A stretch of 64,000 nucleotides of DNA from Pirellulales bacterium (GTDB lineage: Bacteria > Planctomycetota > Planctomycetia > Pirellulales > Thermoguttaceae): assembly GCA_016935315.1 (NCBI GenBank), contig JAFGRD010000016.1, positions 1 through 64,000 of the forward strand. The letters run 5' to 3'. The notes below the pieces were generated by a model, which was not told the DNA's origin, did not search any database, and saw only the letters and a list, made by a program, of their open reading frames with translations. Shown one piece after another: positions 1-64,000 of this stretch (the first letter of the stretch is position 1; every line of letters starts with the position of its first letter). A program made the translations under genes and the position numbers.

Positions 1-2586
1 CCATTTCAACAGCCAGACGTTCTCGTCCGGATGCGGCAGCCGCACGGCCCCGCCGGTCACGCGGCTGAACTGTCGCACCAGGGTGCCGAACGTGAACCAG
101 GAAGGCTTTTCGGTGAAATCGTCCCGCAACAGGCCGGAGCAGGCGTGCATGGAAGGCGTTGAGCCGGATTCGCGATAGACGAAGACCTTGTCGACACCGA
201 AGGCCAGGCAGAGCATCACCACCCGCGGCAGCCGCGCCGCCTGGATGGTCTCCGTCGTGCCGAACGGCCCCGCCGAATCGTAGCCCGTCTCGGTCATCCA
301 GATCGGCATCCCCGGGGCGTACTGATCGCGCCAGGCCGTCAACTCCATCAGGTCCTGCGCGAAAGTCGTGCCGCTGGTGACCTTGGCATTGCCGTCTTCC
401 CGGGCCGTCTCGGGCGGGACCTGGCCCGAGTAGTAGTGCACGTTGATCACCTCGACGAAATCGAGCGGACACTTGCCGTCGGGATACTGGTAGGTCCGCA
501 GCCGATTGACGATCTCGGCCTGCATCCCGGCGTAGCCGGCGCTGGTGACCGTGGCGGTCGGGTCGGCCTTCTTGACGGCCTCGGCCCCATACCGCATCAT
601 CTTGTAGTACTCGTCGAGCGGAGCCGACCAGCCGCCCCAGGCGGCGGTGGGCTGGGGATTCAGGTTCGGCTCGTTCCACATCTCGTAGCAATGCACCAGG
701 CCCAGGCCCGACTTCTTGTCGGCGGTGAGCAGGGCCTCGGCCGAATGCCGGGTGTTGCCGTAACGGGCGGCCACCTGAAAACAGAACTCGCCGAACAGCG
801 CGGGGTCCTTCGGCGGAAACGTGATGATCCGGTCTGGCTTGGCCTCCGGCGGCGCGCTGGACGCCCACTGAGGCGTGAGGAACATGTAGCTCAGCACGTT
901 CAGCCCGTTGCGGCGATAGCCCTCGAAGATCGCGTCGGTGCTGACCTGCCAGGGCTTCACGGCTCCGTCAAAGGCATACTGATGGGGCTCGGACGAGACG
1001 AAGGGCCACTTCATGTTCTCGAACCGCACCCAGCCGATGCCCAGGTGGCGAAGTTTCGGCGCCAGGGGGCTGTGCGCCGTGTTCAGCCCGAAACGCGAAT
1101 CGGCCGAAACCAGCGACGGGTCGTCTTTCAGGGCGGCGAAGATGTGCCGACAGACCATGGTCCGCCGGCCCGGCCAGACGGCCTCTATTCCGGCCAGACA
1201 GACGCCCGAATCGAGTGTCGCCGGGTTAGTCGTGGTCGGGTCGGGCAGACTCACCAGACGGAACGACCGGGCCGGGACGCTCACGTGGACGCTGTCCTCG
1301 GCCAGGACCGGCCCCACTCGCGGCAACGCGATGCGCTCGTCGTCCACGCCGTCGTAGAGCCCCAACTCGCAGGGAAACCGAATCGCCGGGACTTTCTTCT
1401 GCGGATCGCCGGTGTGGTAGCGGAAACGAATCACCTTGGCCTCGAACGGCGACGCGAGCGGGTATTCCCGCCAGCCCCACTTCTGGTAATGGTCGACGCG
1501 CTGCAGGCCTTCGACCGGCGCGAATGTCTGCCCGTCGCGCGAGACCTCCACATCCACCAGCCAGGTGTGGTTGGCATCGCCCGACAGCCAGGTCATCTTC
1601 GTAATCCGGCGGACCTTGTCCAACGCCACATATTGCAAGGCCTCGCTGAAGTGATCGGTTTTGTAGTCTGTGCCGGCGTCGGTCCAAGGCTGGCCGTCGG
1701 TCAAGGAGCCCTCCTCGATCGTCTCGCCGTCGGCGACGGTCCGACTCCTCAGCCCCGCCGCGTGATTCGATCCGTAAACCGGATCGGGCAACGGTTTCGA
1801 GTAGAGCGCCGGATCTTCCTGCAGCAGACAGGTGAGATCGACCGCGATCGGTTTGCCTGAATAGTTGGCCAACTGGATGCTGATATCCAGCGGCCGCCCG
1901 GGCCCGACGATCGTGGGAGCGTGCATGTCGACTGCCAGGTTTTCCTCGCCGCCAAGCCCGCTTCGATCGACCAGCGCCACCATGCCGTCGACAGTCAATC
2001 GTGTAGCACCGGGGGCCTTGGCGAACCAGACCACGTTCTGGCTCCGCAGCGGCTGATCGATCGACCCGTTCTTGTCCGGCTGTGGATAGGACTGCCGCAC
2101 GCGGTCTCCGGTAGTGGCAAACTCGATCCACTTCCAGCCGGCAAAGTCGGCCGGAACAAGCACCATCAGCGCTTCGCCCTGGGAATCGTAGACCTGGATG
2201 CCGAGCTTGTCGACGTTGGCGTCCTCGCGGAGGCAGACCCAGAGGCCGAGTGCGCTGGTTTCGCCGGGCAACTGGCCATGAACCGTGAAATCACCCTTGG
2301 CGCCGGCAATCTCCGCCTCGGCCACGAAGTCCAGGGCTCCCCGGCCGATCTTCGGCGGCGCGTCTTCGGCGGTCTTGACCAAGTAATCCTTCATCCGCCA
2401 GCCGCCGGTGCCAATCGTGTCGCCGGGCTCCATGGCGCCGATCAGCATGCGTTGCAGGTCATGCTCATTTTTGCCGATCAGGCTTCCGTCCGGCACGGCC
2501 GACTCTTGGGCCTTTGCAAGCGACCCAACCGTCAGCAACAGGATTGCGGCAATCCCGGATAAACTCGCTCGTCTCTTCATTGTCAT
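1..2586 (-). CDS. Secreted clan GH-A-type glycoside hydrolase, partial (C-terminus outside the window)
   Basis: The reading frame stays open for 862 codons and leaves the window at base 1. A hydrophobic signal-like N-terminus follows MTMKRRASLSG. The first half (about residues 30-450) looks like beta-sandwich carbohydrate-binding or discoidin-like modules. The second half is a TIM-barrel hydrolase: YEMWNEPN carries the likely acid/base Glu639, and WMTETGYDS carries the likely nucleophile Glu766, the spacing expected in clan GH-A (GH39- or GH5-like). The in-frame ATG two codons later is an equally good start, since neither has a strong ribosome site. It is divergent from the sulfatase, so both may belong to a polysaccharide-degrading module. 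The exact GH family and substrate cannot be read from the sequence alone. Confidence 0.72.
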   Translation of the reverse strand, partial: MTMKRRASLSGIAAILLLTVGSLAKAQESAVPDGSLIGKNEHDLQRMLIGAMEPGDTIGTGGWRMKDYLVKTAEDAPPKIGRGALDFVAEAEIAGAKGDFTVHGQLPGETSALGLWVCLREDANVDKLGIQVYDSQGEALMVLVPADFAGWKWIEFATTGDRVRQSYPQPDKNGSIDQPLRSQNVVWFAKAPGATRLTVDGMVALVDRSGLGGEENLAVDMHAPTIVGPGRPLDISIQLANYSGKPIAVDLTCLLQEDPALYSKPLPDPVYGSNHAAGLRSRTVADGETIEEGSLTDGQPWTDAGTDYKTDHFSEALQYVALDKVRRITKMTWLSGDANHTWLVDVEVSRDGQTFAPVEGLQRVDHYQKWGWREYPLASPFEAKVIRFRYHTGDPQKKVPAIRFPCELGLYDGVDDERIALPRVGPVLAEDSVHVSVPARSFRLVSLPDPTTTNPATLDSGVCLAGIEAVWPGRRTMVCRHIFAALKDDPSLVSADSRFGLNTAHSPLAPKLRHLGIGWVRFENMKWPFVSSEPHQYAFDGAVKPWQVSTDAIFEGYRRNGLNVLSYMFLTPQWASSAPPEAKPDRIITFPPKDPALFGEFCFQVAARYGNTRHSAEALLTADKKSGLGLVHCYEMWNEPNLNPQPTAAWGGWSAPLDEYYKMMRYGAEAVKKADPTATVTSAGYAGMQAEIVNRLRTYQYPDGKCPLDFVEVINVHYYSGQVPPETAREDGNAKVTSGTTFAQDLMELTAWRDQYAPGMPIWMTETGYDSAGPFGTTETIQAARLPRVVMLCLAFGVDKVFVYRESGSTPSMHACSGLLRDDFTEKPSWFTFGTLVRQFSRVTGGAVRLPHPDENVWLLKW

Positions 2587-2830
2587 GGTTTGCGGTTCCG
2601 TAGCGTGGTGTCAAGGTGTCTCTGGCTGGTATCCAACATCGGCGTGCTCTCGCGAGGCCCATCGGCTCTGCTCGGGCGACGCACGGACGCCGGACGTTCT
2701 CTTTGCGAATCCGGACTTTCCAGGAGCCGACCCAGCATTCGCGATGCAGATCCCGACAAGACTTCGATTGTAGCAGCGGCCTGGCGACGTGGCAAATTGC
2801 CTGGGGGAAAGCGTCGGGCCCCGTTGTCTG

Positions 2831-2858
2831 TTTCACACGGCCGACCGCCTGCTATAAT
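2831..2858 (+). promoter_or_regulatory. Candidate sigma-70-type promoter for the sulfatase
   Basis: TTTCAC (2831-2836) and a perfect TATAAT (2853-2858) are separated by 16 bp, about 55 bp upstream of the sulfatase ATG. It lies in the 326-bp divergent intergenic region 2587-2912, where I see no other gene. The -35 is weak; the same TTTCAC/TATAAT pairing recurs at 27158-27186. Confidence 0.5.
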
Positions 2859-2912
2859 GCCCCACACGACTATCTCGACTCACCGTCTTCCATGCCTTCG
2901 GAGTGATCTGCC

Positions 2913-4466
2913 ATGAACGCACCGCTGAATCGTCGTCGGTTCCTCGAGGCGGCGGCCGCCGCCGCCCTCGCTGCCGCGGCTCCCTCGGCCGTCCGCTGCG
3001 CGACGCAGCCGAAGCGCAAGGACGGCCTCAATGTGCTGTTTCTGATGACCGACGAGCAGCATTACCGCTCGCTCTCGCTGACAGGCAACCCCTACATCGA
3101 AACGCCGCACATGGACCGCATCGGCCGGGAAGGGGCCCGTTTCGAGAACGCCACTTGCGTAACGCCCTACTGCTCGCCGTCGCGGGCGTCGATCCTTACG
3201 GGGCTCTATCCCCACACACACGGCATCCTCACCAACATCAGCGGCCGGCGGGGCGGGCAGCCCCCGCTACAACAGGACGCGTTCGCCAACACCGAGAGCA
3301 TTCTGCACCGCCAGGGCTACGCCACCGGCCACCGCGGCAAGTGGCACCTTGGTGACAAGGGGGATTTCGACTGCTACGAGTCCTGGGCCTATGCGGGCAA
3401 GACGGCCGCTGGCTATCGCACTTTCCTGGCGGAACACCTTCCCGCGTCGGAGTTTGGCGATCACCCCAGCCCCGCCAAGTACCTGGCCCGGCCCGTGGAG
3501 ATGACGCCGGCCGTGGAAAAGGGCTACCACGACTTCCATGCGCTGCCCGACAACCGGTTGGCCTATATCTCGATCATCGGCCGTAGCCTGGTTCCGCCCC
3601 GGCTGCTGCCCGAGACGCAAATCACCGACCAGGTGCTCGGCCTGTTGGAGCAGAACGCCGAGAAGCGTTTCATGCTCACGGCGTCCTGGAGCCCGCCGCA
3701 CGACCTGTGGGTTATCCCCGAGCCGTACTACAGCCTCGTGGACCGCGACCGGGTCAAGCTGCCCGGCAGCACCGAGATGCCCGAGTGGGACCGTCGCGGC
3801 GCGAGCAAGCGGCTGGGCGACATCATGGGGCCGGCCGGCGTTCGGGAATATGCGGCAATCTACCACGGCATGGTCAAGTACATCGACGATCAGGTGGGCC
3901 GTGTGCTCGGGAAGCTCGACGAGTTGGGGTTGGCCGACAACACGCTAGTCCTGTTCACGACCGATCACGGCGACATGGCGGGCGCCCACGGGTGCGTCGG
4001 CAAATCGATCTTCAGCTTCTACGACGATCTAGTGCGTATACCCCTGGTGATGCGTCTGCCCGGCCGCATCGCCTCCGGAACGGTCGTCCGCCAACCCGTC
4101 AGCCAGATCGACTTCATGCCGACCCTCCTGGATTACCTGGGACAACCGGTGCCGGGGCCGATCCATGGCCGCTCGATGCGGCCGCTCTTGGAGGGTCGGC
4201 AGGTTGCCTGGCGCGACCACGCCTTCTGCCAGCGGGCCAACGCGGGACGCATGCTGCGGACGGGACGCTATAAGTACTTCTGCCGCCCGCAGCCCCGGGC
4301 GGTGGCATTGTACGACCTGGAGAACGATCCGCACGAGGACCACAATCTGGCCGACGACCCCGCCGCGGCCAAGACGGTCCGGCAGATGCACCAGCGCCTG
4401 CTCGAAGTGATGGCGGCCGACGGGGATCCCATGCACGGCCGCTACGGCTTCGATCCGCTCGGTTAG
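2913..4466 (+). CDS. Tat-exported formylglycine-dependent sulfatase (type I)
   Basis: The 517-residue protein starts with a Tat-like signal (NRRRFLEAAAAAAL), then the alkaline-phosphatase-fold sulfatase core. VLFLMTDEQ supplies the first metal-binding acid. YCSPSRASILTG is the sulfatase signature C-x-P-S-R, with Cys87 as the residue converted to formylglycine by FGE. The second metal site, FTTDHGDMAGAHG, lies near residue 350. The length is typical of planctomycete sulfatases. It should hydrolyse sulfate esters on exported-side polysaccharides such as algal or animal sulfated glycans; the precise substrate is not deducible. GGAGTG precedes the ATG. The divergent neighbour is a glycosidase, which fits a glycan-degradation pair. 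Confidence 0.93.
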   Translation: MNAPLNRRRFLEAAAAAALAAAAPSAVRCATQPKRKDGLNVLFLMTDEQHYRSLSLTGNPYIETPHMDRIGREGARFENATCVTPYCSPSRASILTGLYPHTHGILTNISGRRGGQPPLQQDAFANTESILHRQGYATGHRGKWHLGDKGDFDCYESWAYAGKTAAGYRTFLAEHLPASEFGDHPSPAKYLARPVEMTPAVEKGYHDFHALPDNRLAYISIIGRSLVPPRLLPETQITDQVLGLLEQNAEKRFMLTASWSPPHDLWVIPEPYYSLVDRDRVKLPGSTEMPEWDRRGASKRLGDIMGPAGVREYAAIYHGMVKYIDDQVGRVLGKLDELGLADNTLVLFTTDHGDMAGAHGCVGKSIFSFYDDLVRIPLVMRLPGRIASGTVVRQPVSQIDFMPTLLDYLGQPVPGPIHGRSMRPLLEGRQVAWRDHAFCQRANAGRMLRTGRYKYFCRPQPRAVALYDLENDPHEDHNLADDPAAAKTVRQMHQRLLEVMAADGDPMHGRYGFDPLG

Positions 4467-4666
4467 GCCAGCGGCCCCACTTTTTCTGACGATAAGCTCG
4501 CGTTCTAGCGACGTGTCGGGCATAATGGCGGCGCGGGGTTTTGGCGGTGGCCCCGGCCGGGCGAGCGCGGTCGAGTCCGCGCTTCTCCCGCGTGAGGTCC
4601 AGGGTCTCCCGTCCCCCCTTGGCGGTGGCGAGGAGGTAGCGAGACGAAGGCACAGGGGAGGGCGTT

Positions 4667-7600
4667 GTGGTGCACCACTTCAACAACCGATTCAACAACC
4701 GAACGGCGCCGGGGCGGAACCTCTGGTGCTTTCGTCACACCACACGTGCCGGCCGACGCTCCACCAGATTCGCCGGCCCAAAACACACCGCCCATAGCCG
4801 CCTGAAGTTCGAGCCGCTCGAGCCGCGCCTGGTCCTGGACGCCGGCCCGGTGCAGATCAGCGAATTCCTGGCCAACAACGACAGCACGCTGGCCGACGAG
4901 GACGGCGTCTTCTCCGACTGGCTCGAGATCCACAACTCCAGCCAGACGCCCGTCCGGCTTGCGGGCTGGTATCTGACCGATGACGCCCAGAACCTGACGA
5001 AGTGGCAGTTTCCCGACGTCACGCTCGATCCGGCGGTCGACGACGGGTATCTGATCGTCTTTGCCTCGGGCAACAACCGCCGAGATCCATTCGGCGAGTT
5101 GCACACGAATTTCAAGCTCGACGCCGGTGGCGAGAGCATTGCACTGGTCATGCCCGACGGCGTGACAGTCGCCCACGCGTACTGGGATTTCCCGCGGCAG
5201 TTGGAGGACATGTCGTACGGCCTGCCCGACAGCACCACGGTTTGGGACACGCTGGTGGCCTCGGGCGCGGCCGCCCGCTACCACGTGCCGTCGCCCGGCG
5301 AAGACGTGTTCGCCTGGACGGCCCCGGACTACGACGACTCGGCCTGGACCGACACGGTCAGTCTGCCGACGCCCGATCTGGTCGTTACCGAGGTCGAGGC
5401 CGGCGAGGTCGACTGGCTGGAGGTCCAGAACGTCTCGGCCCAGCCGATCGACACCACCGGTTGGCTGGTGGCGGTCAACGACACGTCGGGCGACGACATC
5501 AACGCGGTGCACGAGGCTGTCTGGGACCTGCCTGCTTCGATCGCCGGCGGCGAGGTGCTCTACCGCACCGACAACGCGGCCGACCACTATTGGGGCAGCG
5601 ATATCGCCTGGGAGACCGGCTCCGGCTGGGTGATGATCGTCGACGACGCCGGCCAGGTGGTCGATTTTGTCGCCTGGGGATACGACGAAGCGGAGATCGC
5701 GTCGGTGCAGGTCAGCGTCGGTCCGTGGACCGGCCTTTCCGTCGGCAGCCAATGGAGCGGCAGGGGCGTCCCCGGCGGCGCCGGCCAGGTGGAGTTGGTC
5801 GGCATCGAGCAGAACTGGGCGTACGAAGAGTCGAACACGGCCCTGGCGGTCGAGTGGCGCGGCGTGGGCTACGATGATTCCCCCTGGGACCGCGGCGATG
5901 CGCTGCTGTACGTCGAGGGTTCGGCCCTGCCGGCGCCGAAGAACACGCCATTGACCCTGGGGGCGACGACCTACTACTTCCGCTCGCACTTCCAGCTCGA
6001 CGCCAACCCGGCCAGCGTCGCGCAGCTCGATCTTCGCCCGGTGATCGACGACGGCGCGATCGTCTATCTCAACGGCGTGGAAGTCTTCCGTCTCGGCATG
6101 GACCCGGGGCCCTTCGATCATTTCACCTTTACCAACCGGTCAGTCGGCGACGCCGTCTACGAGGGGCCGTTCACACTTCCGACCGGCGCCTTGGTGACGG
6201 GCGACAACGTTCTGGCCGTCGAGGTCCACCAGACCAACGCCGGCAGCAGCGACGTGGTGATGGGCTTGGAGCTGGAAGCGGCCGTGCTCGAGCCGGCGCT
6301 CCAGCGCGTGGGCAATTCGGACGTGAACGACTCGGGCAACTTCGCCCTGCCGGCGGCGCCCAGCAAGGGCGTGCAGAACCCGGGGCTGAGTGTGCCGTTT
6401 GTGCCGGGCACCGTTCCCGCCCGGACCGGCGTCGGCTACAGCGACGACGGCGATTTCGACGACGCCGTAAGGACCGACGTTGCCGCGTCGATGCACGAGC
6501 TTGGCAGCTCACTCTGGTCGCGGATCGAGTTTCCCGCGGGCGATACGACGCACTTCGACGTGTTGACGCTGGCGATGCAGTATGACGACGGCTTCGTGGC
6601 CTATCTCAACGGCGTGGAGGTCGCCCGGCGCAACGCACCCGAGTTGCTGGCAGCCGATTCGGCCGCTACCGCCGAGCATCCGGACGCCCAGGCCGTCGTC
6701 TTCGAGGAGATCAACATCAGCGACGATTTGGGGACCTTGCGCCCAGCCGCCACGAACGTGCTGGCCCTGCACGGCCTGAACCTCAGCCCCGACGACGGCG
6801 ATTTCTTGATGCTGCCCGAACTGATTGCCAAGAGTGATCTCGACGGGCCGCAATACATGACCACGCCCACGCCGCGCGGGGCGAACGTCGCCGGCACCCT
6901 CGGGTTGGTCGCGGACACGCAATTCAGCGCCGACCGCGGCTTCTACGACGAGCCGTTTACGGTGGAGATCGCCTGCGACACGCTGGCGGCCGAGATCCGC
7001 TACACCCGCGACAGCAGCGCCCCGACCGCCGCCACGGGAACAGTTTACAGCGGCCCGATCTCCATTCACGAGACGACCACGCTGCGGGCGGCGGCGTTCA
7101 AGCCGGGCTATATCTCCTCGAACGTCGACACGCAGACCTACGTCTTTCTCGCCGAGATTCTCGAACAGCCATCCTTGCTCGTCGGCTTCCCCGACAACTG
7201 GGGCCGCGAGCCTGCCGACTACGAAATGGACCCGGAAATCGTCGACAACCCCCTCTACACCGACCGGCTGATGGACGACATGCTTTCGATCCCCACGATG
7301 TCGCTGGTGATGGATCCGGAGGACGTGTTCGGGGCCACGGGTATCTATGCGAACCCGAACGGCGAGGGGGCCGGCTGGGAGCGGGCCGGGTCGATCGAGA
7401 TGTTCTATCCCGACGGCTACGACGCCCTGGATAACGGCTTCCAGGTCGACTGCGGCGTGCGGATCTACGGCGGCGTGGGACGCAACCCCGGATACAAGAA
7501 GCACTCGTTCCGGCTGCTGTTCAAGGACGACTACGGCCCCACGAAGCTCAACTACCCGTTGTTTGGCGACGACGCGGCCGACCGCTTCGATACGATCATT

Positions 7601-10600
7601 CTCCGCCACAACTTCAACGACGGCTACGTTTGGGGCGGGGCCAACTCACAGTACGTCCGCGACGAGTACGTGCGGCAGTTGCAGTTGGCCCTGGGCGATC
7701 CGTCCGCGCACGGCACGTTCGTCCACCTCTACGTCAACGGCCTCTACTGGGGCCTGTACAACCCGGCAGAACGGCCCGAGGCCTCCTTCTCGGCCACCTA
7801 TTTCGGCGGCGAGAAGGAACAGTGGGACGCGATCAACTCGGGTGCCGCCACCGGCGACAGCAGCACGGCCTCGTGGAACGCCTTGCTGAGCCTGGTTCGC
7901 CAGGGCGTGGAGACCCAGGAACAATACCAGCGGCTCCAGGGCAACAACGCCGACGGCACCAACGACCCGGCCTACGAGGCCTACCTCGACGTCGAAAACT
8001 ACGCCCACTACATGCTGCTGAACTTCTTTGTCGGCAACCAGGACTGGCCCGGCCACAATTGGTACGCCGCCCGCCAACGCGGCGCGGAGAGCACCGGTTT
8101 CAAGTCCTTCGCCTGGGACTCGGAATGGGTCATCGGGATGAACTCCGGCTTGACCAGCAATCGAACCGGGGTGGGCAACAGCCTGGGCGAACCTTACGCC
8201 TATCTGCGGCAGAATGAGGAGTTCTGCATGCTCTTCGCCGATCTGGCCCATCGGGCGCTGTTTGCCGGCGGACCACTTTACGTCGATCCCGACAACCCCC
8301 AGTGGGACCCGGCCCATCCCGAGCGCAACCGGCCCGCGGCGCTCTACGCCGCGCTGGCCGACCAGGTCGAAGGCGCGATCGTCTGCGAATCGGCACGGTG
8401 GGGCGACGTCGCCAGCGGCTCGCCCTATACCCTGACCCAGTGGCAAAGCCAGCGCGACTGGATCCTTAACACGTACATGCCGCAGCGGTCGGCGATCGTG
8501 CTGCAGCAACTGCGCGACGCCGGGCTTTATCCCTTGGTGTCTGCCCCGGTGCTCAGCCGGCACGGCGGCCAGGTCGATCCCGGTTTTGGGCTTGAAATGA
8601 CCGTCACCGTCGTGCCCACCTATCAGGACACGGTCGTTGTGCCCGAGTTCACGCAGGCCGATTACTTCGTTCCCGCCAACGACGACCTGGGCACGACATG
8701 GACCCAGTGGGCATTCGACACCGCCGGCTGGAGCTCCGGCATGACCGGCCTGGGATACGAAGATTCCTCGGGCTACGAGGCCATGATCCGGACCGAGGTG
8801 CGGCCACACGCGGCGGCTGACGGCTCGACGTCGATCCTGCTGCGAATCCCCTTCACTATCGACAACCTGGACGATGTCGACCGGCTCCTGCTGCGCATGA
8901 AGTACGACGACGGGTTTGTGGCCTATCTCAACGGCCAGGAGGTGGCCCGCCGCGGCATCAGCGGCACCCCGAGCTGGAATTCCCAGGCGTCGAACCACGA
9001 GGCCAGCGGCTTCGAGGATATCGACGTCTCAGCCCACCTCGGGGCACTGGTTCTCGGGGGGCAGAACGTGCTGGCGATCCATGCCATCAACCAGTCGACC
9101 GGCAGCAGCGACATGATCGTCCTGCCCGAGTTGGTGATCGGAACGCTCATCGAGGATCCCGACGGGCCGGATCTCTACTACACGCTCGACGGCAGTGACC
9201 CCCGGCTGGTCGGCGGCGGCGTCTCGCCGTCGGCCCTGTTGTACGACGGCACACCGATTGCGATGACCCACTCCGCCGTGCTCAAGACGCGGACGCATCA
9301 GAGCGGGCAATGGTCGGCGCTGAACGAGGCGGAGTTCTTCGTCGGCCCCCAGGCCACGGCCGAACACCTCGTCGTCAGCGAGATCAATTACAACCCCTAC
9401 CCGCCAACCCCCGAGGAAACGGCGGCCGGATACACCGACAACAACGCCTTCGAATTCGTCGAACTGGTCAACCGAAGCGGCGAGACGATCGATCTGGCGG
9501 GGCTGGCCTTCGTCGACGGCATCCAGTTCGACTTCGCCGCCGCAGAGGTGACCGAACTGGGGCCCGGCGAATATCTCGTCGTGGTGGCCGACCCGGCGGC
9601 CTTTGCCCTGCGATACGAGACAGCCGGGATGCGGATCGCCGGACAGTACACGGGCGCGCTGGACAACGCCGGCGAGACCGTCGAGCTGATCGATTGGCGC
9701 GGAGAGGCCGTGGTCGCCTTCGCCTACGACGATTCCGGCGCGTGGCCGGGCCGGGCCGACGGCAACGGCTCTTCCCTGGAGATGATCGACCCGGCAGCCG
9801 TGCCGACGGAAGCCGCCGGGCGGACTCTCTATCTCGAAGACGGCGACCACTGGCGGTCGAGCGGCGGCTACGGCGGGTCGCCGGGATCGCCGGGTGAGGG
9901 CCTCCGGAGCGACGTCCTGATCAACGAAGTCCTCTCGCATACCGATGATCCCTTGACCGATTCGATCGAGCTCTACAATTCCACCGCCGCCGCGATCGAG
10001 CTGGGCGGCTGGTATCTGAGCGACTCCGGTGACAGCTACCTGAAGTTCCGTATCGCCGACGGCACCACGATTCCGGCCGGCGGCTACCTGATCTTCGACG
10101 AGGACGATTTCAATCCCACGCCCCTGAGCCCGGGGCCCGGTGATTTCGCCCTGGACGGTGCCCATGGCGACGACGTCTGGCTGATGGAGGCCGACGCGGC
10201 CGGCAAGCCGGTACGATTCGTCGATCATGTTGACTTTCCCGCCGCCCCCAACGGCGAGTCGTTCGGTCGCTGGCCCAACGGCCGGGGCACCTTGTATCCC
10301 ATGCGCACCCGGACGCTCGATCCGCTAGCCGGCGAGAACAGCGGGCCGCGCATCGGGCCTGTCGTTATCAGCGAAGTGCACTACAACCCCGGCCAGCTTC
10401 CCGGCGCCGACGATCTGGAATTCGTCGAGATCTACAACGCCACGTCGACCCCGGTCGATCTGACGAACTGGCGGATTCGCAAGGGGGTTGACTACGAATT
10501 CCCCGACGGCACCCTGCTCGAATCGCACACGGTGCTGGTCGTCGTGCCCTTCGATCCGGACGACGCCGACAAGCTGCCGGCTTTCCGGACGCACTACGGC

Positions 10601-11707
10601 CTGGACGAATCGGTGACGCTGCTGGGCGGATATCGCGGGCGGTTGGACGACGGCGTCGAGCGGGTGCAACTGCAGCGTCCCGACGCGCCGCCGCCGGACG
10701 AGCCCGACTTCATCCCCCGCCTGCTGGAAGACGAGGTCTGCTACGACGATCAGCTTCCCTGGCCGTTGGAGGCCGACGGCACCGGCAGCTCGCTGCAGCG
10801 CCTGGCGGCCGACGCGTGGGGCAACGACGGCTCTCAGTGGGCCCCTGCCCCGCCGACCCCCGGGGCGGTGCCGTTCACACCCGCGACGGAAGTCGCCGGC
10901 CGCTACGTCTTCTACAACCACTCGGCTTTCGACGGCAACGACGCGGCGCCTAACGCGCTGGATGATGGTGCGATTGCCCCTGACAAGACGGCACTGCTTC
11001 CCGGCCGGACCGCCAGCTTCGCCAACTACACCGGCTACAGTCGCGGGATCAACGGGATCATGATCGATCTGGCCCACTTGCCCGACGGCGCCGTGCCCGG
11101 ACCGGCCGACTTTCGCTTTCGCGTGGGCAACAGCAACGATCCGCAAACGTGGGCCGACGCCCCGGCCCCGTCGAGCATCACGCTCCGCGACGGTCCCAAC
11201 GACACGGCTCGCGTGACGATCGTCTTCGACGACTACATCGTCTTGAAGCAGTGGCTGCAAGTCACCGTCTGGGCGACGGGGAACACCGGGCTGGCCGGGG
11301 CGGACGTGTTCTATTTCGGCAACGCCGTCGGCGAGGCAGGCAACTCCGACGTCGACGCCAAGGTCAACGCCGTCGACATGCTCCTGGCCCGCAACAACCC
11401 CCGCAGCTTCATCAACCCTGCCCCGATCGATTTCCCTTGCGACCTCAATCGCGACGCCCGGGTCAATGCCACCGACATGCTGTTGGCGAGGAACAACCAG
11501 ACGCACTTTCTCAACGCGCTGCAACTGATCAGCGTGCCGTTGTGCAAGGCGGTGGCAGACGGGCCGGCCCGTCCGTCGAGCGACTTGCCCGAGACGCCGG
11601 CGTGGCTCTACGAGCTTGCTTTGGCCAATCTCCAAGACCGTCCGCGCAAGGCCGACTACCGGGACGAAGACGCCCTCGACAAGTTGCTGGCCGGCGACTG
11701 GCCGTGA
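4667..11707 (+). CDS. Giant lamin-tail / CotH / dockerin surface protein
   Basis: The 2346-residue protein starts at GTG after GGGGAGGG. Residues 47-60 hold the planctomycete surface-protein signature (FEPLEPRLVLDAG). After it come a lamin-tail domain (about 61-190) and a second lamin-tail-like segment (about 235-360). Two galactose-binding-like beta-sandwiches (about 430-715) share the motif VAYLNGVEV, with a third copy at about 1340-1490. Chitobiase C-terminal-type modules lie at about 750-825 and 1495-1565, and a CotH-kinase-like domain at about 870-1285 (RDEYVRQLQLALGD, NGLYWGLYNPAERPE). Three more lamin-tail domains cover about 1565-2070. A dockerin-like pair (about 2224-2284, VNAVDMLLARNN and VNATDMLLARNN) is followed by a tail containing TPAWLYELA. 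It is probably a cell-surface or secreted architectural protein. CotH-family members can phosphorylate proteins, but activity here is unproven. Confidence 0.88.
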   Translation: MVHHFNNRFNNRTAPGRNLWCFRHTTRAGRRSTRFAGPKHTAHSRLKFEPLEPRLVLDAGPVQISEFLANNDSTLADEDGVFSDWLEIHNSSQTPVRLAGWYLTDDAQNLTKWQFPDVTLDPAVDDGYLIVFASGNNRRDPFGELHTNFKLDAGGESIALVMPDGVTVAHAYWDFPRQLEDMSYGLPDSTTVWDTLVASGAAARYHVPSPGEDVFAWTAPDYDDSAWTDTVSLPTPDLVVTEVEAGEVDWLEVQNVSAQPIDTTGWLVAVNDTSGDDINAVHEAVWDLPASIAGGEVLYRTDNAADHYWGSDIAWETGSGWVMIVDDAGQVVDFVAWGYDEAEIASVQVSVGPWTGLSVGSQWSGRGVPGGAGQVELVGIEQNWAYEESNTALAVEWRGVGYDDSPWDRGDALLYVEGSALPAPKNTPLTLGATTYYFRSHFQLDANPASVAQLDLRPVIDDGAIVYLNGVEVFRLGMDPGPFDHFTFTNRSVGDAVYEGPFTLPTGALVTGDNVLAVEVHQTNAGSSDVVMGLELEAAVLEPALQRVGNSDVNDSGNFALPAAPSKGVQNPGLSVPFVPGTVPARTGVGYSDDGDFDDAVRTDVAASMHELGSSLWSRIEFPAGDTTHFDVLTLAMQYDDGFVAYLNGVEVARRNAPELLAADSAATAEHPDAQAVVFEEINISDDLGTLRPAATNVLALHGLNLSPDDGDFLMLPELIAKSDLDGPQYMTTPTPRGANVAGTLGLVADTQFSADRGFYDEPFTVEIACDTLAAEIRYTRDSSAPTAATGTVYSGPISIHETTTLRAAAFKPGYISSNVDTQTYVFLAEILEQPSLLVGFPDNWGREPADYEMDPEIVDNPLYTDRLMDDMLSIPTMSLVMDPEDVFGATGIYANPNGEGAGWERAGSIEMFYPDGYDALDNGFQVDCGVRIYGGVGRNPGYKKHSFRLLFKDDYGPTKLNYPLFGDDAADRFDTIILRHNFNDGYVWGGANSQYVRDEYVRQLQLALGDPSAHGTFVHLYVNGLYWGLYNPAERPEASFSATYFGGEKEQWDAINSGAATGDSSTASWNALLSLVRQGVETQEQYQRLQGNNADGTNDPAYEAYLDVENYAHYMLLNFFVGNQDWPGHNWYAARQRGAESTGFKSFAWDSEWVIGMNSGLTSNRTGVGNSLGEPYAYLRQNEEFCMLFADLAHRALFAGGPLYVDPDNPQWDPAHPERNRPAALYAALADQVEGAIVCESARWGDVASGSPYTLTQWQSQRDWILNTYMPQRSAIVLQQLRDAGLYPLVSAPVLSRHGGQVDPGFGLEMTVTVVPTYQDTVVVPEFTQADYFVPANDDLGTTWTQWAFDTAGWSSGMTGLGYEDSSGYEAMIRTEVRPHAAADGSTSILLRIPFTIDNLDDVDRLLLRMKYDDGFVAYLNGQEVARRGISGTPSWNSQASNHEASGFEDIDVSAHLGALVLGGQNVLAIHAINQSTGSSDMIVLPELVIGTLIEDPDGPDLYYTLDGSDPRLVGGGVSPSALLYDGTPIAMTHSAVLKTRTHQSGQWSALNEAEFFVGPQATAEHLVVSEINYNPYPPTPEETAAGYTDNNAFEFVELVNRSGETIDLAGLAFVDGIQFDFAAAEVTELGPGEYLVVVADPAAFALRYETAGMRIAGQYTGALDNAGETVELIDWRGEAVVAFAYDDSGAWPGRADGNGSSLEMIDPAAVPTEAAGRTLYLEDGDHWRSSGGYGGSPGSPGEGLRSDVLINEVLSHTDDPLTDSIELYNSTAAAIELGGWYLSDSGDSYLKFRIADGTTIPAGGYLIFDEDDFNPTPLSPGPGDFALDGAHGDDVWLMEADAAGKPVRFVDHVDFPAAPNGESFGRWPNGRGTLYPMRTRTLDPLAGENSGPRIGPVVISEVHYNPGQLPGADDLEFVEIYNATSTPVDLTNWRIRKGVDYEFPDGTLLESHTVLVVVPFDPDDADKLPAFRTHYGLDESVTLLGGYRGRLDDGVERVQLQRPDAPPPDEPDFIPRLLEDEVCYDDQLPWPLEADGTGSSLQRLAADAWGNDGSQWAPAPPTPGAVPFTPATEVAGRYVFYNHSAFDGNDAAPNALDDGAIAPDKTALLPGRTASFANYTGYSRGINGIMIDLAHLPDGAVPGPADFRFRVGNSNDPQTWADAPAPSSITLRDGPNDTARVTIVFDDYIVLKQWLQVTVWATGNTGLAGADVFYFGNAVGEAGNSDVDAKVNAVDMLLARNNPRSFINPAPIDFPCDLNRDARVNATDMLLARNNQTHFLNALQLISVPLCKAVADGPARPSSDLPETPAWLYELALANLQDRPRKADYRDEDALDKLLAGDWP

Positions 11708-11886
11708 CAGGCCGCGGGCATCGCCCGCGTGCGGACGAGAGAGGGCACGGCCGCGTCGTGACTTCTGCAACCCGTTGCTGGACCAATCGTTACGGCGCCC
11801 GCCGTCGTTGTGGTCGTTGCGCCTCGGTGCCAAGGCCCCGGATGGGGCCTGCCCCACCGCCGAGCGGCCGTTCTCTGCCCGGATGC

Positions 11887-11916
11887 TTGACAAGTCTCCC
11901 CGGTTATACGTATAGT
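11887..11916 (+). promoter_or_regulatory. Candidate promoter for the PEP-CTERM gene
   Basis: A perfect TTGACA (11887-11892) is separated by 18 bp from TATAGT (11911-11916), about 100 bp before the ATG at 12016. The surrounding 308-bp gap (11708-12015) holds no other gene that I can support. Confidence 0.6.
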
Positions 11917-12015
11917 GAAGGTGGTGCTGGATCGTCGGATTCTCCCGACGCGATCGGTCGGCTGGGATACTCTGCCTCGCGCGAATCAACATAGGAAAAC
12001 AGGGGAGGTATTGTC

Positions 12016-14244
12016 ATGGGACGTGTCAAAGCAAATCAATGCCCGCTCGGGATGAGGATATTCGCCTGTGGTGCGGCCCTGGCGCTGTTGGGGTCGCTGG
12101 TGCTTCCGGCGACTTCGTTGGCCGTGGCATTGATCGTCAACGAGTACAACTGCGTCAGCTCTGGAAGATACCTGGACGGGGGAGACTACCGGGACGCTCC
12201 CGATCGAGAAGACACGTACTTCAAGCCAATTCTCGACCTGGCCGACGACGGCGTGCTCAATGACAGCAACAACGGCCGGATCGAAGGCAACGGCGGAAAC
12301 TGGATCGAGCTGGTCGTGGTCGAAGATCATCTCGATCTGCGCGGCTGGGAGCTGCGGTGGGCCGAGACCGACGCGACCGGCGTCCAGACCCCTGCCTTCG
12401 ACCCCTGGTACGGGGATCCCAGCATCGAACAGGGGATCATTGCCTTCAGCCCCACCTCGGCCGTCTGGGCCGATCTGCGGGCGGGCACGATCATCACCAT
12501 CAGCGAGCGCGACTTCATCGACGTCGATACCGACTGGGACGGCGGCGGCGATGATCGCAACTTCACCGACGGACTCGATCCGGGCGAGGCCGACGTGACC
12601 ATCGACCTGTCGACCGACACCAGCTACGATCCGGCCGGCAACGACTGGTGGATCCACGTCAGCTCCCGCCAGGAGCAGCTCGCGGCGAACCCCTTGATCA
12701 CGACCGTCACGAACGTCGACGGGGACGCCCCCGGCGATTTCTCCGTCGGGCCCGACGACTGGCAACTCTCGGTCTACAATCTCGGGGGAACGCTGGATTT
12801 CGGGCCGATCGGCGAAGACATTACCGATTTCGGCAATTTTCCGGGCGGGCTCAGTGATTCGGAAGCGGCTCGCTTGGAGGCGGATCCCGGCCCCGGCTTA
12901 GACAACGACAATTACGACGATGTCACCTCCACCACGTTCAGCCAGCCAAACGAGTGGGGCGGCGTCTTTCAGGACTTCACCGGCATCCGCCCGACCACCG
13001 TCACATTGACCAGCGTCGGCTCCGGCAATTGGAGCGCGCCGACCACCTGGGACGACGGTACGCTAACGCCCACGGCGGAAACCGAAACGGTTGTCCTCGG
13101 CAGTCACACCGTGCAAGTCACCGCCGACGGCAGCGCGTCGTCGCTGTCGATCAACGGCCCCGCGGCCGCCGTGGTGGTCTCCCCCAGCCGAACCTTGACG
13201 GTCGGACGCGACGTGGAGTTGGCCTCCGGCAGCCTGGGCTTCTATCCCGCCGGCACGCTGGACGTCGGGCGGAACTTCATCATGAGCCGCAACACGATGA
13301 TGCTGTTCTTCCTCGACGCCGCCAGCTACCCGGTCAATCCCGGCGATCCGATGGTCGCCGTGGCCGGCAACGCCGAGTTGTACAACAGCACGACCTTGGC
13401 GCTTTCCGCCGAGATGCTCTCCGGCCCCTTGGGCGACCTGAACGCCCGCGACTGGGGCCCGAAACCCTTGACGATCGTCTCGGCCGTCGGCCAGCTCACC
13501 GGCACCTTCACCAACGTGATGACCGACCCGGCCGGCCCGCACTTGGGCTACGGCGTGTTCTACGAAGGGATGTCCTATACGTCCAACACGGCCGTGATGG
13601 ACCTTTTCCAGGCGGCCCCCGGCGACACGAACGGTAACCACTACATCAACGGCATCGACATCCAGAACATCCTGGCGGCCAACAAGTTCGGCATTGACGT
13701 CGACGCCGACTGGTCTGAAGGCGACTTCGACGGCAACGCCCGGGTCAACGGCATCGACATCCAGGCCATCCTTGCGGCGAACCTCTTTGGTCTCCCCGAC
13801 CCCTATGCCGCCGCAGATTCCAGCGAACCCGCCGAGGGCGTCCTCGACCTGGTCGTGGTGCCCGGCGAAGGGGTCTACCTTGACACCAAGGGCTTGACGG
13901 TCAACAGCTACGTGCTCACGTCGACCGCGGGCGTGTTCACCGGGGAGCCGGCTGCAAACCTGGGCCTTTTCAAGGAGGACAGCGATTCCCGCGTCAGCGG
14001 CAGCTTCGCCTTCACGCTCAACGGCGAACACTTTCTGGGCAACATCGTCGGGCCGGAATTTCCGGCGCGCGGTGGCCCGGTCGACCTTTACGAAGACCTC
14101 TACCTGACCTACACCGTCGACGGTGCCAAGGGTACGTACGAGGCCCGTCTGATCGTGGTTCCCGAGCCGGGCACGCTCACCATGCTCGCGGCCGTGGTCG
14201 TCGCCGCGCTGCTGGCGGTTGTCCGGCGCCGGCGCAGATCCTGA
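12016..14244 (+). CDS. Secreted dockerin-containing PEP-CTERM protein
   Basis: The 742-residue protein has a signal peptide (hydrophobic stretch about residues 16-38) and a lamin-tail-like N-terminal region (ALIVNEYNCVSSG, NWIELVVVEDHLDLRGWEL). A beta-rich region around residues 330-440 (NWSAPTTWDDG) resembles the repetitive modules of autotransporter-like planctomycete proteins. A dockerin type I pair lies near residues 535-595 (DTNGNHYINGIDIQNILA and DFDGNARVNGIDIQAILA). The C-terminus is a canonical sorting tag: VPEPG, one transmembrane helix, then RRRRR. PEP-CTERM proteins are processed by an exosortase and end up at the surface or in the matrix. GGGGAGGT precedes the ATG. Adjacent to the giant dockerin protein, so the two may share an envelope role. 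Confidence 0.85.
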   Translation: MGRVKANQCPLGMRIFACGAALALLGSLVLPATSLAVALIVNEYNCVSSGRYLDGGDYRDAPDREDTYFKPILDLADDGVLNDSNNGRIEGNGGNWIELVVVEDHLDLRGWELRWAETDATGVQTPAFDPWYGDPSIEQGIIAFSPTSAVWADLRAGTIITISERDFIDVDTDWDGGGDDRNFTDGLDPGEADVTIDLSTDTSYDPAGNDWWIHVSSRQEQLAANPLITTVTNVDGDAPGDFSVGPDDWQLSVYNLGGTLDFGPIGEDITDFGNFPGGLSDSEAARLEADPGPGLDNDNYDDVTSTTFSQPNEWGGVFQDFTGIRPTTVTLTSVGSGNWSAPTTWDDGTLTPTAETETVVLGSHTVQVTADGSASSLSINGPAAAVVVSPSRTLTVGRDVELASGSLGFYPAGTLDVGRNFIMSRNTMMLFFLDAASYPVNPGDPMVAVAGNAELYNSTTLALSAEMLSGPLGDLNARDWGPKPLTIVSAVGQLTGTFTNVMTDPAGPHLGYGVFYEGMSYTSNTAVMDLFQAAPGDTNGNHYINGIDIQNILAANKFGIDVDADWSEGDFDGNARVNGIDIQAILAANLFGLPDPYAAADSSEPAEGVLDLVVVPGEGVYLDTKGLTVNSYVLTSTAGVFTGEPAANLGLFKEDSDSRVSGSFAFTLNGEHFLGNIVGPEFPARGGPVDLYEDLYLTYTVDGAKGTYEARLIVVPEPGTLTMLAAVVVAALLAVVRRRRRS

Positions 14245-14328
14245 CCGCCGGGTAACCCCGGGACCCGCCCGTGCGAGTCCCGGACAAGCAACGGATCCAG
14301 GGGCAATTGCGTTCTCGGGCCGCAAGAG

Positions 14329-14374
14329 AGAGCGTCGGCCGTGTGTTATGCCTCGGCCGGCGCTCTGGCTTTTT
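14329..14374 (+). terminator. Rho-independent terminator after the PEP-CTERM gene
   Basis: Stem AGAGCGTCGGCCG (14329-14341) pairs with CGGCCGGCGCTCT (14354-14366) with one internal mismatch; GGCTTTTT follows. It sits between two convergent genes. Confidence 0.8.
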
Positions 14375-14398
14375 GCACGGCCGCACGCGCCGCGGCTC

Positions 14399-15697
14399 TC
14401 AATAGGGCTGGTACACGCCGGGCACCGGCACGGGGTAGTTGCCCCCTGCGTCGGGCAGCACCGGCGGCTCGGCGCTGAAGGCAAGCGCTTTCGGCATCTC
14501 GTCCGGTCCCTTCTCGACCGCCTCGTCCCACGCCACCACCTTACCGCTGTAGGTGGCCATCCGGCCCAGCACGGCCGTCATGCTGCTGGTCGCACCGAAC
14601 CAGCCCTCGTTGTACTTCAGGTCCTTCCGCAACGCCTCGATCAGATCGACGTGCTCCTGCTGATGCCCGCTGACCTTCGGGCCGGTATACTGCCAGGGAC
14701 GCTTGCCGCTGATCGTGCCGTTGGTGGCGGCTACGCCATCCGGACCGTGGGCGAACGTGCCGGCCCGGTTGGCGCAGCCGGCGATGTGCCGACACTGGCT
14801 GAACATCTTCGACCCGTCGGCGTAGGTGTATTCCACGAAGTGGTGATCGAAAATCTGTCCGTGGTCCTTGCCCTTGCGGACCTCGCGCCCGCCCATCCCG
14901 TTGGCCTCCACCGGATGATCCTGCTTCAGCCAGTTGGCCAAATCGATCAGATGGACGTGTTGCTCGACGATCAGGTCGCCACAGAGCCAGACGAAGTAGT
15001 ACCAGTTGCGCATCTGGTACTCCATTTCGGTCTGCGCGGGCGTGCGGGGCCGCACCCAAACGCCGGGGTTGTTGCCGTAGGCCCGCTCGAAGAGAATCTC
15101 TCCCACGGCGCCGTCGTGCACCCGCTTCACCGTTTCGACGCAGGGCGGCGTATGCCGCGAGTTGAGCCCCACAGCCACCTTCAAGTTCTTCTGGTCGGCC
15201 GCCCGGTTGGTCTCCATCACCGAGCGGAAGCCGGGCGCGTCGACACAGACCGGCTTCTCCATGAAGACGTGTTTGCCGGCTTCCACCGCCGCCTTGTACT
15301 GCATGGGGCGAAAGCCCGGCGGCGTCACCAGCAGCACCAGGTCCGCGCCGCTGTCGATGGCCCCGCGATAAGCATCGAACCCGACGAAGACCCGCTCCTC
15401 GGGCACGTCCACCTTCCCGCCAAATCGCGTCTGCAACTGCTGCAGCGCCGCCTTGGCCCGGTCCTCGAAGGCGTCGGCCACGGCCACCAGCTTGAGGTTG
15501 TCTTCGACCGACAGACAGTTGACCGCCGCACCGGTGCCACGCCCACCGCAGCCGACCAGCGCGATCTTGATCTCGTCGCCTCCGGCCGCATGGGCCGTTC
15601 GGGCAATGCTCAAACCTCCGACCAACGCCGTCGAAGCCAGAGCCGCCGTCGATCCCTTGAGAAACTCGCGACGGCTGGGTTGTTTTGTCTCGCTCAT
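14399..15697 (-). CDS. Tat-exported Gfo/Idh/MocA family oxidoreductase
   Basis: The 432-residue protein opens with a Tat signal (SRREFLKGSTAALAS). A Rossmann fold follows, with the nucleotide motif ALVGCGGRGTG near residue 46, and the family motif MEKPVC (near residue 150) holds the conserved Lys. Members are NAD(P)-dependent sugar or cyclitol dehydrogenases; planctomycetes carry many periplasmic versions linked to glycan degradation. AAGGAGACAAGACG places a ribosome site before the ATG. It is not close-coupled to the kinase upstream on the same strand (118-bp gap). Substrate unknown. Confidence 0.9.
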   Translation of the reverse strand: MSETKQPSRREFLKGSTAALASTALVGGLSIARTAHAAGGDEIKIALVGCGGRGTGAAVNCLSVEDNLKLVAVADAFEDRAKAALQQLQTRFGGKVDVPEERVFVGFDAYRGAIDSGADLVLLVTPPGFRPMQYKAAVEAGKHVFMEKPVCVDAPGFRSVMETNRAADQKNLKVAVGLNSRHTPPCVETVKRVHDGAVGEILFERAYGNNPGVWVRPRTPAQTEMEYQMRNWYYFVWLCGDLIVEQHVHLIDLANWLKQDHPVEANGMGGREVRKGKDHGQIFDHHFVEYTYADGSKMFSQCRHIAGCANRAGTFAHGPDGVAATNGTISGKRPWQYTGPKVSGHQQEHVDLIEALRKDLKYNEGWFGATSSMTAVLGRMATYSGKVVAWDEAVEKGPDEMPKALAFSAEPPVLPDAGGNYPVPVPGVYQPY

Positions 15698-15815
15698 CGT
15701 CTTGTCTCCTTGGTTTGCGAGGGCTCAACAGGGAGTACACCGTCGGCCCACGGGCCGGCGCCCGAACCATCATACCACGACCCCGGCCCACTGCGAACCG
15801 CCACGCACCGGATCG

Positions 15816-16739
15816 CTACATGGCCTCGACCCGGATATCCTCCGCGCCGTGTTGCACGCTCTGCGGCTCCAGACGCGCGGGCAACAACTGCTTGAGATTC
15901 TCTCCGGCGGCCGCGATGCCGAGTTTCACGGCGTCGACGATCCCGCGCCCCTCGCGCACCGCCCAGGCGATGGCCGCGGCCATGCAGTCGCCGCAGGCGA
16001 TCGGGTTGACGATCTCTTCGGCCGGCGGCGGCTCGAACCGGTAGACCTCCGACTGCGAGGTCGCCCACACCGGGGCACTGCCCTGCGTAATCACCACCCA
16101 CTGGGCCCCCAGCCGATTGAGCGACTGCATGGCCAGGCGCAATTCCGCGTCGTCCTCCAGCGGGCGACCGACCGTTTGCGCCAGCTCCTCCCGGTTGGGC
16201 TTGACCACCAGGGGCTTTAGGTCCAGCAGCGACAGCAGCCCCTTGCCGCGGAAGTCGAGCACCATCGGGCAGGGTGTGCTCTCGGCCAGGTCGCGATAGA
16301 ACGACTCGGGTGTCCCCTCGGGCAGCGAGCCAATCAGCACGGCGACATCGGCCCTGGCTGCCTCTTCGGCATAGGCCCGGCGAAACGCGTCCAGCTCGTG
16401 CCACGTCAGCGGCCGGCCGTTCTCGACCAGCTCGGTCATCGTGCGCGTGGGGCGATCGAGGATCGTCGTGCACACGCGGGTGGCCGCTTCCGTCTCGATC
16501 CAGCGATGGGGCACGCCCAAGCCATCGAACTCGCGGGTAATCTGTTCCAGCGGCGGGCCGCCGACCGTGGCCAAGGTGAGACTTGGACCGCCCAGATGAT
16601 GGGCCGCAATGCCCGCGTTGAAGACCTTGCCCGAAGCACACCAACGGGCCTCCGCCGCCCGGTTCACTTCGCCGTAGCGGAAGCCGTCGAATACCAGAAT
16701 CTGTTGCCACGCGGGCGTCAGGCCGGCGGTCAGAATCAC
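15816..16739 (-). CDS. PfkB-family sugar kinase (1-phosphofructokinase / tagatose-6-phosphate kinase-like)
   Basis: The 307-residue protein is of normal length for the phosphofructokinase-B subfamily of ribokinases. The N-terminus (ILTAGLTPAWQQIL) matches the LacC/FruK type, and the C-terminal anion-hole region NPIACGDCMAAAIAWA carries the catalytic Asp. LVVKPNREEL is the conserved KPN-E element. It should phosphorylate a sugar phosphate or related polyol using ATP. The start is GTG and overlaps the stop of the upstream alcohol dehydrogenase by 4 bases (GTGA), a sign of translational coupling. Third gene of an operon with a TPR glycosyltransferase and a dehydrogenase; substrate not known. Confidence 0.85.
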   Translation of the reverse strand: MILTAGLTPAWQQILVFDGFRYGEVNRAAEARWCASGKVFNAGIAAHHLGGPSLTLATVGGPPLEQITREFDGLGVPHRWIETEAATRVCTTILDRPTRTMTELVENGRPLTWHELDAFRRAYAEEAARADVAVLIGSLPEGTPESFYRDLAESTPCPMVLDFRGKGLLSLLDLKPLVVKPNREELAQTVGRPLEDDAELRLAMQSLNRLGAQWVVITQGSAPVWATSQSEVYRFEPPPAEEIVNPIACGDCMAAAIAWAVREGRGIVDAVKLGIAAAGENLKQLLPARLEPQSVQHGAEDIRVEAM

Positions 16740-17917
16740 AGCAGTTCCTCCAACAGTTGCGTCAGCTCTTGATCCGTAAGCTCGCGGGGATTGCCGCTCA
16801 TGCTGCTGCCGCGGGAGTCGCGGACCAAGGCAGGAATCTGCTCGCGTTTGACTCCCACCTCGCCCAGTCGCCGGGGCACGCCCACCCGATCGCAGAGCTG
16901 CTCAATCCTCTCGATCAACGTCTCCACGGCTTCCTCAGGCGGGGTGGACGGGCCGCATTCGAACAGCAAACGGGCCAGCGTTGCCAACTCCTCGCGACGC
17001 ACTCCGGCGTTGACCCGCAGCGCCGTCGGCAGCATCAGCGCACAGGCCACGCCGTGCGGCACGCGGCAGTTGGTTCCCAACGCCGGCGCCACGCCGTGGG
17101 CCATGCCCAGCCCCGAGTTGGCCAGCGCCATGCCGGAAAGCAGCGCCGCGTGCGACATCATTTCCCGCGCGTCGCGCGACGTGCCGTCTTCGACCGCCTC
17201 GGCAATCGCCGGCACGGCCAGCTTCAGCCCCTGGACCGCCAGGGCCCGCGGGATCGGCCGGGCCTTGCGCGAAATATAGCTCTCGATCAATTGCGTGATC
17301 GCGTCCATGCCGCTGGCGGCGGTTACCATCGGCGACACGCTGACGCACAGCTCCGGATCCAGCAGCGCGATCCGCGGCATCAGCCGCCCGTCACGCAGGC
17401 TCTTCTTGAACGGCGGATCGTACGACGAGATGACCGCGTTCTTGGTGGCCTCGGCGCCGGTGCCGGCGGTGGTGGGCATGGCCAGGACGGGCAGCGGATC
17501 GCGCGCAAGCTTCAGCCCCCGGCCCACGCCCTCCAAGTAGTCTCTGATTGTGGGACTCTCGTCGTGGACGGCCATCGCCGCCACGGCCTTGGCCAGGTCG
17601 ATGGCCGCCCCGCCCCCGACGGCCAGCAGAAAATCGCCGTCGGCGATGTGGCGTTGCCGCAGTTCGGCCGCCGCGCGATCCACGTCGGCCACTTCCGGCT
17701 CGTGCGTAATCGTCTCCACCAGAACGGCCTCAACACCCTCGCTTCGCAGCGTCTCGGCGATCTCCTGGACCACCGCCGCCGCGCCGGACGGCAGGCCGCA
17801 AACCACAAACGCCCGGCGGCCCAGCGTCCGCGCCAGCGTGCCGACTTCGTGCCGACGTCCCCATCCGAAGACAATCTGCCGGGGAGACAGGAAATCGTAG
17901 GTCATCGGCTCAGACAT
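16736..17917 (-). CDS. Iron-type (group III) alcohol dehydrogenase
   Basis: The 393-residue protein is typical in length. I chose the start MSEPMTYDF because CAGGAG lies 7 bases upstream; a longer frame exists but runs inside the previous gene. The Rossmann half has VGGGAAIDLAKA, the family NAD(P) motif, and MPTTAGTGAEATKNAVI follows. The metal-binding half has GMDAITQLIESY, MAHGVAP and PHGVACALMLP. The usual second ligand His of the motif D-A-x-x-H is Gln here. The first 8 bases overlap the end of the TPR gene and the last 4 overlap the PfkB start, so all three are probably co-translated. It should interconvert an alcohol or lactaldehyde-type aldehyde; substrate unknown. Confidence 0.88.
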   Translation of the reverse strand: MSEPMTYDFLSPRQIVFGWGRRHEVGTLARTLGRRAFVVCGLPSGAAAVVQEIAETLRSEGVEAVLVETITHEPEVADVDRAAAELRQRHIADGDFLLAVGGGAAIDLAKAVAAMAVHDESPTIRDYLEGVGRGLKLARDPLPVLAMPTTAGTGAEATKNAVISSYDPPFKKSLRDGRLMPRIALLDPELCVSVSPMVTAASGMDAITQLIESYISRKARPIPRALAVQGLKLAVPAIAEAVEDGTSRDAREMMSHAALLSGMALANSGLGMAHGVAPALGTNCRVPHGVACALMLPTALRVNAGVRREELATLARLLFECGPSTPPEEAVETLIERIEQLCDRVGVPRRLGEVGVKREQIPALVRDSRGSSMSGNPRELTDQELTQLLEELL

Positions 17918-20291
17918 GAAGTAGCTCCTGGAAGATTCGCTCGTGTTCGCGCACCGCCTGTGAGTCCTCGAACAGAACGGCGCTGGCGCGCCCGATCCGC
18001 TGCTCGACCTCGGCCCGATAGGTGGCATCGGTGGCCAGTTGCACGGCCTTCTGGACGTAATCCTCGGGGTCCGTCGCCACGCAGTCGGCGATGCCCATCT
18101 TCCGATAGCAGCCCAGCGTATATCGCCCCCGATGGAACGCCGACGGCAAGGTGACGATCGGCCGGTTCAGCGAAAAGGCGTCGTAGGTGGTGTTCACGCC
18201 TCCGAAGTAGAGCGGATCGAGCAGCACGTCGGCCGCCGCGATCAGACTCAGGTAATCGGCATAAGACTGGCGGGGCAACAGCACGATCCGGTTGCCAACT
18301 TCGGGAATCGTCGCCGCCAGGCGGCGGCGGAGCTTCGCGGCAAGGTATCCGCCGCGGTCTGCCGTCAGCACGACCACGCCCCGGTCGTCTCGCTGAAGAA
18401 TGGCTGCCAGCGTCGGGTCGAAGTCGGGATGGAGCTTGCCCAGGTGTTGGGCACAGAGGTAGAGATGCCGGTCGTCGCCGAACCCGAGCTGCCCGCGGGT
18501 CTTCGGGGTCTCGGGCAGTGCCGCGCGGTACTGATACGTCAACAGGGTATCGGCCAGCACCAGCGCTTCGCTGTAGTGGTCGGCCGCGTCGGGTCCCTCG
18601 ACCGACGCGCTGGACAGATAGTAGTCCATTGCCGGGATGCCCGTGGTTACCTGGATTCCCCAGGAAGTACACTGCACCGGCGCCGGGCGACAGAAAGGCA
18701 GGAAGTAGTTGATCGCGTCGGTGCCCACCTCCCAGTAGTGCAACAGGTCGAATCGCGCCTCGCGTATCGTCTCGACGATCTGGTCAAACGGCTCGCAGAC
18801 GGGCAGGACCTCGATGGGGTCGTCGGCCAGCGCCTGGCGAATCCGCGTATACCCGCTGCGATGGCACACCACGGTCAACTCGAACAACCCGGCAGTAATG
18901 TGCTTCAGCACGCCGCGCATCGACCGCAGAAAAATGCCTTCGTGCCGCTGGGTCACCACGAAGCCGATCCGCGGCAAGCGGCCTTTGCGAGGCAACGGCG
19001 GGCGCATCGGCAGCGCTCCGCGGAACAGGCGTGCGTAGGCTTCCTTGACGGGGCGGACGTCGCCGGGAATGAACTGCAACGCCGCGGGCGGCTCGGCGCC
19101 GGACGTGGAGATCTCTGTGCAGACTTCCCCGAGATCGATGCGCAGTGGCCGCCCGCCGAAACGCTCGATCTCGGCCAGTAACCTAGCGAGATACGCGTCG
19201 ATCTGTTGCCGGCCGTCGAAGACGGTCGGGCAAAGGGCAACCGCGCGCAGTTCCCACAGCGGATGTGCCGGCTGCAGTTCCAGTGCCCGGCCGTAGGCCG
19301 CCGCGGCCTCGCCGAGCCGGTCCTGTTCTTTCAAGGCGTTGCCCAGGCCGTTGTGCGCTTCAGCGCAGTCGGGATGCAACTCGACTGCCTGGCGATAGGC
19401 GGCAACGGCCGCCTCCAGGTCGCCCTGGCTCTTCAACACACTGCCGAGGTTCATCCGGGCCTCGGCGTAGTCCGGCCGGAGGCTCAGCGCCCGGCGATAT
19501 TGGTCTATCGCCTCGTCGATTCGGCCCTGTCGGGCCAGGACATTGCCCAGATTCAAGTGCGCTCCCGCGTGGTTCGGCGCGATGCGAAGAACCTGCTGAT
19601 AGCTGTCCGCCGCTTCGTCGAGCCGGTCTTGGTCGGTCAAGGCGTTGCCGAGGCCCCAAAGGGCGTCGACGGACCGGGGCTCGATTTCTACTGCCCGTCG
19701 AAGACTCGCCACCGCCTGGTCGAGCTTTCCCTGCGCCCGCAGGGCGAGCCCCAGGTTCCGATGCGCCGCGGCGAAGTCGGCCCGAACGGCCACGGCCCGC
19801 TGGTAGCTTCGCACGGCCGCTTCGAGTTGGCCCGAGTCTTGCAGGGCGTTGCCCAGGTTGCCGTGGGCCTCGGCATAATCCGGCCTAATCGCCACCGCCT
19901 GGCGGTAATTTGCCACTGCCTGATCGTATCTCCCCTGACTGGCCAGGCTGTTGCCCAGATTGAAATAGGCCTCGGCGAATTGCGGATCGAGCTGCACCGC
20001 CCGCGTCGAGGCAGCCACCGCCTCGTCGGCCCGATTGGCGGCCAGGCACGCGGCACCGAGGTTGTTGTGAAACTGGGGCGCGTTCGGTCTCAGTTCCGCC
20101 GCGTGTCGAAAGCAGTCGATCGCCGTCTCGTGCCTGCCAAGACGATGGGTGAGCACGCCCAGCAAGTGCCAGGTCTCGACGTGCTGCGGATCGACCCGCA
20201 GGATCTCCTGGTACACGTCCGCGGCCTGCCGCCAGCGTCCGGCCCGGTGGTGCTCGACGGCGATCGCCAGTGCTTCGGGGATTGTAGCCAT
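17910..20291 (-). CDS. TPR-repeat O-GlcNAc-transferase-like (SPINDLY family) protein, copy 1
   Basis: The 793-residue protein starts at MATIPEALAIAV, with AGAAGG just upstream. Residues about 1-390 are some ten tandem 34-residue TPRs (for example AYFNLGNSLASQGRYDQAV). The C-terminal half is a GT41-type catalytic region: PVQCTSWGIQVTTGIPAMDY, then LDPLYFGGVNTTYDAFS and RGRYTLGCYRKMG. GT41 enzymes transfer GlcNAc or other sugars to Ser/Thr of proteins; bacterial substrates are mostly unknown. It is the first gene of an overlapping operon with the dehydrogenase and PfkB kinase. A 103-bp repeat element begins 30 bp upstream. It is a paralogue of the next gene upstream on the strand. Confidence 0.87.
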   Translation of the reverse strand: MATIPEALAIAVEHHRAGRWRQAADVYQEILRVDPQHVETWHLLGVLTHRLGRHETAIDCFRHAAELRPNAPQFHNNLGAACLAANRADEAVAASTRAVQLDPQFAEAYFNLGNSLASQGRYDQAVANYRQAVAIRPDYAEAHGNLGNALQDSGQLEAAVRSYQRAVAVRADFAAAHRNLGLALRAQGKLDQAVASLRRAVEIEPRSVDALWGLGNALTDQDRLDEAADSYQQVLRIAPNHAGAHLNLGNVLARQGRIDEAIDQYRRALSLRPDYAEARMNLGSVLKSQGDLEAAVAAYRQAVELHPDCAEAHNGLGNALKEQDRLGEAAAAYGRALELQPAHPLWELRAVALCPTVFDGRQQIDAYLARLLAEIERFGGRPLRIDLGEVCTEISTSGAEPPAALQFIPGDVRPVKEAYARLFRGALPMRPPLPRKGRLPRIGFVVTQRHEGIFLRSMRGVLKHITAGLFELTVVCHRSGYTRIRQALADDPIEVLPVCEPFDQIVETIREARFDLLHYWEVGTDAINYFLPFCRPAPVQCTSWGIQVTTGIPAMDYYLSSASVEGPDAADHYSEALVLADTLLTYQYRAALPETPKTRGQLGFGDDRHLYLCAQHLGKLHPDFDPTLAAILQRDDRGVVVLTADRGGYLAAKLRRRLAATIPEVGNRIVLLPRQSYADYLSLIAAADVLLDPLYFGGVNTTYDAFSLNRPIVTLPSAFHRGRYTLGCYRKMGIADCVATDPEDYVQKAVQLATDATYRAEVEQRIGRASAVLFEDSQAVREHERIFQELLHV

Positions 20292-20320
20292 GCCTTCTGA
20301 TCGAAAGATACCGCGAACCT

Positions 20321-20423
20321 TATTGACACTTGCACAATCCATGCGCGAGGGCGACCAACGGGAGCCCGATTCTGCCGGCCTCCCGTTGGTCGGCCTGGAT
20401 CATTCGCAATGCAGACATCAATA
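20321..20423 (+). repeat. 103-bp dispersed MITE-like element, copy A
   Basis: It begins TATTGACACTTGCAC and ends GCAGACATCAATA, which are imperfect inverted repeats of each other. The interior holds a perfect stem, GACCAACGGGAG (20353-20364) with CTCCCGTTGGTC (20380-20391). Three further full copies occur at 27283, 32220 and 48387. This one lies between the two paralogous TPR glycosyltransferases. No coding capacity is evident. Confidence 0.85.
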
Positions 20424-20514
20424 ACAACATCTTAAGCCGGCCCGCCGTGAAACAGCAAGGCCGCTGTGTGGCCTTCCTCGTTCGCGGAAGCTCAACTTGT
20501 CTGTCGACGGCTCC

Positions 20515-22998
20515 TCAGACGGTTCGCCGCTGTTCGGCGGCACGAAGGAAGAACTCCTCAAGCTGTCGCACGGCGGCGGCGTCTTCAAACAGCGTTTCGG
20601 CGGCCTCGCCGACCTTCGAGCGGACCGTTTCTCGATAGTCCGCATCGGTGCCGAGCTTCAGGGCGATCTTCACATAGTCGTCCCGGTCGGCTGCCACGCA
20701 GTCGGCGACGCCCATCTTCCGGTAACATGCGGCGGTGACCCGGCCCCGCATGAACTCAGACGGCAAGGTCACGATCGGCACGCCGCGGGAGAAGGCCTCG
20801 TAGGTCGTGTTGCCGCCGCCGAAATGCAGCGGATCGAGCAACACATCGGCCAGCCCCAGAAGGGCCACGAAGTCGGATCGGCTCTGACGCGAGACGAAAC
20901 GGACGCGGTCGAGCCCCTCGGGCATGGTCCGGCGCAGCCGCCGTTGCAGCGACCGCGTGACGTGTTCGCGACTGGCTTCCACCAAGACGATCTCGCCCTG
21001 CGGATCGCCCCGCAGGATCTCCGCCATCGGGCGATCGAAGTCGGGGTGGAACTTGTACAGATTGTGGGGACACAGGTAAAGGTGCCGATCGTCGGGCAGG
21101 CCGAAGTCCGCACGGGTTCTGGCCCCTTGCCCGGCCGCGGACCGGTAGTAGTAGGTCGGCAGGGTCGCCAGCCTGACCAGCTCTTCCGAATAGTGTTCCG
21201 CCGCCGCGTCGGTCTCCAGCAGCTCGCTGGAGAGGTAGTGGTCCATCTGCGGAATGCCCGAGGTGACGGGAATTCCCCAGGAAGTACACTGCACCGGGGC
21301 CGGGCGGAAGAAGGGCAGGAAGTAGTTGATCGCGTCGGTGCCGACTTCCCAGTAGTACAAGACGTCGATGCCGGCCCGGCCGATCGCCTCTACGATGTGG
21401 TCCAGCCGCTCGGAAATCGTCAACAGGCTCACCGCGTCGCTGCGGATTGCCGCGCGAAGCTCGGCGGCCCCGGCCCGCGAACAGACCACGACCGGCTCGA
21501 TCCGCTCGGGGTCGAAATGCTCCAGAGTTCCTTGCATGAACCGCAGGAAAATGCCCTCGTGGCCGTGGGTCACCAGAAAGCCGACGCGCGGGCGTTGCCC
21601 ACCCACCGATCTGTTTGCTTCGGGAAAGCGGCCGCGAAAGATCTCGGCATAGGCCTCCTTGATCGGGCGGTCGTTCTTGCCCTGGTATTGCAGGCCGAAC
21701 GGCGGCACGCCACCAAAAACGGAAAGCCTGGCCGGATCAATGTGCAGGTCTTTCTTGCGAAACCGGCCGAAGTCCTCGACGAGCCGTCGACGATACGCTT
21801 CGATTGCCTGGGTGTCGTCGAACACGGGCGGGCAGAAGAGCGTGGCGATGCGCAACTCCCAGAGCGATTCCTTCGGGCGGATCTCCAGGGCTCGGCCAAA
21901 CGACGCCTTGGCCTCCTCGAAACACCCCTGTTCGTACAGCGCACCGGCCAGATTGTTGTGGACTTCGGCCACGGCCGGATCGATCTCCAACGCCTTGCGG
22001 AAGTAGGCCACTGCCTCGTCGAGCTTCTCCTGCTCCCGGCAAATGGCCCCCAGGTTGCTCAACGCTTCGACAAAATCCGGCCGGATTTGCAGCGCCCGCT
22101 GGAAAGTGCCGGCCGCCTGGTCAAGCCGGCCCATGGCCTTCAGGGCGTGGCCCAGATTGTTGACGGCCTCAGCGTAGTCGGACTGGATTTGCACGGCGCG
22201 TTGGAAGCAGGTGACCGCTTCGTCGAGGGCTGCCTGGCTGAGCAGGGCCTGGCCGAGGTTGTTGTGGGCTTCGGCGTAGCCGGGACGGATTTGCAGTGCC
22301 TGCCCAAAGGCCGCCACCGCTTCGTCGGTCTTTCCCTGGTCTTGCAGCGCCATGGCCAGGTTGTTGTGGATCTCGGCGAAGTCGGGCCGGATCTCCAGCG
22401 CCCGGCGGTAGCTGGCCACCGCCTCGTCGAGCCTGCCCTGATCCTTCAGCGCGTTGGCCAGATTGTTGTGGGCCTCGACGTACTCGGGCCGGTATCTCAG
22501 CGCCCGGCGAAAGTGCTCCTCCGCCTCCTCGGGTTTGCCGATGTGCTGGAAGGCGCTGCCGAGGTTGTTCAGCGCCTCGACGTAGTCGGGCCGGACTCGC
22601 AGCGCCCGGCGATACGCCTCGGCCGCGTCCTTCAGTTTGCCCTGGGTCTGGTAGGCGAGCCCCAGGTTGTTGAGGCCCTCGACGTAGTCGGGCTTGATCT
22701 GCAACGCCCGCTGGCAGCTTTCGACTGCTTCGTCCAGTCTGTCCAGCGCCTGATACACGGTTGCCAAGGTGCTGTGGAAGGCCGGCCGGGTCGGCTCGGC
22801 CGCGATGGCATTGCGGATCAATTCGACCGCAACCTCGTTGTTGCCCACCTGGTGGGCCAGCGCCCCGAGCAGGTGCAGCGCGTCGGGCTGCCGGGGGTTC
22901 TCCTGGAGGATCTGCCGGTAAAGCTGCTCGGCCTGCTGCAACTGGCCGGCCTGATGGTGTCGCACGGCGGCCGCCAGGGCGTCGGAAATCGTTGACAT
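20515..22998 (-). CDS. TPR-repeat O-GlcNAc-transferase-like (SPINDLY family) protein, copy 2
   Basis: The 827-residue protein starts at MSTISDALAAAVRHHQAG; AAGAAAGG precedes it, and a start nine codons earlier is possible. Residues about 1-400 hold eleven or so TPRs with near-identical units such as YVEALNNLGSAFQ and YAEAHNNLGQALL. The catalytic half repeats the features of copy 1: PVQCTSWGIPVTSGIPQMDH, LDPLHFGGGNTTYEAFS, RGRVTAACYRKMG. It is the same family and has the same order as the 17910-20291 gene, so a tandem duplication is likely. A cytoplasmic protein glycosyltransferase is the best guess. No signal peptide is seen. Confidence 0.87.
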   Translation of the reverse strand: MSTISDALAAAVRHHQAGQLQQAEQLYRQILQENPRQPDALHLLGALAHQVGNNEVAVELIRNAIAAEPTRPAFHSTLATVYQALDRLDEAVESCQRALQIKPDYVEGLNNLGLAYQTQGKLKDAAEAYRRALRVRPDYVEALNNLGSAFQHIGKPEEAEEHFRRALRYRPEYVEAHNNLANALKDQGRLDEAVASYRRALEIRPDFAEIHNNLAMALQDQGKTDEAVAAFGQALQIRPGYAEAHNNLGQALLSQAALDEAVTCFQRAVQIQSDYAEAVNNLGHALKAMGRLDQAAGTFQRALQIRPDFVEALSNLGAICREQEKLDEAVAYFRKALEIDPAVAEVHNNLAGALYEQGCFEEAKASFGRALEIRPKESLWELRIATLFCPPVFDDTQAIEAYRRRLVEDFGRFRKKDLHIDPARLSVFGGVPPFGLQYQGKNDRPIKEAYAEIFRGRFPEANRSVGGQRPRVGFLVTHGHEGIFLRFMQGTLEHFDPERIEPVVVCSRAGAAELRAAIRSDAVSLLTISERLDHIVEAIGRAGIDVLYYWEVGTDAINYFLPFFRPAPVQCTSWGIPVTSGIPQMDHYLSSELLETDAAAEHYSEELVRLATLPTYYYRSAAGQGARTRADFGLPDDRHLYLCPHNLYKFHPDFDRPMAEILRGDPQGEIVLVEASREHVTRSLQRRLRRTMPEGLDRVRFVSRQSRSDFVALLGLADVLLDPLHFGGGNTTYEAFSRGVPIVTLPSEFMRGRVTAACYRKMGVADCVAADRDDYVKIALKLGTDADYRETVRSKVGEAAETLFEDAAAVRQLEEFFLRAAEQRRTV

Positions 22999-23296
22999 GG
23001 AGCCTTTCTTGTTTCGGGGAGTCAAGTCGCCAGCCTACCCGAATTCCCCGATCGACGCGAGGGCGCCCGAAGGCTGGTTGCCCGAGCCGCCGGCAGCCCG
23101 TATATTGGCCCTGTTTGAAGACCTCCGCTGCTGAGATTGCGCTTTCTGGAAAGGCGGCACTCAGGCCTTCACGAACGAGGAAGGGAGGACGCGCAGTGAG
23201 ACCCCAGGCCGGAAACACCGAGCAGCGATTCGCCTTGCCACCCGAGGTGTGCCGCCACAAGACCCCAGACACCCGACGTTGCCCTGTTTGACTGCC

Positions 23297-24430
23297 ATGC
23301 GAGTTCTCCACAACTTGTTGCTCGCGTTGATTCTCGTGACCGTTTCGCACTGGACGGCGTACGGGGCCGAAATCAACACGCTGTTGAAAACGCTGAAATC
23401 GGTCGGCCCGCAAGCCGCGGGAAATCGACAGGCCGCCCCCGCCTGGACGGAGCTGATCAAGGCCGATGCCGGGCAGTTACCGGCGATTCTGGCGGGCCTC
23501 GACGACGCCAACCCCTTGGCGGCCAACTGGATCCGCACCGCGGTGGACACGGTCGCCGAACGCCGGTTCCGCCGCGACGGGACGCTGCCGGCGGCCGAAT
23601 TGGAGCGGTTCGTGCTCGACACCAGCCACGCCCCCCGGGCAAGGCGCCTGGCCTACGAATGGCTCTGCCACGTGGATCGCTCGGCCCCCGAGCGGCTGCT
23701 GCCCGGGATGCTTGACGATCCGAGCCTCGAGATGCGCCGCGACGCCGTGGCCCGACGGATCGACGAGGCCGCCAGGCTGGTCCAAGCCCGGGAGACCGAC
23801 CAGGCAGTGCCGCTGTATCAAGAGGCACTGACCGCTGCCCGCGACGCCGACCAGGTTGCCCTGTTGGCCGATCGCCTGCGCGAGTTGGGTCGGGAAGTCA
23901 ACCTGCCACGGCACTTTGGGTTCGTGCTCCGCTGGAACGTGATCGGGCCGTTCGACAACACCGACGGCAGAGGATTCGCCGCGGTCTATCCGCCCGAACG
24001 AGGGATCGATCTGCAGGCCTCGTACGACGGAAAGCACGGGAAGGTCCAGTGGCTTGAGCACATCGCCAAGGACGAGTATGCAACGGTCGATTTCAATAGG
24101 GCTCTCCAGCACGAGAAGGCGGTCGTCGGCTACGCAACCAGCGAGTTCGTTTCCCGGCGGCGACAGGAGGTCGACCTGCGGGTAACGTCGCTCAACGCGG
24201 TGAAAGTGTGGCTCAACGGGCAGTTGGTGGCTCGCCACGAGGTCTATCACGCCGGCTCGCAGATGGACCAGTACACCAACCACGTGATCATGCAGCCGGG
24301 GCGCAACACGATCCTGGTGAAGGTTTGCCAGAACGCCATCACGCCGGAGTGGGCCGATCCGTGGGGATTCCAGCTCCGCGTTTGCGACACCAACGGGACG
24401 GCTGTGCTTTCGGCCGATCGCAATCCATGA
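23297..24430 (+). CDS. Secreted protein of unknown function with a galactose-binding-like C-terminal region
   Basis: The 377-residue protein begins with a clear signal peptide (MRVLHNLLLALILVTVSHW, cleavage near YGA-E). The N-terminal half is helical and HEAT-like (ARRLAYEWLCHVD). The C-terminal half starts at RWNVIGPFDNTDG and contains VKVWLNGQLVARHE, features of the beta-sandwich modules often attached to planctomycete glycan-binding proteins. No catalytic motif is visible. A start 16 codons upstream (GTG, 23249) is possible, but the chosen ATG puts the signal peptide at the N-terminus. It precedes the PQQ-propeller gene by 45 bp, so the two are likely cotranscribed. Confidence 0.75.
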   Translation: MRVLHNLLLALILVTVSHWTAYGAEINTLLKTLKSVGPQAAGNRQAAPAWTELIKADAGQLPAILAGLDDANPLAANWIRTAVDTVAERRFRRDGTLPAAELERFVLDTSHAPRARRLAYEWLCHVDRSAPERLLPGMLDDPSLEMRRDAVARRIDEAARLVQARETDQAVPLYQEALTAARDADQVALLADRLRELGREVNLPRHFGFVLRWNVIGPFDNTDGRGFAAVYPPERGIDLQASYDGKHGKVQWLEHIAKDEYATVDFNRALQHEKAVVGYATSEFVSRRRQEVDLRVTSLNAVKVWLNGQLVARHEVYHAGSQMDQYTNHVIMQPGRNTILVKVCQNAITPEWADPWGFQLRVCDTNGTAVLSADRNP

Positions 24431-24475
24431 ACGAGCCGAGCGGGCACTGATCCGAGCAGTATTCACGGGGAATCG

Positions 24476-25768
24476 ATGCGAACGCTTTTGACGCCTGTCC
24501 GAAAACGCCTCACGCCCGGCCCCTCTCCCCGCAAGCGAGGCCAGCGGAGATTGCACTCGCCCAGGCGCTCCGCCGGCCGGCTGGCGGTCGCCGCAGCGAT
24601 CGTCTTTGCCGCTGGGGCCGATTGGACGCACTTCCGGGGCAACGACACCAACAGTGTCTCACAGCAGAGGAACCTGCCGGTTGCCCTGGAACGGCACGAC
24701 TACGTCGCCTGGAAAACCCCTTTGCCCGGCCGCGGACCGTCCAGCCCGATCGTGGTCGCCGGCCGCGTGGTCGTGACGTGTTCGAGCGGGCCGCGGGAAG
24801 ACCGGCTGCACGTGCTCTGTATCGACGCCCAGTCTGGCAAGCTCCATTGGCAGCGGCAGCTTTGGGCGACCGGCCACACGGTCGCCCATCCCTTCGGGGC
24901 CGTCGGCGCGCCCACGCCCGCCAGCGACGGCCAACGTGTTTTCGCCTTCTTCTCCTCCAACGATCTGGCCTGCTTCGATCTTCAGGGGAACCTCAAGTGG
25001 TTTCGCGGGCTGGCCTACGACGATCCGAGCGTGCGGAACGATGTCGGCATGGCCTCCTCGCCTCTGGTGCTCGGCGCGACGTTGATCGTGCAGCTCGATA
25101 CGCCGGCCGATTCGTTCGTGGCCGGCCTCGACGTCGCGACGGGTGAAACGCGATGGCGGCTGCCGCGCGATAAAGGGGCGATCTGGGCGTCGCCGACCGT
25201 GCTGCGGGGCAAGGGCCCGGAGGAAGACCTCGTGCTGCTGCAAAGCCGCACCCGGCTGACCGCCCACGATCCGCAGACCGGCCGCCAGTTGTGGGACTAC
25301 GAAGCGTCGTGCCACACGATCGCGTCGGCGACCACTTGCGACGGCGTCGCCTATCTGCCCGCCAACGGGCTGCACGCTCTGCGCTACGATCCGCAGCGGC
25401 GTGCAACGGAACTGCTCTGGCACGAGCCGCGGCTCCGCTCGACCAACGCCAGTCCCGTCGTCCACGACGGCCGGGCCTACGTGATCAAGTCGCCCGCCAT
25501 CCTCGCCTGCGGCGACGCGACCGACGGCAGAATCCTCTGGCAGCTCCGCCTGGAAGGCCCGACCTGGGCGTCGCCCGTGCTTGCCGACGGCCATCTTTAC
25601 TTCGTCAGCCACAAGGGGCTGGTCCAGGTCGTGCGGCTCGGCGAGCGCGACGCCGAAGTAGTCGGCACGCTGCAAATCGATCCGGGCGTGCTGGCCACGC
25701 CCGCAGTGGCCGACGGAGCGGTCTACTTCCGCACCGACCAGAACCTCTGGAAGCTTGCCAAAGACTGA
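24476..25768 (+). CDS. Secreted PQQ-type beta-propeller protein (BamB-like repeats)
   Basis: The 430-residue protein has a positively charged N-terminus, a hydrophobic segment ([15 protein letters not shown]), then [13 protein letters not shown], the usual opening of planctomycete PQQ-like domain proteins. Repeated blades carry the W/F-x-G-x-x-xSSP pattern ([48 protein letters not shown]). These propellers act as scaffolds or quinoprotein relatives; no PQQ-ligating active site can be read. The first 25 residues ([11 protein letters not shown]) are arginine- and proline-rich and come from a repeat-like GC-rich stretch, so the true start could be later. The aroA gene follows closely. Confidence 0.83.
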
Positions 25769-25805
25769 CACCAGCGGCCGACGAAAGCGTCGCCCAGTAG
25801 AAACC

Positions 25806-27083
25806 GTGACCGACACGATCGAAATCCGGCCGACCGGCCCCCTGCACGGCTCGATCCGCCCGCCGGGGTCGAAGAGCATCACCAACCGGGCGCTGGTGTG
25901 CGCGGCCCTGGCCGATGGATCGTCCACGCTGGCCGGCGCCCTGGACAGCGAAGACACCCGCGTGATGATCGAAGCCCTGCGGCAGCTCGGCCTGACGGTC
26001 GATCACGATCCGCAGACCGGCACGATTCGCATCACCGGCTGCGGAGGCCGCATCCCGGTCGGCGAAGCCGAGTTGTACGTGGCCAACAGCGGCACGACCG
26101 TCCGCTTTCTGACGGCCATGGCCACCACCGGCGACGGCGTCTTTCGGCTCGACGGCACGCCCCGGATGCGCCAGCGCCCCATCGGTGATCTGCTCGATGC
26201 GCTCGGGCAACTCGGGGCCGACGCCGCCAGCGAAGCAGGCAACGGATGCCCGCCGGTGGTCGTCCGCGCCGCCGGGTTGCCGGGCGGAGAAGCCACCGTG
26301 GCCGGCGACATTTCCAGCCAGTTTCTCAGCGGGCTGTTGATGGCCGCGCCGGCGGCTGTCGGCCCGGTCCAACTGAACGTCCGCGGCGAGTTGGTCTCCC
26401 AGCCCTACATCGAGATGACCCTGGCGGTGATGTCTGCCTTCGGCGTTACCGTCGAGGCCGAGCAACTCCGCCGCTTCCTCATCGCTCCCGGCCCACGGTA
26501 TCGCGCGTGTCGCTACGAAATCGAGCCCGACGCCTCGGCGGCCAGTTACTTCTTCGCCGCCGCGGCCGTCACCGGCGGTGAGGTGACCGTCGAGGGCCTT
26601 TCCCGACACAGCCTCCAGGGTGACGTGGCCTTCTGCGAATGTCTTCGGCAGATGGGCTGCGAGGTGCGGTACGCGGCCGATGCGATCACCGTGGCGGGCA
26701 GACCGCTACGGGGAATCCGCGTCAACATGAACGCCATCAGCGACACGGTGCAAACGTTGGCCGCCGTGGCCCTGTTTGCCGAGGGGCCCACCGAGGTGTT
26801 CGACGTGGCCAACATCCGCTTCAAGGAGACCGATCGTCTGCGGGCGCTGTGCACCGAGCTGCGGAAGTTCGGGGCCGATGTTCAGGAGCATCAGGACGGT
26901 TTGAGGATCGTCCCCGGCCCGTGCCATGGGGCCGAGATCGACACCTACGACGACCATCGCATGGCCATGAGCATGGCCCTGGTCGGGCTGGGTACCCCCG
27001 GCGTGGTCATCCGCGATCCCGGCTGCACGGCCAAGACCTACCCGGGCTTCTTCGACGACCTGGCGCGGCTGGGAAAGGCCTAA
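25806..27083 (+). CDS. aroA: 3-phosphoshikimate 1-carboxyvinyltransferase (EPSP synthase)
   Basis: This is the sixth step of the shikimate pathway, joining shikimate 3-phosphate and phosphoenolpyruvate to form EPSP. The 425-residue length is typical. Visible signatures are [12 protein letters not shown] (substrate-binding Lys and Ser), [23 protein letters not shown] and [11 protein letters not shown]. The start was set at GTG so that the protein opens with [15 protein letters not shown], as in homologues; a TTG 51 bases upstream would overlap the propeller gene by 14 bases. Cytoplasmic. The neighbours are unrelated to aromatic biosynthesis. Confidence 0.95.
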
Positions 27084-27157
27084 CAGGCTGGCGTCAGGCC
27101 GGAGCCGAGGGCTCATAAAAGCCCCCCATGCGTGTGCCAGTCTTCTTCGCACGGAGC

Positions 27158-27186
27158 TTTCACTGACGGTCGGTTCCCGCTATAAT
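27158..27186 (+). promoter_or_regulatory. Candidate promoter upstream of the DUF1559 gene
   Basis: TTTCAC (27158-27163), 17 bp and a perfect TATAAT (27181-27186). If used, transcription would start near 27193 and give a leader of about 240 nt that includes the 103-bp element. The 349-bp gap 27084-27432 contains this promoter and the element, and nothing else I can support. Confidence 0.45.
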
Positions 27187-27282
27187 GAGGGTGTGGCTGT
27201 CCGTGCCCCCGCGGTGCGTCGTGCATCGCGACGACGCTTATCGTTTCTGTCCGGCCGATGCCACTCCGGGCAGAATCCGATC

Positions 27283-27385
27283 TATTGACGTTTGCACAGT
27301 CAATGCGTGAGGGCGACCAACGGGAGCCCGATTTTTCCGGCCTCCCGTTGGTCGGCCTTGATCATTCGCAATGCAAACATCGATA
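27283..27385 (+). repeat. 103-bp dispersed MITE-like element, copy B
   Basis: It begins TATTGACGTTTGCAC and ends GCAAACATCGATA; the two ends are inverted repeats with few mismatches. The central stem GACCAACGGGAG/CTCCCGTTGGTC is intact. It has the same length as the other three copies and lies in the probable leader of the DUF1559 gene. Confidence 0.85.
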
Positions 27386-27432
27386 ATCCAATCATCGGTC
27401 CGTCTTACCCAGGCGAAACAGGAGCAGAAGTC

Positions 27433-28572
27433 ATGCACAACTCGACACACATTCGGCCGCCGCAGGTGCGACGCCGGCCCGCGGCGTTCACGCTGGTGGA
27501 GCTGCTGGTGGTGATCGCCATTATCGGCATCCTGATCGCGATGCTGGTGCCGGCGGTCCAGGCAGCCCGGGAAGCGGCTCGGCGGGCCACCTGCGTCAAC
27601 AACCTCAAGCAGATCGGCATCGCGTTGCAGGCCCACCACGAGGCCCATCTGTGTTTTCCGCCTGGGCTGCCGAGCTGCACGGGCGATACCTGGATTACCG
27701 GCGGGCGCCAGGCCGGCGCGGTCTGCGAGGGCCCGAACTGGGCCTTGGCCATCCTCGACCAGATGGGCGAGACAAAGCTGTTCGAGAACGTTTCCGAGGC
27801 CTGTCTAGCCGACGATAACATGGCCGACCGCGTCGAGCATCACGGCGTGGGCGAGGTCACGCCTTCAGCCTACATCTGCCCGAGTGCCGACAGAATGGTG
27901 CAACCGTTGGGCGGCACCGACGCTTGGGAGCACGAGCACGTCAGCAAGGGAAACTACGCCGCCTGTCTCGGCTCCGACACGTATATCTCCTACCTGCCCG
28001 TTGACCGCGGGGGCAAGGGGCTGCCCAAAACGGCCGGGGCGTTCCCCGTTGTCCTCGTTCCCGGATGGGAGAAGACGACCCAGACCATGGGCGACCCCTC
28101 GCTGCGGGGACTGTGGAAAATGGGTAGCCGCTGGGGCATCAGCGACGCGATGATCACCGACGGGGCATCCAACACGCTGGCCGTCAGCGAAGTGATCGGC
28201 TACGAGAGTGCGGACGATGCCCGCGGCGTCTGGGTGCTGGCCGCGCCGGGCTCCTCGACGTTTACGGCCCACACCAAGCCCAACGCCTACCGCGGCTACG
28301 CGGGGACCCCGGTGTACGATGCGGCGCCCGACGAGAACTACGACCACATTTCGATCTGCGCCGACACGATCGCCTCCGCCACGCGGCTTCACTGCAAGGA
28401 AAACCGCAGCGACGGCGAGCTCTGGGCGGCGGCCCGCAGCCGGCACTCGGGCGGGGTGAACGCGTCGCTGTGCGACGGCTCGGTGCGGTTCGTTGCCGAC
28501 GAGATCAGTCTCGACGTATGGCGGGCCGCGGCCACCCGGTCCGGCGGCGAGTCGGAGCAGTTGCCCGAGTAG
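27433..28572 (+). CDS. DUF1559 (SBP_bac_10-like) pilin-type prepilin protein
   Basis: The 379-residue protein has a type IV pilin-like N-terminus: a short basic leader, then [19 protein letters not shown], the prepilin-peptidase motif and hydrophobic helix. [19 protein letters not shown] follows, the family hallmark that continues into the DUF1559 domain. The C-terminal block ([20 protein letters not shown]) is the conserved H-x-G-G...DGS-V-RF end of the family. Planctomycetes carry many paralogues; their job is unknown but probably envelope- or pseudopilus-related. AGGAG lies 9 bases before the ATG. A longer in-frame ORF reaches back into the 103-bp element but is not likely to be translated. 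Confidence 0.93.
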
Positions 28573-28708
28573 CCACCCGATGCCGCGCGGAATCGCCGCG
28601 CCCCTGGCGGGCAGAGGATCTTTGTGTGTGCGCTGGTTGGGGGTTGTGTATCGGCCCCGGTTGTGCGCTTTCGCTACACGTTACCTACCGAAAGTGCGGC
28701 CCCGGAAG

Positions 28709-30628
28709 TTATCCGCGGAAATACAGGTACGCCGCGAGGATCGCCAGCAACACCACGGCCGAGGCAGCCACGTCGGCAAAACCCCAACTGCCGCGCGACG
28801 CCCGGCGGTGGGCCTCGGTCGTTGTGCCATAGGTCAGGCCGGAGATCTTCTCGTAGTCGGGCTGCCTGGTCATGAAACTGACGCCGATCATCACGGCCGC
28901 GCAGACCGCCAGGATCAGGATGCTGTAATACTGGAAGAACATGTGGTTGACGATCCACAGCAGCGAGCCTTCCGGATAGCCGACGGCGTTGCCGGCCGCG
29001 TCCACCCCGAACCACTCCAGTTTTACCGGCGTGTCGACGCCCAAACGGAACAGCCCCATGATGAAGCCGACGATCAGCGCCGCCAGGCAGCCGGCGCTGT
29101 TGAGCCGTTTCCAGAACACGCCCAGGAAGAACACCACGAAGATCGGCGGCGCCAGGTACGCCTGGACGCCCTGTAGGTAGTCGTAGAGCCCTTTGCCGCC
29201 CTGAATGACCGGGATCCACGCCAGCCCGATGAGCACCATCACCGTGGTGGCGATCCGGCCGATCCAAACGAGTTGATGCTGGGACGTGCTCGGCCGCAGC
29301 CGGGAATAGAAGTCCATGGTAAACAGCGTGGCCGAGGCGTTGAACACGCCGGCCAGCGAGCTCATCAGCGCCGCCAGCAGACCGGCCACAACGATGCCCC
29401 GCACGCCCGGCGGCAGCACGGTCGCCACCAGCAGCGGGAACGCCTTCTGTGCCTCGTCGCGGATGATATGCCCGTTCTCGTCAACCATTACCTGCTGGAT
29501 GCCTTCGGCGCCGCCGCTACTCGCCAGGGCGAAGCAGATCATGCCCGGGATGATGAAGATGAACACCGGCAATAGCTTCAGAAACGAGGCGAAGATGGAG
29601 CCGCGACGGGCCTCTCGCTCGTCGGGGGCGCCCAAGGTTCGCTGCACGATGTACTGGTCGGTGCACCAGTACCAGAGACCGATGACCGGCGCGCAGAACA
29701 GCATGCTCAGCCAGGGATAGTTGTCGTTGAAGTACCACGCTTCCCGCGCGATTTCTCCGGCCGCATTCGTCTCGATCACCGGTGACCAGGTAAAGATGTC
29801 TCCGCGATACAGCGGCTTCCAGAGGTTGAACATCTCCGAGCCGCAGATTTCTCGCAACTGGTCCCAGCCGCCCAGCGCCCGCAGCCCGAAGATCGTCACC
29901 AGAATCGACCCGATGACCAACACCAGCGTCTGCACGGCCTCGGTATAGGCCACGGCCCTCAGCCCGCCGAGGATCGTATACGCCCCCGTCAGCACGATCA
30001 CCAGGATCGAGCCGATCCAGAAGCTGTCCAGCGGGCCGACGCGCAGTTCCGGCAAGAGCACCGAGAAGACGATTCCCCCGGCGAAAATGCCGACCGCGAT
30101 CTTCGTGAGCACGTAGGCCACCAGCGAGATGACCGAAAGGACCCATCGGCTGGTCGGGCTGAAGCGCCGTTCGAGAAACTCGGGCATGGTGAACACTTTC
30201 GAGCGCATGTAGAAGGGCACCAGCACCCAGCCGAGCACCAACAGGCACCAGGCGTGCAACTCGTAGTGGGCCATGGCCACGCCGTCGGTACAGCCCGAGC
30301 CCGCCAGGCCGACCAGGTGCTCCGACCCGATGTTCGAGGCGAAGATCGATGCGCCGACGATCCACCAGCTCAGATTGCGCCCGGCGAGAAAATAGTCGTC
30401 CGCCGTGTCCCGGTTCTTCAGAATCACCCACCAGGCGATCCCCAGCAGCAACACGAAGTAGCCGGCGATCACGGCCCAGTCCACCGGCACCAACCGACCG
30501 GCGTCCTCGGCGGCGGGCACCGCGGCCACTCCCGCTTCGGTATCCAACCCAAAGGCCACGCCGGGGCCGACGATCGCCACCGTAACCAGCAGCAGAGCCA
30601 ACGCAAACAAAGACGTGCGGCCGAGCAT
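28709..30628 (-). CDS. Sodium/solute symporter (SSS family), probable arabinose or related sugar transporter
   Basis: The 639-residue protein has about 14-15 transmembrane helices. An N-terminal signal-like helix precedes a short loop, then WAVIAGYFVLLLGIAWWV. SSS signatures include DYFLAGRNLSWWIVGASIFA and ASNIGSEHLVGLAGSG, as in SGLT-type sugar transporters. AGGAGG lies 7 bases before the ATG. It is the last gene of the minus-strand arabinose cluster, 78 bp after the isomerase, so Na+-coupled uptake of L-arabinose or arabino-oligosaccharides is the natural inference. Specificity is not shown by the sequence itself. Confidence 0.9.
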   Translation of the reverse strand: MLGRTSLFALALLLVTVAIVGPGVAFGLDTEAGVAAVPAAEDAGRLVPVDWAVIAGYFVLLLGIAWWVILKNRDTADDYFLAGRNLSWWIVGASIFASNIGSEHLVGLAGSGCTDGVAMAHYELHAWCLLVLGWVLVPFYMRSKVFTMPEFLERRFSPTSRWVLSVISLVAYVLTKIAVGIFAGGIVFSVLLPELRVGPLDSFWIGSILVIVLTGAYTILGGLRAVAYTEAVQTLVLVIGSILVTIFGLRALGGWDQLREICGSEMFNLWKPLYRGDIFTWSPVIETNAAGEIAREAWYFNDNYPWLSMLFCAPVIGLWYWCTDQYIVQRTLGAPDEREARRGSIFASFLKLLPVFIFIIPGMICFALASSGGAEGIQQVMVDENGHIIRDEAQKAFPLLVATVLPPGVRGIVVAGLLAALMSSLAGVFNASATLFTMDFYSRLRPSTSQHQLVWIGRIATTVMVLIGLAWIPVIQGGKGLYDYLQGVQAYLAPPIFVVFFLGVFWKRLNSAGCLAALIVGFIMGLFRLGVDTPVKLEWFGVDAAGNAVGYPEGSLLWIVNHMFFQYYSILILAVCAAVMIGVSFMTRQPDYEKISGLTYGTTTEAHRRASRGSWGFADVAASAVVLLAILAAYLYFRG

Positions 30629-30706
30629 CAATACGCCTCCTGTTTTCTCACAAAAAGGGGGGAACGTGGGGTGGATCGAGGTGCCAGCCCCGCAGTTCAT
30701 CTTGGT

Positions 30707-32164
30707 TCAAAACGGCACCCGCGGCGTGTAGAGTCCCGGCGTGTCCTGCGTGGCATGGTAGACGTTCATGCCCAAGTAGTTGCCGAAGGCCTCCCACAGC
30801 ACGTTGCCGACGTGCGTTTGCGTGATGGCCACGTGGTGGGGAAACTGCCGCAGGAGCACGTCGCGGTAGAGCCGCTGCAAGTTGGGGATCCGACACCAGC
30901 CATAGCCGCCGAACGTGACCGCCGGGTTGTCCTCGAACGCGCCCTCGGCGACGGCCGCGTGCCAGCCGCAATCGGGGTCCTGGGTGACGCGGAAAAGCGT
31001 CAGCGGCGACGGCCTGGCCACGAACTCGATCGTCGCTTGGGAATCGTCGTAGCTGGCGGCGCCGCTGGAGGCGATAATCTCCTGTACCCCCAGCCTCGGC
31101 GGCGTCTTGGCAAACGACGCGGGAAACACCCCGCAGTGCCAGATATTGGCCAGCTCATCGTCCTCGTTGTGCAGGTTGTTCCAATCGGCCAGGCCGGCCG
31201 GCGAGCCGCTGGCCAGCATCGCCGCGTGCATCGAGAGCGTGCCCATGATGTCCGACTCGCAGGCGCAGGGCGTGCCCTCGTCGCCCAGCCGGCTCATGGT
31301 CGTGCAACTGCACACGCCGTAGTTCGCTTGGATCGACGTCCAGCACTGAATGCCGAAGGCGTCGATCCCGTTGGTTTCCTGGAAGCGGCGCAGGAACAGC
31401 TCGAGCTTGGCGCTGCGCACCACGCTCTGCGGCTTCACCGCCGAAACGTCGGCGTAGCATCCGATCGCCGCTACCAGCTTCTCGACCTCCGGGTCGTCGT
31501 CGGCCAGGGCGTTGGCGCCGGCAATCGCCTCCGACAGATCCATTACCACCGCCGTCGCTCCCAGCCGTTGAAGCTGCTTCTCGTTGTAGCGGCAGGTCCA
31601 GAAGGCGTCGGGCCGGGCGCCGATCTGCGCGTACCGGGCGTTCTTCACGCCCGTGACCACGCGGCAGACGCGCACGAACCAGTCCAGATCGGCCGCGAAC
31701 GCCTCGTCGGACGGGAAGCAGATCGGACGCCGAGCGACCGTGTACTTCACGTCGATCTGTCGCAGCACGTCGCCGATCGACAGCAGCCCGCAGAACGCGT
31801 CGCGCCGCGGCGTGCTCATCGTCAGCACTTCTTCTTCCTGGCAGCCGAAGATCAGCACCGGCACGTCCAGGCCGGCCTTGCGGATCGTCCACGCCACCGA
31901 CTGCTCGTCGCCAAAGTTGACCGCGCCGACCACGATCCCCCGGACGTTCTTCTCGCGGAACAGCCGGGCACAAAGCTCGGCTTCCTGAAGCGATTGGACG
32001 CAGCCGACCTCGGTCTGATCCTCGCCGGGCACCACCACGTCGATGCCCGACTTCTCCATGGCTGCCACGGTCTGCTTCCGCATCTTGGCGGCCAGCTCGG
32101 AGCTGAAGAAGCCGCGGTTGGCGGGTATAAACCCTAGTGTTATCCTATCGGCCAATGCGCTCAT
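30707..32164 (-). CDS. L-fucose/L-arabinose isomerase-fold protein, candidate L-arabinose isomerase
   Basis: The 485-residue protein belongs to the fucose isomerase-like superfamily: an N-terminal Rossmann-like region (IRGIVVGAVNFGDEQS-type block near residue 75), then WTSIQANYGVCSC and EGTPCACESDIMG, where the metal-ligand acidic residues of the family lie, and a C-terminal block with THVGN. No classical araA gene is present between araD, araB and the transporter, and this gene takes that slot. I therefore infer that it converts L-arabinose to L-ribulose, although the family also holds fucose and unknown-ketose isomerases. GGAGA precedes the ATG by about 8 bases. A 103-bp element separates it from araD. 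Confidence 0.78.
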   Translation of the reverse strand: MSALADRITLGFIPANRGFFSSELAAKMRKQTVAAMEKSGIDVVVPGEDQTEVGCVQSLQEAELCARLFREKNVRGIVVGAVNFGDEQSVAWTIRKAGLDVPVLIFGCQEEEVLTMSTPRRDAFCGLLSIGDVLRQIDVKYTVARRPICFPSDEAFAADLDWFVRVCRVVTGVKNARYAQIGARPDAFWTCRYNEKQLQRLGATAVVMDLSEAIAGANALADDDPEVEKLVAAIGCYADVSAVKPQSVVRSAKLELFLRRFQETNGIDAFGIQCWTSIQANYGVCSCTTMSRLGDEGTPCACESDIMGTLSMHAAMLASGSPAGLADWNNLHNEDDELANIWHCGVFPASFAKTPPRLGVQEIIASSGAASYDDSQATIEFVARPSPLTLFRVTQDPDCGWHAAVAEGAFEDNPAVTFGGYGWCRIPNLQRLYRDVLLRQFPHHVAITQTHVGNVLWEAFGNYLGMNVYHATQDTPGLYTPRVPF

Positions 32165-32219
32165 CGGGATATCTCCAGTCCGTCTCGTGGTTCGGTGAAA
32201 AAAGTCCTGAGGGAAGGTC

Positions 32220-32322
32220 TATTGACACTTGCACAGTCCATGCGCGAGGGCGACCAACGGAAGCCCGATTTTTCCGGCCTCCCGTTGGTCGGCCTGGATC
32301 ATTCACAATGCAAACATCAATA
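32220..32322 (+). repeat. 103-bp dispersed MITE-like element, copy C
   Basis: It begins TATTGACACTTGCAC and ends GCAAACATCAATA, with a central stem having one mismatch (AACGGAAG against CTCCCGTT). Its right end lies inside the 3' end of araD and supplies that gene's last Tyr and stop codon. It sits within the araD-isomerase intergenic region of the likely operon. Confidence 0.85.
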
Positions 32323-33015
32323 GGGTGTTTGTCCATAGTAGGCATCGGCGCCGTGCTTGCGCCGGTAGTGCTTGTTAAGAACGTACGGCTCCAGCGGCGG
32401 GGCGTCGCCGCGGATCGTCAGCGTGCCGAGCGCCATCTCGGCCACCGCTTCCAGCGCCACCGCGTTGTTGACCGACGCCGCGGCGTCCGGGCCCCACGTA
32501 AACGGCGCATGGCCCGCGACCAGCACCGCGGGCCTCTCCAGAGGGTGAAGCCCCGCGAACCGCTCCACGATCACCTGCCCGGTGTTCGCTTCGTACGCCT
32601 CCTCGACCTCCCGCGGCGAGAGCGGTCGCGTCACGGGAACCGGGCCGAAAAAATGATCCGCGTGGGTCGTCCCCAAACAGGGAATCTCCAAGCGGGCCTG
32701 GGCGAAGATCGTGGCACACCGGCTGTGCGTGTGGGTGATTCCCCCAATCCCCTCGAAGTGCCGATAGAGCAACACGTGGCTGGGCGTGTCGGACGAAGGG
32801 CGCAGATCGCCCTCGACCCGATTCCCCTCCAGGTCCACCACGACCATCTGCTCGGGGCTGAGTGCTTCGTAAGGCACGCCGCTGGGCTTGATCACCACCA
32901 GACTGCGATCGGCCGAAATGCCGCTCACGTTGCCCCAAGTCAGCGTGACCAGACCCGTCTCGGCCAGCAGCCGGTTGGCGCGACAGACGTCGTTGCGAAG
33001 CTCGTCCAGGTTCAT
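32317..33015 (-). CDS. araD: L-ribulose-5-phosphate 4-epimerase
   Basis: The class II aldolase-fold enzyme converts L-ribulose 5-phosphate to D-xylulose 5-phosphate in the L-arabinose pathway. The 232-residue length equals that of E. coli AraD (about 231). Visible features are LTWGNVSG, KPSGVPYE, the zinc-binding THTHSRCATIFAQ, TTHADHFFG with the catalytic Asp, and AGHAPFTWG with the third His ligand. The end (HGADAYYGQTPY) is in the usual place, but its final codons come from the 103-bp element. It lies 44 bp after araB on the same strand, so the two are likely cotranscribed. Confidence 0.95.
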   Translation of the reverse strand: MNLDELRNDVCRANRLLAETGLVTLTWGNVSGISADRSLVVIKPSGVPYEALSPEQMVVVDLEGNRVEGDLRPSSDTPSHVLLYRHFEGIGGITHTHSRCATIFAQARLEIPCLGTTHADHFFGPVPVTRPLSPREVEEAYEANTGQVIVERFAGLHPLERPAVLVAGHAPFTWGPDAAASVNNAVALEAVAEMALGTLTIRGDAPPLEPYVLNKHYRRKHGADAYYGQTPY

Positions 33016-33059
33016 CCTCGGCCTTCTTCGTCAGGACCCGCCGGAAGACAAGTTGGGGT

Positions 33060-34769
33060 CTATTTCTTGCGGAGTCCCTTCCGTACCCGATCGCGCATCG
33101 CGATCAGGTCTTTCATCACGCGATCCAGCCTGCCGCTGAATCCGGCGGTGCCGAAGGCGTCGTGCAGGGTGCGGTAGAGCCCGTATAATTCGGCGTAGAC
33201 CTTCGCGGCTGCCTTGCGGGGTCGGTAGACCGTGGGCTTGACGCCGGTCATCTTCTTCTGCGCCTGCTCGGTCTTCTTGTAAGCGCCGCCCACGACCGCC
33301 CCGAAAATGGCCGACCCCAGGGCACAGGTTTGGGCCGAGCGGCTGACTTTCATCGGCCGGTCGCAGACGTCGGCGTAGATCTGCATCACGAAGGCGTTCT
33401 TCTCGGCGATGCCTCCGCAATTGACCACCTCCCGGACCCCCACGCCGTACTCTTCGAACCGCTTGATGATCGTCAGCGCGCCGAAGGCCGTCGCCTCGAC
33501 CAGCGCCCGGTAGACCTCTGGGGCCGTCGTGTGCAAGGTCTGCCCCACCAGCATGCCGCTCAGCAGCGGATCGACCAGGATCGTCCGGTTTCCGTTGTTC
33601 CAATCCAGGGCCAGCAGGCCGCTCTCGCCCGGCTTCAGCTTGTCGGCCTCCTTGGTGAGGTTCACGTGCGGATCGCCCTTGGCCGTGTACTTCGCCGGGG
33701 CAAGGTGCGAAACGAACCAGTTGAAGATGTCGCCCACGGCCGATTGCCCCGCCTCGAGCCCGTACATGCCGGGAATAATCGAGCCGGGCACAATGCCGCA
33801 CAGTCCGGGAATGTCGGGCAGCTCGGTCTCCATCGGCGCGACCATCATGTCGCAGGTGCTGGTGCCGATGATCTTCACCAGCGTGCCCGGCTTGATACCC
33901 GCTCCGACCGCACCCGTATGGGCGTCGAAAGCCCCAACGGCCACGGGCAGCCCCGGCGGCAAGCCCACTTTCTTGGCCACCTCGGCGGTCAGTTCACCGG
34001 CCTTCTGGTCGGCCGGAACGGCTCCGGCCGAGTAGTGGTCGCGAACGCGGCCCAATCCGCTGCCCAGTTTCGCCAAAAAGCCCTTGCTCGGCAAACCCCC
34101 CCATTGTTCGTGGTACATGGCCTTGTGGCCGGCCGCACAGATGCCGCGGGGTAGTGTATCGGGATCGAGGTTTCCGGTGAGGAAGGCGGGGATGAAGTCG
34201 GCCAACTCGACCCAGGCGTAGGCGGCGTCGAAGACCTTCGGCGCGGTCCGCTTGCAGTGGAGAATCTTCGACCAATACCATTCAGAACTGTAGGTGCCGC
34301 CGCACTTCGACAGGTAGTTCTCCCGGCTGCCGGCGGCCTTGGCTGTGATCTCGGCCGCTTCGGCATGGCCCGTGTGATCCTTCCACAGCCAGGCATGGGC
34401 CGCCAGGTTCTTTTCGAAGGCCGGCTTCATCGCCAGCGGGGTCCCTTCGCGGTCGACGGGGATCGGCGTCGAGCCGGTCGTATCGATGCCAATGCCGATC
34501 ACATTTTCGGGTCGGAAGCCGGGCTTCCTCTTGGCGGCCGCAACCGCCGCCCGCACCGAGCGGTAGAAGCCCTCGATGTAGTCGGCCGGGTTCTGCCGTG
34601 CCAGGTTCGGGTCTTTCGGGTCGAGCAGGATGCCGTCCTTGCCGCTGGGATAGTCATAGACATCGGTGGCGACCTCCGTACCGTCGGCCACGTCGACAAT
34701 CAACGCCCGGACGCTGTTCGTCCCATAATCCACGCCAATCGCAAACCGCCTCACTGTAGATTTGGCCAT
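33060..34769 (-). CDS. araB: Ribulokinase (FGGY carbohydrate kinase)
   Basis: Phosphorylates L-ribulose to L-ribulose 5-phosphate with ATP. The 569-residue length is usual for AraB. The N-terminus IGVDYGTNSVRALIVD is the ATPase-fold first motif, GIGIDTTGSTPIPVD the second, and GAFDAHTGAVGAGI carries the catalytic Asp of the FGGY family. NCGGIAEKNAFVMQIYADV is the C-terminal signature. The ATG is preceded by AGGGCGGAC. First gene of the minus-strand arabinose operon, divergent from the arabinofuranosidase gene across a 377-bp regulatory region. Confidence 0.96.
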   Translation of the reverse strand: MAKSTVRRFAIGVDYGTNSVRALIVDVADGTEVATDVYDYPSGKDGILLDPKDPNLARQNPADYIEGFYRSVRAAVAAAKRKPGFRPENVIGIGIDTTGSTPIPVDREGTPLAMKPAFEKNLAAHAWLWKDHTGHAEAAEITAKAAGSRENYLSKCGGTYSSEWYWSKILHCKRTAPKVFDAAYAWVELADFIPAFLTGNLDPDTLPRGICAAGHKAMYHEQWGGLPSKGFLAKLGSGLGRVRDHYSAGAVPADQKAGELTAEVAKKVGLPPGLPVAVGAFDAHTGAVGAGIKPGTLVKIIGTSTCDMMVAPMETELPDIPGLCGIVPGSIIPGMYGLEAGQSAVGDIFNWFVSHLAPAKYTAKGDPHVNLTKEADKLKPGESGLLALDWNNGNRTILVDPLLSGMLVGQTLHTTAPEVYRALVEATAFGALTIIKRFEEYGVGVREVVNCGGIAEKNAFVMQIYADVCDRPMKVSRSAQTCALGSAIFGAVVGGAYKKTEQAQKKMTGVKPTVYRPRKAAAKVYAELYGLYRTLHDAFGTAGFSGRLDRVMKDLIAMRDRVRKGLRKK

Positions 34770-34972
34770 TTTGTCCGCCCTTTGGAGTCCTGGAGTCCGA
34801 GACCTGGGTGCCTGTGGATGTCTGCACTGCCGATGCGCAGGCGTCGGCAGAATTCGTCATTTGACCCGATTCGATGCAGAGTTCAACCCCCCCCGGTCGG
34901 CCCGACTTGACGTTGCCGCTGCTAATGTCTATTCCAGTTTGGCGAGGGCCTCGCAGCCGTCAAGCGAATTCC

Positions 34973-35040
34973 GCGCAAACGATCCTGAACTTTGCGCAAA
35001 GTCGAATACTCTGCGCAAACTTGATAAACTGTTGCGCGAA
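34973..35040. promoter_or_regulatory. Four phased GCGCAAA direct repeats in the araB / arabinofuranosidase divergent region
   Basis: GCGCAAA occurs at 34973-34979, 34994-35000 and 35013-35019, and as GCGCGAA at 35034-35040. Start-to-start distances are 21, 19 and 21 bp, i.e. about two helical turns, so the boxes lie on one DNA face. This is the arrangement expected for a cooperative activator or repressor; AraC half-sites also repeat every 21 bp. No regulator gene is seen in the window. The rest of 34770-35146 shows only an 18-bp tandem repeat nearer the plus-strand gene. Confidence 0.55.
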
Positions 35041-35081
35041 GTTGGCTGGCATGAACACGACGGGTCGCGTAGGATGGAATG

Positions 35082-35117
35082 CCCGCGTTCGGAAACACTC
35101 CCGCGTTCGGAAACACT
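35082..35117 (+). repeat. Exact 18-bp tandem duplication upstream of the arabinofuranosidase gene
   Basis: CCCGCGTTCGGAAACACT is present twice head to tail, 30 bp before the ATG at 35147, in the likely 5' untranslated region. It could be a slippage duplication or an operator doublet. Confidence 0.8.
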
Positions 35118-35146
35118 GCTGAACTACCAATCGAAAGGAACCAAGC

Positions 35147-37552
35147 ATGCAACGTCACACGCTTCTGCCGATCATGCTCGTTTTGCTCGCGGCGCTGTTG
35201 TGGCCGGCCGCTGCTACCGGGGCCGCGACCGACGACCAAGACAAACAGGCCGACAACCTCTTACCCAATCCGTCGTTCGAGCAAGAGGCCGATCGCAAGC
35301 CGGCCGAATGGAAGACCGAGGGCTGGGGCGGCAAGGGGACCTTCACCTACGCCACGGCCGGACGAACCGGAAGGCGCAGCCTGATGATCACCTCCGAAGA
35401 AGGGGCCGACATCGCCTGGTGCGCCACGGTGCCGGTCGAGCCCCACACCACCTATCGGCTTTCGGGCTGGATCAAGACGGAGAACGTCCGGGGCGCCAAG
35501 GGGGCGTTGCTGAACCTACACAATATCCAGCCCGCCCAGACGGATGCCGTCTCGGGTACCCACGATTGGACGCAAGTCGAAGTGCTCTTCGACACGGGCG
35601 GCAACGACAGCGTGCAGGTCAACTGCCTGCTGGGTGGTTGGGGCCAGGCCACCGGTAAAGCCTGGTACGACGACGTCTGTCTGGAGAAGCTCTCCATGGC
35701 CGACTGGAAGCCCGAGGTGGCGATCGACGCCGCTAAGATCGGCGAACCGATCTCCAAGTACATCTACGGCCAGTTCATCGAGCACCTCGGCCGCTGCATC
35801 TACGGCGGCATCTGGGCCGAGATGCTCGAGGACCGCAAGTTCTACTTCCCCGTCACGGCAGACTACGCCCCCTATCGGTCGCTGCAGAACACGGACTTTC
35901 CGGTGGTGGGAGCCTCGCCTTGGCAGATCATCGGAGACGGTGATTCCGTGGGCATGGTGCGGGAGGATTCGTTCGTCGGGGAGCACACCCCGTCGGCGGA
36001 GCCGGGAAGCGGCATCCGCCAACGTGACCTGGCCCTGGTCAAAGGCAAGCAGTACGTCGGCTACGTCTGGGTGAAACCGGCCCGGGACAGCACGACGGTG
36101 CAAGTCGTGGTGCGCTGGGGCGAAGGGTCTGCCGACATGTTCCGGCATACCTTCACCAACGCCGCCGACCGCTATCAGAAGTCGTCCTTCCGCTTCACGG
36201 CGGGTGCCGACACGGACAAGGGCGTTCTGGAGATTCAAGTATCCGACGGCGGGCCATGCCTGGTGGGAACGGCTTCGCTGATGCCGGCCGACAACGTCGA
36301 CGGGATGCGGGCCGACACGCTGAAGCTGCTCAAAGAGCTGAACTCGCCCGTGTATCGCTGGCCCGGCGGCAATTTTGTCAGCGGCTACGACTGGAAAGAC
36401 GGCATCGGCGATCGCGACCGCCGGCCACCGCGGAAGAACCCGGCCTGGACCGGCGTCGAGCAGAACGACTTCGGGCTCGACGAGTTCATCCACTTCTGCC
36501 GCGTGTTGGATACCGAGCCGTATATTGCCGTCAACAGCGGCCAGGGCGGGGTGGAAAACGCCGTGGCGGAGCTGCAATACGCCAACGGTGACCCCGACAC
36601 GCCCATGGGCAAGCTCCGCGCGAAAAACGGCCATGCCGAGCCCTATCGGGTCAAGTGGTGGGGGATCGGCAACGAAATGTACGGCGGCTGGCAGCTTGGC
36701 CATATGCCATTGGAAGACTACATCAAGAAGCATAACGTGTTTGCCGAGGCTTTTCGCGCGGAAGACCCCTCGATCAAGCTGGTGGCCGTCGGCGACGCGG
36801 GCCGCTGGAGCGAGGGCATGATGCAGCACTGCGCCGATCACATGGACCTGATCAGCGAGCACTTCTATCGCGGGGAAAGCCCCGGGCTGGCCTCCCACGT
36901 CCGCCAGATTCCCGAAGCGGTCCGCGGCAAGGCTGACGCCCATCGCCGCTATCGCCGGCAGTTCGATTCGCTGGCGGGCAAAGACATCCGCATCGCCCTG
37001 GACGAGTGGAACTTCTGGTACGGGCCGCATGCCTTCGGCGAGTTGGGCACCCGCTATTTCCTTAAAGACGCCCTGGGGATTGCTGCCGGGCTGAACGAAT
37101 ACGCCCGCCAGAGCGACATCATGTTCATGGCCAATTACGCTCAGACGGTCAACGTCATCGGCTGCATCAAAACCAGCAAGACGGCGGCCGCCTTTGCCAC
37201 GACCGGCCTGGTGCTGAAGCTCTACCGCGAGCATTTCGGCGTGCTGCCGCTGGCCGTGACCACCACGCAGCCGTTGGACGTGATGGCGGCCCTGACCGAG
37301 GACCACAAGACGCTTACCGTGGCGATCGTCAACCCCACGATGAAGCAGCTCGACATTCCGCTGACCCTCGACGGTGTGAAACTCGTCGGCACCGGCCGCC
37401 GCTGGCAGATCGCCGGCGACGACCCGATGGCCTACAACGAGCCGGGCAAGCCGCCCAAGGTCGCCATCGAAGAGCAGGCGGTTTCCGGCGTGCAAAACGC
37501 GCTCTCGGTTGCCCCGTGCAGCGTGACGCTGTACGCGTTGCCGGTCGAGTGA
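35147..37552 (+). CDS. abfA: Secreted alpha-L-arabinofuranosidase (GH51) with N-terminal carbohydrate-binding module
   Basis: Removes terminal arabinofuranosyl groups from arabinan or arabinoxylan. Of 801 residues, 1-28 form a signal peptide. About 30-185 is a CBM4/9-like beta-sandwich (NLLPNPSFEQEADRKP). The GH51 domain opens at SKYIYGQFIEHLGRCIYGG. The acid/base Glu510 lies in WWGIGNEMYGG and the nucleophile Glu620 in IALDEWNFWYG. A C-terminal beta domain follows, and the total exceeds the usual GH51 core of about 500 residues. AAAGGAA precedes the ATG. The divergent araB-araD-isomerase-symporter arm provides uptake and catabolism of the released arabinose. Confidence 0.94.
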   Translation: MQRHTLLPIMLVLLAALLWPAAATGAATDDQDKQADNLLPNPSFEQEADRKPAEWKTEGWGGKGTFTYATAGRTGRRSLMITSEEGADIAWCATVPVEPHTTYRLSGWIKTENVRGAKGALLNLHNIQPAQTDAVSGTHDWTQVEVLFDTGGNDSVQVNCLLGGWGQATGKAWYDDVCLEKLSMADWKPEVAIDAAKIGEPISKYIYGQFIEHLGRCIYGGIWAEMLEDRKFYFPVTADYAPYRSLQNTDFPVVGASPWQIIGDGDSVGMVREDSFVGEHTPSAEPGSGIRQRDLALVKGKQYVGYVWVKPARDSTTVQVVVRWGEGSADMFRHTFTNAADRYQKSSFRFTAGADTDKGVLEIQVSDGGPCLVGTASLMPADNVDGMRADTLKLLKELNSPVYRWPGGNFVSGYDWKDGIGDRDRRPPRKNPAWTGVEQNDFGLDEFIHFCRVLDTEPYIAVNSGQGGVENAVAELQYANGDPDTPMGKLRAKNGHAEPYRVKWWGIGNEMYGGWQLGHMPLEDYIKKHNVFAEAFRAEDPSIKLVAVGDAGRWSEGMMQHCADHMDLISEHFYRGESPGLASHVRQIPEAVRGKADAHRRYRRQFDSLAGKDIRIALDEWNFWYGPHAFGELGTRYFLKDALGIAAGLNEYARQSDIMFMANYAQTVNVIGCIKTSKTAAAFATTGLVLKLYREHFGVLPLAVTTTQPLDVMAALTEDHKTLTVAIVNPTMKQLDIPLTLDGVKLVGTGRRWQIAGDDPMAYNEPGKPPKVAIEEQAVSGVQNALSVAPCSVTLYALPVE

Positions 37553-37568
37553 AGGCGAGCCAACGGAA

Positions 37569-37600
37569 CGAGGCCCGCAAGTTTCGACCTGCGGGCCTCG
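37569..37600. terminator. Bidirectional hairpin between convergent genes
   Basis: Perfect 11-bp stem CGAGGCCCGCA (37569-37579) with TGCGGGCCTCG (37590-37600), loop of 10. There is no good T-tract on either side, so it may act as a Rho-assisted or bidirectional end signal. Confidence 0.55.
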
Positions 37601-37651
37601 TGACGTCTGTTTCCGCTGCCGGGCCGACAGCGGCCGGCAGCCGGGCTGCAG

Positions 37652-40360
<2,709 letters not shown>

Positions 40361-40519
40361 GACTAACCTTTCTCTTGTTTCGAGGAATACCAACAGTCAG
40401 GGGGCAGAAGGGACGGGAGCCGACTCGGGCGCCCCATCCGCTGCCGGGCATGAAAACCCGCGCCCTATTGGACCTGCAGAGACCATGGGACCGGCGACCG
40501 GCAAACGTATAAGCGGTCT

Positions 40520-40549
40520 AGTTTACAGAACGGCTTTTCAGCCTGTCAA
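40520..40549 (-). promoter_or_regulatory. Promoter for the membrane pyrophosphatase gene
   Basis: On the minus strand a perfect TTGACA (40544-40549) is followed after 18 bp by TAAACT (40520-40525). The predicted leader is about 150 nt. The same -10 hexamer is found in the tracrRNA promoter. Confidence 0.65.
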
Positions 40550-41050
40550 CCATAGCACGCAGCCGGCCACCGCGATTTTCCCGGTGGCCGGGCGACTATG
40601 GCCAAAAGCCCGCCCGAGAAAGGCGAATTGGGGAAACCAACCCGCTGGCTGCCGAAGTGGTGGAGCAGCGTTTTCAGTACCAAGGGCGGTGGTGTCTCAG
40701 TCGGAAGAGCCGGAGTTGTCGCACCGCCACCGACCGTTCCTCCACAGCCGGAGACAGCGATGTTCCGTTGCCGCTGTCTTCCATTTTGGCCCAAATTAAC
40801 AATCTCGAAGGGCCCCTGGAGACCCTCTTTGGTGGGGTGCAGCGGGGCCACTCGGAGACCGGCATCACGCCTCGGAGGCTGCCAGGTCACTTCGGCGGTG
40901 ATCATCGAGAAAAAGCAGTGTTCGACAGCCATTTTCCGCTTGGCATTCTCGCCCACACCGATTATCTTGGAGGAAGGGAAGGTCTGGAGAAGTGGCCGGC
41001 GGTTTGCCGCTGCGCTGGAACCGAAACAACCGAACCGGAGGACCTGGAAA
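40550..41050. other. Intergenic region with no supported gene
   Basis: About 500 bp between the pyrophosphatase promoter and the first of two paralogous secreted proteins. Open frames cross it, but none has a plausible start and protein-like composition together. I see no RNA gene or repeat. The promoter of the 41051 gene must be here but is not obvious. Confidence 0.5.
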
Positions 41051-41851
41051 ATGGCCTTGGGCTTTTCAATTCGAGCAGTGCGGCGACTGGGCCTAGCTGT
41101 TGCCGCGATGTTGATCTGCAACGCCGCCTTGGCGGCCGACCGGGGCGGCAAGACGCCGCGCCACGGTGAGTTCAATCCGGACCACGCCGCGGTCGAGATG
41201 TTCAGCGCCATCGAAGACGGACAGATCAGCGTCAAGCTGATCCCGAAGGATTCGACGCTATGCCAGGTGTTGATCGAGAACAAGACCGACAAGCCGCTGA
41301 ACGTCAAGTTGCCCGAAGCCTTTGCCGGAGTACCGGTGCTGGCGCAGAATCTCGGCGGCGGAAACCGGAACAATCGGAATTCCGGCGGCAACCAGGGGTT
41401 CGGCGGCGGCATGGGTATGGGCGGCATGGGCATGGGCGGCATGGGCATGGGCATGGGCATGTTCAATGTGCCGGCCGAGAAGGTTGGCAAGTTCAAGGTC
41501 ACCACCGTCTGTCTCGAACACGGCAAGGACGAGCCTCGGCCTGCCATGAAGTATGAAATCAAGCCCATCCAGGAATTCACCGACAAGCCCGAGGTGCATG
41601 AGCTTTGCCGGATGCTCGGCAGCGGAAGACTCGACCAGCGAGCCGCCCAGGTCGCCGCATGGCATCTGAACAATGGGATGAGCTTTCCGGAGTTGGCGGC
41701 CAAGCGACTTCGCTTTGCCAATGGCAGCAGCCGGCCCTATTTTTCGTCTCAGCAGCTCCAGGCCGGCTTGCGGATCTCGACCATGGCCACGCAATTGGCC
41801 GAGAAACGCCGCAACAGCCCCGGCGAAACCGATTCAGCCCGAATCGACTGA
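41051..41851 (+). CDS. Secreted protein of unknown function with Met/Gly-rich linker (paralogue 1)
   Basis: The 266-residue protein starts at MALGFSIRAVRR with GGAGG upstream. A signal peptide ends near AALAADRG. The first conserved block (AVEMFSAIEDGQISVKLIPK) ends at GVPVLAQ, and a low-complexity linker of GMGGMGMG-type repeats follows. The second conserved block begins FNVPAEKVGKFK and contains RAAQVAAWHLNNGMSFPEL. Both blocks recur in the next gene with a different linker, so this is a duplicated family. No known domain or catalytic motif is recognised. An envelope or periplasmic role is inferred from the signal peptide only. Confidence 0.8.
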   Translation: MALGFSIRAVRRLGLAVAAMLICNAALAADRGGKTPRHGEFNPDHAAVEMFSAIEDGQISVKLIPKDSTLCQVLIENKTDKPLNVKLPEAFAGVPVLAQNLGGGNRNNRNSGGNQGFGGGMGMGGMGMGGMGMGMGMFNVPAEKVGKFKVTTVCLEHGKDEPRPAMKYEIKPIQEFTDKPEVHELCRMLGSGRLDQRAAQVAAWHLNNGMSFPELAAKRLRFANGSSRPYFSSQQLQAGLRISTMATQLAEKRRNSPGETDSARID

Positions 41852-41921
41852 GATACTGGACTTCTGCGTTGGTACCGTGAGACCGATCCTCAGGGCCTGT
41901 CAAAGAAGTTGGGCATGACGC

Positions 41922-41954
41922 AAAGAGCAAGGGCGCATGGCGTCCTTGCTCTTT
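41922..41954 (+). terminator. Terminator-like hairpin between the two paralogues
   Basis: Perfect 11-bp stem AAAGAGCAAGG (41922-41932) with CCTTGCTCTTT (41944-41954), ending in TTTCATT. It likely separates the two transcription units. Confidence 0.65.
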
Positions 41955-42005
41955 CATTGCGCCCCCGTGTTGAGACCCCGTTGATCACTTCTTTCCGAGC
42001 GGCCC

Positions 42006-42034
42006 TTGGCTTTTGGCCGCGAATTTGTTACACT
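42006..42034 (+). promoter_or_regulatory. Candidate promoter for paralogue 2
   Basis: TTGGCT (42006-42011), 17 bp, TACACT (42029-42034), about 58 bp before the ATG. The TACACT -10 is the same hexamer as at the 3' end of the CRISPR repeats. Confidence 0.45.
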
Positions 42035-42092
42035 CTACGCGTGTGGGGTGGGCTCCCGCCATGGGCAAGGAACCGAGAAGGAGGTGCTCGTC

Positions 42093-43025
42093 ATGCGTCG
42101 TTCCCGTCGAGTCGGGCGGCTGCCAGGGGTTGTGGTTTGCGCCGCCGTGTTGTGCAGTGTGATTGTGCTGTGGACTCCAGTTTGGCTGGCGGCCGCGGAA
42201 AGCCAACCAGCGGAACCGTTGCCCAAGGGCGATGTGGTCGATCTGTTCCGGGCGATCGAGAAGGGGCAAATCGAGGTTCAACTGATCCCCCGAGATTCGC
42301 GGCAGTGTCGGCTGCTGATCGACAATAAGACCGGCCGGCCGCTAAGCGTGCAATTGCCGGCGTCGTTCGGAGCCGTGCCCGTGCTGGCCCAGCAGTTTCC
42401 CAACCCCGGCCGAAACGGTCTGCAGCAGGGCAACGCGTCGCAGCAATTGGGGGTCGGCCCAGGGTTTCCGCCCATGCGCCCGGGAATCATGAACGTCGGT
42501 CCCAATCAGGGCTTTCCCAATCAGGGCTTTCCCAATCAGGGCTTTCCCAATCAGGGCTTTCCCAATCAGGGCTTTCCCAATCAGGGCGTCCCAAACCGGC
42601 CCGGTCCCAACCCGTTTCAGTTTCCCGGACCGATCTTCAGTGTGCCGGCCGAAAAGGTCGGCAAGTTCAGGCTCCCCTCGGTCTGCCTTGAATACGGCAA
42701 GGCCGAGCCGCGGCCGCGACTGAAGTACCAGATCAAGCCGATCGATCAGGTCACCGAGAAACCAGGCGTGGCCGAACTCTGCGAGATGCTGGGCCAGGGC
42801 CAGATCAGCCAGCGCGCGGCCCAACTGGCCGCGTGGCATCTGAACAACGACATGAGTTGGGAGGAGCTGGCAAAAGTCCGCCAAAAGATGGCCCTTGGAA
42901 CAAGGCCAGTGTATACGCCAAAGGAACTGAAGTCCGGAAAGAAGGCGGCCGAAGCGGCCACGAAGCTGGCCGAACAGCGACAGCACGCTCGCGACGACAA
43001 GGCCGACTCGCTCAGCAGCGGATAG
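42093..43025 (+). CDS. Secreted protein of unknown function with NQGFP-repeat linker (paralogue 2)
   Basis: The 310-residue protein starts at MRRSRRVGRLPG with AAGGAGG 9 bases upstream and a signal peptide ending near LAAAES. Conserved block 1 (VDLFRAIEKGQIEVQLIP through GVPVLAQ-like AVPVLAQ) and block 2 (FSVPAEKVGKFRLPSVCLE, RAAQLAAWHLNNDMSWEEL) match the 41051 gene. The linker is different: six perfect or near-perfect Pro-Asn-Gln-Gly-Phe units instead of Met/Gly. Function unknown. Its own promoter and the hairpin before it suggest separate transcription from paralogue 1. Confidence 0.8.
   Translation: MRRSRRVGRLPGVVVCAAVLCSVIVLWTPVWLAAAESQPAEPLPKGDVVDLFRAIEKGQIEVQLIPRDSRQCRLLIDNKTGRPLSVQLPASFGAVPVLAQQFPNPGRNGLQQGNASQQLGVGPGFPPMRPGIMNVGPNQGFPNQGFPNQGFPNQGFPNQGFPNQGVPNRPGPNPFQFPGPIFSVPAEKVGKFRLPSVCLEYGKAEPRPRLKYQIKPIDQVTEKPGVAELCEMLGQGQISQRAAQLAAWHLNNDMSWEELAKVRQKMALGTRPVYTPKELKSGKKAAEAATKLAEQRQHARDDKADSLSSG
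42501..42590 (+). repeat. 15-bp coding tandem repeat, six units
   Basis: Unit CCCAATCAGGGCTTT in phase with the reading frame, giving PNQGF repeats; five units are identical and the sixth differs at one base. Such arrays change length by slippage. Confidence 0.9.
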
Positions 43026-43226
43026 CCCGGCACCGATTCGGGGAACTCTTCAGCCCCGGATTTCGTCTATGTGGTGTACGACGAACAGGCTCGGGCGGGG
43101 TCGGCCCCACTACCCGCGGCGGCGTGGGCTCAAAGGGCCGCCCGCCCCGTTTACAAAGGAGGCGGGATTCCCGACGCCTTTTTCCCACACTTCGGTATTT
43201 GTCCGAACTACAAGGAGGCCCTGACC

Positions 43227-45626
43227 ATGTCGCGTGCGCTCGCTCGTTGGACGGCGGTGTTGCTGTTTCTGGTTCCGGCGGTTGCCCGCGCCCAGGGTTT
43301 GCTGGTCGTGGTGGACCCGCACCAGCAAGCCCGGTTGCCGCGTCCGGTTGTGATCCATCACTATCACCCTCCGATCCCCCATCCTCCGCCGCCCACGCCG
43401 CCGACCAGCTACAAGATTCAGGAGTTGGACGTCCACGCCCGGCTGATCGACCAGGTGGCCCAGGTCCAGGTGTCGCAGTCGTTTGTCAACACGGGCAGCC
43501 GCCAGATGGAAGTGGCGTTTGTCTTCCCGTTGCCCTACGACGGGGCGATCGAGCAGATGACGCTGCTGGTCGACGGCAAGGAGTATCCGGCCAAGTTGCT
43601 CGACGCGAAGGACGCCCGGCAGATGTACGAGGAAATCGTCCGCAAGAACAGGGACCCCGCGTTGCTGGAGTGGATGGGCACGGGGCTGTTCAAGACCAGC
43701 GTGTTTCCGGTTCCGCCGGGGGCCAAGCGGACCGTCTCGCTCCGTTATTCGCAGATGTGCCGCAAGCAGGAAGGGCTCACCGATTTCCTCTTCCCCTTGA
43801 GCACGGCCAAGTACACGTCCGACGCAGTGGAGAAGGTGAACATCCGGGCGACCATCGAGAGCCAGATCGACATCAAGAATGTCTACAGCCCCTCCCATGC
43901 CGTCGAGATTAAGCGTCCCGACGACCGCCACGCCACGGTCACCTTCACCTGCAAGAACGAGGTGCCCTCGACCGATTTCCGGTTGCTCTACGACGTGGGC
44001 AAGGGCAAGGTCAGCACGCGGGTGCTCAGCTATCGGCCCGACCGGGGCAGGGACGGCTTTTTCCTGCTGTTGGCCAGCCCCAAGATCAAAGCCCCCGACG
44101 AGAAACGCCCGAAGAAGACGGTTGTGTTCGTCGTCGACCGCTCGGGCAGCATGAGCGGCAAGAAGATCGAGCAGGCCCGCGGCGCGCTACAATACGTGTT
44201 GAACAACCTTCGCGAGGGCGACCTGTTCAACATCGTGGCCTACGACAGCCAGGTCGAGTCGTTCCGGCCCGAGTTGCAGCGGTTCGACGAGAAGACGCGT
44301 AAGGACGCCTTGGGATTCGTCGAAGGTATCTACGCCGGCGGCAGCACGAACATCGACGGGGCCTTGCGGGCGGCCTTGGGCCAATTGCAGGATTCGAGCC
44401 GGCCCAACTACGTGCTCTTCCTGACCGACGGGCTGCCGACCGCCGGCGAGACCAACGAAATGAAGATCGTGGCCAACGCCGGGGAGTCGAACAAGGTCCA
44501 CGCCCGCATCTTCAGCTTCGGCGTCGGATACGACGTGAACAGCCGGCTGTTGGACAAGCTGGTGCGAGCGAACTTCGGCCAGGGCGAGTTCGTTCGCCCC
44601 GACGAGGACATCGAGGACCGCGTCAGCCGCCTCTACCGCCGGATCGAATCGCCCGTGCTCACCGGCGTGGAGATCACCTTCGAACTCGACGAACTCCGCA
44701 GCGAGGAAGGCAAGCCGATCAACCGCGTCTATCCCAGCGGCTCGTTCGACCTGTTTGCCGGCGAGCAGTTGGTGGTGGTCGGGCGGTACAAGAAGGCGGG
44801 CACGGCCAAGGTGATCGTCCGGGGCACCATCGGCGACGAGAAACAGAAGTTCGACTTCCCGGCCAAACTGGTCAACAAGAGCGACGACGAAACCCATGCG
44901 TTTATCCAAAAGCTCTGGGCGATTCGCCGCGTCGGCGAGATCCTCGACGAATTGGATCTCAAGGGCAAGAACGATGAGCTGATTACGGAGTTGGTGACGC
45001 TGTCGAAGCGACACGGCATCCTCACGCCGTATACTTCGTTCATGGCCGACGAAAACGCGGGCGTCCACGATCTGGCCGGCGATACGCGTCGGGCAGAGGT
45101 CCGCCTGCGCGAACTGGGCCAAACGGACGGCGCCGATGCCTTTGGCCAGCGATTGGCCAAACAGATGTACCTCAACGCCGATCGGGCAGCCATGGTCCCC
45201 GCCGAGCCGCTGATGGAAGCGGCCAAGGCCGCCGCGCCGGGCTTGGGCACCTACGCCGGGCGCAGCCCCGGCAGCGGTCGCTCGCGATCTGGCGGAGTGT
45301 CCGGCTACGGTTTCGAGGGCTCGTCCACGCCGGTCACCGGACCTGCCGCGCGCGGCTCGATCGTCGCCGAGGCGGGCCAGGAGGCCCAGGTCGCCATCCG
45401 CACGGTTCGCAACCTGGGCAATCGCACGTTCTATCTCCGCAACGGCCGGTGGGTCGATTCGCTGGTGACCGAACAGCAAGAGGCCAAAGCCCGGCGGGTC
45501 AAGCAGTTCAGCGACGCATACTTCGAGTTGGCGGAGACGCACGGCAAGAAGATGTCGCAGTACATGGTCTTCGACGAACCGGTGCTGTTGAGCCTCGGGA
45601 GCCAGGCGTATTTGATTGAGCCTTAA
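43227..45626 (+). CDS. Secreted VIT-domain plus von Willebrand factor A protein
   Basis: The 799-residue protein starts at MSRALARWTAV with AAGGAGG upstream and has a signal peptide ending at ARAQ. A proline-rich HYHPPIPHPPPPTPP stretch follows. The VIT domain covers about residues 60-200 (KIQELDVHARLIDQVAQVQV, EVAFVFPLP). The vWA domain (about 295-465) has an intact metal-ion-dependent adhesion site: DRSGSMSGKK, GGSTNIDGAL and FLTDGLPT. The C-terminal third contains the region typical of inter-alpha-trypsin-inhibitor heavy-chain-like proteins (TLSKRHGILTPYTSFMADE). It probably acts as a surface adhesion or protein-interaction factor. An HtrA-like protease gene follows on the same strand. Confidence 0.92.
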   Translation: MSRALARWTAVLLFLVPAVARAQGLLVVVDPHQQARLPRPVVIHHYHPPIPHPPPPTPPTSYKIQELDVHARLIDQVAQVQVSQSFVNTGSRQMEVAFVFPLPYDGAIEQMTLLVDGKEYPAKLLDAKDARQMYEEIVRKNRDPALLEWMGTGLFKTSVFPVPPGAKRTVSLRYSQMCRKQEGLTDFLFPLSTAKYTSDAVEKVNIRATIESQIDIKNVYSPSHAVEIKRPDDRHATVTFTCKNEVPSTDFRLLYDVGKGKVSTRVLSYRPDRGRDGFFLLLASPKIKAPDEKRPKKTVVFVVDRSGSMSGKKIEQARGALQYVLNNLREGDLFNIVAYDSQVESFRPELQRFDEKTRKDALGFVEGIYAGGSTNIDGALRAALGQLQDSSRPNYVLFLTDGLPTAGETNEMKIVANAGESNKVHARIFSFGVGYDVNSRLLDKLVRANFGQGEFVRPDEDIEDRVSRLYRRIESPVLTGVEITFELDELRSEEGKPINRVYPSGSFDLFAGEQLVVVGRYKKAGTAKVIVRGTIGDEKQKFDFPAKLVNKSDDETHAFIQKLWAIRRVGEILDELDLKGKNDELITELVTLSKRHGILTPYTSFMADENAGVHDLAGDTRRAEVRLRELGQTDGADAFGQRLAKQMYLNADRAAMVPAEPLMEAAKAAAPGLGTYAGRSPGSGRSRSGGVSGYGFEGSSTPVTGPAARGSIVAEAGQEAQVAIRTVRNLGNRTFYLRNGRWVDSLVTEQQEAKARRVKQFSDAYFELAETHGKKMSQYMVFDEPVLLSLGSQAYLIEP

Positions 45627-45757
45627 GCCTCGATCGACACAGGGGGGGGCAGAGCCCTCTTCGGGTCGCGCAGTTCGCGTACCCGAAGCCTTGGTCGCGT
45701 TTCCGGGGGACGACAGCTCGTCTGTGGTTCCCCGGTTCTTCGTTCTTGCACGACAAC

Positions 45758-45786
45758 TTGCACGCGCCGCTGCATCGAGGTTAAGA
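45758..45786 (+). promoter_or_regulatory. Candidate promoter for the HtrA-like protease gene
   Basis: TTGCAC (45758-45763), 17 bp, TTAAGA (45781-45786), some 70 bp before the ATG. The match to consensus is moderate. Confidence 0.35.
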
Positions 45787-45858
45787 TGGATGTTGTCACA
45801 TCCGTCTCCCTTGGTCTGATCTTGCAGCCCAGGACCAACGCACCGGTAAGAACGCACG

Positions 45859-46896
45859 ATGACCAGCACCCCGCCGCCCGACGGCCGCATGGCCAAGTGG
45901 ATCCTGCTGCTGACGCTGCTGATTGCCTTGGCCGCCCGGCTGGCGGTCGGGCAGGAACCCGAGGCCGGCGGGCCGGCCGGCGATCTGTACGAACGGGCCA
46001 AGCGGGCGTCGGTCGAAATCCTCGTCGACGATCACCTCGACGGCTCCGGCTGGTTCACCGACGCGGAGGGCCTCCTGTTCACCGCGGCCCACGTGATCGA
46101 CCGACCCGATCGCCGCATCGAAGTCCTCTCCCCGGCCGTCGGTCGCCTCGATGCCAAAGTGGCGGCGGTCGATCTGGGACACGACCTGGTGCTGCTGCGA
46201 GTCGAACCGCGCGAAGGCGGCTACCCCGCGCTGAAGCTGGGCGAAAAGCTCCCGCCGCCCGGCCAGGACGTCTTCTTGCTGGGCGCTCCGCTGTTTCGCC
46301 ACCACCTGTTGTTGCGCGGCATGGTTGCCAGCGACGAAACGGCTTTCGGATACTATACGGGCAAGTACGTCGAGTCGATCCATCTCGCGGCCACCGTTCA
46401 GAGCGGCACGTCGGGCGCGCCGTGGCTGAACCGCTCCGGCGAAGTCGTCGCCTTGCAGTCGGGCGTGATGTCGATGAATTCCATTCCCATCGGCGTCGCC
46501 AACGCCATCCCGCTGGCCGCGCTCCGCGCGCTGCTCGAGTCCCGGCGTACTACCGCCACGCCCACCCTGGGAATCGCCGTGGAGGAGCCTTGGCAGCAGG
46601 GACGCGATCTGTTGAATCGCTATCCCCCGCGAAGCGAGGGACTGGTGGTCAAGATCCTGCAAGACGACAAGCCGGCTGCCCGGGCCGGCCTGAAACAGTG
46701 GGACCTGATCGTCGCCGCTGACGACCAGAAAGTGCGGCTTTCAGGCGAGCTGCTGCGGATTGTCCGCGGCAAGAGGCCGGGCGATCCGCTGAAGCTGACC
46801 GTGCTGGGCCCCGACGGCACCGGCCAGCGCGAGGTGACCGTGCCCCTGGGCAAGCTCGAAGTCGCCTGGCCGCCGCCTGAGGATGCCCCCGATTGA
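45859..46896 (+). CDS. HtrA/DegP-like trypsin-fold serine protease with one PDZ domain
   Basis: The 345-residue protein has an N-terminal hydrophobic segment (WILLLTLLIALAARLAVG) that acts as signal or anchor. The protease domain has a full triad: His78 in FTAAHVID, Asp109 in LGHDLVLL and Ser185 in SGTSGAPW, which differs slightly from the usual GNSGGP. A PDZ domain covers about 235-335 (GLVVKILQDDKPAARAGLKQ). Likely a periplasmic quality-control protease. The final codons and stop (GAT TGA) coincide with the left end of a 34-bp remnant of the 103-bp element, so the natural C-terminus may have been longer or different. Confidence 0.9.
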   Translation: MTSTPPPDGRMAKWILLLTLLIALAARLAVGQEPEAGGPAGDLYERAKRASVEILVDDHLDGSGWFTDAEGLLFTAAHVIDRPDRRIEVLSPAVGRLDAKVAAVDLGHDLVLLRVEPREGGYPALKLGEKLPPPGQDVFLLGAPLFRHHLLLRGMVASDETAFGYYTGKYVESIHLAATVQSGTSGAPWLNRSGEVVALQSGVMSMNSIPIGVANAIPLAALRALLESRRTTATPTLGIAVEEPWQQGRDLLNRYPPRSEGLVVKILQDDKPAARAGLKQWDLIVAADDQKVRLSGELLRIVRGKRPGDPLKLTVLGPDGTGQREVTVPLGKLEVAWPPPEDAPD

Positions 46897-46925
46897 TGTC
46901 TGTATTGAGTGTGCAGACGCCAATA
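46892..46925 (-). repeat. 34-bp deletion derivative of the 103-bp element (ends only)
   Basis: It begins ATTGATGTCTGTATTGA and ends GTGTGCAGACGCCAATA. These are the two terminal inverted repeats of the full element joined without the central hairpin. It overlaps the stop codon of the HtrA-like gene. The rest of the 209-bp gap to 47106 shows nothing else. Confidence 0.65.
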
Positions 46926-47105
46926 GAGCACCGATCATTCCGGCGGTAGTGACTGGGCCGATTCTGCCTGCGATGACGACTTGCCGCGTCCTCGGGAATC
47001 CGGCTTTCCCGCGGCGGCTGGATAAGCTACGTTGTTGATGCGGGCCGACACACCGCCGCGCAACTCTCCCCGGTTGCTCACAGCACACGTTCTCAGGAGC
47101 GCGCC

Positions 47106-47426
47106 GTGGCAAGAAAGAAGAACGACCCTCTCCCCGATCCTGCCAACGACCGTTCGGAAACTGCCGACAATCCCGGCGCCGGGCAGTCGCCGGAAGTGGT
47201 CCAGGCGGCCGACGCCGTTCGGCGGGCCGAAGCCGAGCTGAACAGGGCCCGGCAACTCTACCGGCAGGTCCGCCAAGAGGCCACCGGACGCCTGAAGGCC
47301 GTCCGTGAGAAGAATCTCGGCGAGTTGATCGACGGCACGCTTTCCGCGGTCAAGAAGCACCCCGGGCCGGGCGTGCTGGTGGCCGCGGCAATCGGCTTCT
47401 TCCTCGGGCGGTTGTTCCGGCGGTGA
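47106..47426 (+). CDS. Small YqjD/ElaB-type (DUF883-like) membrane-anchored protein
   Basis: The 106-residue protein starts at GTG with CAGGAG 5 bases upstream. A charged, coiled-coil-prone helix (VQAADAVRRAEAELNRARQLY) precedes a C-terminal hydrophobic segment (GPGVLVAAAIGFFLGRLFRR) ending in arginines. This is the layout of the DUF883/YqjD proteins, which tether to the inner membrane by the C-terminus and bind ribosomes in E. coli. It is the first of three tightly spaced genes, followed after 6 bp. Assignment rests on architecture, not on a recognised motif alone. Confidence 0.7.
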   Translation: MARKKNDPLPDPANDRSETADNPGAGQSPEVVQAADAVRRAEAELNRARQLYRQVRQEATGRLKAVREKNLGELIDGTLSAVKKHPGPGVLVAAAIGFFLGRLFRR

Positions 47427-47432
47427 ATCTCC

Positions 47433-47807
47433 ATGGGCTCTCGTATCGTCGACGTGAAGCAGGAGGAAACCAAGCGAGATCTGCGGCTGCGGATCGCGCG
47501 GCTACGCCGGCAAATCAACGGCCGGATTCGCGTCGCCCAAAACGAAACCCGGCGGCTCTTCTCCTGGCGAACCTACGTCCGGCGGTTTCCCGGCAGCTCG
47601 GTCACGGCCGCGCTGGGCGTCGGATTGGCCCTGGCGGCCGGGCTGAGCACGCGACGCTTGTCGCGCTGGGTAGGGATGCGGATGGTGCGTCGCGCGGCCG
47701 ACCACGTCACCGACCGGATCTGGCGGGAGCTTCGACAAGTCTGGACCGACTCCACGCCCGACCGCGGCACGATGCAGACCGGCGGAGCCGACGATGAGCG
47801 AACCTGA
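47433..47807 (+). CDS. Small basic membrane protein of unknown function
   Basis: The 124-residue protein has a strongly basic N-terminal half (KRDLRLRIARLRRQINGRIR), a hydrophobic helix (SVTAALGVGLALAAGLSTRR) and a polar C-terminus. No family is recognised. It overlaps the next gene by 14 bases and follows the previous by 6, so it belongs to the same three-gene membrane cassette, in the position YqjK holds in E. coli. I see no sequence proof of that relation. Confidence 0.65.
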   Translation: MGSRIVDVKQEETKRDLRLRIARLRRQINGRIRVAQNETRRLFSWRTYVRRFPGSSVTAALGVGLALAAGLSTRRLSRWVGMRMVRRAADHVTDRIWRELRQVWTDSTPDRGTMQTGGADDERT

Positions 47808-48213
47808 GCAGCCGCTGTTGTCCGGACTTCAGGAAGAAATCGGCTCGCTGGCGGCCGACCTGAAGCAGATGGCCACGCTGCGCTGGCAACTGGCGCGGCT
47901 GGAGTTGGAAGCCGCCGCCAAGGCGCTCAGGCGGCTGGTGATCACCGGAGTCGTTGTCGGCGTGATGACGCTTAGCGCCTTGCCCATCCTGGCCGTCGCC
48001 TTGGCCCAATTGCTGCACGAAACGCAGGGCATTTCGTTTGCCGGCTGGCTGCTGATCCTCGGCGGCGGTCTGTTGTTCGGCGGCATTCTCGGCGGCTATC
48101 TGGCCTGGCGCCGGTTCCGCCGCCGCTTTTCCGGAATCGAGCAGACCCTCGAAGAGCTCCGCGAAGACCTGGTTTGGCTCCAGCAGTGGACCGACCGTCA
48201 GCGGCCAGGGTGA
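47794..48213 (+). CDS. Putative phage-holin-family (YqjE-like) membrane protein
   Basis: The 139-residue protein has an amphipathic N-terminal region (LSGLQEEIGSLAADLKQMATL) and two transmembrane helices, about residues 48-72 (VITGVVVGVMTLSALPILAV) and 82-105 (FAGWLLILGGGLLFGGILGG). A basic and acidic coiled-coil tail follows. This matches the putative phage holin superfamily III / YqjE group, found with YqjD-like proteins. It is not evidence of a prophage. It overlaps the previous gene. Downstream lie remnants and a 103-bp element. Confidence 0.7.
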   Translation: MSEPEQPLLSGLQEEIGSLAADLKQMATLRWQLARLELEAAAKALRRLVITGVVVGVMTLSALPILAVALAQLLHETQGISFAGWLLILGGGLLFGGILGGYLAWRRFRRRFSGIEQTLEELREDLVWLQQWTDRQRPG

Positions 48214-48228
48214 GGTCGAGGCTCCAAC

Positions 48229-48328
48229 GGTTCGCCGGGTGCAGCGCCGTACAGGACTCCTCCAGCCCGGCAGAGTCATTCTCCGCGAGCATTTCTCGCA
48301 GTTCGGACAGATAGAGCGTATTGACCAC
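48229..48328 (-). pseudogene. 5' remnant of an MgtE-type magnesium transporter gene
   Basis: On the minus strand, GTG at 48328 after GGGAAAGG opens VNTLYLSELREMLAENDSAG and continues EESCTALHPAN. This resembles the extreme N-terminus of MgtE transporters (N-domain start). After about 33 codons the likeness stops and the frame runs antisense into the holin-like gene. It is read as the head of a gene whose rest was deleted. The identification is from memory of the family and needs a database search. Confidence 0.45.
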
Positions 48329-48386
48329 ACCTTTCCCGTTTCGTGGCGTAGGCACACTGTATTCCGCCTCGATGGCGTAAACCGCT

Positions 48387-48489
48387 TGTTGATGTCTGCA
48401 TTGCGAATGATCCGGGCCGACCAACGGGAGGCCGGCAGAATCGGGCTCCCGTTGGTCGCCCTCGTGCATTGACTGTGCAAGCGTCAAGA
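48387..48489 (-). repeat. 103-bp dispersed MITE-like element, copy D (inverted)
   Basis: This copy runs in the opposite orientation to copies A-C. It starts TGTTGATGTCTGCATT and ends GTGCAAGCGTCAAGA, with the stem GACCAACGGGAG/CTCCCGTTGGTC intact. It is 58 bp upstream of the mgtE-like remnant. The terminal bases have drifted more than in the other copies. Within the 411-bp stretch 48214-48624 I see only this element and the remnant, plus a doubtful 52-codon frame. Confidence 0.8.
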
Positions 48490-48624
48490 AATGTTCTACA
48501 ATCTGGTGAGACCGTCACGCGAACCTAACGAAGCCGATCACGCCCCGAGACGTGCGGCGCAAGAAACCTCCCGCCCGGAGTCCGCCGTGGCCGGGCAGTC
48601 GCTTTTTCCCTTGGATCTTCCCGC

Positions 48625-48957
48625 TTGCCTGCCGTGCGTCGTCATCTGATCGGAATTATCGCCCTGTTGCTGCTGGTGGGGGCCGTCTACTTCTGGGTCT
48701 GGCCGCCGCAGGGGAGTTTTCAGACGCAGATGGAAGCGGCCTGTTGGCGGGCCGGCGCGCTGGCGCTGGTCATCTGGCTGGCCTACGGCGACGTCCACCG
48801 CATGCCCGCCTGGTTTTGGCTTTCGCTGCCGGTGCTGGTGATCGTGCTGGCCAAATGGCCCAAGCGGGTGGTCTACGTGATTCCGATTGTCCTCGCGTTG
48901 GCCATCCTGAGGCCCCGGGTGGGTAGAAGGCAACCGAAGAACGGCTCCCGGGTTTGA
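48625..48957 (+). CDS. Small three-helix membrane protein of unknown function
   Basis: The 110-residue protein has three hydrophobic segments: LIGIIALLLLVGAVYFWVW, AGALALVIWLAYG and FWLSLPVLVIVLAKW with a following helix, and a basic C-terminus. The start is uncertain: TTG at 48625 or GTG at 48634, neither with a good ribosome site. No family recognised. It stands alone in a region of gene remnants, so it may be a survivor or a fragment. Confidence 0.5.
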   Translation: MPAVRRHLIGIIALLLLVGAVYFWVWPPQGSFQTQMEAACWRAGALALVIWLAYGDVHRMPAWFWLSLPVLVIVLAKWPKRVVYVIPIVLALAILRPRVGRRQPKNGSRV

Positions 48958-48981
48958 CACCTGAAGTCTTGAGACGTGGAC

Positions 48982-49368
48982 TCAACGCCCGCCACGTCGG
49001 CGCGGCGGACGCCCCGACAGCTCGACGCCGTGTTCCTCGGCTCGACGCTGCACGGCGATGACGGCCTCCAACTCGTTCATCTCGCCCAACAATTCCACCA
49101 ACTCGGAATAGTGCAGCGAGAGAATCCAGCCGACAGGCCATGCGGTCGTCTCCACATCGACGACCTCTTCGAGTCGAACAACGGAGGATTCCAGCAGCGA
49201 GCGTGCTGATTCGAGTTGGCCCTGCTCGCGCAAGAGCCGGGCCAGCGTGTACTCCAGCTTGGTCGTCTGCATTCTGTAGGCTAACACTTCAGGGAAACGC
49301 TGAGCCAACGAGGACTGCAAATCCAAGGCCCTGCGAAGAAACGCCTCGGCGTCCTCGAACCGTTCCAT
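48982..49368 (-). pseudogene. Remnant of a TPR-containing protein (C-terminal tail)
   Basis: 128 codons of TPR-like helices (FEDAEAFLRRALDLQSSLAQ, LEYTLARLLREQGQLESARS) ending in SGRPPRRRGGR. It resembles the tails of planctomycete Ser/Thr kinases or TPR proteins, but no kinase or N-terminal domain is present. The frame stays open upstream to about 49470, where it enters the dockerin remnant in another frame. I read it as a truncated gene; a small free-standing TPR protein is possible. Confidence 0.5.
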
Positions 49369-49472
49369 CAGGCGGGAGGTTTCGGATACCGGAACAGAAA
49401 CCCGCAGGCCGATCGCCCACCGGGGTAAGGACTCGTCAAGGAATAAGTTGGACGAGTCCCAATCGCCCCTGA

Positions 49473-49739
49473 CTACAGCAGGCCCGCGGCCAGCAACTGG
49501 TCAATGCCGTCGGCCGTCTTGCGGGATGGCTTCTGGCTGCTGCCTGCTGTGGCCAGCTCGTAGAGCCACTCCGGCGTGCCTGCCACTATCCGCGTGGCCT
49601 CCTTCTGCAAGATACCTTCGCCGATTGCCGTGTCGGCCGCCGGGGCACGGATCAGCTTCAGGGCATTAAGAAAGTGCGTCTGGTTATTGCGGGCCAGGAG
49701 CATGTCCGTCGCATCGACGCGGGCGTCGCGGCTCCGCAT
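49473..49739 (-). pseudogene. Remnant of a dockerin-type surface protein gene, cut by the CRISPR array
   Basis: About 88 codons at the 3' end of a gene. RDARVDATDMLLARNNQT matches the second dockerin half of the giant protein (RDARVNATDMLLARNNQT there), and the tail also matches (TPEWLYELA against TPAWLYELA). The likeness begins at the second dockerin and stops at the first CRISPR repeat, 4 bp beyond the remnant's first ATG. The rest of the gene is not found on the other side of the CRISPR locus within the window. Not a functional gene as it stands. Confidence 0.8.
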
Positions 49740-49743
49740 CTCT

Positions 49744-52700
49744 GCTGTGGCTTGCGGGGAATCGTCGCTCGGATACACTACTGCGGTCGGGCTTAATTGA
49801 CGACATGGAAGCTGTGGCTTGCGGGGAATCGTCGCTCGGATACACTTTCCATGGTAGAGCGGTGAAGGCGCTTCCGGGCTGTGGCTTGCGGGGAATCGTC
49901 GCTCGGATACACTTCGGATTGATTTCGTTTCCGCTGTTTGTTGCGCTGTGGCTTGCGGGGAATCGTCGCTCGGATACACTCCAACCGATTGCGAGAATCG
50001 CGATTGGGACGCTGTGGCTTGCGGGGAATCGTCGCTCGGATACACTTGTTTCGTTTCGTTTCATTTCCCCCACGTCGCTGTGGCTTGCGGGGAATCGTCG
50101 CTCGGATACACTGCATATCCCGGAAGGTGTTGAGGTCTGGCGGCTGTGGCTTGCGGGGAATCGTCGCTCGGATACACTGAGGTGGGCCAGGCACTGCTCC
50201 TCGTCGGCAGCTGTGGCTTGCGGGGAATCGTCGCTCGGATACACTAGAGAAAAGGTCTTGGCCTAACCATACCACGCTGTGGCTTGCGGGGAATCGTCGC
50301 TCGGATACACTGCTGGCCCCGTCGCTGCCGACCCAGGTGGCGCTGTGGCTTGCGGGGAATCGTCGCTCGGATACACTTCTGCCGCAAAGGCCCCACCACC
50401 CCGTTGGCTGTGGCTTGCGGGGAATCGTCGCTCGGATACACTAGAAGCCCTAGAGGCCCTAATAGCTCCAGGAGCTGTGGCTTGCGGGGAATCGTCGCTC
50501 GGATACACTTAGAGGCAAAAAATGCCGACGGAAGAATTCGCTGTGGCTTGCGGGGAATCGTCGCTCGGATACACTGTCGCCGCCTTGACCAACCCGCCGA
50601 TGATCGCTGTGGCTTGCGGGGAATCGTCGCTCGGATACACTAATTCACGTTCGGCGGCCATGGGCCGAGTGGCTGTGGCTTGCGGGGAATCGTCGCTCGG
50701 ATACACTTACGAGGGGAAATACGTCCTCGTCAAACAGTGCTGTGGCTTGCGGGGAATCGTCGCTCGGATACACTCATCGAGACCGTCGAGCGCCAATCCA
50801 AAATGCTGTGGCTTGCGGGGAATCGTCGCTCGGATACACTCACCAGCCTTAACCAGCGTAGCCGCATCGCGCTGTGGCTTGCGGGGAATCGTCGCTCGGA
50901 TACACTTACCACTCGGCAGGGCGGGTTGGCCGGATCGCTGTGGCTTGCGGGGAATCGTCGCTCGGATACACTCTCGAAAGGGCGAACACAATGGCAACCA
51001 CCGCTGTGGCTTGCGGGGAATCGTCGCTCGGATACACTTGCCGCAGTTCTCGGGGCAGTCGCAACTTTGGCTGTGGCTTGCGGGGAATCGTCGCTCGGAT
51101 ACACTAAATGAGGTTCAGCGCGTGATGCGCACCGATGCTGTGGCTTGCGGGGAATCGTCGCTCGGATACACTGCCGGAGTCCTGAGCCTAGCAGGGATCA
51201 CGCTGTGGCTTGCGGGGAATCGTCGCTCGGATACACTCGCGGCGGGCGGCTCCGCGGCCCCGCCGGCAGCTGTGGCTTGCGGGGAATCGTCGCTCGGATA
51301 CACTGCGATAGATCGTCGTCCAGCAGCGATTCTCGCTGTGGCTTGCGGGGAATCGTCGCTCGGATACACTTGCCTTGAGTACTGCCTGAGCCATAGTCAG
51401 TGCTGTGGCTTGCGGGGAATCGTCGCTCGGATACACTTTATCGAGAGTCGTTGAATGAAACAGCTTGGCTGTGGCTTGCGGGGAATCGTCGCTCGGATAC
51501 ACTCATCCAACGCCTTCAGATTTCCGCCTAAATGCTGTGGCTTGCGGGGAATCGTCGCTCGGATACACTCTGGAGGCAATCCATCCGGTGTGCATCGTTC
51601 GCTGTGGCTTGCGGGGAATCGTCGCTCGGATACACTCGGTGTGCGTACGGTATATCCGATACACGCGCTGTGGCTTGCGGGGAATCGTCGCTCGGATACA
51701 CTACCCGCTGGTCCAGACCAACGCTCCATTGCCGCTGTGGCTTGCGGGGAATCGTCGCTCGGATACACTTTTTCTCGGTCGCCCTCTTCCCCTTCCCTAG
51801 CTGTGGCTTGCGGGGAATCGTCGCTCGGATACACTTTGCTTCGGCGAAATGTAGCTCGTCCGTGGCTGTGGCTTGCGGGGAATCGTCGCTCGGATACACT
51901 ATACAGCTTATCGGTGTCCTCAATCACGTGCTGTGGCTTGCGGGGAATCGTCGCTCGGATACACTCGCCCTAGTTTTCGCCAAATGGAAAGGACGCTGTG
52001 GCTTGCGGGGAATCGTCGCTCGGATACACTGCAAGTATCTCTTGATTCCCGCCACCAAACCGCTGTGGCTTGCGGGGAATCGTCGCTCGGATACACTCAT
52101 GCAAAAATACCATGAATCTCTTTTGCTGCTGTGGCTTGCGGGGAATCGTCGCTCGGATACACTGGCAACGCAAATCCCACAAGTAGGTTTGTGCTGTGGC
52201 TTGCGGGGAATCGTCGCTCGGATACACTTGCGTCTCTGGCATGCCAGCCGGGATAATGGCTGTGGCTTGCGGGGAATCGTCGCTCGGATACACTTTACAG
52301 CAATAGTCACCTTGCAGAGATTCCGCTGTGGCTTGCGGGGAATCGTCGCTCGGATACACTGCTAAGCCGTAAGGGACGAGACAAATTTCCGCTGTGGCTT
52401 GCGGGGAATCGTCGCTCGGATACACTTTGGTGTCGTTGCTCCAACGTCGTTTCACAGCTGTGGCTTGCGGGGAATCGTCGCTCGGATACACTATCGCCCT
52501 CCAAGTTGTGCTACTGCTTTCAGCTGTGGCTTGCGGGGAATCGTCGCTCGGATACACTGCCCGATGGCTGGGTGTCGCTCGATGTCTATCGGCTGTGGCT
52601 TGCGGGGAATCGTCGCTCGGATACACTTCCAGCAACCTGGCGGCATACTCTGCGTCCTGCTGTGGCTTGCGGGGAATCGTCGCTCGGATACACTTCCAGC

Positions 52701-53953
52701 AAACGAAACGGCATCGCCACCACTCCGCTGTGGCTTGCGGGGAATCGTCGCTCGGATACACTTCATAGCTTTTGGCTGGTAGCTTCATGCGTGCTGTGGC
52801 TTGCGGGGAATCGTCGCTCGGATACACTTCAGTGTTGGCGATCGCGTAAAAGATCATGCGCTGTGGCTTGCGGGGAATCGTCGCTCGGATACACTTCTTC
52901 GATCGCTTCGAGCGCGACGGCCGCGCTGTGGCTTGCGGGGAATCGTCGCTCGGATACACTACAGGCGATCATCCAGCAGTAACTTACCGCTGTGGCTTGC
53001 GGGGAATCGTCGCTCGGATACACTCGTGGCGGGAATTGTCCATCGTGTGGAAAGGCTGTGGCTTGCGGGGAATCGTCGCTCGGATACACTCTGACACGTT
53101 TTCCATGAAGAGCCATTCGCGCTGTGGCTTGCGGGGAATCGTCGCTCGGATACACTCGCATTGGTTTTGGAGACCAATTCAGTTCCGCTGTGGCTTGCGG
53201 GGAATCGTCGCTCGGATACACTCCACATTTGAAAATCGCAGCGTTCATCGATGCTGTGGCTTGCGGGGAATCGTCGCTCGGATACACTGGCGGCGCGCCC
53301 CGGTGTAGCTGTACGTGTGCTGTGGCTTGCGGGGAATCGTCGCTCGGATACACTAAGCGTCACCAGCTTGTCTGGTTTGTGAAGGCTGTGGCTTGCGGGG
53401 AATCGTCGCTCGGATACACTTGATTTGCACAACGCTTGCGCCCCGATGTTGGCTGTGGCTTGCGGGGAATCGTCGCTCGGATACACTGATCGAGTATGAT
53501 TTGGAGATACTCGATCGGCTGTGGCTTGCGGGGAATCGTCGCTCGGATACACTTCCGATGCGGTCAACTTCTCCATGACCTAACCGCTGTGGCTTGCGGG
53601 GAATCGTCGCTCGGATACACTGAAAGCCTCAAGCGGGGAAAAGAGGAACGCGGGCTGTGGCTTGCGGGGAATCGTCGCTCGGATACACTTTTTTCGGTCG
53701 CCCTCTCCCCCTCCACTGGCTGTGGCTTGCGGGGAATCGTCGCTCGGATACACTTGCCGCGGGTGACGCCGTTCGGCAAGCTGTTGCTGTGGCTTGCGGG
53801 GAATCGTCGCTCGGATACACTGCCCCGCGGCCGACCCTCCGCACGGGAGGCGCTGTGGCTTGCGGGGAATCGTCGCTCGGATACACTAATCGCAGTCTTG
53901 AATCCCGCCCGTGAGACGCTGTGGCTTGCGGGGAATCGTCGCTCGGATACACT
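49744..53953 (+). CRISPR. CRISPR array, 64 repeats of 36 bp and 63 spacers (type II-C)
   Basis: The repeat begins GCTGTGGCTTGC and ends GCTCGGATACACT on the plus strand. All 64 copies look identical, and no degenerate terminal repeat was seen. Spacers are mostly 30-31 bp (range about 28-33). The tracrRNA anti-repeat at 58485 is complementary to the plus-strand repeat, so crRNAs are read rightward, toward cas2 and against the cas genes. Each repeat contains TTGCGG, 16 bp, TACACT, which could act as its own promoter as in Neisseria and Campylobacter II-C arrays. The right end is 48 bp from the cas2 stop; the left end touches a truncated gene and shows no AT-rich leader. Confidence 0.98.
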
Positions 53954-54001
53954 ACCTCGGGCGCAACCCACGGAGAAGAAACACCTTGCGGCCAATACAG
54001 C

Positions 54002-54346
54002 CTAGAAAAGCGTAAGCTGAGAGGGGGCGTTTTCGGTCGGTTTGGGCGATTTGCCAACGTAGCTCTCCATTTTCCCGAACTGGCGGTCCGTTACCGCAAG
54101 GACGCGGACATACCCCTCTGGGGGTAGCGCCGCCCGGATGCGGGCACGGTAGGTGTGTGCCATGTCCTCACCGGCGCAATAGCGTGCATAGACCGAGTAT
54201 TGCATCATCGAAAAGCCTTCTTCGATCAGCAGCTTGCGGAACTGCGCGTAGCGCTTGCGGGCTTTCTTGGTGGTCACCGGCAGGTCAAACATCGCGAAGA
54301 TCCACATCCCTCGGTATCCCGACAGCGTGAGTTCTCGCCTGGGCAT
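54002..54346 (-). CDS. cas2: CRISPR-associated endoribonuclease-fold Cas2
   Basis: The 114-residue protein is of usual length. GMWIFAMFDLPVTTKKARKR holds the conserved Asp at the end of the first strand and is typical of the type II Cas2 subgroup; FSMMQYSVYARYC follows. Cas2 bridges two Cas1 dimers in the spacer-integration complex. It begins 4 bp after the cas1 stop and ends 48 bp from the CRISPR array. Last gene of the cas9-cas1-cas2 operon; no csn2 or cas4 follows, which defines subtype II-C. Confidence 0.96.
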   Translation of the reverse strand: MPRRELTLSGYRGMWIFAMFDLPVTTKKARKRYAQFRKLLIEEGFSMMQYSVYARYCAGEDMAHTYRARIRAALPPEGYVRVLAVTDRQFGKMESYVGKSPKPTENAPSQLTLF

Positions 54347-54350
54347 TCGG

Positions 54351-55241
54351 TCACCCTCCGGGCAAGTCGAGCCTAGCGGCGTTGCCCAGAAACACGTCGG
54401 CCAGCGAGCAGGCCATCCGCGCCACGACGTCGAACAGGGTGCGCTGCTGGCCGTCGATCAGATATCGGCCGGTCATCTGCTCGATCAGGTACTGCTTTGC
54501 CGAGGCCTCGACATGGTTACAGATCTCGTGCTCGCCGACGTACTCGGCGACGGCTCGGTCGACCGTGGGGCGAAACGGCTCCATCAGGTCATCGGCCAGG
54601 CAGAACGGGTTGGCACGATTGTGGTGGTGGACACCCAGGCAGGGATGCTGCCCGGCTCCACAGATAGCACGAGCAACAACCGCGCGCAATACGGCGTAGC
54701 CGTAGTTCAGTAGCAGGTTCTGATCTTCGTTTTCGCGGTGGCGTCGGAAGTCGAGGTCGGCAAACAGCAGGGGCCAATAGCGTCTGGCGGCACGCGCTTC
54801 GACGTTCTGCGGATCGCCGGAGCGGACCCGGCCGGCCAGTGCCCGCAACCCCTGGTCGGTGCCGTGCAGGCACAGCAGCGTCTCGGCCTGGGCGGCGATC
54901 TTGGCGCGGACGATCTGTTGCCAGACCCGTTTGCGTAGCGGCAGGGGGGCCCGGGCCTGGGCGGCGAAACGTCGGGCCTGGGCATGATGGGCCGCCAGGG
55001 GCAAAAACATGCCGACGGGCAGGTTCCTGCGGTTGCAGGCGACAAACGTGCCGCCGGCCTCGGCAAGCCCCGCAAGGACCGCTTGGGTGTAGGTCACCTG
55101 GGGATGCGAGACAATCACCACGGCCAGATCGGCCAGGGGCATGGAGACATCGGGCATTTCCCGACGCTCGACGACGAGTTGCCGGAGGTTCACACGCAAC
55201 CGCGCCGGCAACTCCGAGAAGTCCAGGATACGGTTAGTCAT
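54351..55241 (-). CDS. cas1: CRISPR-associated integrase Cas1 (type II)
   Basis: The 296-residue metal-dependent integrase inserts new spacers at the array. Catalytic residues expected for type II Cas1 are present: Glu148 in NVEARAARRYW, His205 in GVHHHNRANPF, and the acidic pair in ADDLMEPFRP (Asp217, Glu221). The start overlaps the cas9 stop by 8 bases (ATGACTAA), so translation is coupled. Works with Cas2 and probably Cas9 for protospacer selection. Confidence 0.97.
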   Translation of the reverse strand: MTNRILDFSELPARLRVNLRQLVVERREMPDVSMPLADLAVVIVSHPQVTYTQAVLAGLAEAGGTFVACNRRNLPVGMFLPLAAHHAQARRFAAQARAPLPLRKRVWQQIVRAKIAAQAETLLCLHGTDQGLRALAGRVRSGDPQNVEARAARRYWPLLFADLDFRRHRENEDQNLLLNYGYAVLRAVVARAICGAGQHPCLGVHHHNRANPFCLADDLMEPFRPTVDRAVAEYVGEHEICNHVEASAKQYLIEQMTGRYLIDGQQRTLFDVVARMACSLADVFLGNAARLDLPGG

Positions 55242-58200
55242 TTGCCGGAAAGACGTTGCCTAGTGGGTCAACGGCAACCTTCCGTGCATCTGCCTTTCGC
55301 AGGGATTCTATGCTCCGTCTCACTCTGCCGCTGGAATGTTCGCGCTGCCGCAATAGGGTATCAGGCCGCGCATCGGAATGCAAACGAAATTCCACCTGAC
55401 CTCCGGAAATCACGCTGACCCGATAAATTTGGCGTTTCCCCCCCTCGTGTTCCATCTCCATGTGTTCCCCCCCTGCCAGGGAGAACTTAAAGCGTTTGCC
55501 CTCGCCGTGATCGCGACGGATGACGGGCCCGCCGCGGCGACGGCGCTGGACGGCCTCGAACGTGGTGACGACGTGGCCCTCCCACTTCTTCTCCTCGCCG
55601 TTTTTGTCCAACAGGGCAACGATTTCCATGTGGTGGTTGGAGCCGGGGCTGACGTAGCGCCTCTTCGAGCCTGCGCCGACGAACATCGGTTTGCCCCGCG
55701 TGCGGATGCGGACCTTGTGGATGGGAATGATGCGGCCGTCGCTGGCTCTGAAATAGGGGTGGTTTTCTCGCTCCTTGAAGACCTTGTCAGGAGTCCCACC
55801 GAGGGCCGCGAGCTTCTGCTGGACCAGTTGGCGAACTTTGTCGTCGACGATGGCCTCGACTTCCTTGGCGGAGAGTGCGGCGATCGGCTTGCGGACGTGG
55901 TGGGTGGTCGCCGTGTTGCCGTCTTCGTCGCGGACCTCGATCGGCTTGCTGAATATCGTGTCTTTGTGCAGCTTCGCGTTGAGCCGGCGCGTGACGCGGG
56001 ACGAGACAACGAGCTCATCGACGCGTTGCTGCACGTCTTGGAGGAAGGCGTCCCAAGGCGGCTCGAAGTCGCCGCCCCGGGGGAAGAGGCCATCGAGATA
56101 CAGCCTTTCGGCCTCTTCGGCGGCGCGGCTCAGCGCGCTGATCTGTCGGGCATCGGTCAGGGCGACGACCAGGGCGTCGATGGCGTGGTGGCGGTGGTCG
56201 GCCCGGTCCTTCTGGTCGGGATGTCCCAAGACGGCGTTGAGGTTCCATCGCTGACGGAGGTAATGGGTCACGCGGCCGGGGCTGACGCGGATGCGACGGG
56301 TCCGCCCCTCGTCGATCTGTCCGCCGTAGAGCAACCCCAAATAGGCAGTTGCCAAACGCGACATGTAGCGGGTATCGTTAAGCTGCCTTTCGGCGAATTC
56401 CTCGGGATCGGGAAGCTTCTCGGTCTGGAACAGGGCCAGCTTCCGGGCGGTCAGGCGTGGGTCGCCCTTGAACCGGCGGACCCGTGCGAGGATTTCGTCC
56501 CAGCGGCCGGTCCCGTGGTAGGCCTCGTGGGGCGTCTTGCTTCCCTTGACTTTGCGGTTCTCCTCGTGATAGCAGAGCGTCTTGTTGGCGAACGAGTTGT
56601 CCAGGGAGCGGCTGAAGGGGATGATGTGTTCGATATCAAATTGCGGACGGTCGCCGACCAGCGCGTCCATGGCAATGTGCTTACCCGTGTACGGGCACTC
56701 CCAATTCGACTCCTCGGCGAGGCGCACCTTCAGCAGGTTCCTTTCAGTACAGTACCGCTCGTCGTTGCCCATCTCCTGAAGGATCTTCTTCTTGGCCTCG
56801 TCCTTGGCCGCCTGGTTCCGCTTGTTCTGGTCGCTCATCTCCTTGCGGCGCTTGCGGGCATGCTTCAGATCGCGGGCGAGCTCGATATAGACACGACGCG
56901 GCTTGCCGTAGCGGCGAATCAGGGCGTTGACCACCTTGCGCAGCTCGCTCAGCGCGCGGGCGACGGCTGGATTGCGGAGTTGTCGGAGTACGGCAGTCTG
57001 GTGATTGGCCGGTAGGAAATCAACGGGAGGGTCGGTCCTCTGCGCCGCGCGATAGATCTCCTCTCGTACCGTGGCAAACGGTTTGCCTTGTCGCATGCCG
57101 GGCAGCACCCGGGCCAGCGCCTTGCGCGAAAGGGCGGCGTAGCCGGGTTCGAGGGGCGTCTCCGCGACGGTCCGGGCTTGGGCTTCGCTGAGTCCCCAGC
57201 CGTTGACGAGCCGACCCACGAGCGGCTCCTCCGACTCGAAGGAGAGGATCTCGTCGACGAGCCGATTCTGCTGGTCGGGCGTGAGTTCGTGCCAGCGATC
57301 GCCCAATGCGGAGACCATCTTGGCCGCCGTCCGGTTGCCCACGAGGTCCTTTTCACCGCCTTCCTCGAAATTGAACGAGTAGTTGCGACCAAACTCGCGA
57401 GACCGTTTCATTCCCAAGAGCGTGCGCAGCTTGCCGAAGGTAAGCTTGTCGTGCGCGTGCAGGGCGGCGATCAGCTTCTCGCGATCCTGCTCGTCAAGCG
57501 CGCGGATCTCGCCGTCAGGTTGCGTGACCGTCAAGTCGTTGACTCGCTGGAGGATGCGGAACTCCTGAAATGCCAGGCAGGGCGCCGGCGCGCGGCGGCG
57601 CTGTGGTTCGAGCTCACACATGCCAATCAGGCCCTTTTGCGATTTCAGCGGCCGCTGAAAGAAGATCGCCTCGCGAAGCCGTTGCTTATGCCGGTCGTCG
57701 AGGTCCTGGTGATGCTTGGCTTGAGCGGTCCAGACCTGGTCGAACTCGTCCTGGTACATCCCCCGCGCCGTCCAGCGACCGCGAATACGCTCATGATCTT
57801 GCTCCGGATCAAGGCCGGCGAAGAACTCGCCGAGGGTCCGCGCGCCCGACCGATCGATCTCTTCCTTCAACAGTCCGATGCCCTTCTTGACCGTCCCGAC
57901 GTCCTCATCCTTCTTGGCCGCCTTCAGGTTCGACAGGAAGCCTCGCCGCTGGGCCAGGTGGTACAACGCACGCCCGAACTCGTGGCGGGCAAGCTTCTCG
58001 TCCAGTGCCCGCGCGCGCAGCAGATAGGGGAGCTGCCGGTGGGCCAAATGGGAGTCTTGCCCGTCGAAGCGTCCACGGATCTGCCGGTCCAACTCGGCGA
58101 GCACGCGGTGGCGCTCGTCATGCGAGTCGTCGGCAGCGGACGGCAGCAGGTCCATCTCTTGCAGGAGCCGGAAGACTTTGCGGAGACGATACTGACGCCG

Positions 58201-58437
58201 CCAGGCGAGGCGTCGGGGGCCCCGGGCGTCGCGGCGGGCGGTCGCCCGAGATTCGTCCTTGCCGGAGTCGATATCGCCCAGCACGCCTGCTTCAAACCGC
58301 CGGACGCCCAGACCGAGCAGGGCCACGGGTGTTTCGTCATTTTCGAGGACAGCGGCCCAGCCGATGGAGCCGGAGCCCATGTCGATCCCCAGTCGGTACT
58401 TGCCGTCGGTGGCTTCGCGAGAAACTCCGCCCGTCAT
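55234..58437 (-). CDS. cas9: RNA-guided DNA endonuclease Cas9 (type II-C, compact)
   Basis: The 1067-residue length is typical of II-C Cas9. The ATG at MTGGVSREATDG has GGGAGG upstream; a longer open frame runs antisense through the tracrRNA and is not coding. RuvC-I is YRLGIDMGSGSIGW (Asp19), followed by the arginine-rich bridge helix (ATARRDARGPRRLAWRRQYR). RuvC-II is RRVYIELARDLKHA (Glu519). HNH is FDIEHIIPFSRSLDNSFANK (His604), with the zinc-finger-like CPYTG just before. RuvC-III is HHAIDALVVALTD (His751, Asp754). Both nuclease sites therefore look active. The C-terminal PAM-interacting domain (after about 850) is divergent; the PAM cannot be read here. First gene of the cas operon. Confidence 0.98.
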   Translation of the reverse strand: MTGGVSREATDGKYRLGIDMGSGSIGWAAVLENDETPVALLGLGVRRFEAGVLGDIDSGKDESRATARRDARGPRRLAWRRQYRLRKVFRLLQEMDLLPSAADDSHDERHRVLAELDRQIRGRFDGQDSHLAHRQLPYLLRARALDEKLARHEFGRALYHLAQRRGFLSNLKAAKKDEDVGTVKKGIGLLKEEIDRSGARTLGEFFAGLDPEQDHERIRGRWTARGMYQDEFDQVWTAQAKHHQDLDDRHKQRLREAIFFQRPLKSQKGLIGMCELEPQRRRAPAPCLAFQEFRILQRVNDLTVTQPDGEIRALDEQDREKLIAALHAHDKLTFGKLRTLLGMKRSREFGRNYSFNFEEGGEKDLVGNRTAAKMVSALGDRWHELTPDQQNRLVDEILSFESEEPLVGRLVNGWGLSEAQARTVAETPLEPGYAALSRKALARVLPGMRQGKPFATVREEIYRAAQRTDPPVDFLPANHQTAVLRQLRNPAVARALSELRKVVNALIRRYGKPRRVYIELARDLKHARKRRKEMSDQNKRNQAAKDEAKKKILQEMGNDERYCTERNLLKVRLAEESNWECPYTGKHIAMDALVGDRPQFDIEHIIPFSRSLDNSFANKTLCYHEENRKVKGSKTPHEAYHGTGRWDEILARVRRFKGDPRLTARKLALFQTEKLPDPEEFAERQLNDTRYMSRLATAYLGLLYGGQIDEGRTRRIRVSPGRVTHYLRQRWNLNAVLGHPDQKDRADHRHHAIDALVVALTDARQISALSRAAEEAERLYLDGLFPRGGDFEPPWDAFLQDVQQRVDELVVSSRVTRRLNAKLHKDTIFSKPIEVRDEDGNTATTHHVRKPIAALSAKEVEAIVDDKVRQLVQQKLAALGGTPDKVFKERENHPYFRASDGRIIPIHKVRIRTRGKPMFVGAGSKRRYVSPGSNHHMEIVALLDKNGEEKKWEGHVVTTFEAVQRRRRGGPVIRRDHGEGKRFKFSLAGGEHMEMEHEGGKRQIYRVSVISGGQVEFRLHSDARPDTLLRQREHSSGRVRRSIESLRKADARKVAVDPLGNVFPAND

Positions 58438-58450
58438 GGCCGGACCTCCC

Positions 58451-58478
58451 TTGACACTAGTGGCCGATTTGGTAAACT
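58451..58478 (+). promoter_or_regulatory. tracrRNA promoter
   Basis: A perfect TTGACA (58451-58456) and TAAACT (58473-58478) are separated by 16 bp. Predicted start is about 58485, exactly at the anti-repeat. It is only 14 bp from the divergent cas9 start codon. Confidence 0.75.
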
Positions 58479-58484
58479 GTTGAT

Positions 58485-58610
58485 AGTGTATCCGAGCGAC
58501 GATTGCCCTGCTTGTCATAGTAAGGGACTTTTGTTCGCGCAAGGCGCTCGCTTTTCTGTGGTTTACCGCAGAGTAAGCAACCTCTTGAAGCCCCCGCGTG
58601 GGGCTTTTTT
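58485..58610 (+). ncRNA. tracrRNA
   Basis: The anti-repeat has 20 bases complementary to the repeat's 3' part (58485-58504). A CCC block (58506-58508) pairs with repeat GGG, then comes an internal bulge, then GTCATAG (58514-58520) pairs with repeat bases 2-8 including G-U pairs, forming the lower stem. Downstream hairpins are GCGC-AAG-GCGC (58537-58547) and CTGTGG-TTTA-CCGCAG (58556-58571), and the RNA ends in a terminator. It guides RNase III processing of crRNA and binds Cas9. Transcribed divergently from cas9. Confidence 0.93.
58588..58610 (+). terminator. Rho-independent terminator of the tracrRNA
   Basis: Stem AAGCCCC (58588-58594) with GGGGCTT (58600-58606), loop CGCGT, followed by a run of T ending at 58610. 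Confidence 0.9.
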
Positions 58611-58780
58611 CGTCGCTCACGGCGCGATACCCCGGCCCCTCACACGGGCCAGGATACACTACTGGATGCGCGTACACAAGCACAAGAGGTTCCCATAATA
58701 CAGGCCCAGCCCACGAATCCGGCCGGGGAGGCTCTCTCGGAAGGTGCGGGCTCGGCGATGTCTGCCTGCGCCGAGCGGGA

Positions 58781-60325
58781 TCAGGTCTCGGTGTCCGAGA
58801 CGTTGTCCCAGGTGAGCCCGATCTTGCGGGCGGCGTAGCCCACTTCGCGGAGATAGTCGCCGTAGACCATCATCCAGTGGGAATCGCGGGTTTCGGCAAT
58901 CAGGCGTTTCCAGTTGCCCTCGATTTCCACGTCCTGCTGGCTGCGGCAGATGGCCAGCTCGGGATTGTCGCGCACCACCGCCTTGATGCCGACCCAGCGG
59001 CCGCTGGCGTATTCCGGGCTGATCGCGCAGACCGGCTGGCCAAGGGGCATCTCGACCTTCGGCGCGGCGCCGAAATCCGATTCGTAGTGCGTCATGATCC
59101 GCACCGGCTCGTAGCGCCGACCGTCCATCCGTCGTGGGGCCGTGCAGTGGGCGCAGGTGACGATCGCCTTGTGGGGGAACGTCGAGTTGTGCATGAAAAC
59201 CGGCTTGCCGGCCACGTAGTGCAGCAGAATCCCCGCGGGCACCACCACGAAATCCGATTCGCACAGGGCGATCTGCCCCTCGTCGTTCAGCCAACTCAGC
59301 GGCATGCAGGCCGTGGTGTCCGACATGGAGATGATCGTGCCCATGCAGGCGTTGATCGTGATCGCCGGGGCCTGGTGCTCGCGGAGCCATTGCTTGAACA
59401 CCACGTACAACGCAAAGGCCTTGTGGACGAACTGTTTCCGGGTCTCAAGTCGCGTGTTGGGCAGCGCCAGGTAACGATCGGTCCAGGCGGCACACTGCTG
59501 CTGGAGCTTCGCGTCGGCGGCCACCGCCCGGAGCCGGGCCGCCAGCTCGTCGTAGGCCAGCTCGACGATTTCCAAGTGGAATCGCTTGCGGGCCACTTCC
59601 GGGGCGGTGCCGTCGTACTTCCCCTGGGCGCCGCCGAGGGCCAGTACCCGTTGGCCCACGAAGTTCTTCAGCCCGTAAAGGGCCCGCAGCCGCCAGAGGA
59701 CCTCGTCGTAGTCGTCGACCACGACGTCGTCGAGCGTTACCGGGCCGTGGCTTTCGGCGGTGTTGCCCTGCCACAGTTCCGGCGAAGGGATCTGAAAAAA
59801 CCGCACGCCCAGACACTCGTAGCCGTAGTAGGTTGGCCCGGACTTGTGGCGAACGAACACGATCGTGTCGCGCCGCGGGTCGGCAGCGCAGCAGGGACGA
59901 AACAGGCCCGCGTTGGACGCGGCATAAAGCAGCACCACGTCGAAATCGCCCCGCTGCACGCTGGCCGCCTGCTCTGCGGTGGTGACCTTGGCCGGCGGCA
60001 ACATCTCCAACGGAAAATCGGCCCGGGCCGAAAGGGCCGTCAGTTCGCCGCCGATCCGCCGCATCTCCTCGGCCGCCGCCGGCTCGTTGACGATCTCGCT
60101 CCAGGACCGCCAGGAGCTCTTCTCTCGCGGCGTGCAGATGCCGTGCGCCAGGATCGGCTGCACGCGCAACGCCCGTCCGGTCACCAGTGGCGGCGTGTCG
60201 GGGTTCCATGGTTCGACGGCCGCCGTGTCGGCCGCCGTTGCCGAGGAGAGTCCCAACGCGGTGCCGGTCAGCCCGGCGGTGGTCATCGCCGCAAACTGCC
60301 TGCGATTCATGCAGTGGTCACACAT
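58781..60325 (-). CDS. Tat-exported sugar-isomerase-like protein (L-fucose isomerase C-terminal-like fold)
   Basis: The 514-residue protein begins MCDHCMNRRQFAAMTTAGL, a Tat signal preceded by AAAGGGG. The core resembles the fucose/arabinose isomerase superfamily: a Rossmann-like N-half (DFDVVLLYAASNAG) and a C-terminal half with NACMGTIISMSDTTACMPL, CESDFVVVPAG and HCTAPRRMDG, where metal ligands of the family are found. A periplasmic sugar isomerase is unusual, and the protein may have another role on glycans or may bind sugar. It shares its strand with a DUF4838 and a sialidase gene upstream, so a glycan-degradation context is likely. The family call is from remembered features and is not certain. 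Confidence 0.6.
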   Translation of the reverse strand: MCDHCMNRRQFAAMTTAGLTGTALGLSSATAADTAAVEPWNPDTPPLVTGRALRVQPILAHGICTPREKSSWRSWSEIVNEPAAAEEMRRIGGELTALSARADFPLEMLPPAKVTTAEQAASVQRGDFDVVLLYAASNAGLFRPCCAADPRRDTIVFVRHKSGPTYYGYECLGVRFFQIPSPELWQGNTAESHGPVTLDDVVVDDYDEVLWRLRALYGLKNFVGQRVLALGGAQGKYDGTAPEVARKRFHLEIVELAYDELAARLRAVAADAKLQQQCAAWTDRYLALPNTRLETRKQFVHKAFALYVVFKQWLREHQAPAITINACMGTIISMSDTTACMPLSWLNDEGQIALCESDFVVVPAGILLHYVAGKPVFMHNSTFPHKAIVTCAHCTAPRRMDGRRYEPVRIMTHYESDFGAAPKVEMPLGQPVCAISPEYASGRWVGIKAVVRDNPELAICRSQQDVEIEGNWKRLIAETRDSHWMMVYGDYLREVGYAARKIGLTWDNVSDTET

Positions 60326-60406
60326 AGTGAATCCCCTTTCTGCTTGGCATGATGGGACTGCCCGGCATGTCTGCCTCGGACTTGTAAGAGAACAAGTTGG
60401 ACGTTT

Positions 60407-62851
60407 TCATGGGTGGAGAGGCGGTGCCGCCGGCTTCCGCGCGTAGAGGAACATCCGCTCGTAGATCCCGCTGGCGCCGAACACGTCGATGTTGCACAAG
60501 ACCCGCACGGTGATCCGGTTCTTCTCGCCAGGCTGCAGCAGCCGGCCGACCTCGAGGTCGAGCTCCTGCGGCCGGAACCAGGGCAGCTTGTAGGGGAGAT
60601 GGCCGGCGTAGCGGCCGTTGACCCAGACCCAGGCCTCGTTGACCACGGCGGGTCCGCAAAGGAAGACCCCCGGCGGCACGGCGGCGCCCGGCACGTCGTC
60701 GCCCGGCACGTCGTCGCCCGGCACGTTGTCGCCCGGCACTTCGACGTCGAACTGGTACCAGGCGACGCCCTTGTACGAGTGGCCCTGTTCGTCCTGAAAG
60801 CCCTGGACCTCCCAACCGGCCGTGCTCCGGACGGCCTTCCACCGCGAGACGTCGAACGACGCGTCCTGCCAACGCTGGTAGCGACCGTCGTCGTGCGGGT
60901 CGACGCGGAACCGGGCGGCCTCGGGCAGCACCGCCACCAGGCGGCCCTCGCCGCCGTCGGTCTTGGCGGCCAGGCGCAGCAGCCGCTTCCGCTCCCACTC
61001 GGCGCCGTAGGCCGGATAGGCGTGCCAGCCCATGAAGGGCGTGATGGCGTTGAGTTGCTCGTCCAGTTCGAGCACGCGACCGGCGTTTCCGGCGGCCCGG
61101 GCGAAGTCGCAACGGCGTTTGGCCTTCTCCATGGCCACGTACTCGCACAGTTGATCGTAGATCAGCCGCTCGATCCGTACATGGAGCTTCTCGGTTTCCG
61201 ATTGGGCAAGGGCCTCGGCCGAGCGAATCGACGCGCCCAGCCTTTCCATCAGCGGTTCGGTGTAAATTGCCGGCAGGATCACGTCCTCGTGGCCGTGCCG
61301 CGAGCTGTTCTCGAAGGCCTCTTCCAGCGCGGCGTAATAGGCCTTCATCGGCGCGGCCGACCGCGCGTACCACTTGGCGAAGAAATCGTCCAGCACCGCG
61401 TCCACGTCGGTCTCCACATTCCACTCCAGCCGGGCGCGGACCAGGCGTGTGGGGATGCCCGTCAACGACCAATCCTCTTCGTCCTGGTCGTGAAACCCGA
61501 TCACGCCCCATTGCTTCAACAGGGGGATGTTCCGCCGGATGCGATGGACCATGGGCGTGACGGTTCCCTTGCCGACCAGCATCGTGTAGTTGTAGTTGTA
61601 GATCCAGACCTTGTCCGAGAGCCGGCACCACTGCCGGATCATCTGTCCCTGCCGGTGCATCTGCCAGCATTTCGGATCGTCGTAGGCGTGGATCGTGCAC
61701 GCACAGATGTTCGCAAACATCACGGTCAGATTCTTCGAGGGGTTGAAGACCACGTCCGGCGGCATCTCGGGCGGGATATCGCGGTTGGCGTAGCCGTTGG
61801 TGGCGATCACATGATCGGGAAACTCGCGGTTGACCTCGGTGAGGATGCGGTTGACGAAGTAGAACCACTCGTTGCTGGCCGAGGATTCCGGCACCGGGTC
61901 CCGGTCGTTGGAGCCGTAGCCGTCGAAGTGATTGCCGATCTTAGCGCAGCGGTCGCACCAGCAGCGGGGAAGGCCGTCGTCGGGGGCGAAAGCGGAAACG
62001 CTCTGCCCCGCCCGGGCGTCGGCCTTGATCCGCTCGACGAAATGCCCGATCATGCCTTCGCTGGTCGTGCAGGGGTGGTGGGGATTGCGGCTGCCGTCTT
62101 TCGTTTGGGCGAACCAGTCGGGATGGGCGTCGAACTGGTCCTTGGGCAGATAGTTCGCCACCGAGCCGTCGCCGGGTACGCCGAAGAATTCATGGCAGCG
62201 AGGATTCATCTTGTTGTGGATCTTCCACTCGGCGCCTTCGGCGGCCATGTTGTCCCGCGTGTGCTCCCAGTAGTTGCGCATCGGGAAATCGGGACGCTGT
62301 CGCACGTTTATCTCCGGCACGGCGACCGTTGCCATCGTCGGCACGACCTCGCCGATCGGCCCCGGCAGAAACCAACGCACCCCCAGCCGATGCAACAGCT
62401 CGGCCACGGCATAGCGGGTGCCGAAATAGGGCTCGGTGTCGTTACCCGCAAGCACCAGGCGGTTTGCGAACGTGCGGATCACAAATCCTTCCTCTTGCAG
62501 GTTGCGCGTCCGTCCGGAAGGGACCTCCAAGTCGCCGATTCGATCGGTCAGCTTGCTCGGCCCGACCAGAACCAACAATCCATCGGGAGCCGCCGCGTCG
62601 GTCGCCACGGGAAGCGACGCGCCGCTGATCTTCTCGACATACTCGCGCAGTTCCAGGGCGGCCAGCCGGGCGTTCTCGCTCGGCTCCTCGGCGGTGACAA
62701 TCGTCGCCGCCGCGCGCCCGGCGTCGACCAGCACTAGTTTCGTCTGCCCCGCTGCATTGGCTGCGACAGTCCACGCCCAGGTAGTCAGGACCATCGCAGC
62801 GAGAGCCGCCCGGACCCGATTCCTGCTGAAACAACGACCGGTTACGGACAT
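60407..62851 (-). CDS. Secreted DUF4838 protein (GH67-like N-domain, possible glycoside hydrolase)
   Basis: The 814-residue protein starts at MSVTGRCFSRNRVR with GAGGAGG 7 bases upstream and a signal peptide ending near ANAAG. About residues 40-140 form the alpha-glucuronidase-type N-terminal fold (AALELREYVEKISGASLPV). The DUF4838 core (about 165-560) includes FAPDDGLPRCWCDRCA and WIYNYNYTMLVGKG, features of the family. A galactose-binding-like region (about 640-800) is interrupted by four to five VPGDD-type repeats. DUF4838 proteins are common in planctomycete glycan clusters; activity is unproven. Between the sialidase and the isomerase-like gene on one strand, probably one transcript. Confidence 0.8.
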   Translation of the reverse strand: MSVTGRCFSRNRVRAALAAMVLTTWAWTVAANAAGQTKLVLVDAGRAAATIVTAEEPSENARLAALELREYVEKISGASLPVATDAAAPDGLLVLVGPSKLTDRIGDLEVPSGRTRNLQEEGFVIRTFANRLVLAGNDTEPYFGTRYAVAELLHRLGVRWFLPGPIGEVVPTMATVAVPEINVRQRPDFPMRNYWEHTRDNMAAEGAEWKIHNKMNPRCHEFFGVPGDGSVANYLPKDQFDAHPDWFAQTKDGSRNPHHPCTTSEGMIGHFVERIKADARAGQSVSAFAPDDGLPRCWCDRCAKIGNHFDGYGSNDRDPVPESSASNEWFYFVNRILTEVNREFPDHVIATNGYANRDIPPEMPPDVVFNPSKNLTVMFANICACTIHAYDDPKCWQMHRQGQMIRQWCRLSDKVWIYNYNYTMLVGKGTVTPMVHRIRRNIPLLKQWGVIGFHDQDEEDWSLTGIPTRLVRARLEWNVETDVDAVLDDFFAKWYARSAAPMKAYYAALEEAFENSSRHGHEDVILPAIYTEPLMERLGASIRSAEALAQSETEKLHVRIERLIYDQLCEYVAMEKAKRRCDFARAAGNAGRVLELDEQLNAITPFMGWHAYPAYGAEWERKRLLRLAAKTDGGEGRLVAVLPEAARFRVDPHDDGRYQRWQDASFDVSRWKAVRSTAGWEVQGFQDEQGHSYKGVAWYQFDVEVPGDNVPGDDVPGDDVPGAAVPPGVFLCGPAVVNEAWVWVNGRYAGHLPYKLPWFRPQELDLEVGRLLQPGEKNRITVRVLCNIDVFGASGIYERMFLYARKPAAPPLHP
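60675..60749 (-). repeat. 15-bp coding tandem repeat in the DUF4838 gene
   Basis: Five imperfect units on the plus strand of the form GGCACGTCGTCGCCC, in frame, coding for Val-Pro-Gly-Asp-Asp-type repeats. They probably form a loop in a beta-sandwich. Confidence 0.8.
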
Positions 62852-62873
62852 GACAACACCTCCTCAATCAGGG

Positions 62874-63983
62874 TCACTCGATTCCGGACAGCCATGCGAC
62901 GGTGAACCGGGCAAACGTGATCTTCCCGTAGTCGTCCCGCTCGTAGAGGCAGCCAATCGTGCCGTCGGGGAGCACGACCAGGTCGCTATAGGCCGCGGAG
63001 CCCTCGTAAAGGACCTTGGCCACCGGCCAGGTCTTGCCCTCGTCGCTGCTGAGCCGGATCGTCATGCGGTTGCGCCCCGGGCCACCCGGACCAGAATAGA
63101 GGATCCTCGGTTTCGGATCGAGCGTGTAGCGGTGCAGGCTCGACTGGCAGGTGGGGCAATAAACCTGCTGGTGGTGCTCCGGCGTCGACCAGGTCATGCC
63201 GCCGTCAGTGCTGGAGGCAAACGCCCGCAGGCTGTTGCCGAAATGGTTCCGCATACTCAGCAAGAGCGACTTGTCGGCCAGCTCGACCACCTCGCACTCG
63301 TTCATCCGCGGAGCGGTCACGCCCCCCAGTCGCCAGGTCTTGCCGTGGTCGTCGCTGTAGACGACGTGCGAGCGTCCGCCGAGTTTCCAGGCCCGGTCCT
63401 GTATCTCGCTCTTGGCGCGGTGGTCGCAGGGCACGACCAGCCGCCCGCTGCGAAGCTGGATGCCGTGTCCCGGTCCGGTGGCGTACCATCCCCAGTCGGG
63501 CTGCTTCACGTCCGGGGTGATCTCGACCGGCGACGCCCAGGTCCGGCCGTCGTCGGTGCTGTGGGTGACCAGCACCCGATCGTTGTTGCGACAAAAGGGC
63601 AGCCAGATCGTCCCGGAGGTACGGTCAACGACCGGGCAGGGATTGCCGATGGTGATCTTGGCCGTGTCGCCTTCCTCGTAGACCAGTTGCATCGGCTGCC
63701 AGGTCTTGCCGCCGTCGGTGCTGCGTCGCAGCATCAGGTCGATGTCGCCGGTGTCGCCGCGTCCGTTTTTGCGACCTTCGCAGAACGCCAGCAGCGTGTG
63801 GTCGCCCACGAGCACGACGGCCGGGATCCGATAGCTGTGGTAGCCCTCGGTCCCGCCGACAAACACGTCGGTCTGCTCGACTGGCTCCTCGGCCCATGCG
63901 GCAGCGTTGCAAAGGCCGATACTGCAGCAAGACCAGAGCAGCATCGCCAACAAGTGAGCGAAACGACCGTCTTGGATTGTCAC
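62874..63983 (-). CDS. Secreted exo-alpha-sialidase (GH33-like, BNR repeats)
   Basis: The 369-residue protein starts at GTG with AAAGGAG upstream and has a signal peptide ending near AAWAEE. The six-bladed propeller shows five Asp-box repeats (STDGGKTW, STDDGRTW, SDDHGKTW, STDGGMTW, SSDEGKTW). SYRIPAVVLVG carries the Arg of the FRIP-like motif. EVVELADKSLLLSMRN and SAAYSDLVVLPDG match the Glu and Tyr/Glu regions of bacterial sialidases. It removes terminal sialic acid or a related nonulosonic acid from glycans outside the cell. Same strand as the DUF4838 gene, 22 bp apart, so cotranscribed. Confidence 0.92.
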   Translation of the reverse strand: MTIQDGRFAHLLAMLLWSCCSIGLCNAAAWAEEPVEQTDVFVGGTEGYHSYRIPAVVLVGDHTLLAFCEGRKNGRGDTGDIDLMLRRSTDGGKTWQPMQLVYEEGDTAKITIGNPCPVVDRTSGTIWLPFCRNNDRVLVTHSTDDGRTWASPVEITPDVKQPDWGWYATGPGHGIQLRSGRLVVPCDHRAKSEIQDRAWKLGGRSHVVYSDDHGKTWRLGGVTAPRMNECEVVELADKSLLLSMRNHFGNSLRAFASSTDGGMTWSTPEHHQQVYCPTCQSSLHRYTLDPKPRILYSGPGGPGRNRMTIRLSSDEGKTWPVAKVLYEGSAAYSDLVVLPDGTIGCLYERDDYGKITFARFTVAWLSGIE

Positions 63984-64000
63984 GGGGATGGCTCCTTTGA

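Follow-up and report, generated by a model that had tools for sequence, protein, structure and literature searches.

Organisation of the arabinose locus

Which enzyme isomerises L-arabinose in this Pirellulales bacterium, given that the araA position of its arabinose gene run is held by a 485-residue protein of a different sequence family? The source genome comprises 7.1 Mb in 172 contigs (95.3% complete), and the window, the whole stretch of DNA analysed here, is the first 64 kb of contig 21. Hereafter ISO denotes the 485-residue isomerase-superfamily protein encoded at 30707-32164 on the minus strand, while L and G numbers refer to loci and genomes, respectively. All five reading frames of the run were present. 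AraB, AraD, ISO and an SSS symporter follow one another in transcription order on the minus strand, with intergenic gaps of 6, 152 and 44 bases read from the symporter end, and a GH51-type gene is divergent from them. The ribulokinase AraB (33060-34769, minus strand) carried FGGY_N/C domains and scored 659 bits on NF003154 (cut-off 428), falling marginally below the TIGR01234 cut-off (578.9 vs 583.25). The L-ribulose-5-phosphate 4-epimerase AraD (32317-33015, minus strand) matched PF00596 (Aldolase_II) and NF006047 (322 vs cut-off 257) and was below the cut-off of TIGR00760 (302 vs 389). The GH51-type alpha-L-arabinofuranosidase with a CBM_4_9 domain (35147-37552, plus strand) matched PF06964 (Alpha-L-AF_C, 73.7 bits), PF22848 (33.5 bits) and PF02018 (45.1 bits), and was below the cut-off of NF051901 (251 vs 625). 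The SSS-family sodium/solute symporter (28709-30700, minus strand) matched PF00474 (SSF, 277.7 bits) and TIGR00813 (332.7 vs cut-off 184), and is probably an L-arabinose importer. These frames and domain matches confirm the original prediction that AraB, AraD, the symporter and GH51 make up a complete pathway apart from AraA.

The symporter shared 74% identity with its counterpart in an ISO-AraB-AraD-SSS run of Roseithermus sacchariphilus (L154). According to PMC7409140, arabinose use by the Roseithermus type strain was not reported, so this organism lends no phenotype support to the role of ISO.

In our view this organism very probably uses ISO as its L-arabinose isomerase, in a non-orthologous replacement of AraA. 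In the proposed pathway, whose minus-strand genes may be co-transcribed, the GH51-type enzyme would release L-arabinose, the symporter would import it and ISO would interconvert L-arabinose and L-ribulose; AraB would then convert L-ribulose to L-ribulose 5-phosphate, which AraD would epimerise to D-xylulose 5-phosphate.

A gap of 377 bases (34770-35146) separates araB from the divergently oriented GH51-type gene. In it, an inverted-repeat search found a perfect 14-base palindrome (34989-35002) whose core recurs in two imperfect copies (span 34989-35043); these repeats may be candidate operators, perhaps of a local kind. Allowing at most one mismatch, the palindrome occurs at one place genome-wide, and no wider regulon was found in the genome at that stringency. 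At up to three mismatches there were 3 matches in the window, a number no higher than expected by chance, since 21 of 100 shuffled sequences reached it. No sigma-70-like promoter was seen across 28400-37800.

Sequence, predicted fold and conserved residues of ISO

The sole Pfam match of ISO at E 0.001 was the C-terminal domain Fucose_iso_C (PF02952, 52.7 bits, cut-off 29.3), whereas the N-terminal domains 1 and 2 of FucI (PF07881/PF07882/PF02952) gave no match at this threshold. Its sole NCBIfam match was the sulfoquinovose isomerase (SftI) model NF048012, which it covered over nearly its full length but at 119.3 bits against a curated cut-off of 700. Classical AraA (PF02610/PF24856/PF11762, NF002795) was not recognised in ISO: AraA_N, AraA_central and Arabinose_Iso_C gave no match at E 0.001, and NF002795 was also unmatched. 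A sequence search of solved structures returned nothing for ISO alone (E 0.1) or for a 17-row profile (E 10). Homologues at 55-72% identity occur in records labelled Gemmatimonadetes, Armatimonadetes, Planctomycetota and Phycisphaerae, which argues against a chance reading frame.

An AlphaFold2 model of ISO built from 17 sequences reached a mean pLDDT of 86. Its best PDB matches were L-arabinose isomerases (Z 30.6-32.6 over 439-451 residues, 12-16% identity in the structural alignment), and fucose and D-arabinose isomerases scored lower (Z 27.3-28.1). The top 19 rows were all arabinose and fucose isomerases (Z 27.3-32.6) and the next was an unrelated protein at Z 10.2. By its predicted whole-length fold, ISO would thus be placed in the L-fucose/L-arabinose isomerase superfamily, a shared fold that in itself shows no function. 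The earlier description of ISO as fucose isomerase-like is based on its C-terminal domain, whereas the predicted fold is nearest to L-arabinose isomerases. ISO also differs from FucI in length (485 vs about 590 residues).

Six residues, E303, D305, D327, H343, H443 and H444, did not vary across the 98 aligned rows, a set that contains ISO and leaves out two very long-branch rows of the original 100. The motif and its spacing follow AraA (ExD, acid, H, HH), except that Asp327 replaces the second Glu, as in FucI, where the Glu and Asp are likewise 24 residues apart. Only short, weak matches emerged when the profile of ISO was aligned with those of AraA and FucI, so the correspondence of residues is drawn from motif and spacing. 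If the corresponding residues of AraA and FucI have the catalytic roles that we assume, a divalent metal would be held in ISO by E303, D327 and H444, with H343 nearby.

Search for a classical AraA

A profile search of the genome with PF02610 (AraA_N) gave no match in this 95.3% complete assembly; the same search matched 5 of 14 control genomes, E. coli and B. subtilis among them. When a full-length AraA from a genome of the same family was compared with this genome, a single place was matched, a paralogue of 27% identity on contig 5, and no classical AraA was recovered. The original prediction had named a classical araA elsewhere in the genome as a finding that would refute it, and these searches revealed none.

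The contig 5 paralogue, an AraA-like protein of 491 residues, is encoded at L199:2877-4349 (minus strand). It matched Arabinose_Iso_C with 40 bits (cut-off 25) and NF002795 weakly (77.9 vs cut-off 622). Its surroundings, up to about 5 kb away, include an iron alcohol dehydrogenase and a GH106 rhamnosidase domain; the adjoining 521-residue frame reads like an SSS symporter from its sequence, and no ara genes were seen beside the paralogue.

The missing AraA is by itself a weak argument. In an order-level set of 146 genomes, AraB was over the cut-off in 44, AraA in 19 and both in 18, and 26 of the 44 AraB-bearing genomes lacked AraA. A strong ISO (E < 1e-60) was present in 6 of these 26 and neither protein in the other 20, so we dropped AraA absence as a stand-alone argument. 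Either these 20 genomes have other solutions or their AraB serves other ends. The replacement reading stands on better footing than the absence of araA, because ISO takes the slot of AraA and the swap recurs: L042 and L044, from the same order, read AraB-AraD-AraA in transcription order, whereas the window locus and L111 read AraB-AraD-ISO.

Other proteins were observed near AraB or AraB-like kinases in this order. G130 and G043, two genomes of the source's family with AraB and without AraA or strong ISO, encode a xylose-isomerase-like TIM-barrel protein (PF01261) near AraB (L094:9240-10196, minus strand; L096:12481-13464, plus strand), which is perhaps a further AraA substitute. In L099, L102, L104, L107 and L109, a protein of about 555 residues with a weak Fucose_iso_C match adjoins an AraB-like kinase that is 33-38% identical to the window AraB across these five order loci. 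The same kind of protein adjoins AraB itself in L042, and the source genome has its own copy (L200:904-2568, plus strand).

Recurrence of ISO relatives beside AraB

From a scan of bacterial and archaeal genomes we took the best 80 of at least 573 ISO relatives. In 20 of these 80 outside loci, ISO and AraB shared a strand and lay no more than 2 kb apart, and AraD was present too in 16 (on the opposite strand in L144 and L175). Split transketolase genes were near ISO in 14 loci, and representatives of the two transketolase clusters matched the two halves of transketolase models. The remaining 46 loci, some on short contigs, had neither context. No locus among those compared combined both contexts, and no AraA match was found within the 80 loci, a set that includes some short ones. 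Gene calling missed genes in some loci, and L071 was also read from raw ORFs; L090 (the source genome's own contig 163) had no ISO match above 100 bits and was left out of the context table. Among the 19 ISO loci from the same order, 10 were transketolase-linked and 2 AraB-linked (L078 and L079); the latter two belong to another family of the order and read AraD-AraB-ISO-GH51 along the locus. The 20 AraB-linked records carry the phylum labels Gemmatimonadota, Chloroflexota, Bacteroidota, Planctomycetota, Bacillota, Acidobacteriota, Rhodothermota and Pseudomonadota, although many are metagenome bins and single labels may err.

For AraA and AraB we then searched the genomes of 50 loci selected from the 80 by their context, or 49 once that of L166 was left out; how complete these genomes are is not stated. 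AraA was present in 2 of the 20 genomes with AraB-linked ISO (G148 and G149) and not found in the other 18, whereas 12 of the 13 searched genomes with transketolase-linked ISO had it (Fisher p = 3e-6, a value that ignores relatedness, with the two contexts falling largely in different clades). Among the 16 genomes in neither group, AraA_N was strong in G187 and G193 and weak, though over the cut-off, in G169, G189 and G194. The co-occurrence of ISO with AraB in 20 of 80 outside loci, with AraA lacking from 18 of those 20 genomes, strengthens the reading of ISO as a replacement. The original proposal of a non-orthologous AraA replacement is accordingly supported by this recurrence beside AraB together with the failure to find AraA.

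The clade of ISO within the superfamily

A tree of 100 rows was computed by quick search with SH-aLRT support only and rooted on two very long branches; it carries a warning about long branches meeting, and the AraB-linked label needs 13 changes on it. ISO paired with L111 (SH-aLRT 98) within an 8-row window clade (84). A 40-row group (95) holding the other 21 AraB-linked rows and a 30-row group (96) holding all 24 transketolase-linked rows were both separate from this clade. The context of the main AraB-linked clade thus bears only indirectly on ISO, because the window clade stands apart.

L111 is the nearest relative of ISO among the best 80 of at least 573 (72% identity). Its locus reads from a ROK-family protein through AraB, AraD and ISO to a protein of unknown kind, a beta-L-arabinofuranosidase of family GH127 and a GH51-like protein with 26% identity to the GH51-type protein of the window. 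AraB neighbours ISO in 2 of the 8 window-clade rows (ISO itself and L111) and not in L071 or L112-L116, of which L115 begins at a contig edge; this counts against replacement, as does L113, in which a protein encoded a short way downstream of ISO has an Alpha_L_fucos match (74.7 bits). AraB was over the cut-off in G146, G167, G168, G170 and G089, all of which have a window-clade ISO as their single strong ISO, and AraA_N was over the cut-off in none of these five. Four of them (G089, G167, G168 and G170) are among the six genomes whose window-clade ISO is not beside AraB. In G166, AraB was not over the cut-off. G169 has four ISO-like genes in all at E 1e-40: its AraB-AraD run (L205:5442-9441) carries an ISO of the main AraB-linked kind (37%), and the window-clade ISO lies elsewhere (L115). 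Its AraA_N match clears the cut-off with 39.6 bits and covers part of the domain; both this match and the ISO in the AraB-AraD run count against replacement.

We compared ISO at 30 positions that separate the 21 AraB-linked from the 24 transketolase-linked relatives. ISO shared 12 with the AraB-linked set, 3 with the transketolase-linked set and 15 with neither.

Alternative roles and alternative isomerases

The split transketolase presumably marks a D-apiose pathway, a sugar on which Carter et al. reportedly worked, and we take the D-apiose isomerase ApsI to belong to the sequence family of ISO. In the D-apiose cluster of Pectobacterium, the isomerase gene for this sugar is named apsI (PMC13001218, which also cites that work). 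On a Sodalis plasmid, transketolase halves, a sugar ABC transporter and an FGGY kinase surround an ISO relative named only "L-fucose/L-arabinose isomerase family protein", a label that several ISO relatives bear in public plasmid records and that states no substrate. ISO might act mainly on D-apiose, D-arabinose or L-fucose and be present in the run for another reason, with a different enzyme isomerising L-arabinose. We regard this as unlikely. In its favour, ISO is 36-40% identical to the relatives beside split transketolase genes, which by context are probably of the ApsI type, its sole Pfam match is Fucose_iso_C, 6 of the 8 window-clade rows are not beside AraB, and one of them, L113, has the alpha-L-fucosidase match nearby. 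However, the five genes of the window run include no transketolase and show no linkage to a kinase and split transketolase, and ISO falls in a different clade from the transketolase-linked relatives. AraD scored 322 bits on an AraD model, whereas no fuculose-phosphate aldolase model gave more than 78, ISO shares four times as many discriminating positions with AraB-linked as with transketolase-linked relatives (12 vs 3 of 30), and 12 of 13 transketolase-linked genomes keep AraA.

Another enzyme of the same genome could also fill the role. That the contig 5 paralogue is the real L-arabinose isomerase and ISO an accessory is very improbable: it matches Arabinose_Iso_C and, weakly, the L-arabinose isomerase model NF002795, but instead of ara genes it has the rhamnosidase domain, the alcohol dehydrogenase and the SSS-like frame nearby. 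Close copies of it (E < 1e-80) occur in 12 order genomes, of which 6 have AraB and 3 of these 6 also AraA, and it has no match in G089, G018 and G035, where ISO and AraB are both present. It is extremely unlikely that a classical araA sits in the missing part of the assembly. The 172 contigs and the completeness of 95.3% leave room for such a gene, but ISO fills the slot held by AraA in L042 and L044, and no AraA was found in 18 of the 20 outside genomes that pair ISO with AraB.

Implications

ISO as the L-arabinose isomerase thus remains the preferred reading; it would share with AraA the operon position, the predicted fold and the residue pattern. It is conceivable, though we hold this only tentatively, that L-arabinose isomerases other than AraA arose at least twice in the superfamily, in the lineage of the window and in the main AraB-linked lineages, separately taking the araA slot, and that much bacterial catabolism of the sugar uses an unrecognised family. 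On this same tentative two-origin reading, the main AraB-linked lineage would comprise Chloroflexota, Acidobacteriota, Planctomycetota and others. Among the papers listed, judged mostly by titles and the beginnings of abstracts, we found no description of this replacement of AraA. If ISO has the proposed role, genome-based calls of L-arabinose use that rely on araA would overlook organisms from several phyla, an isomerase family that bears a generic name would gain a substrate, and a second enzyme family would stand beside AraA, itself studied for the production of D-tagatose.
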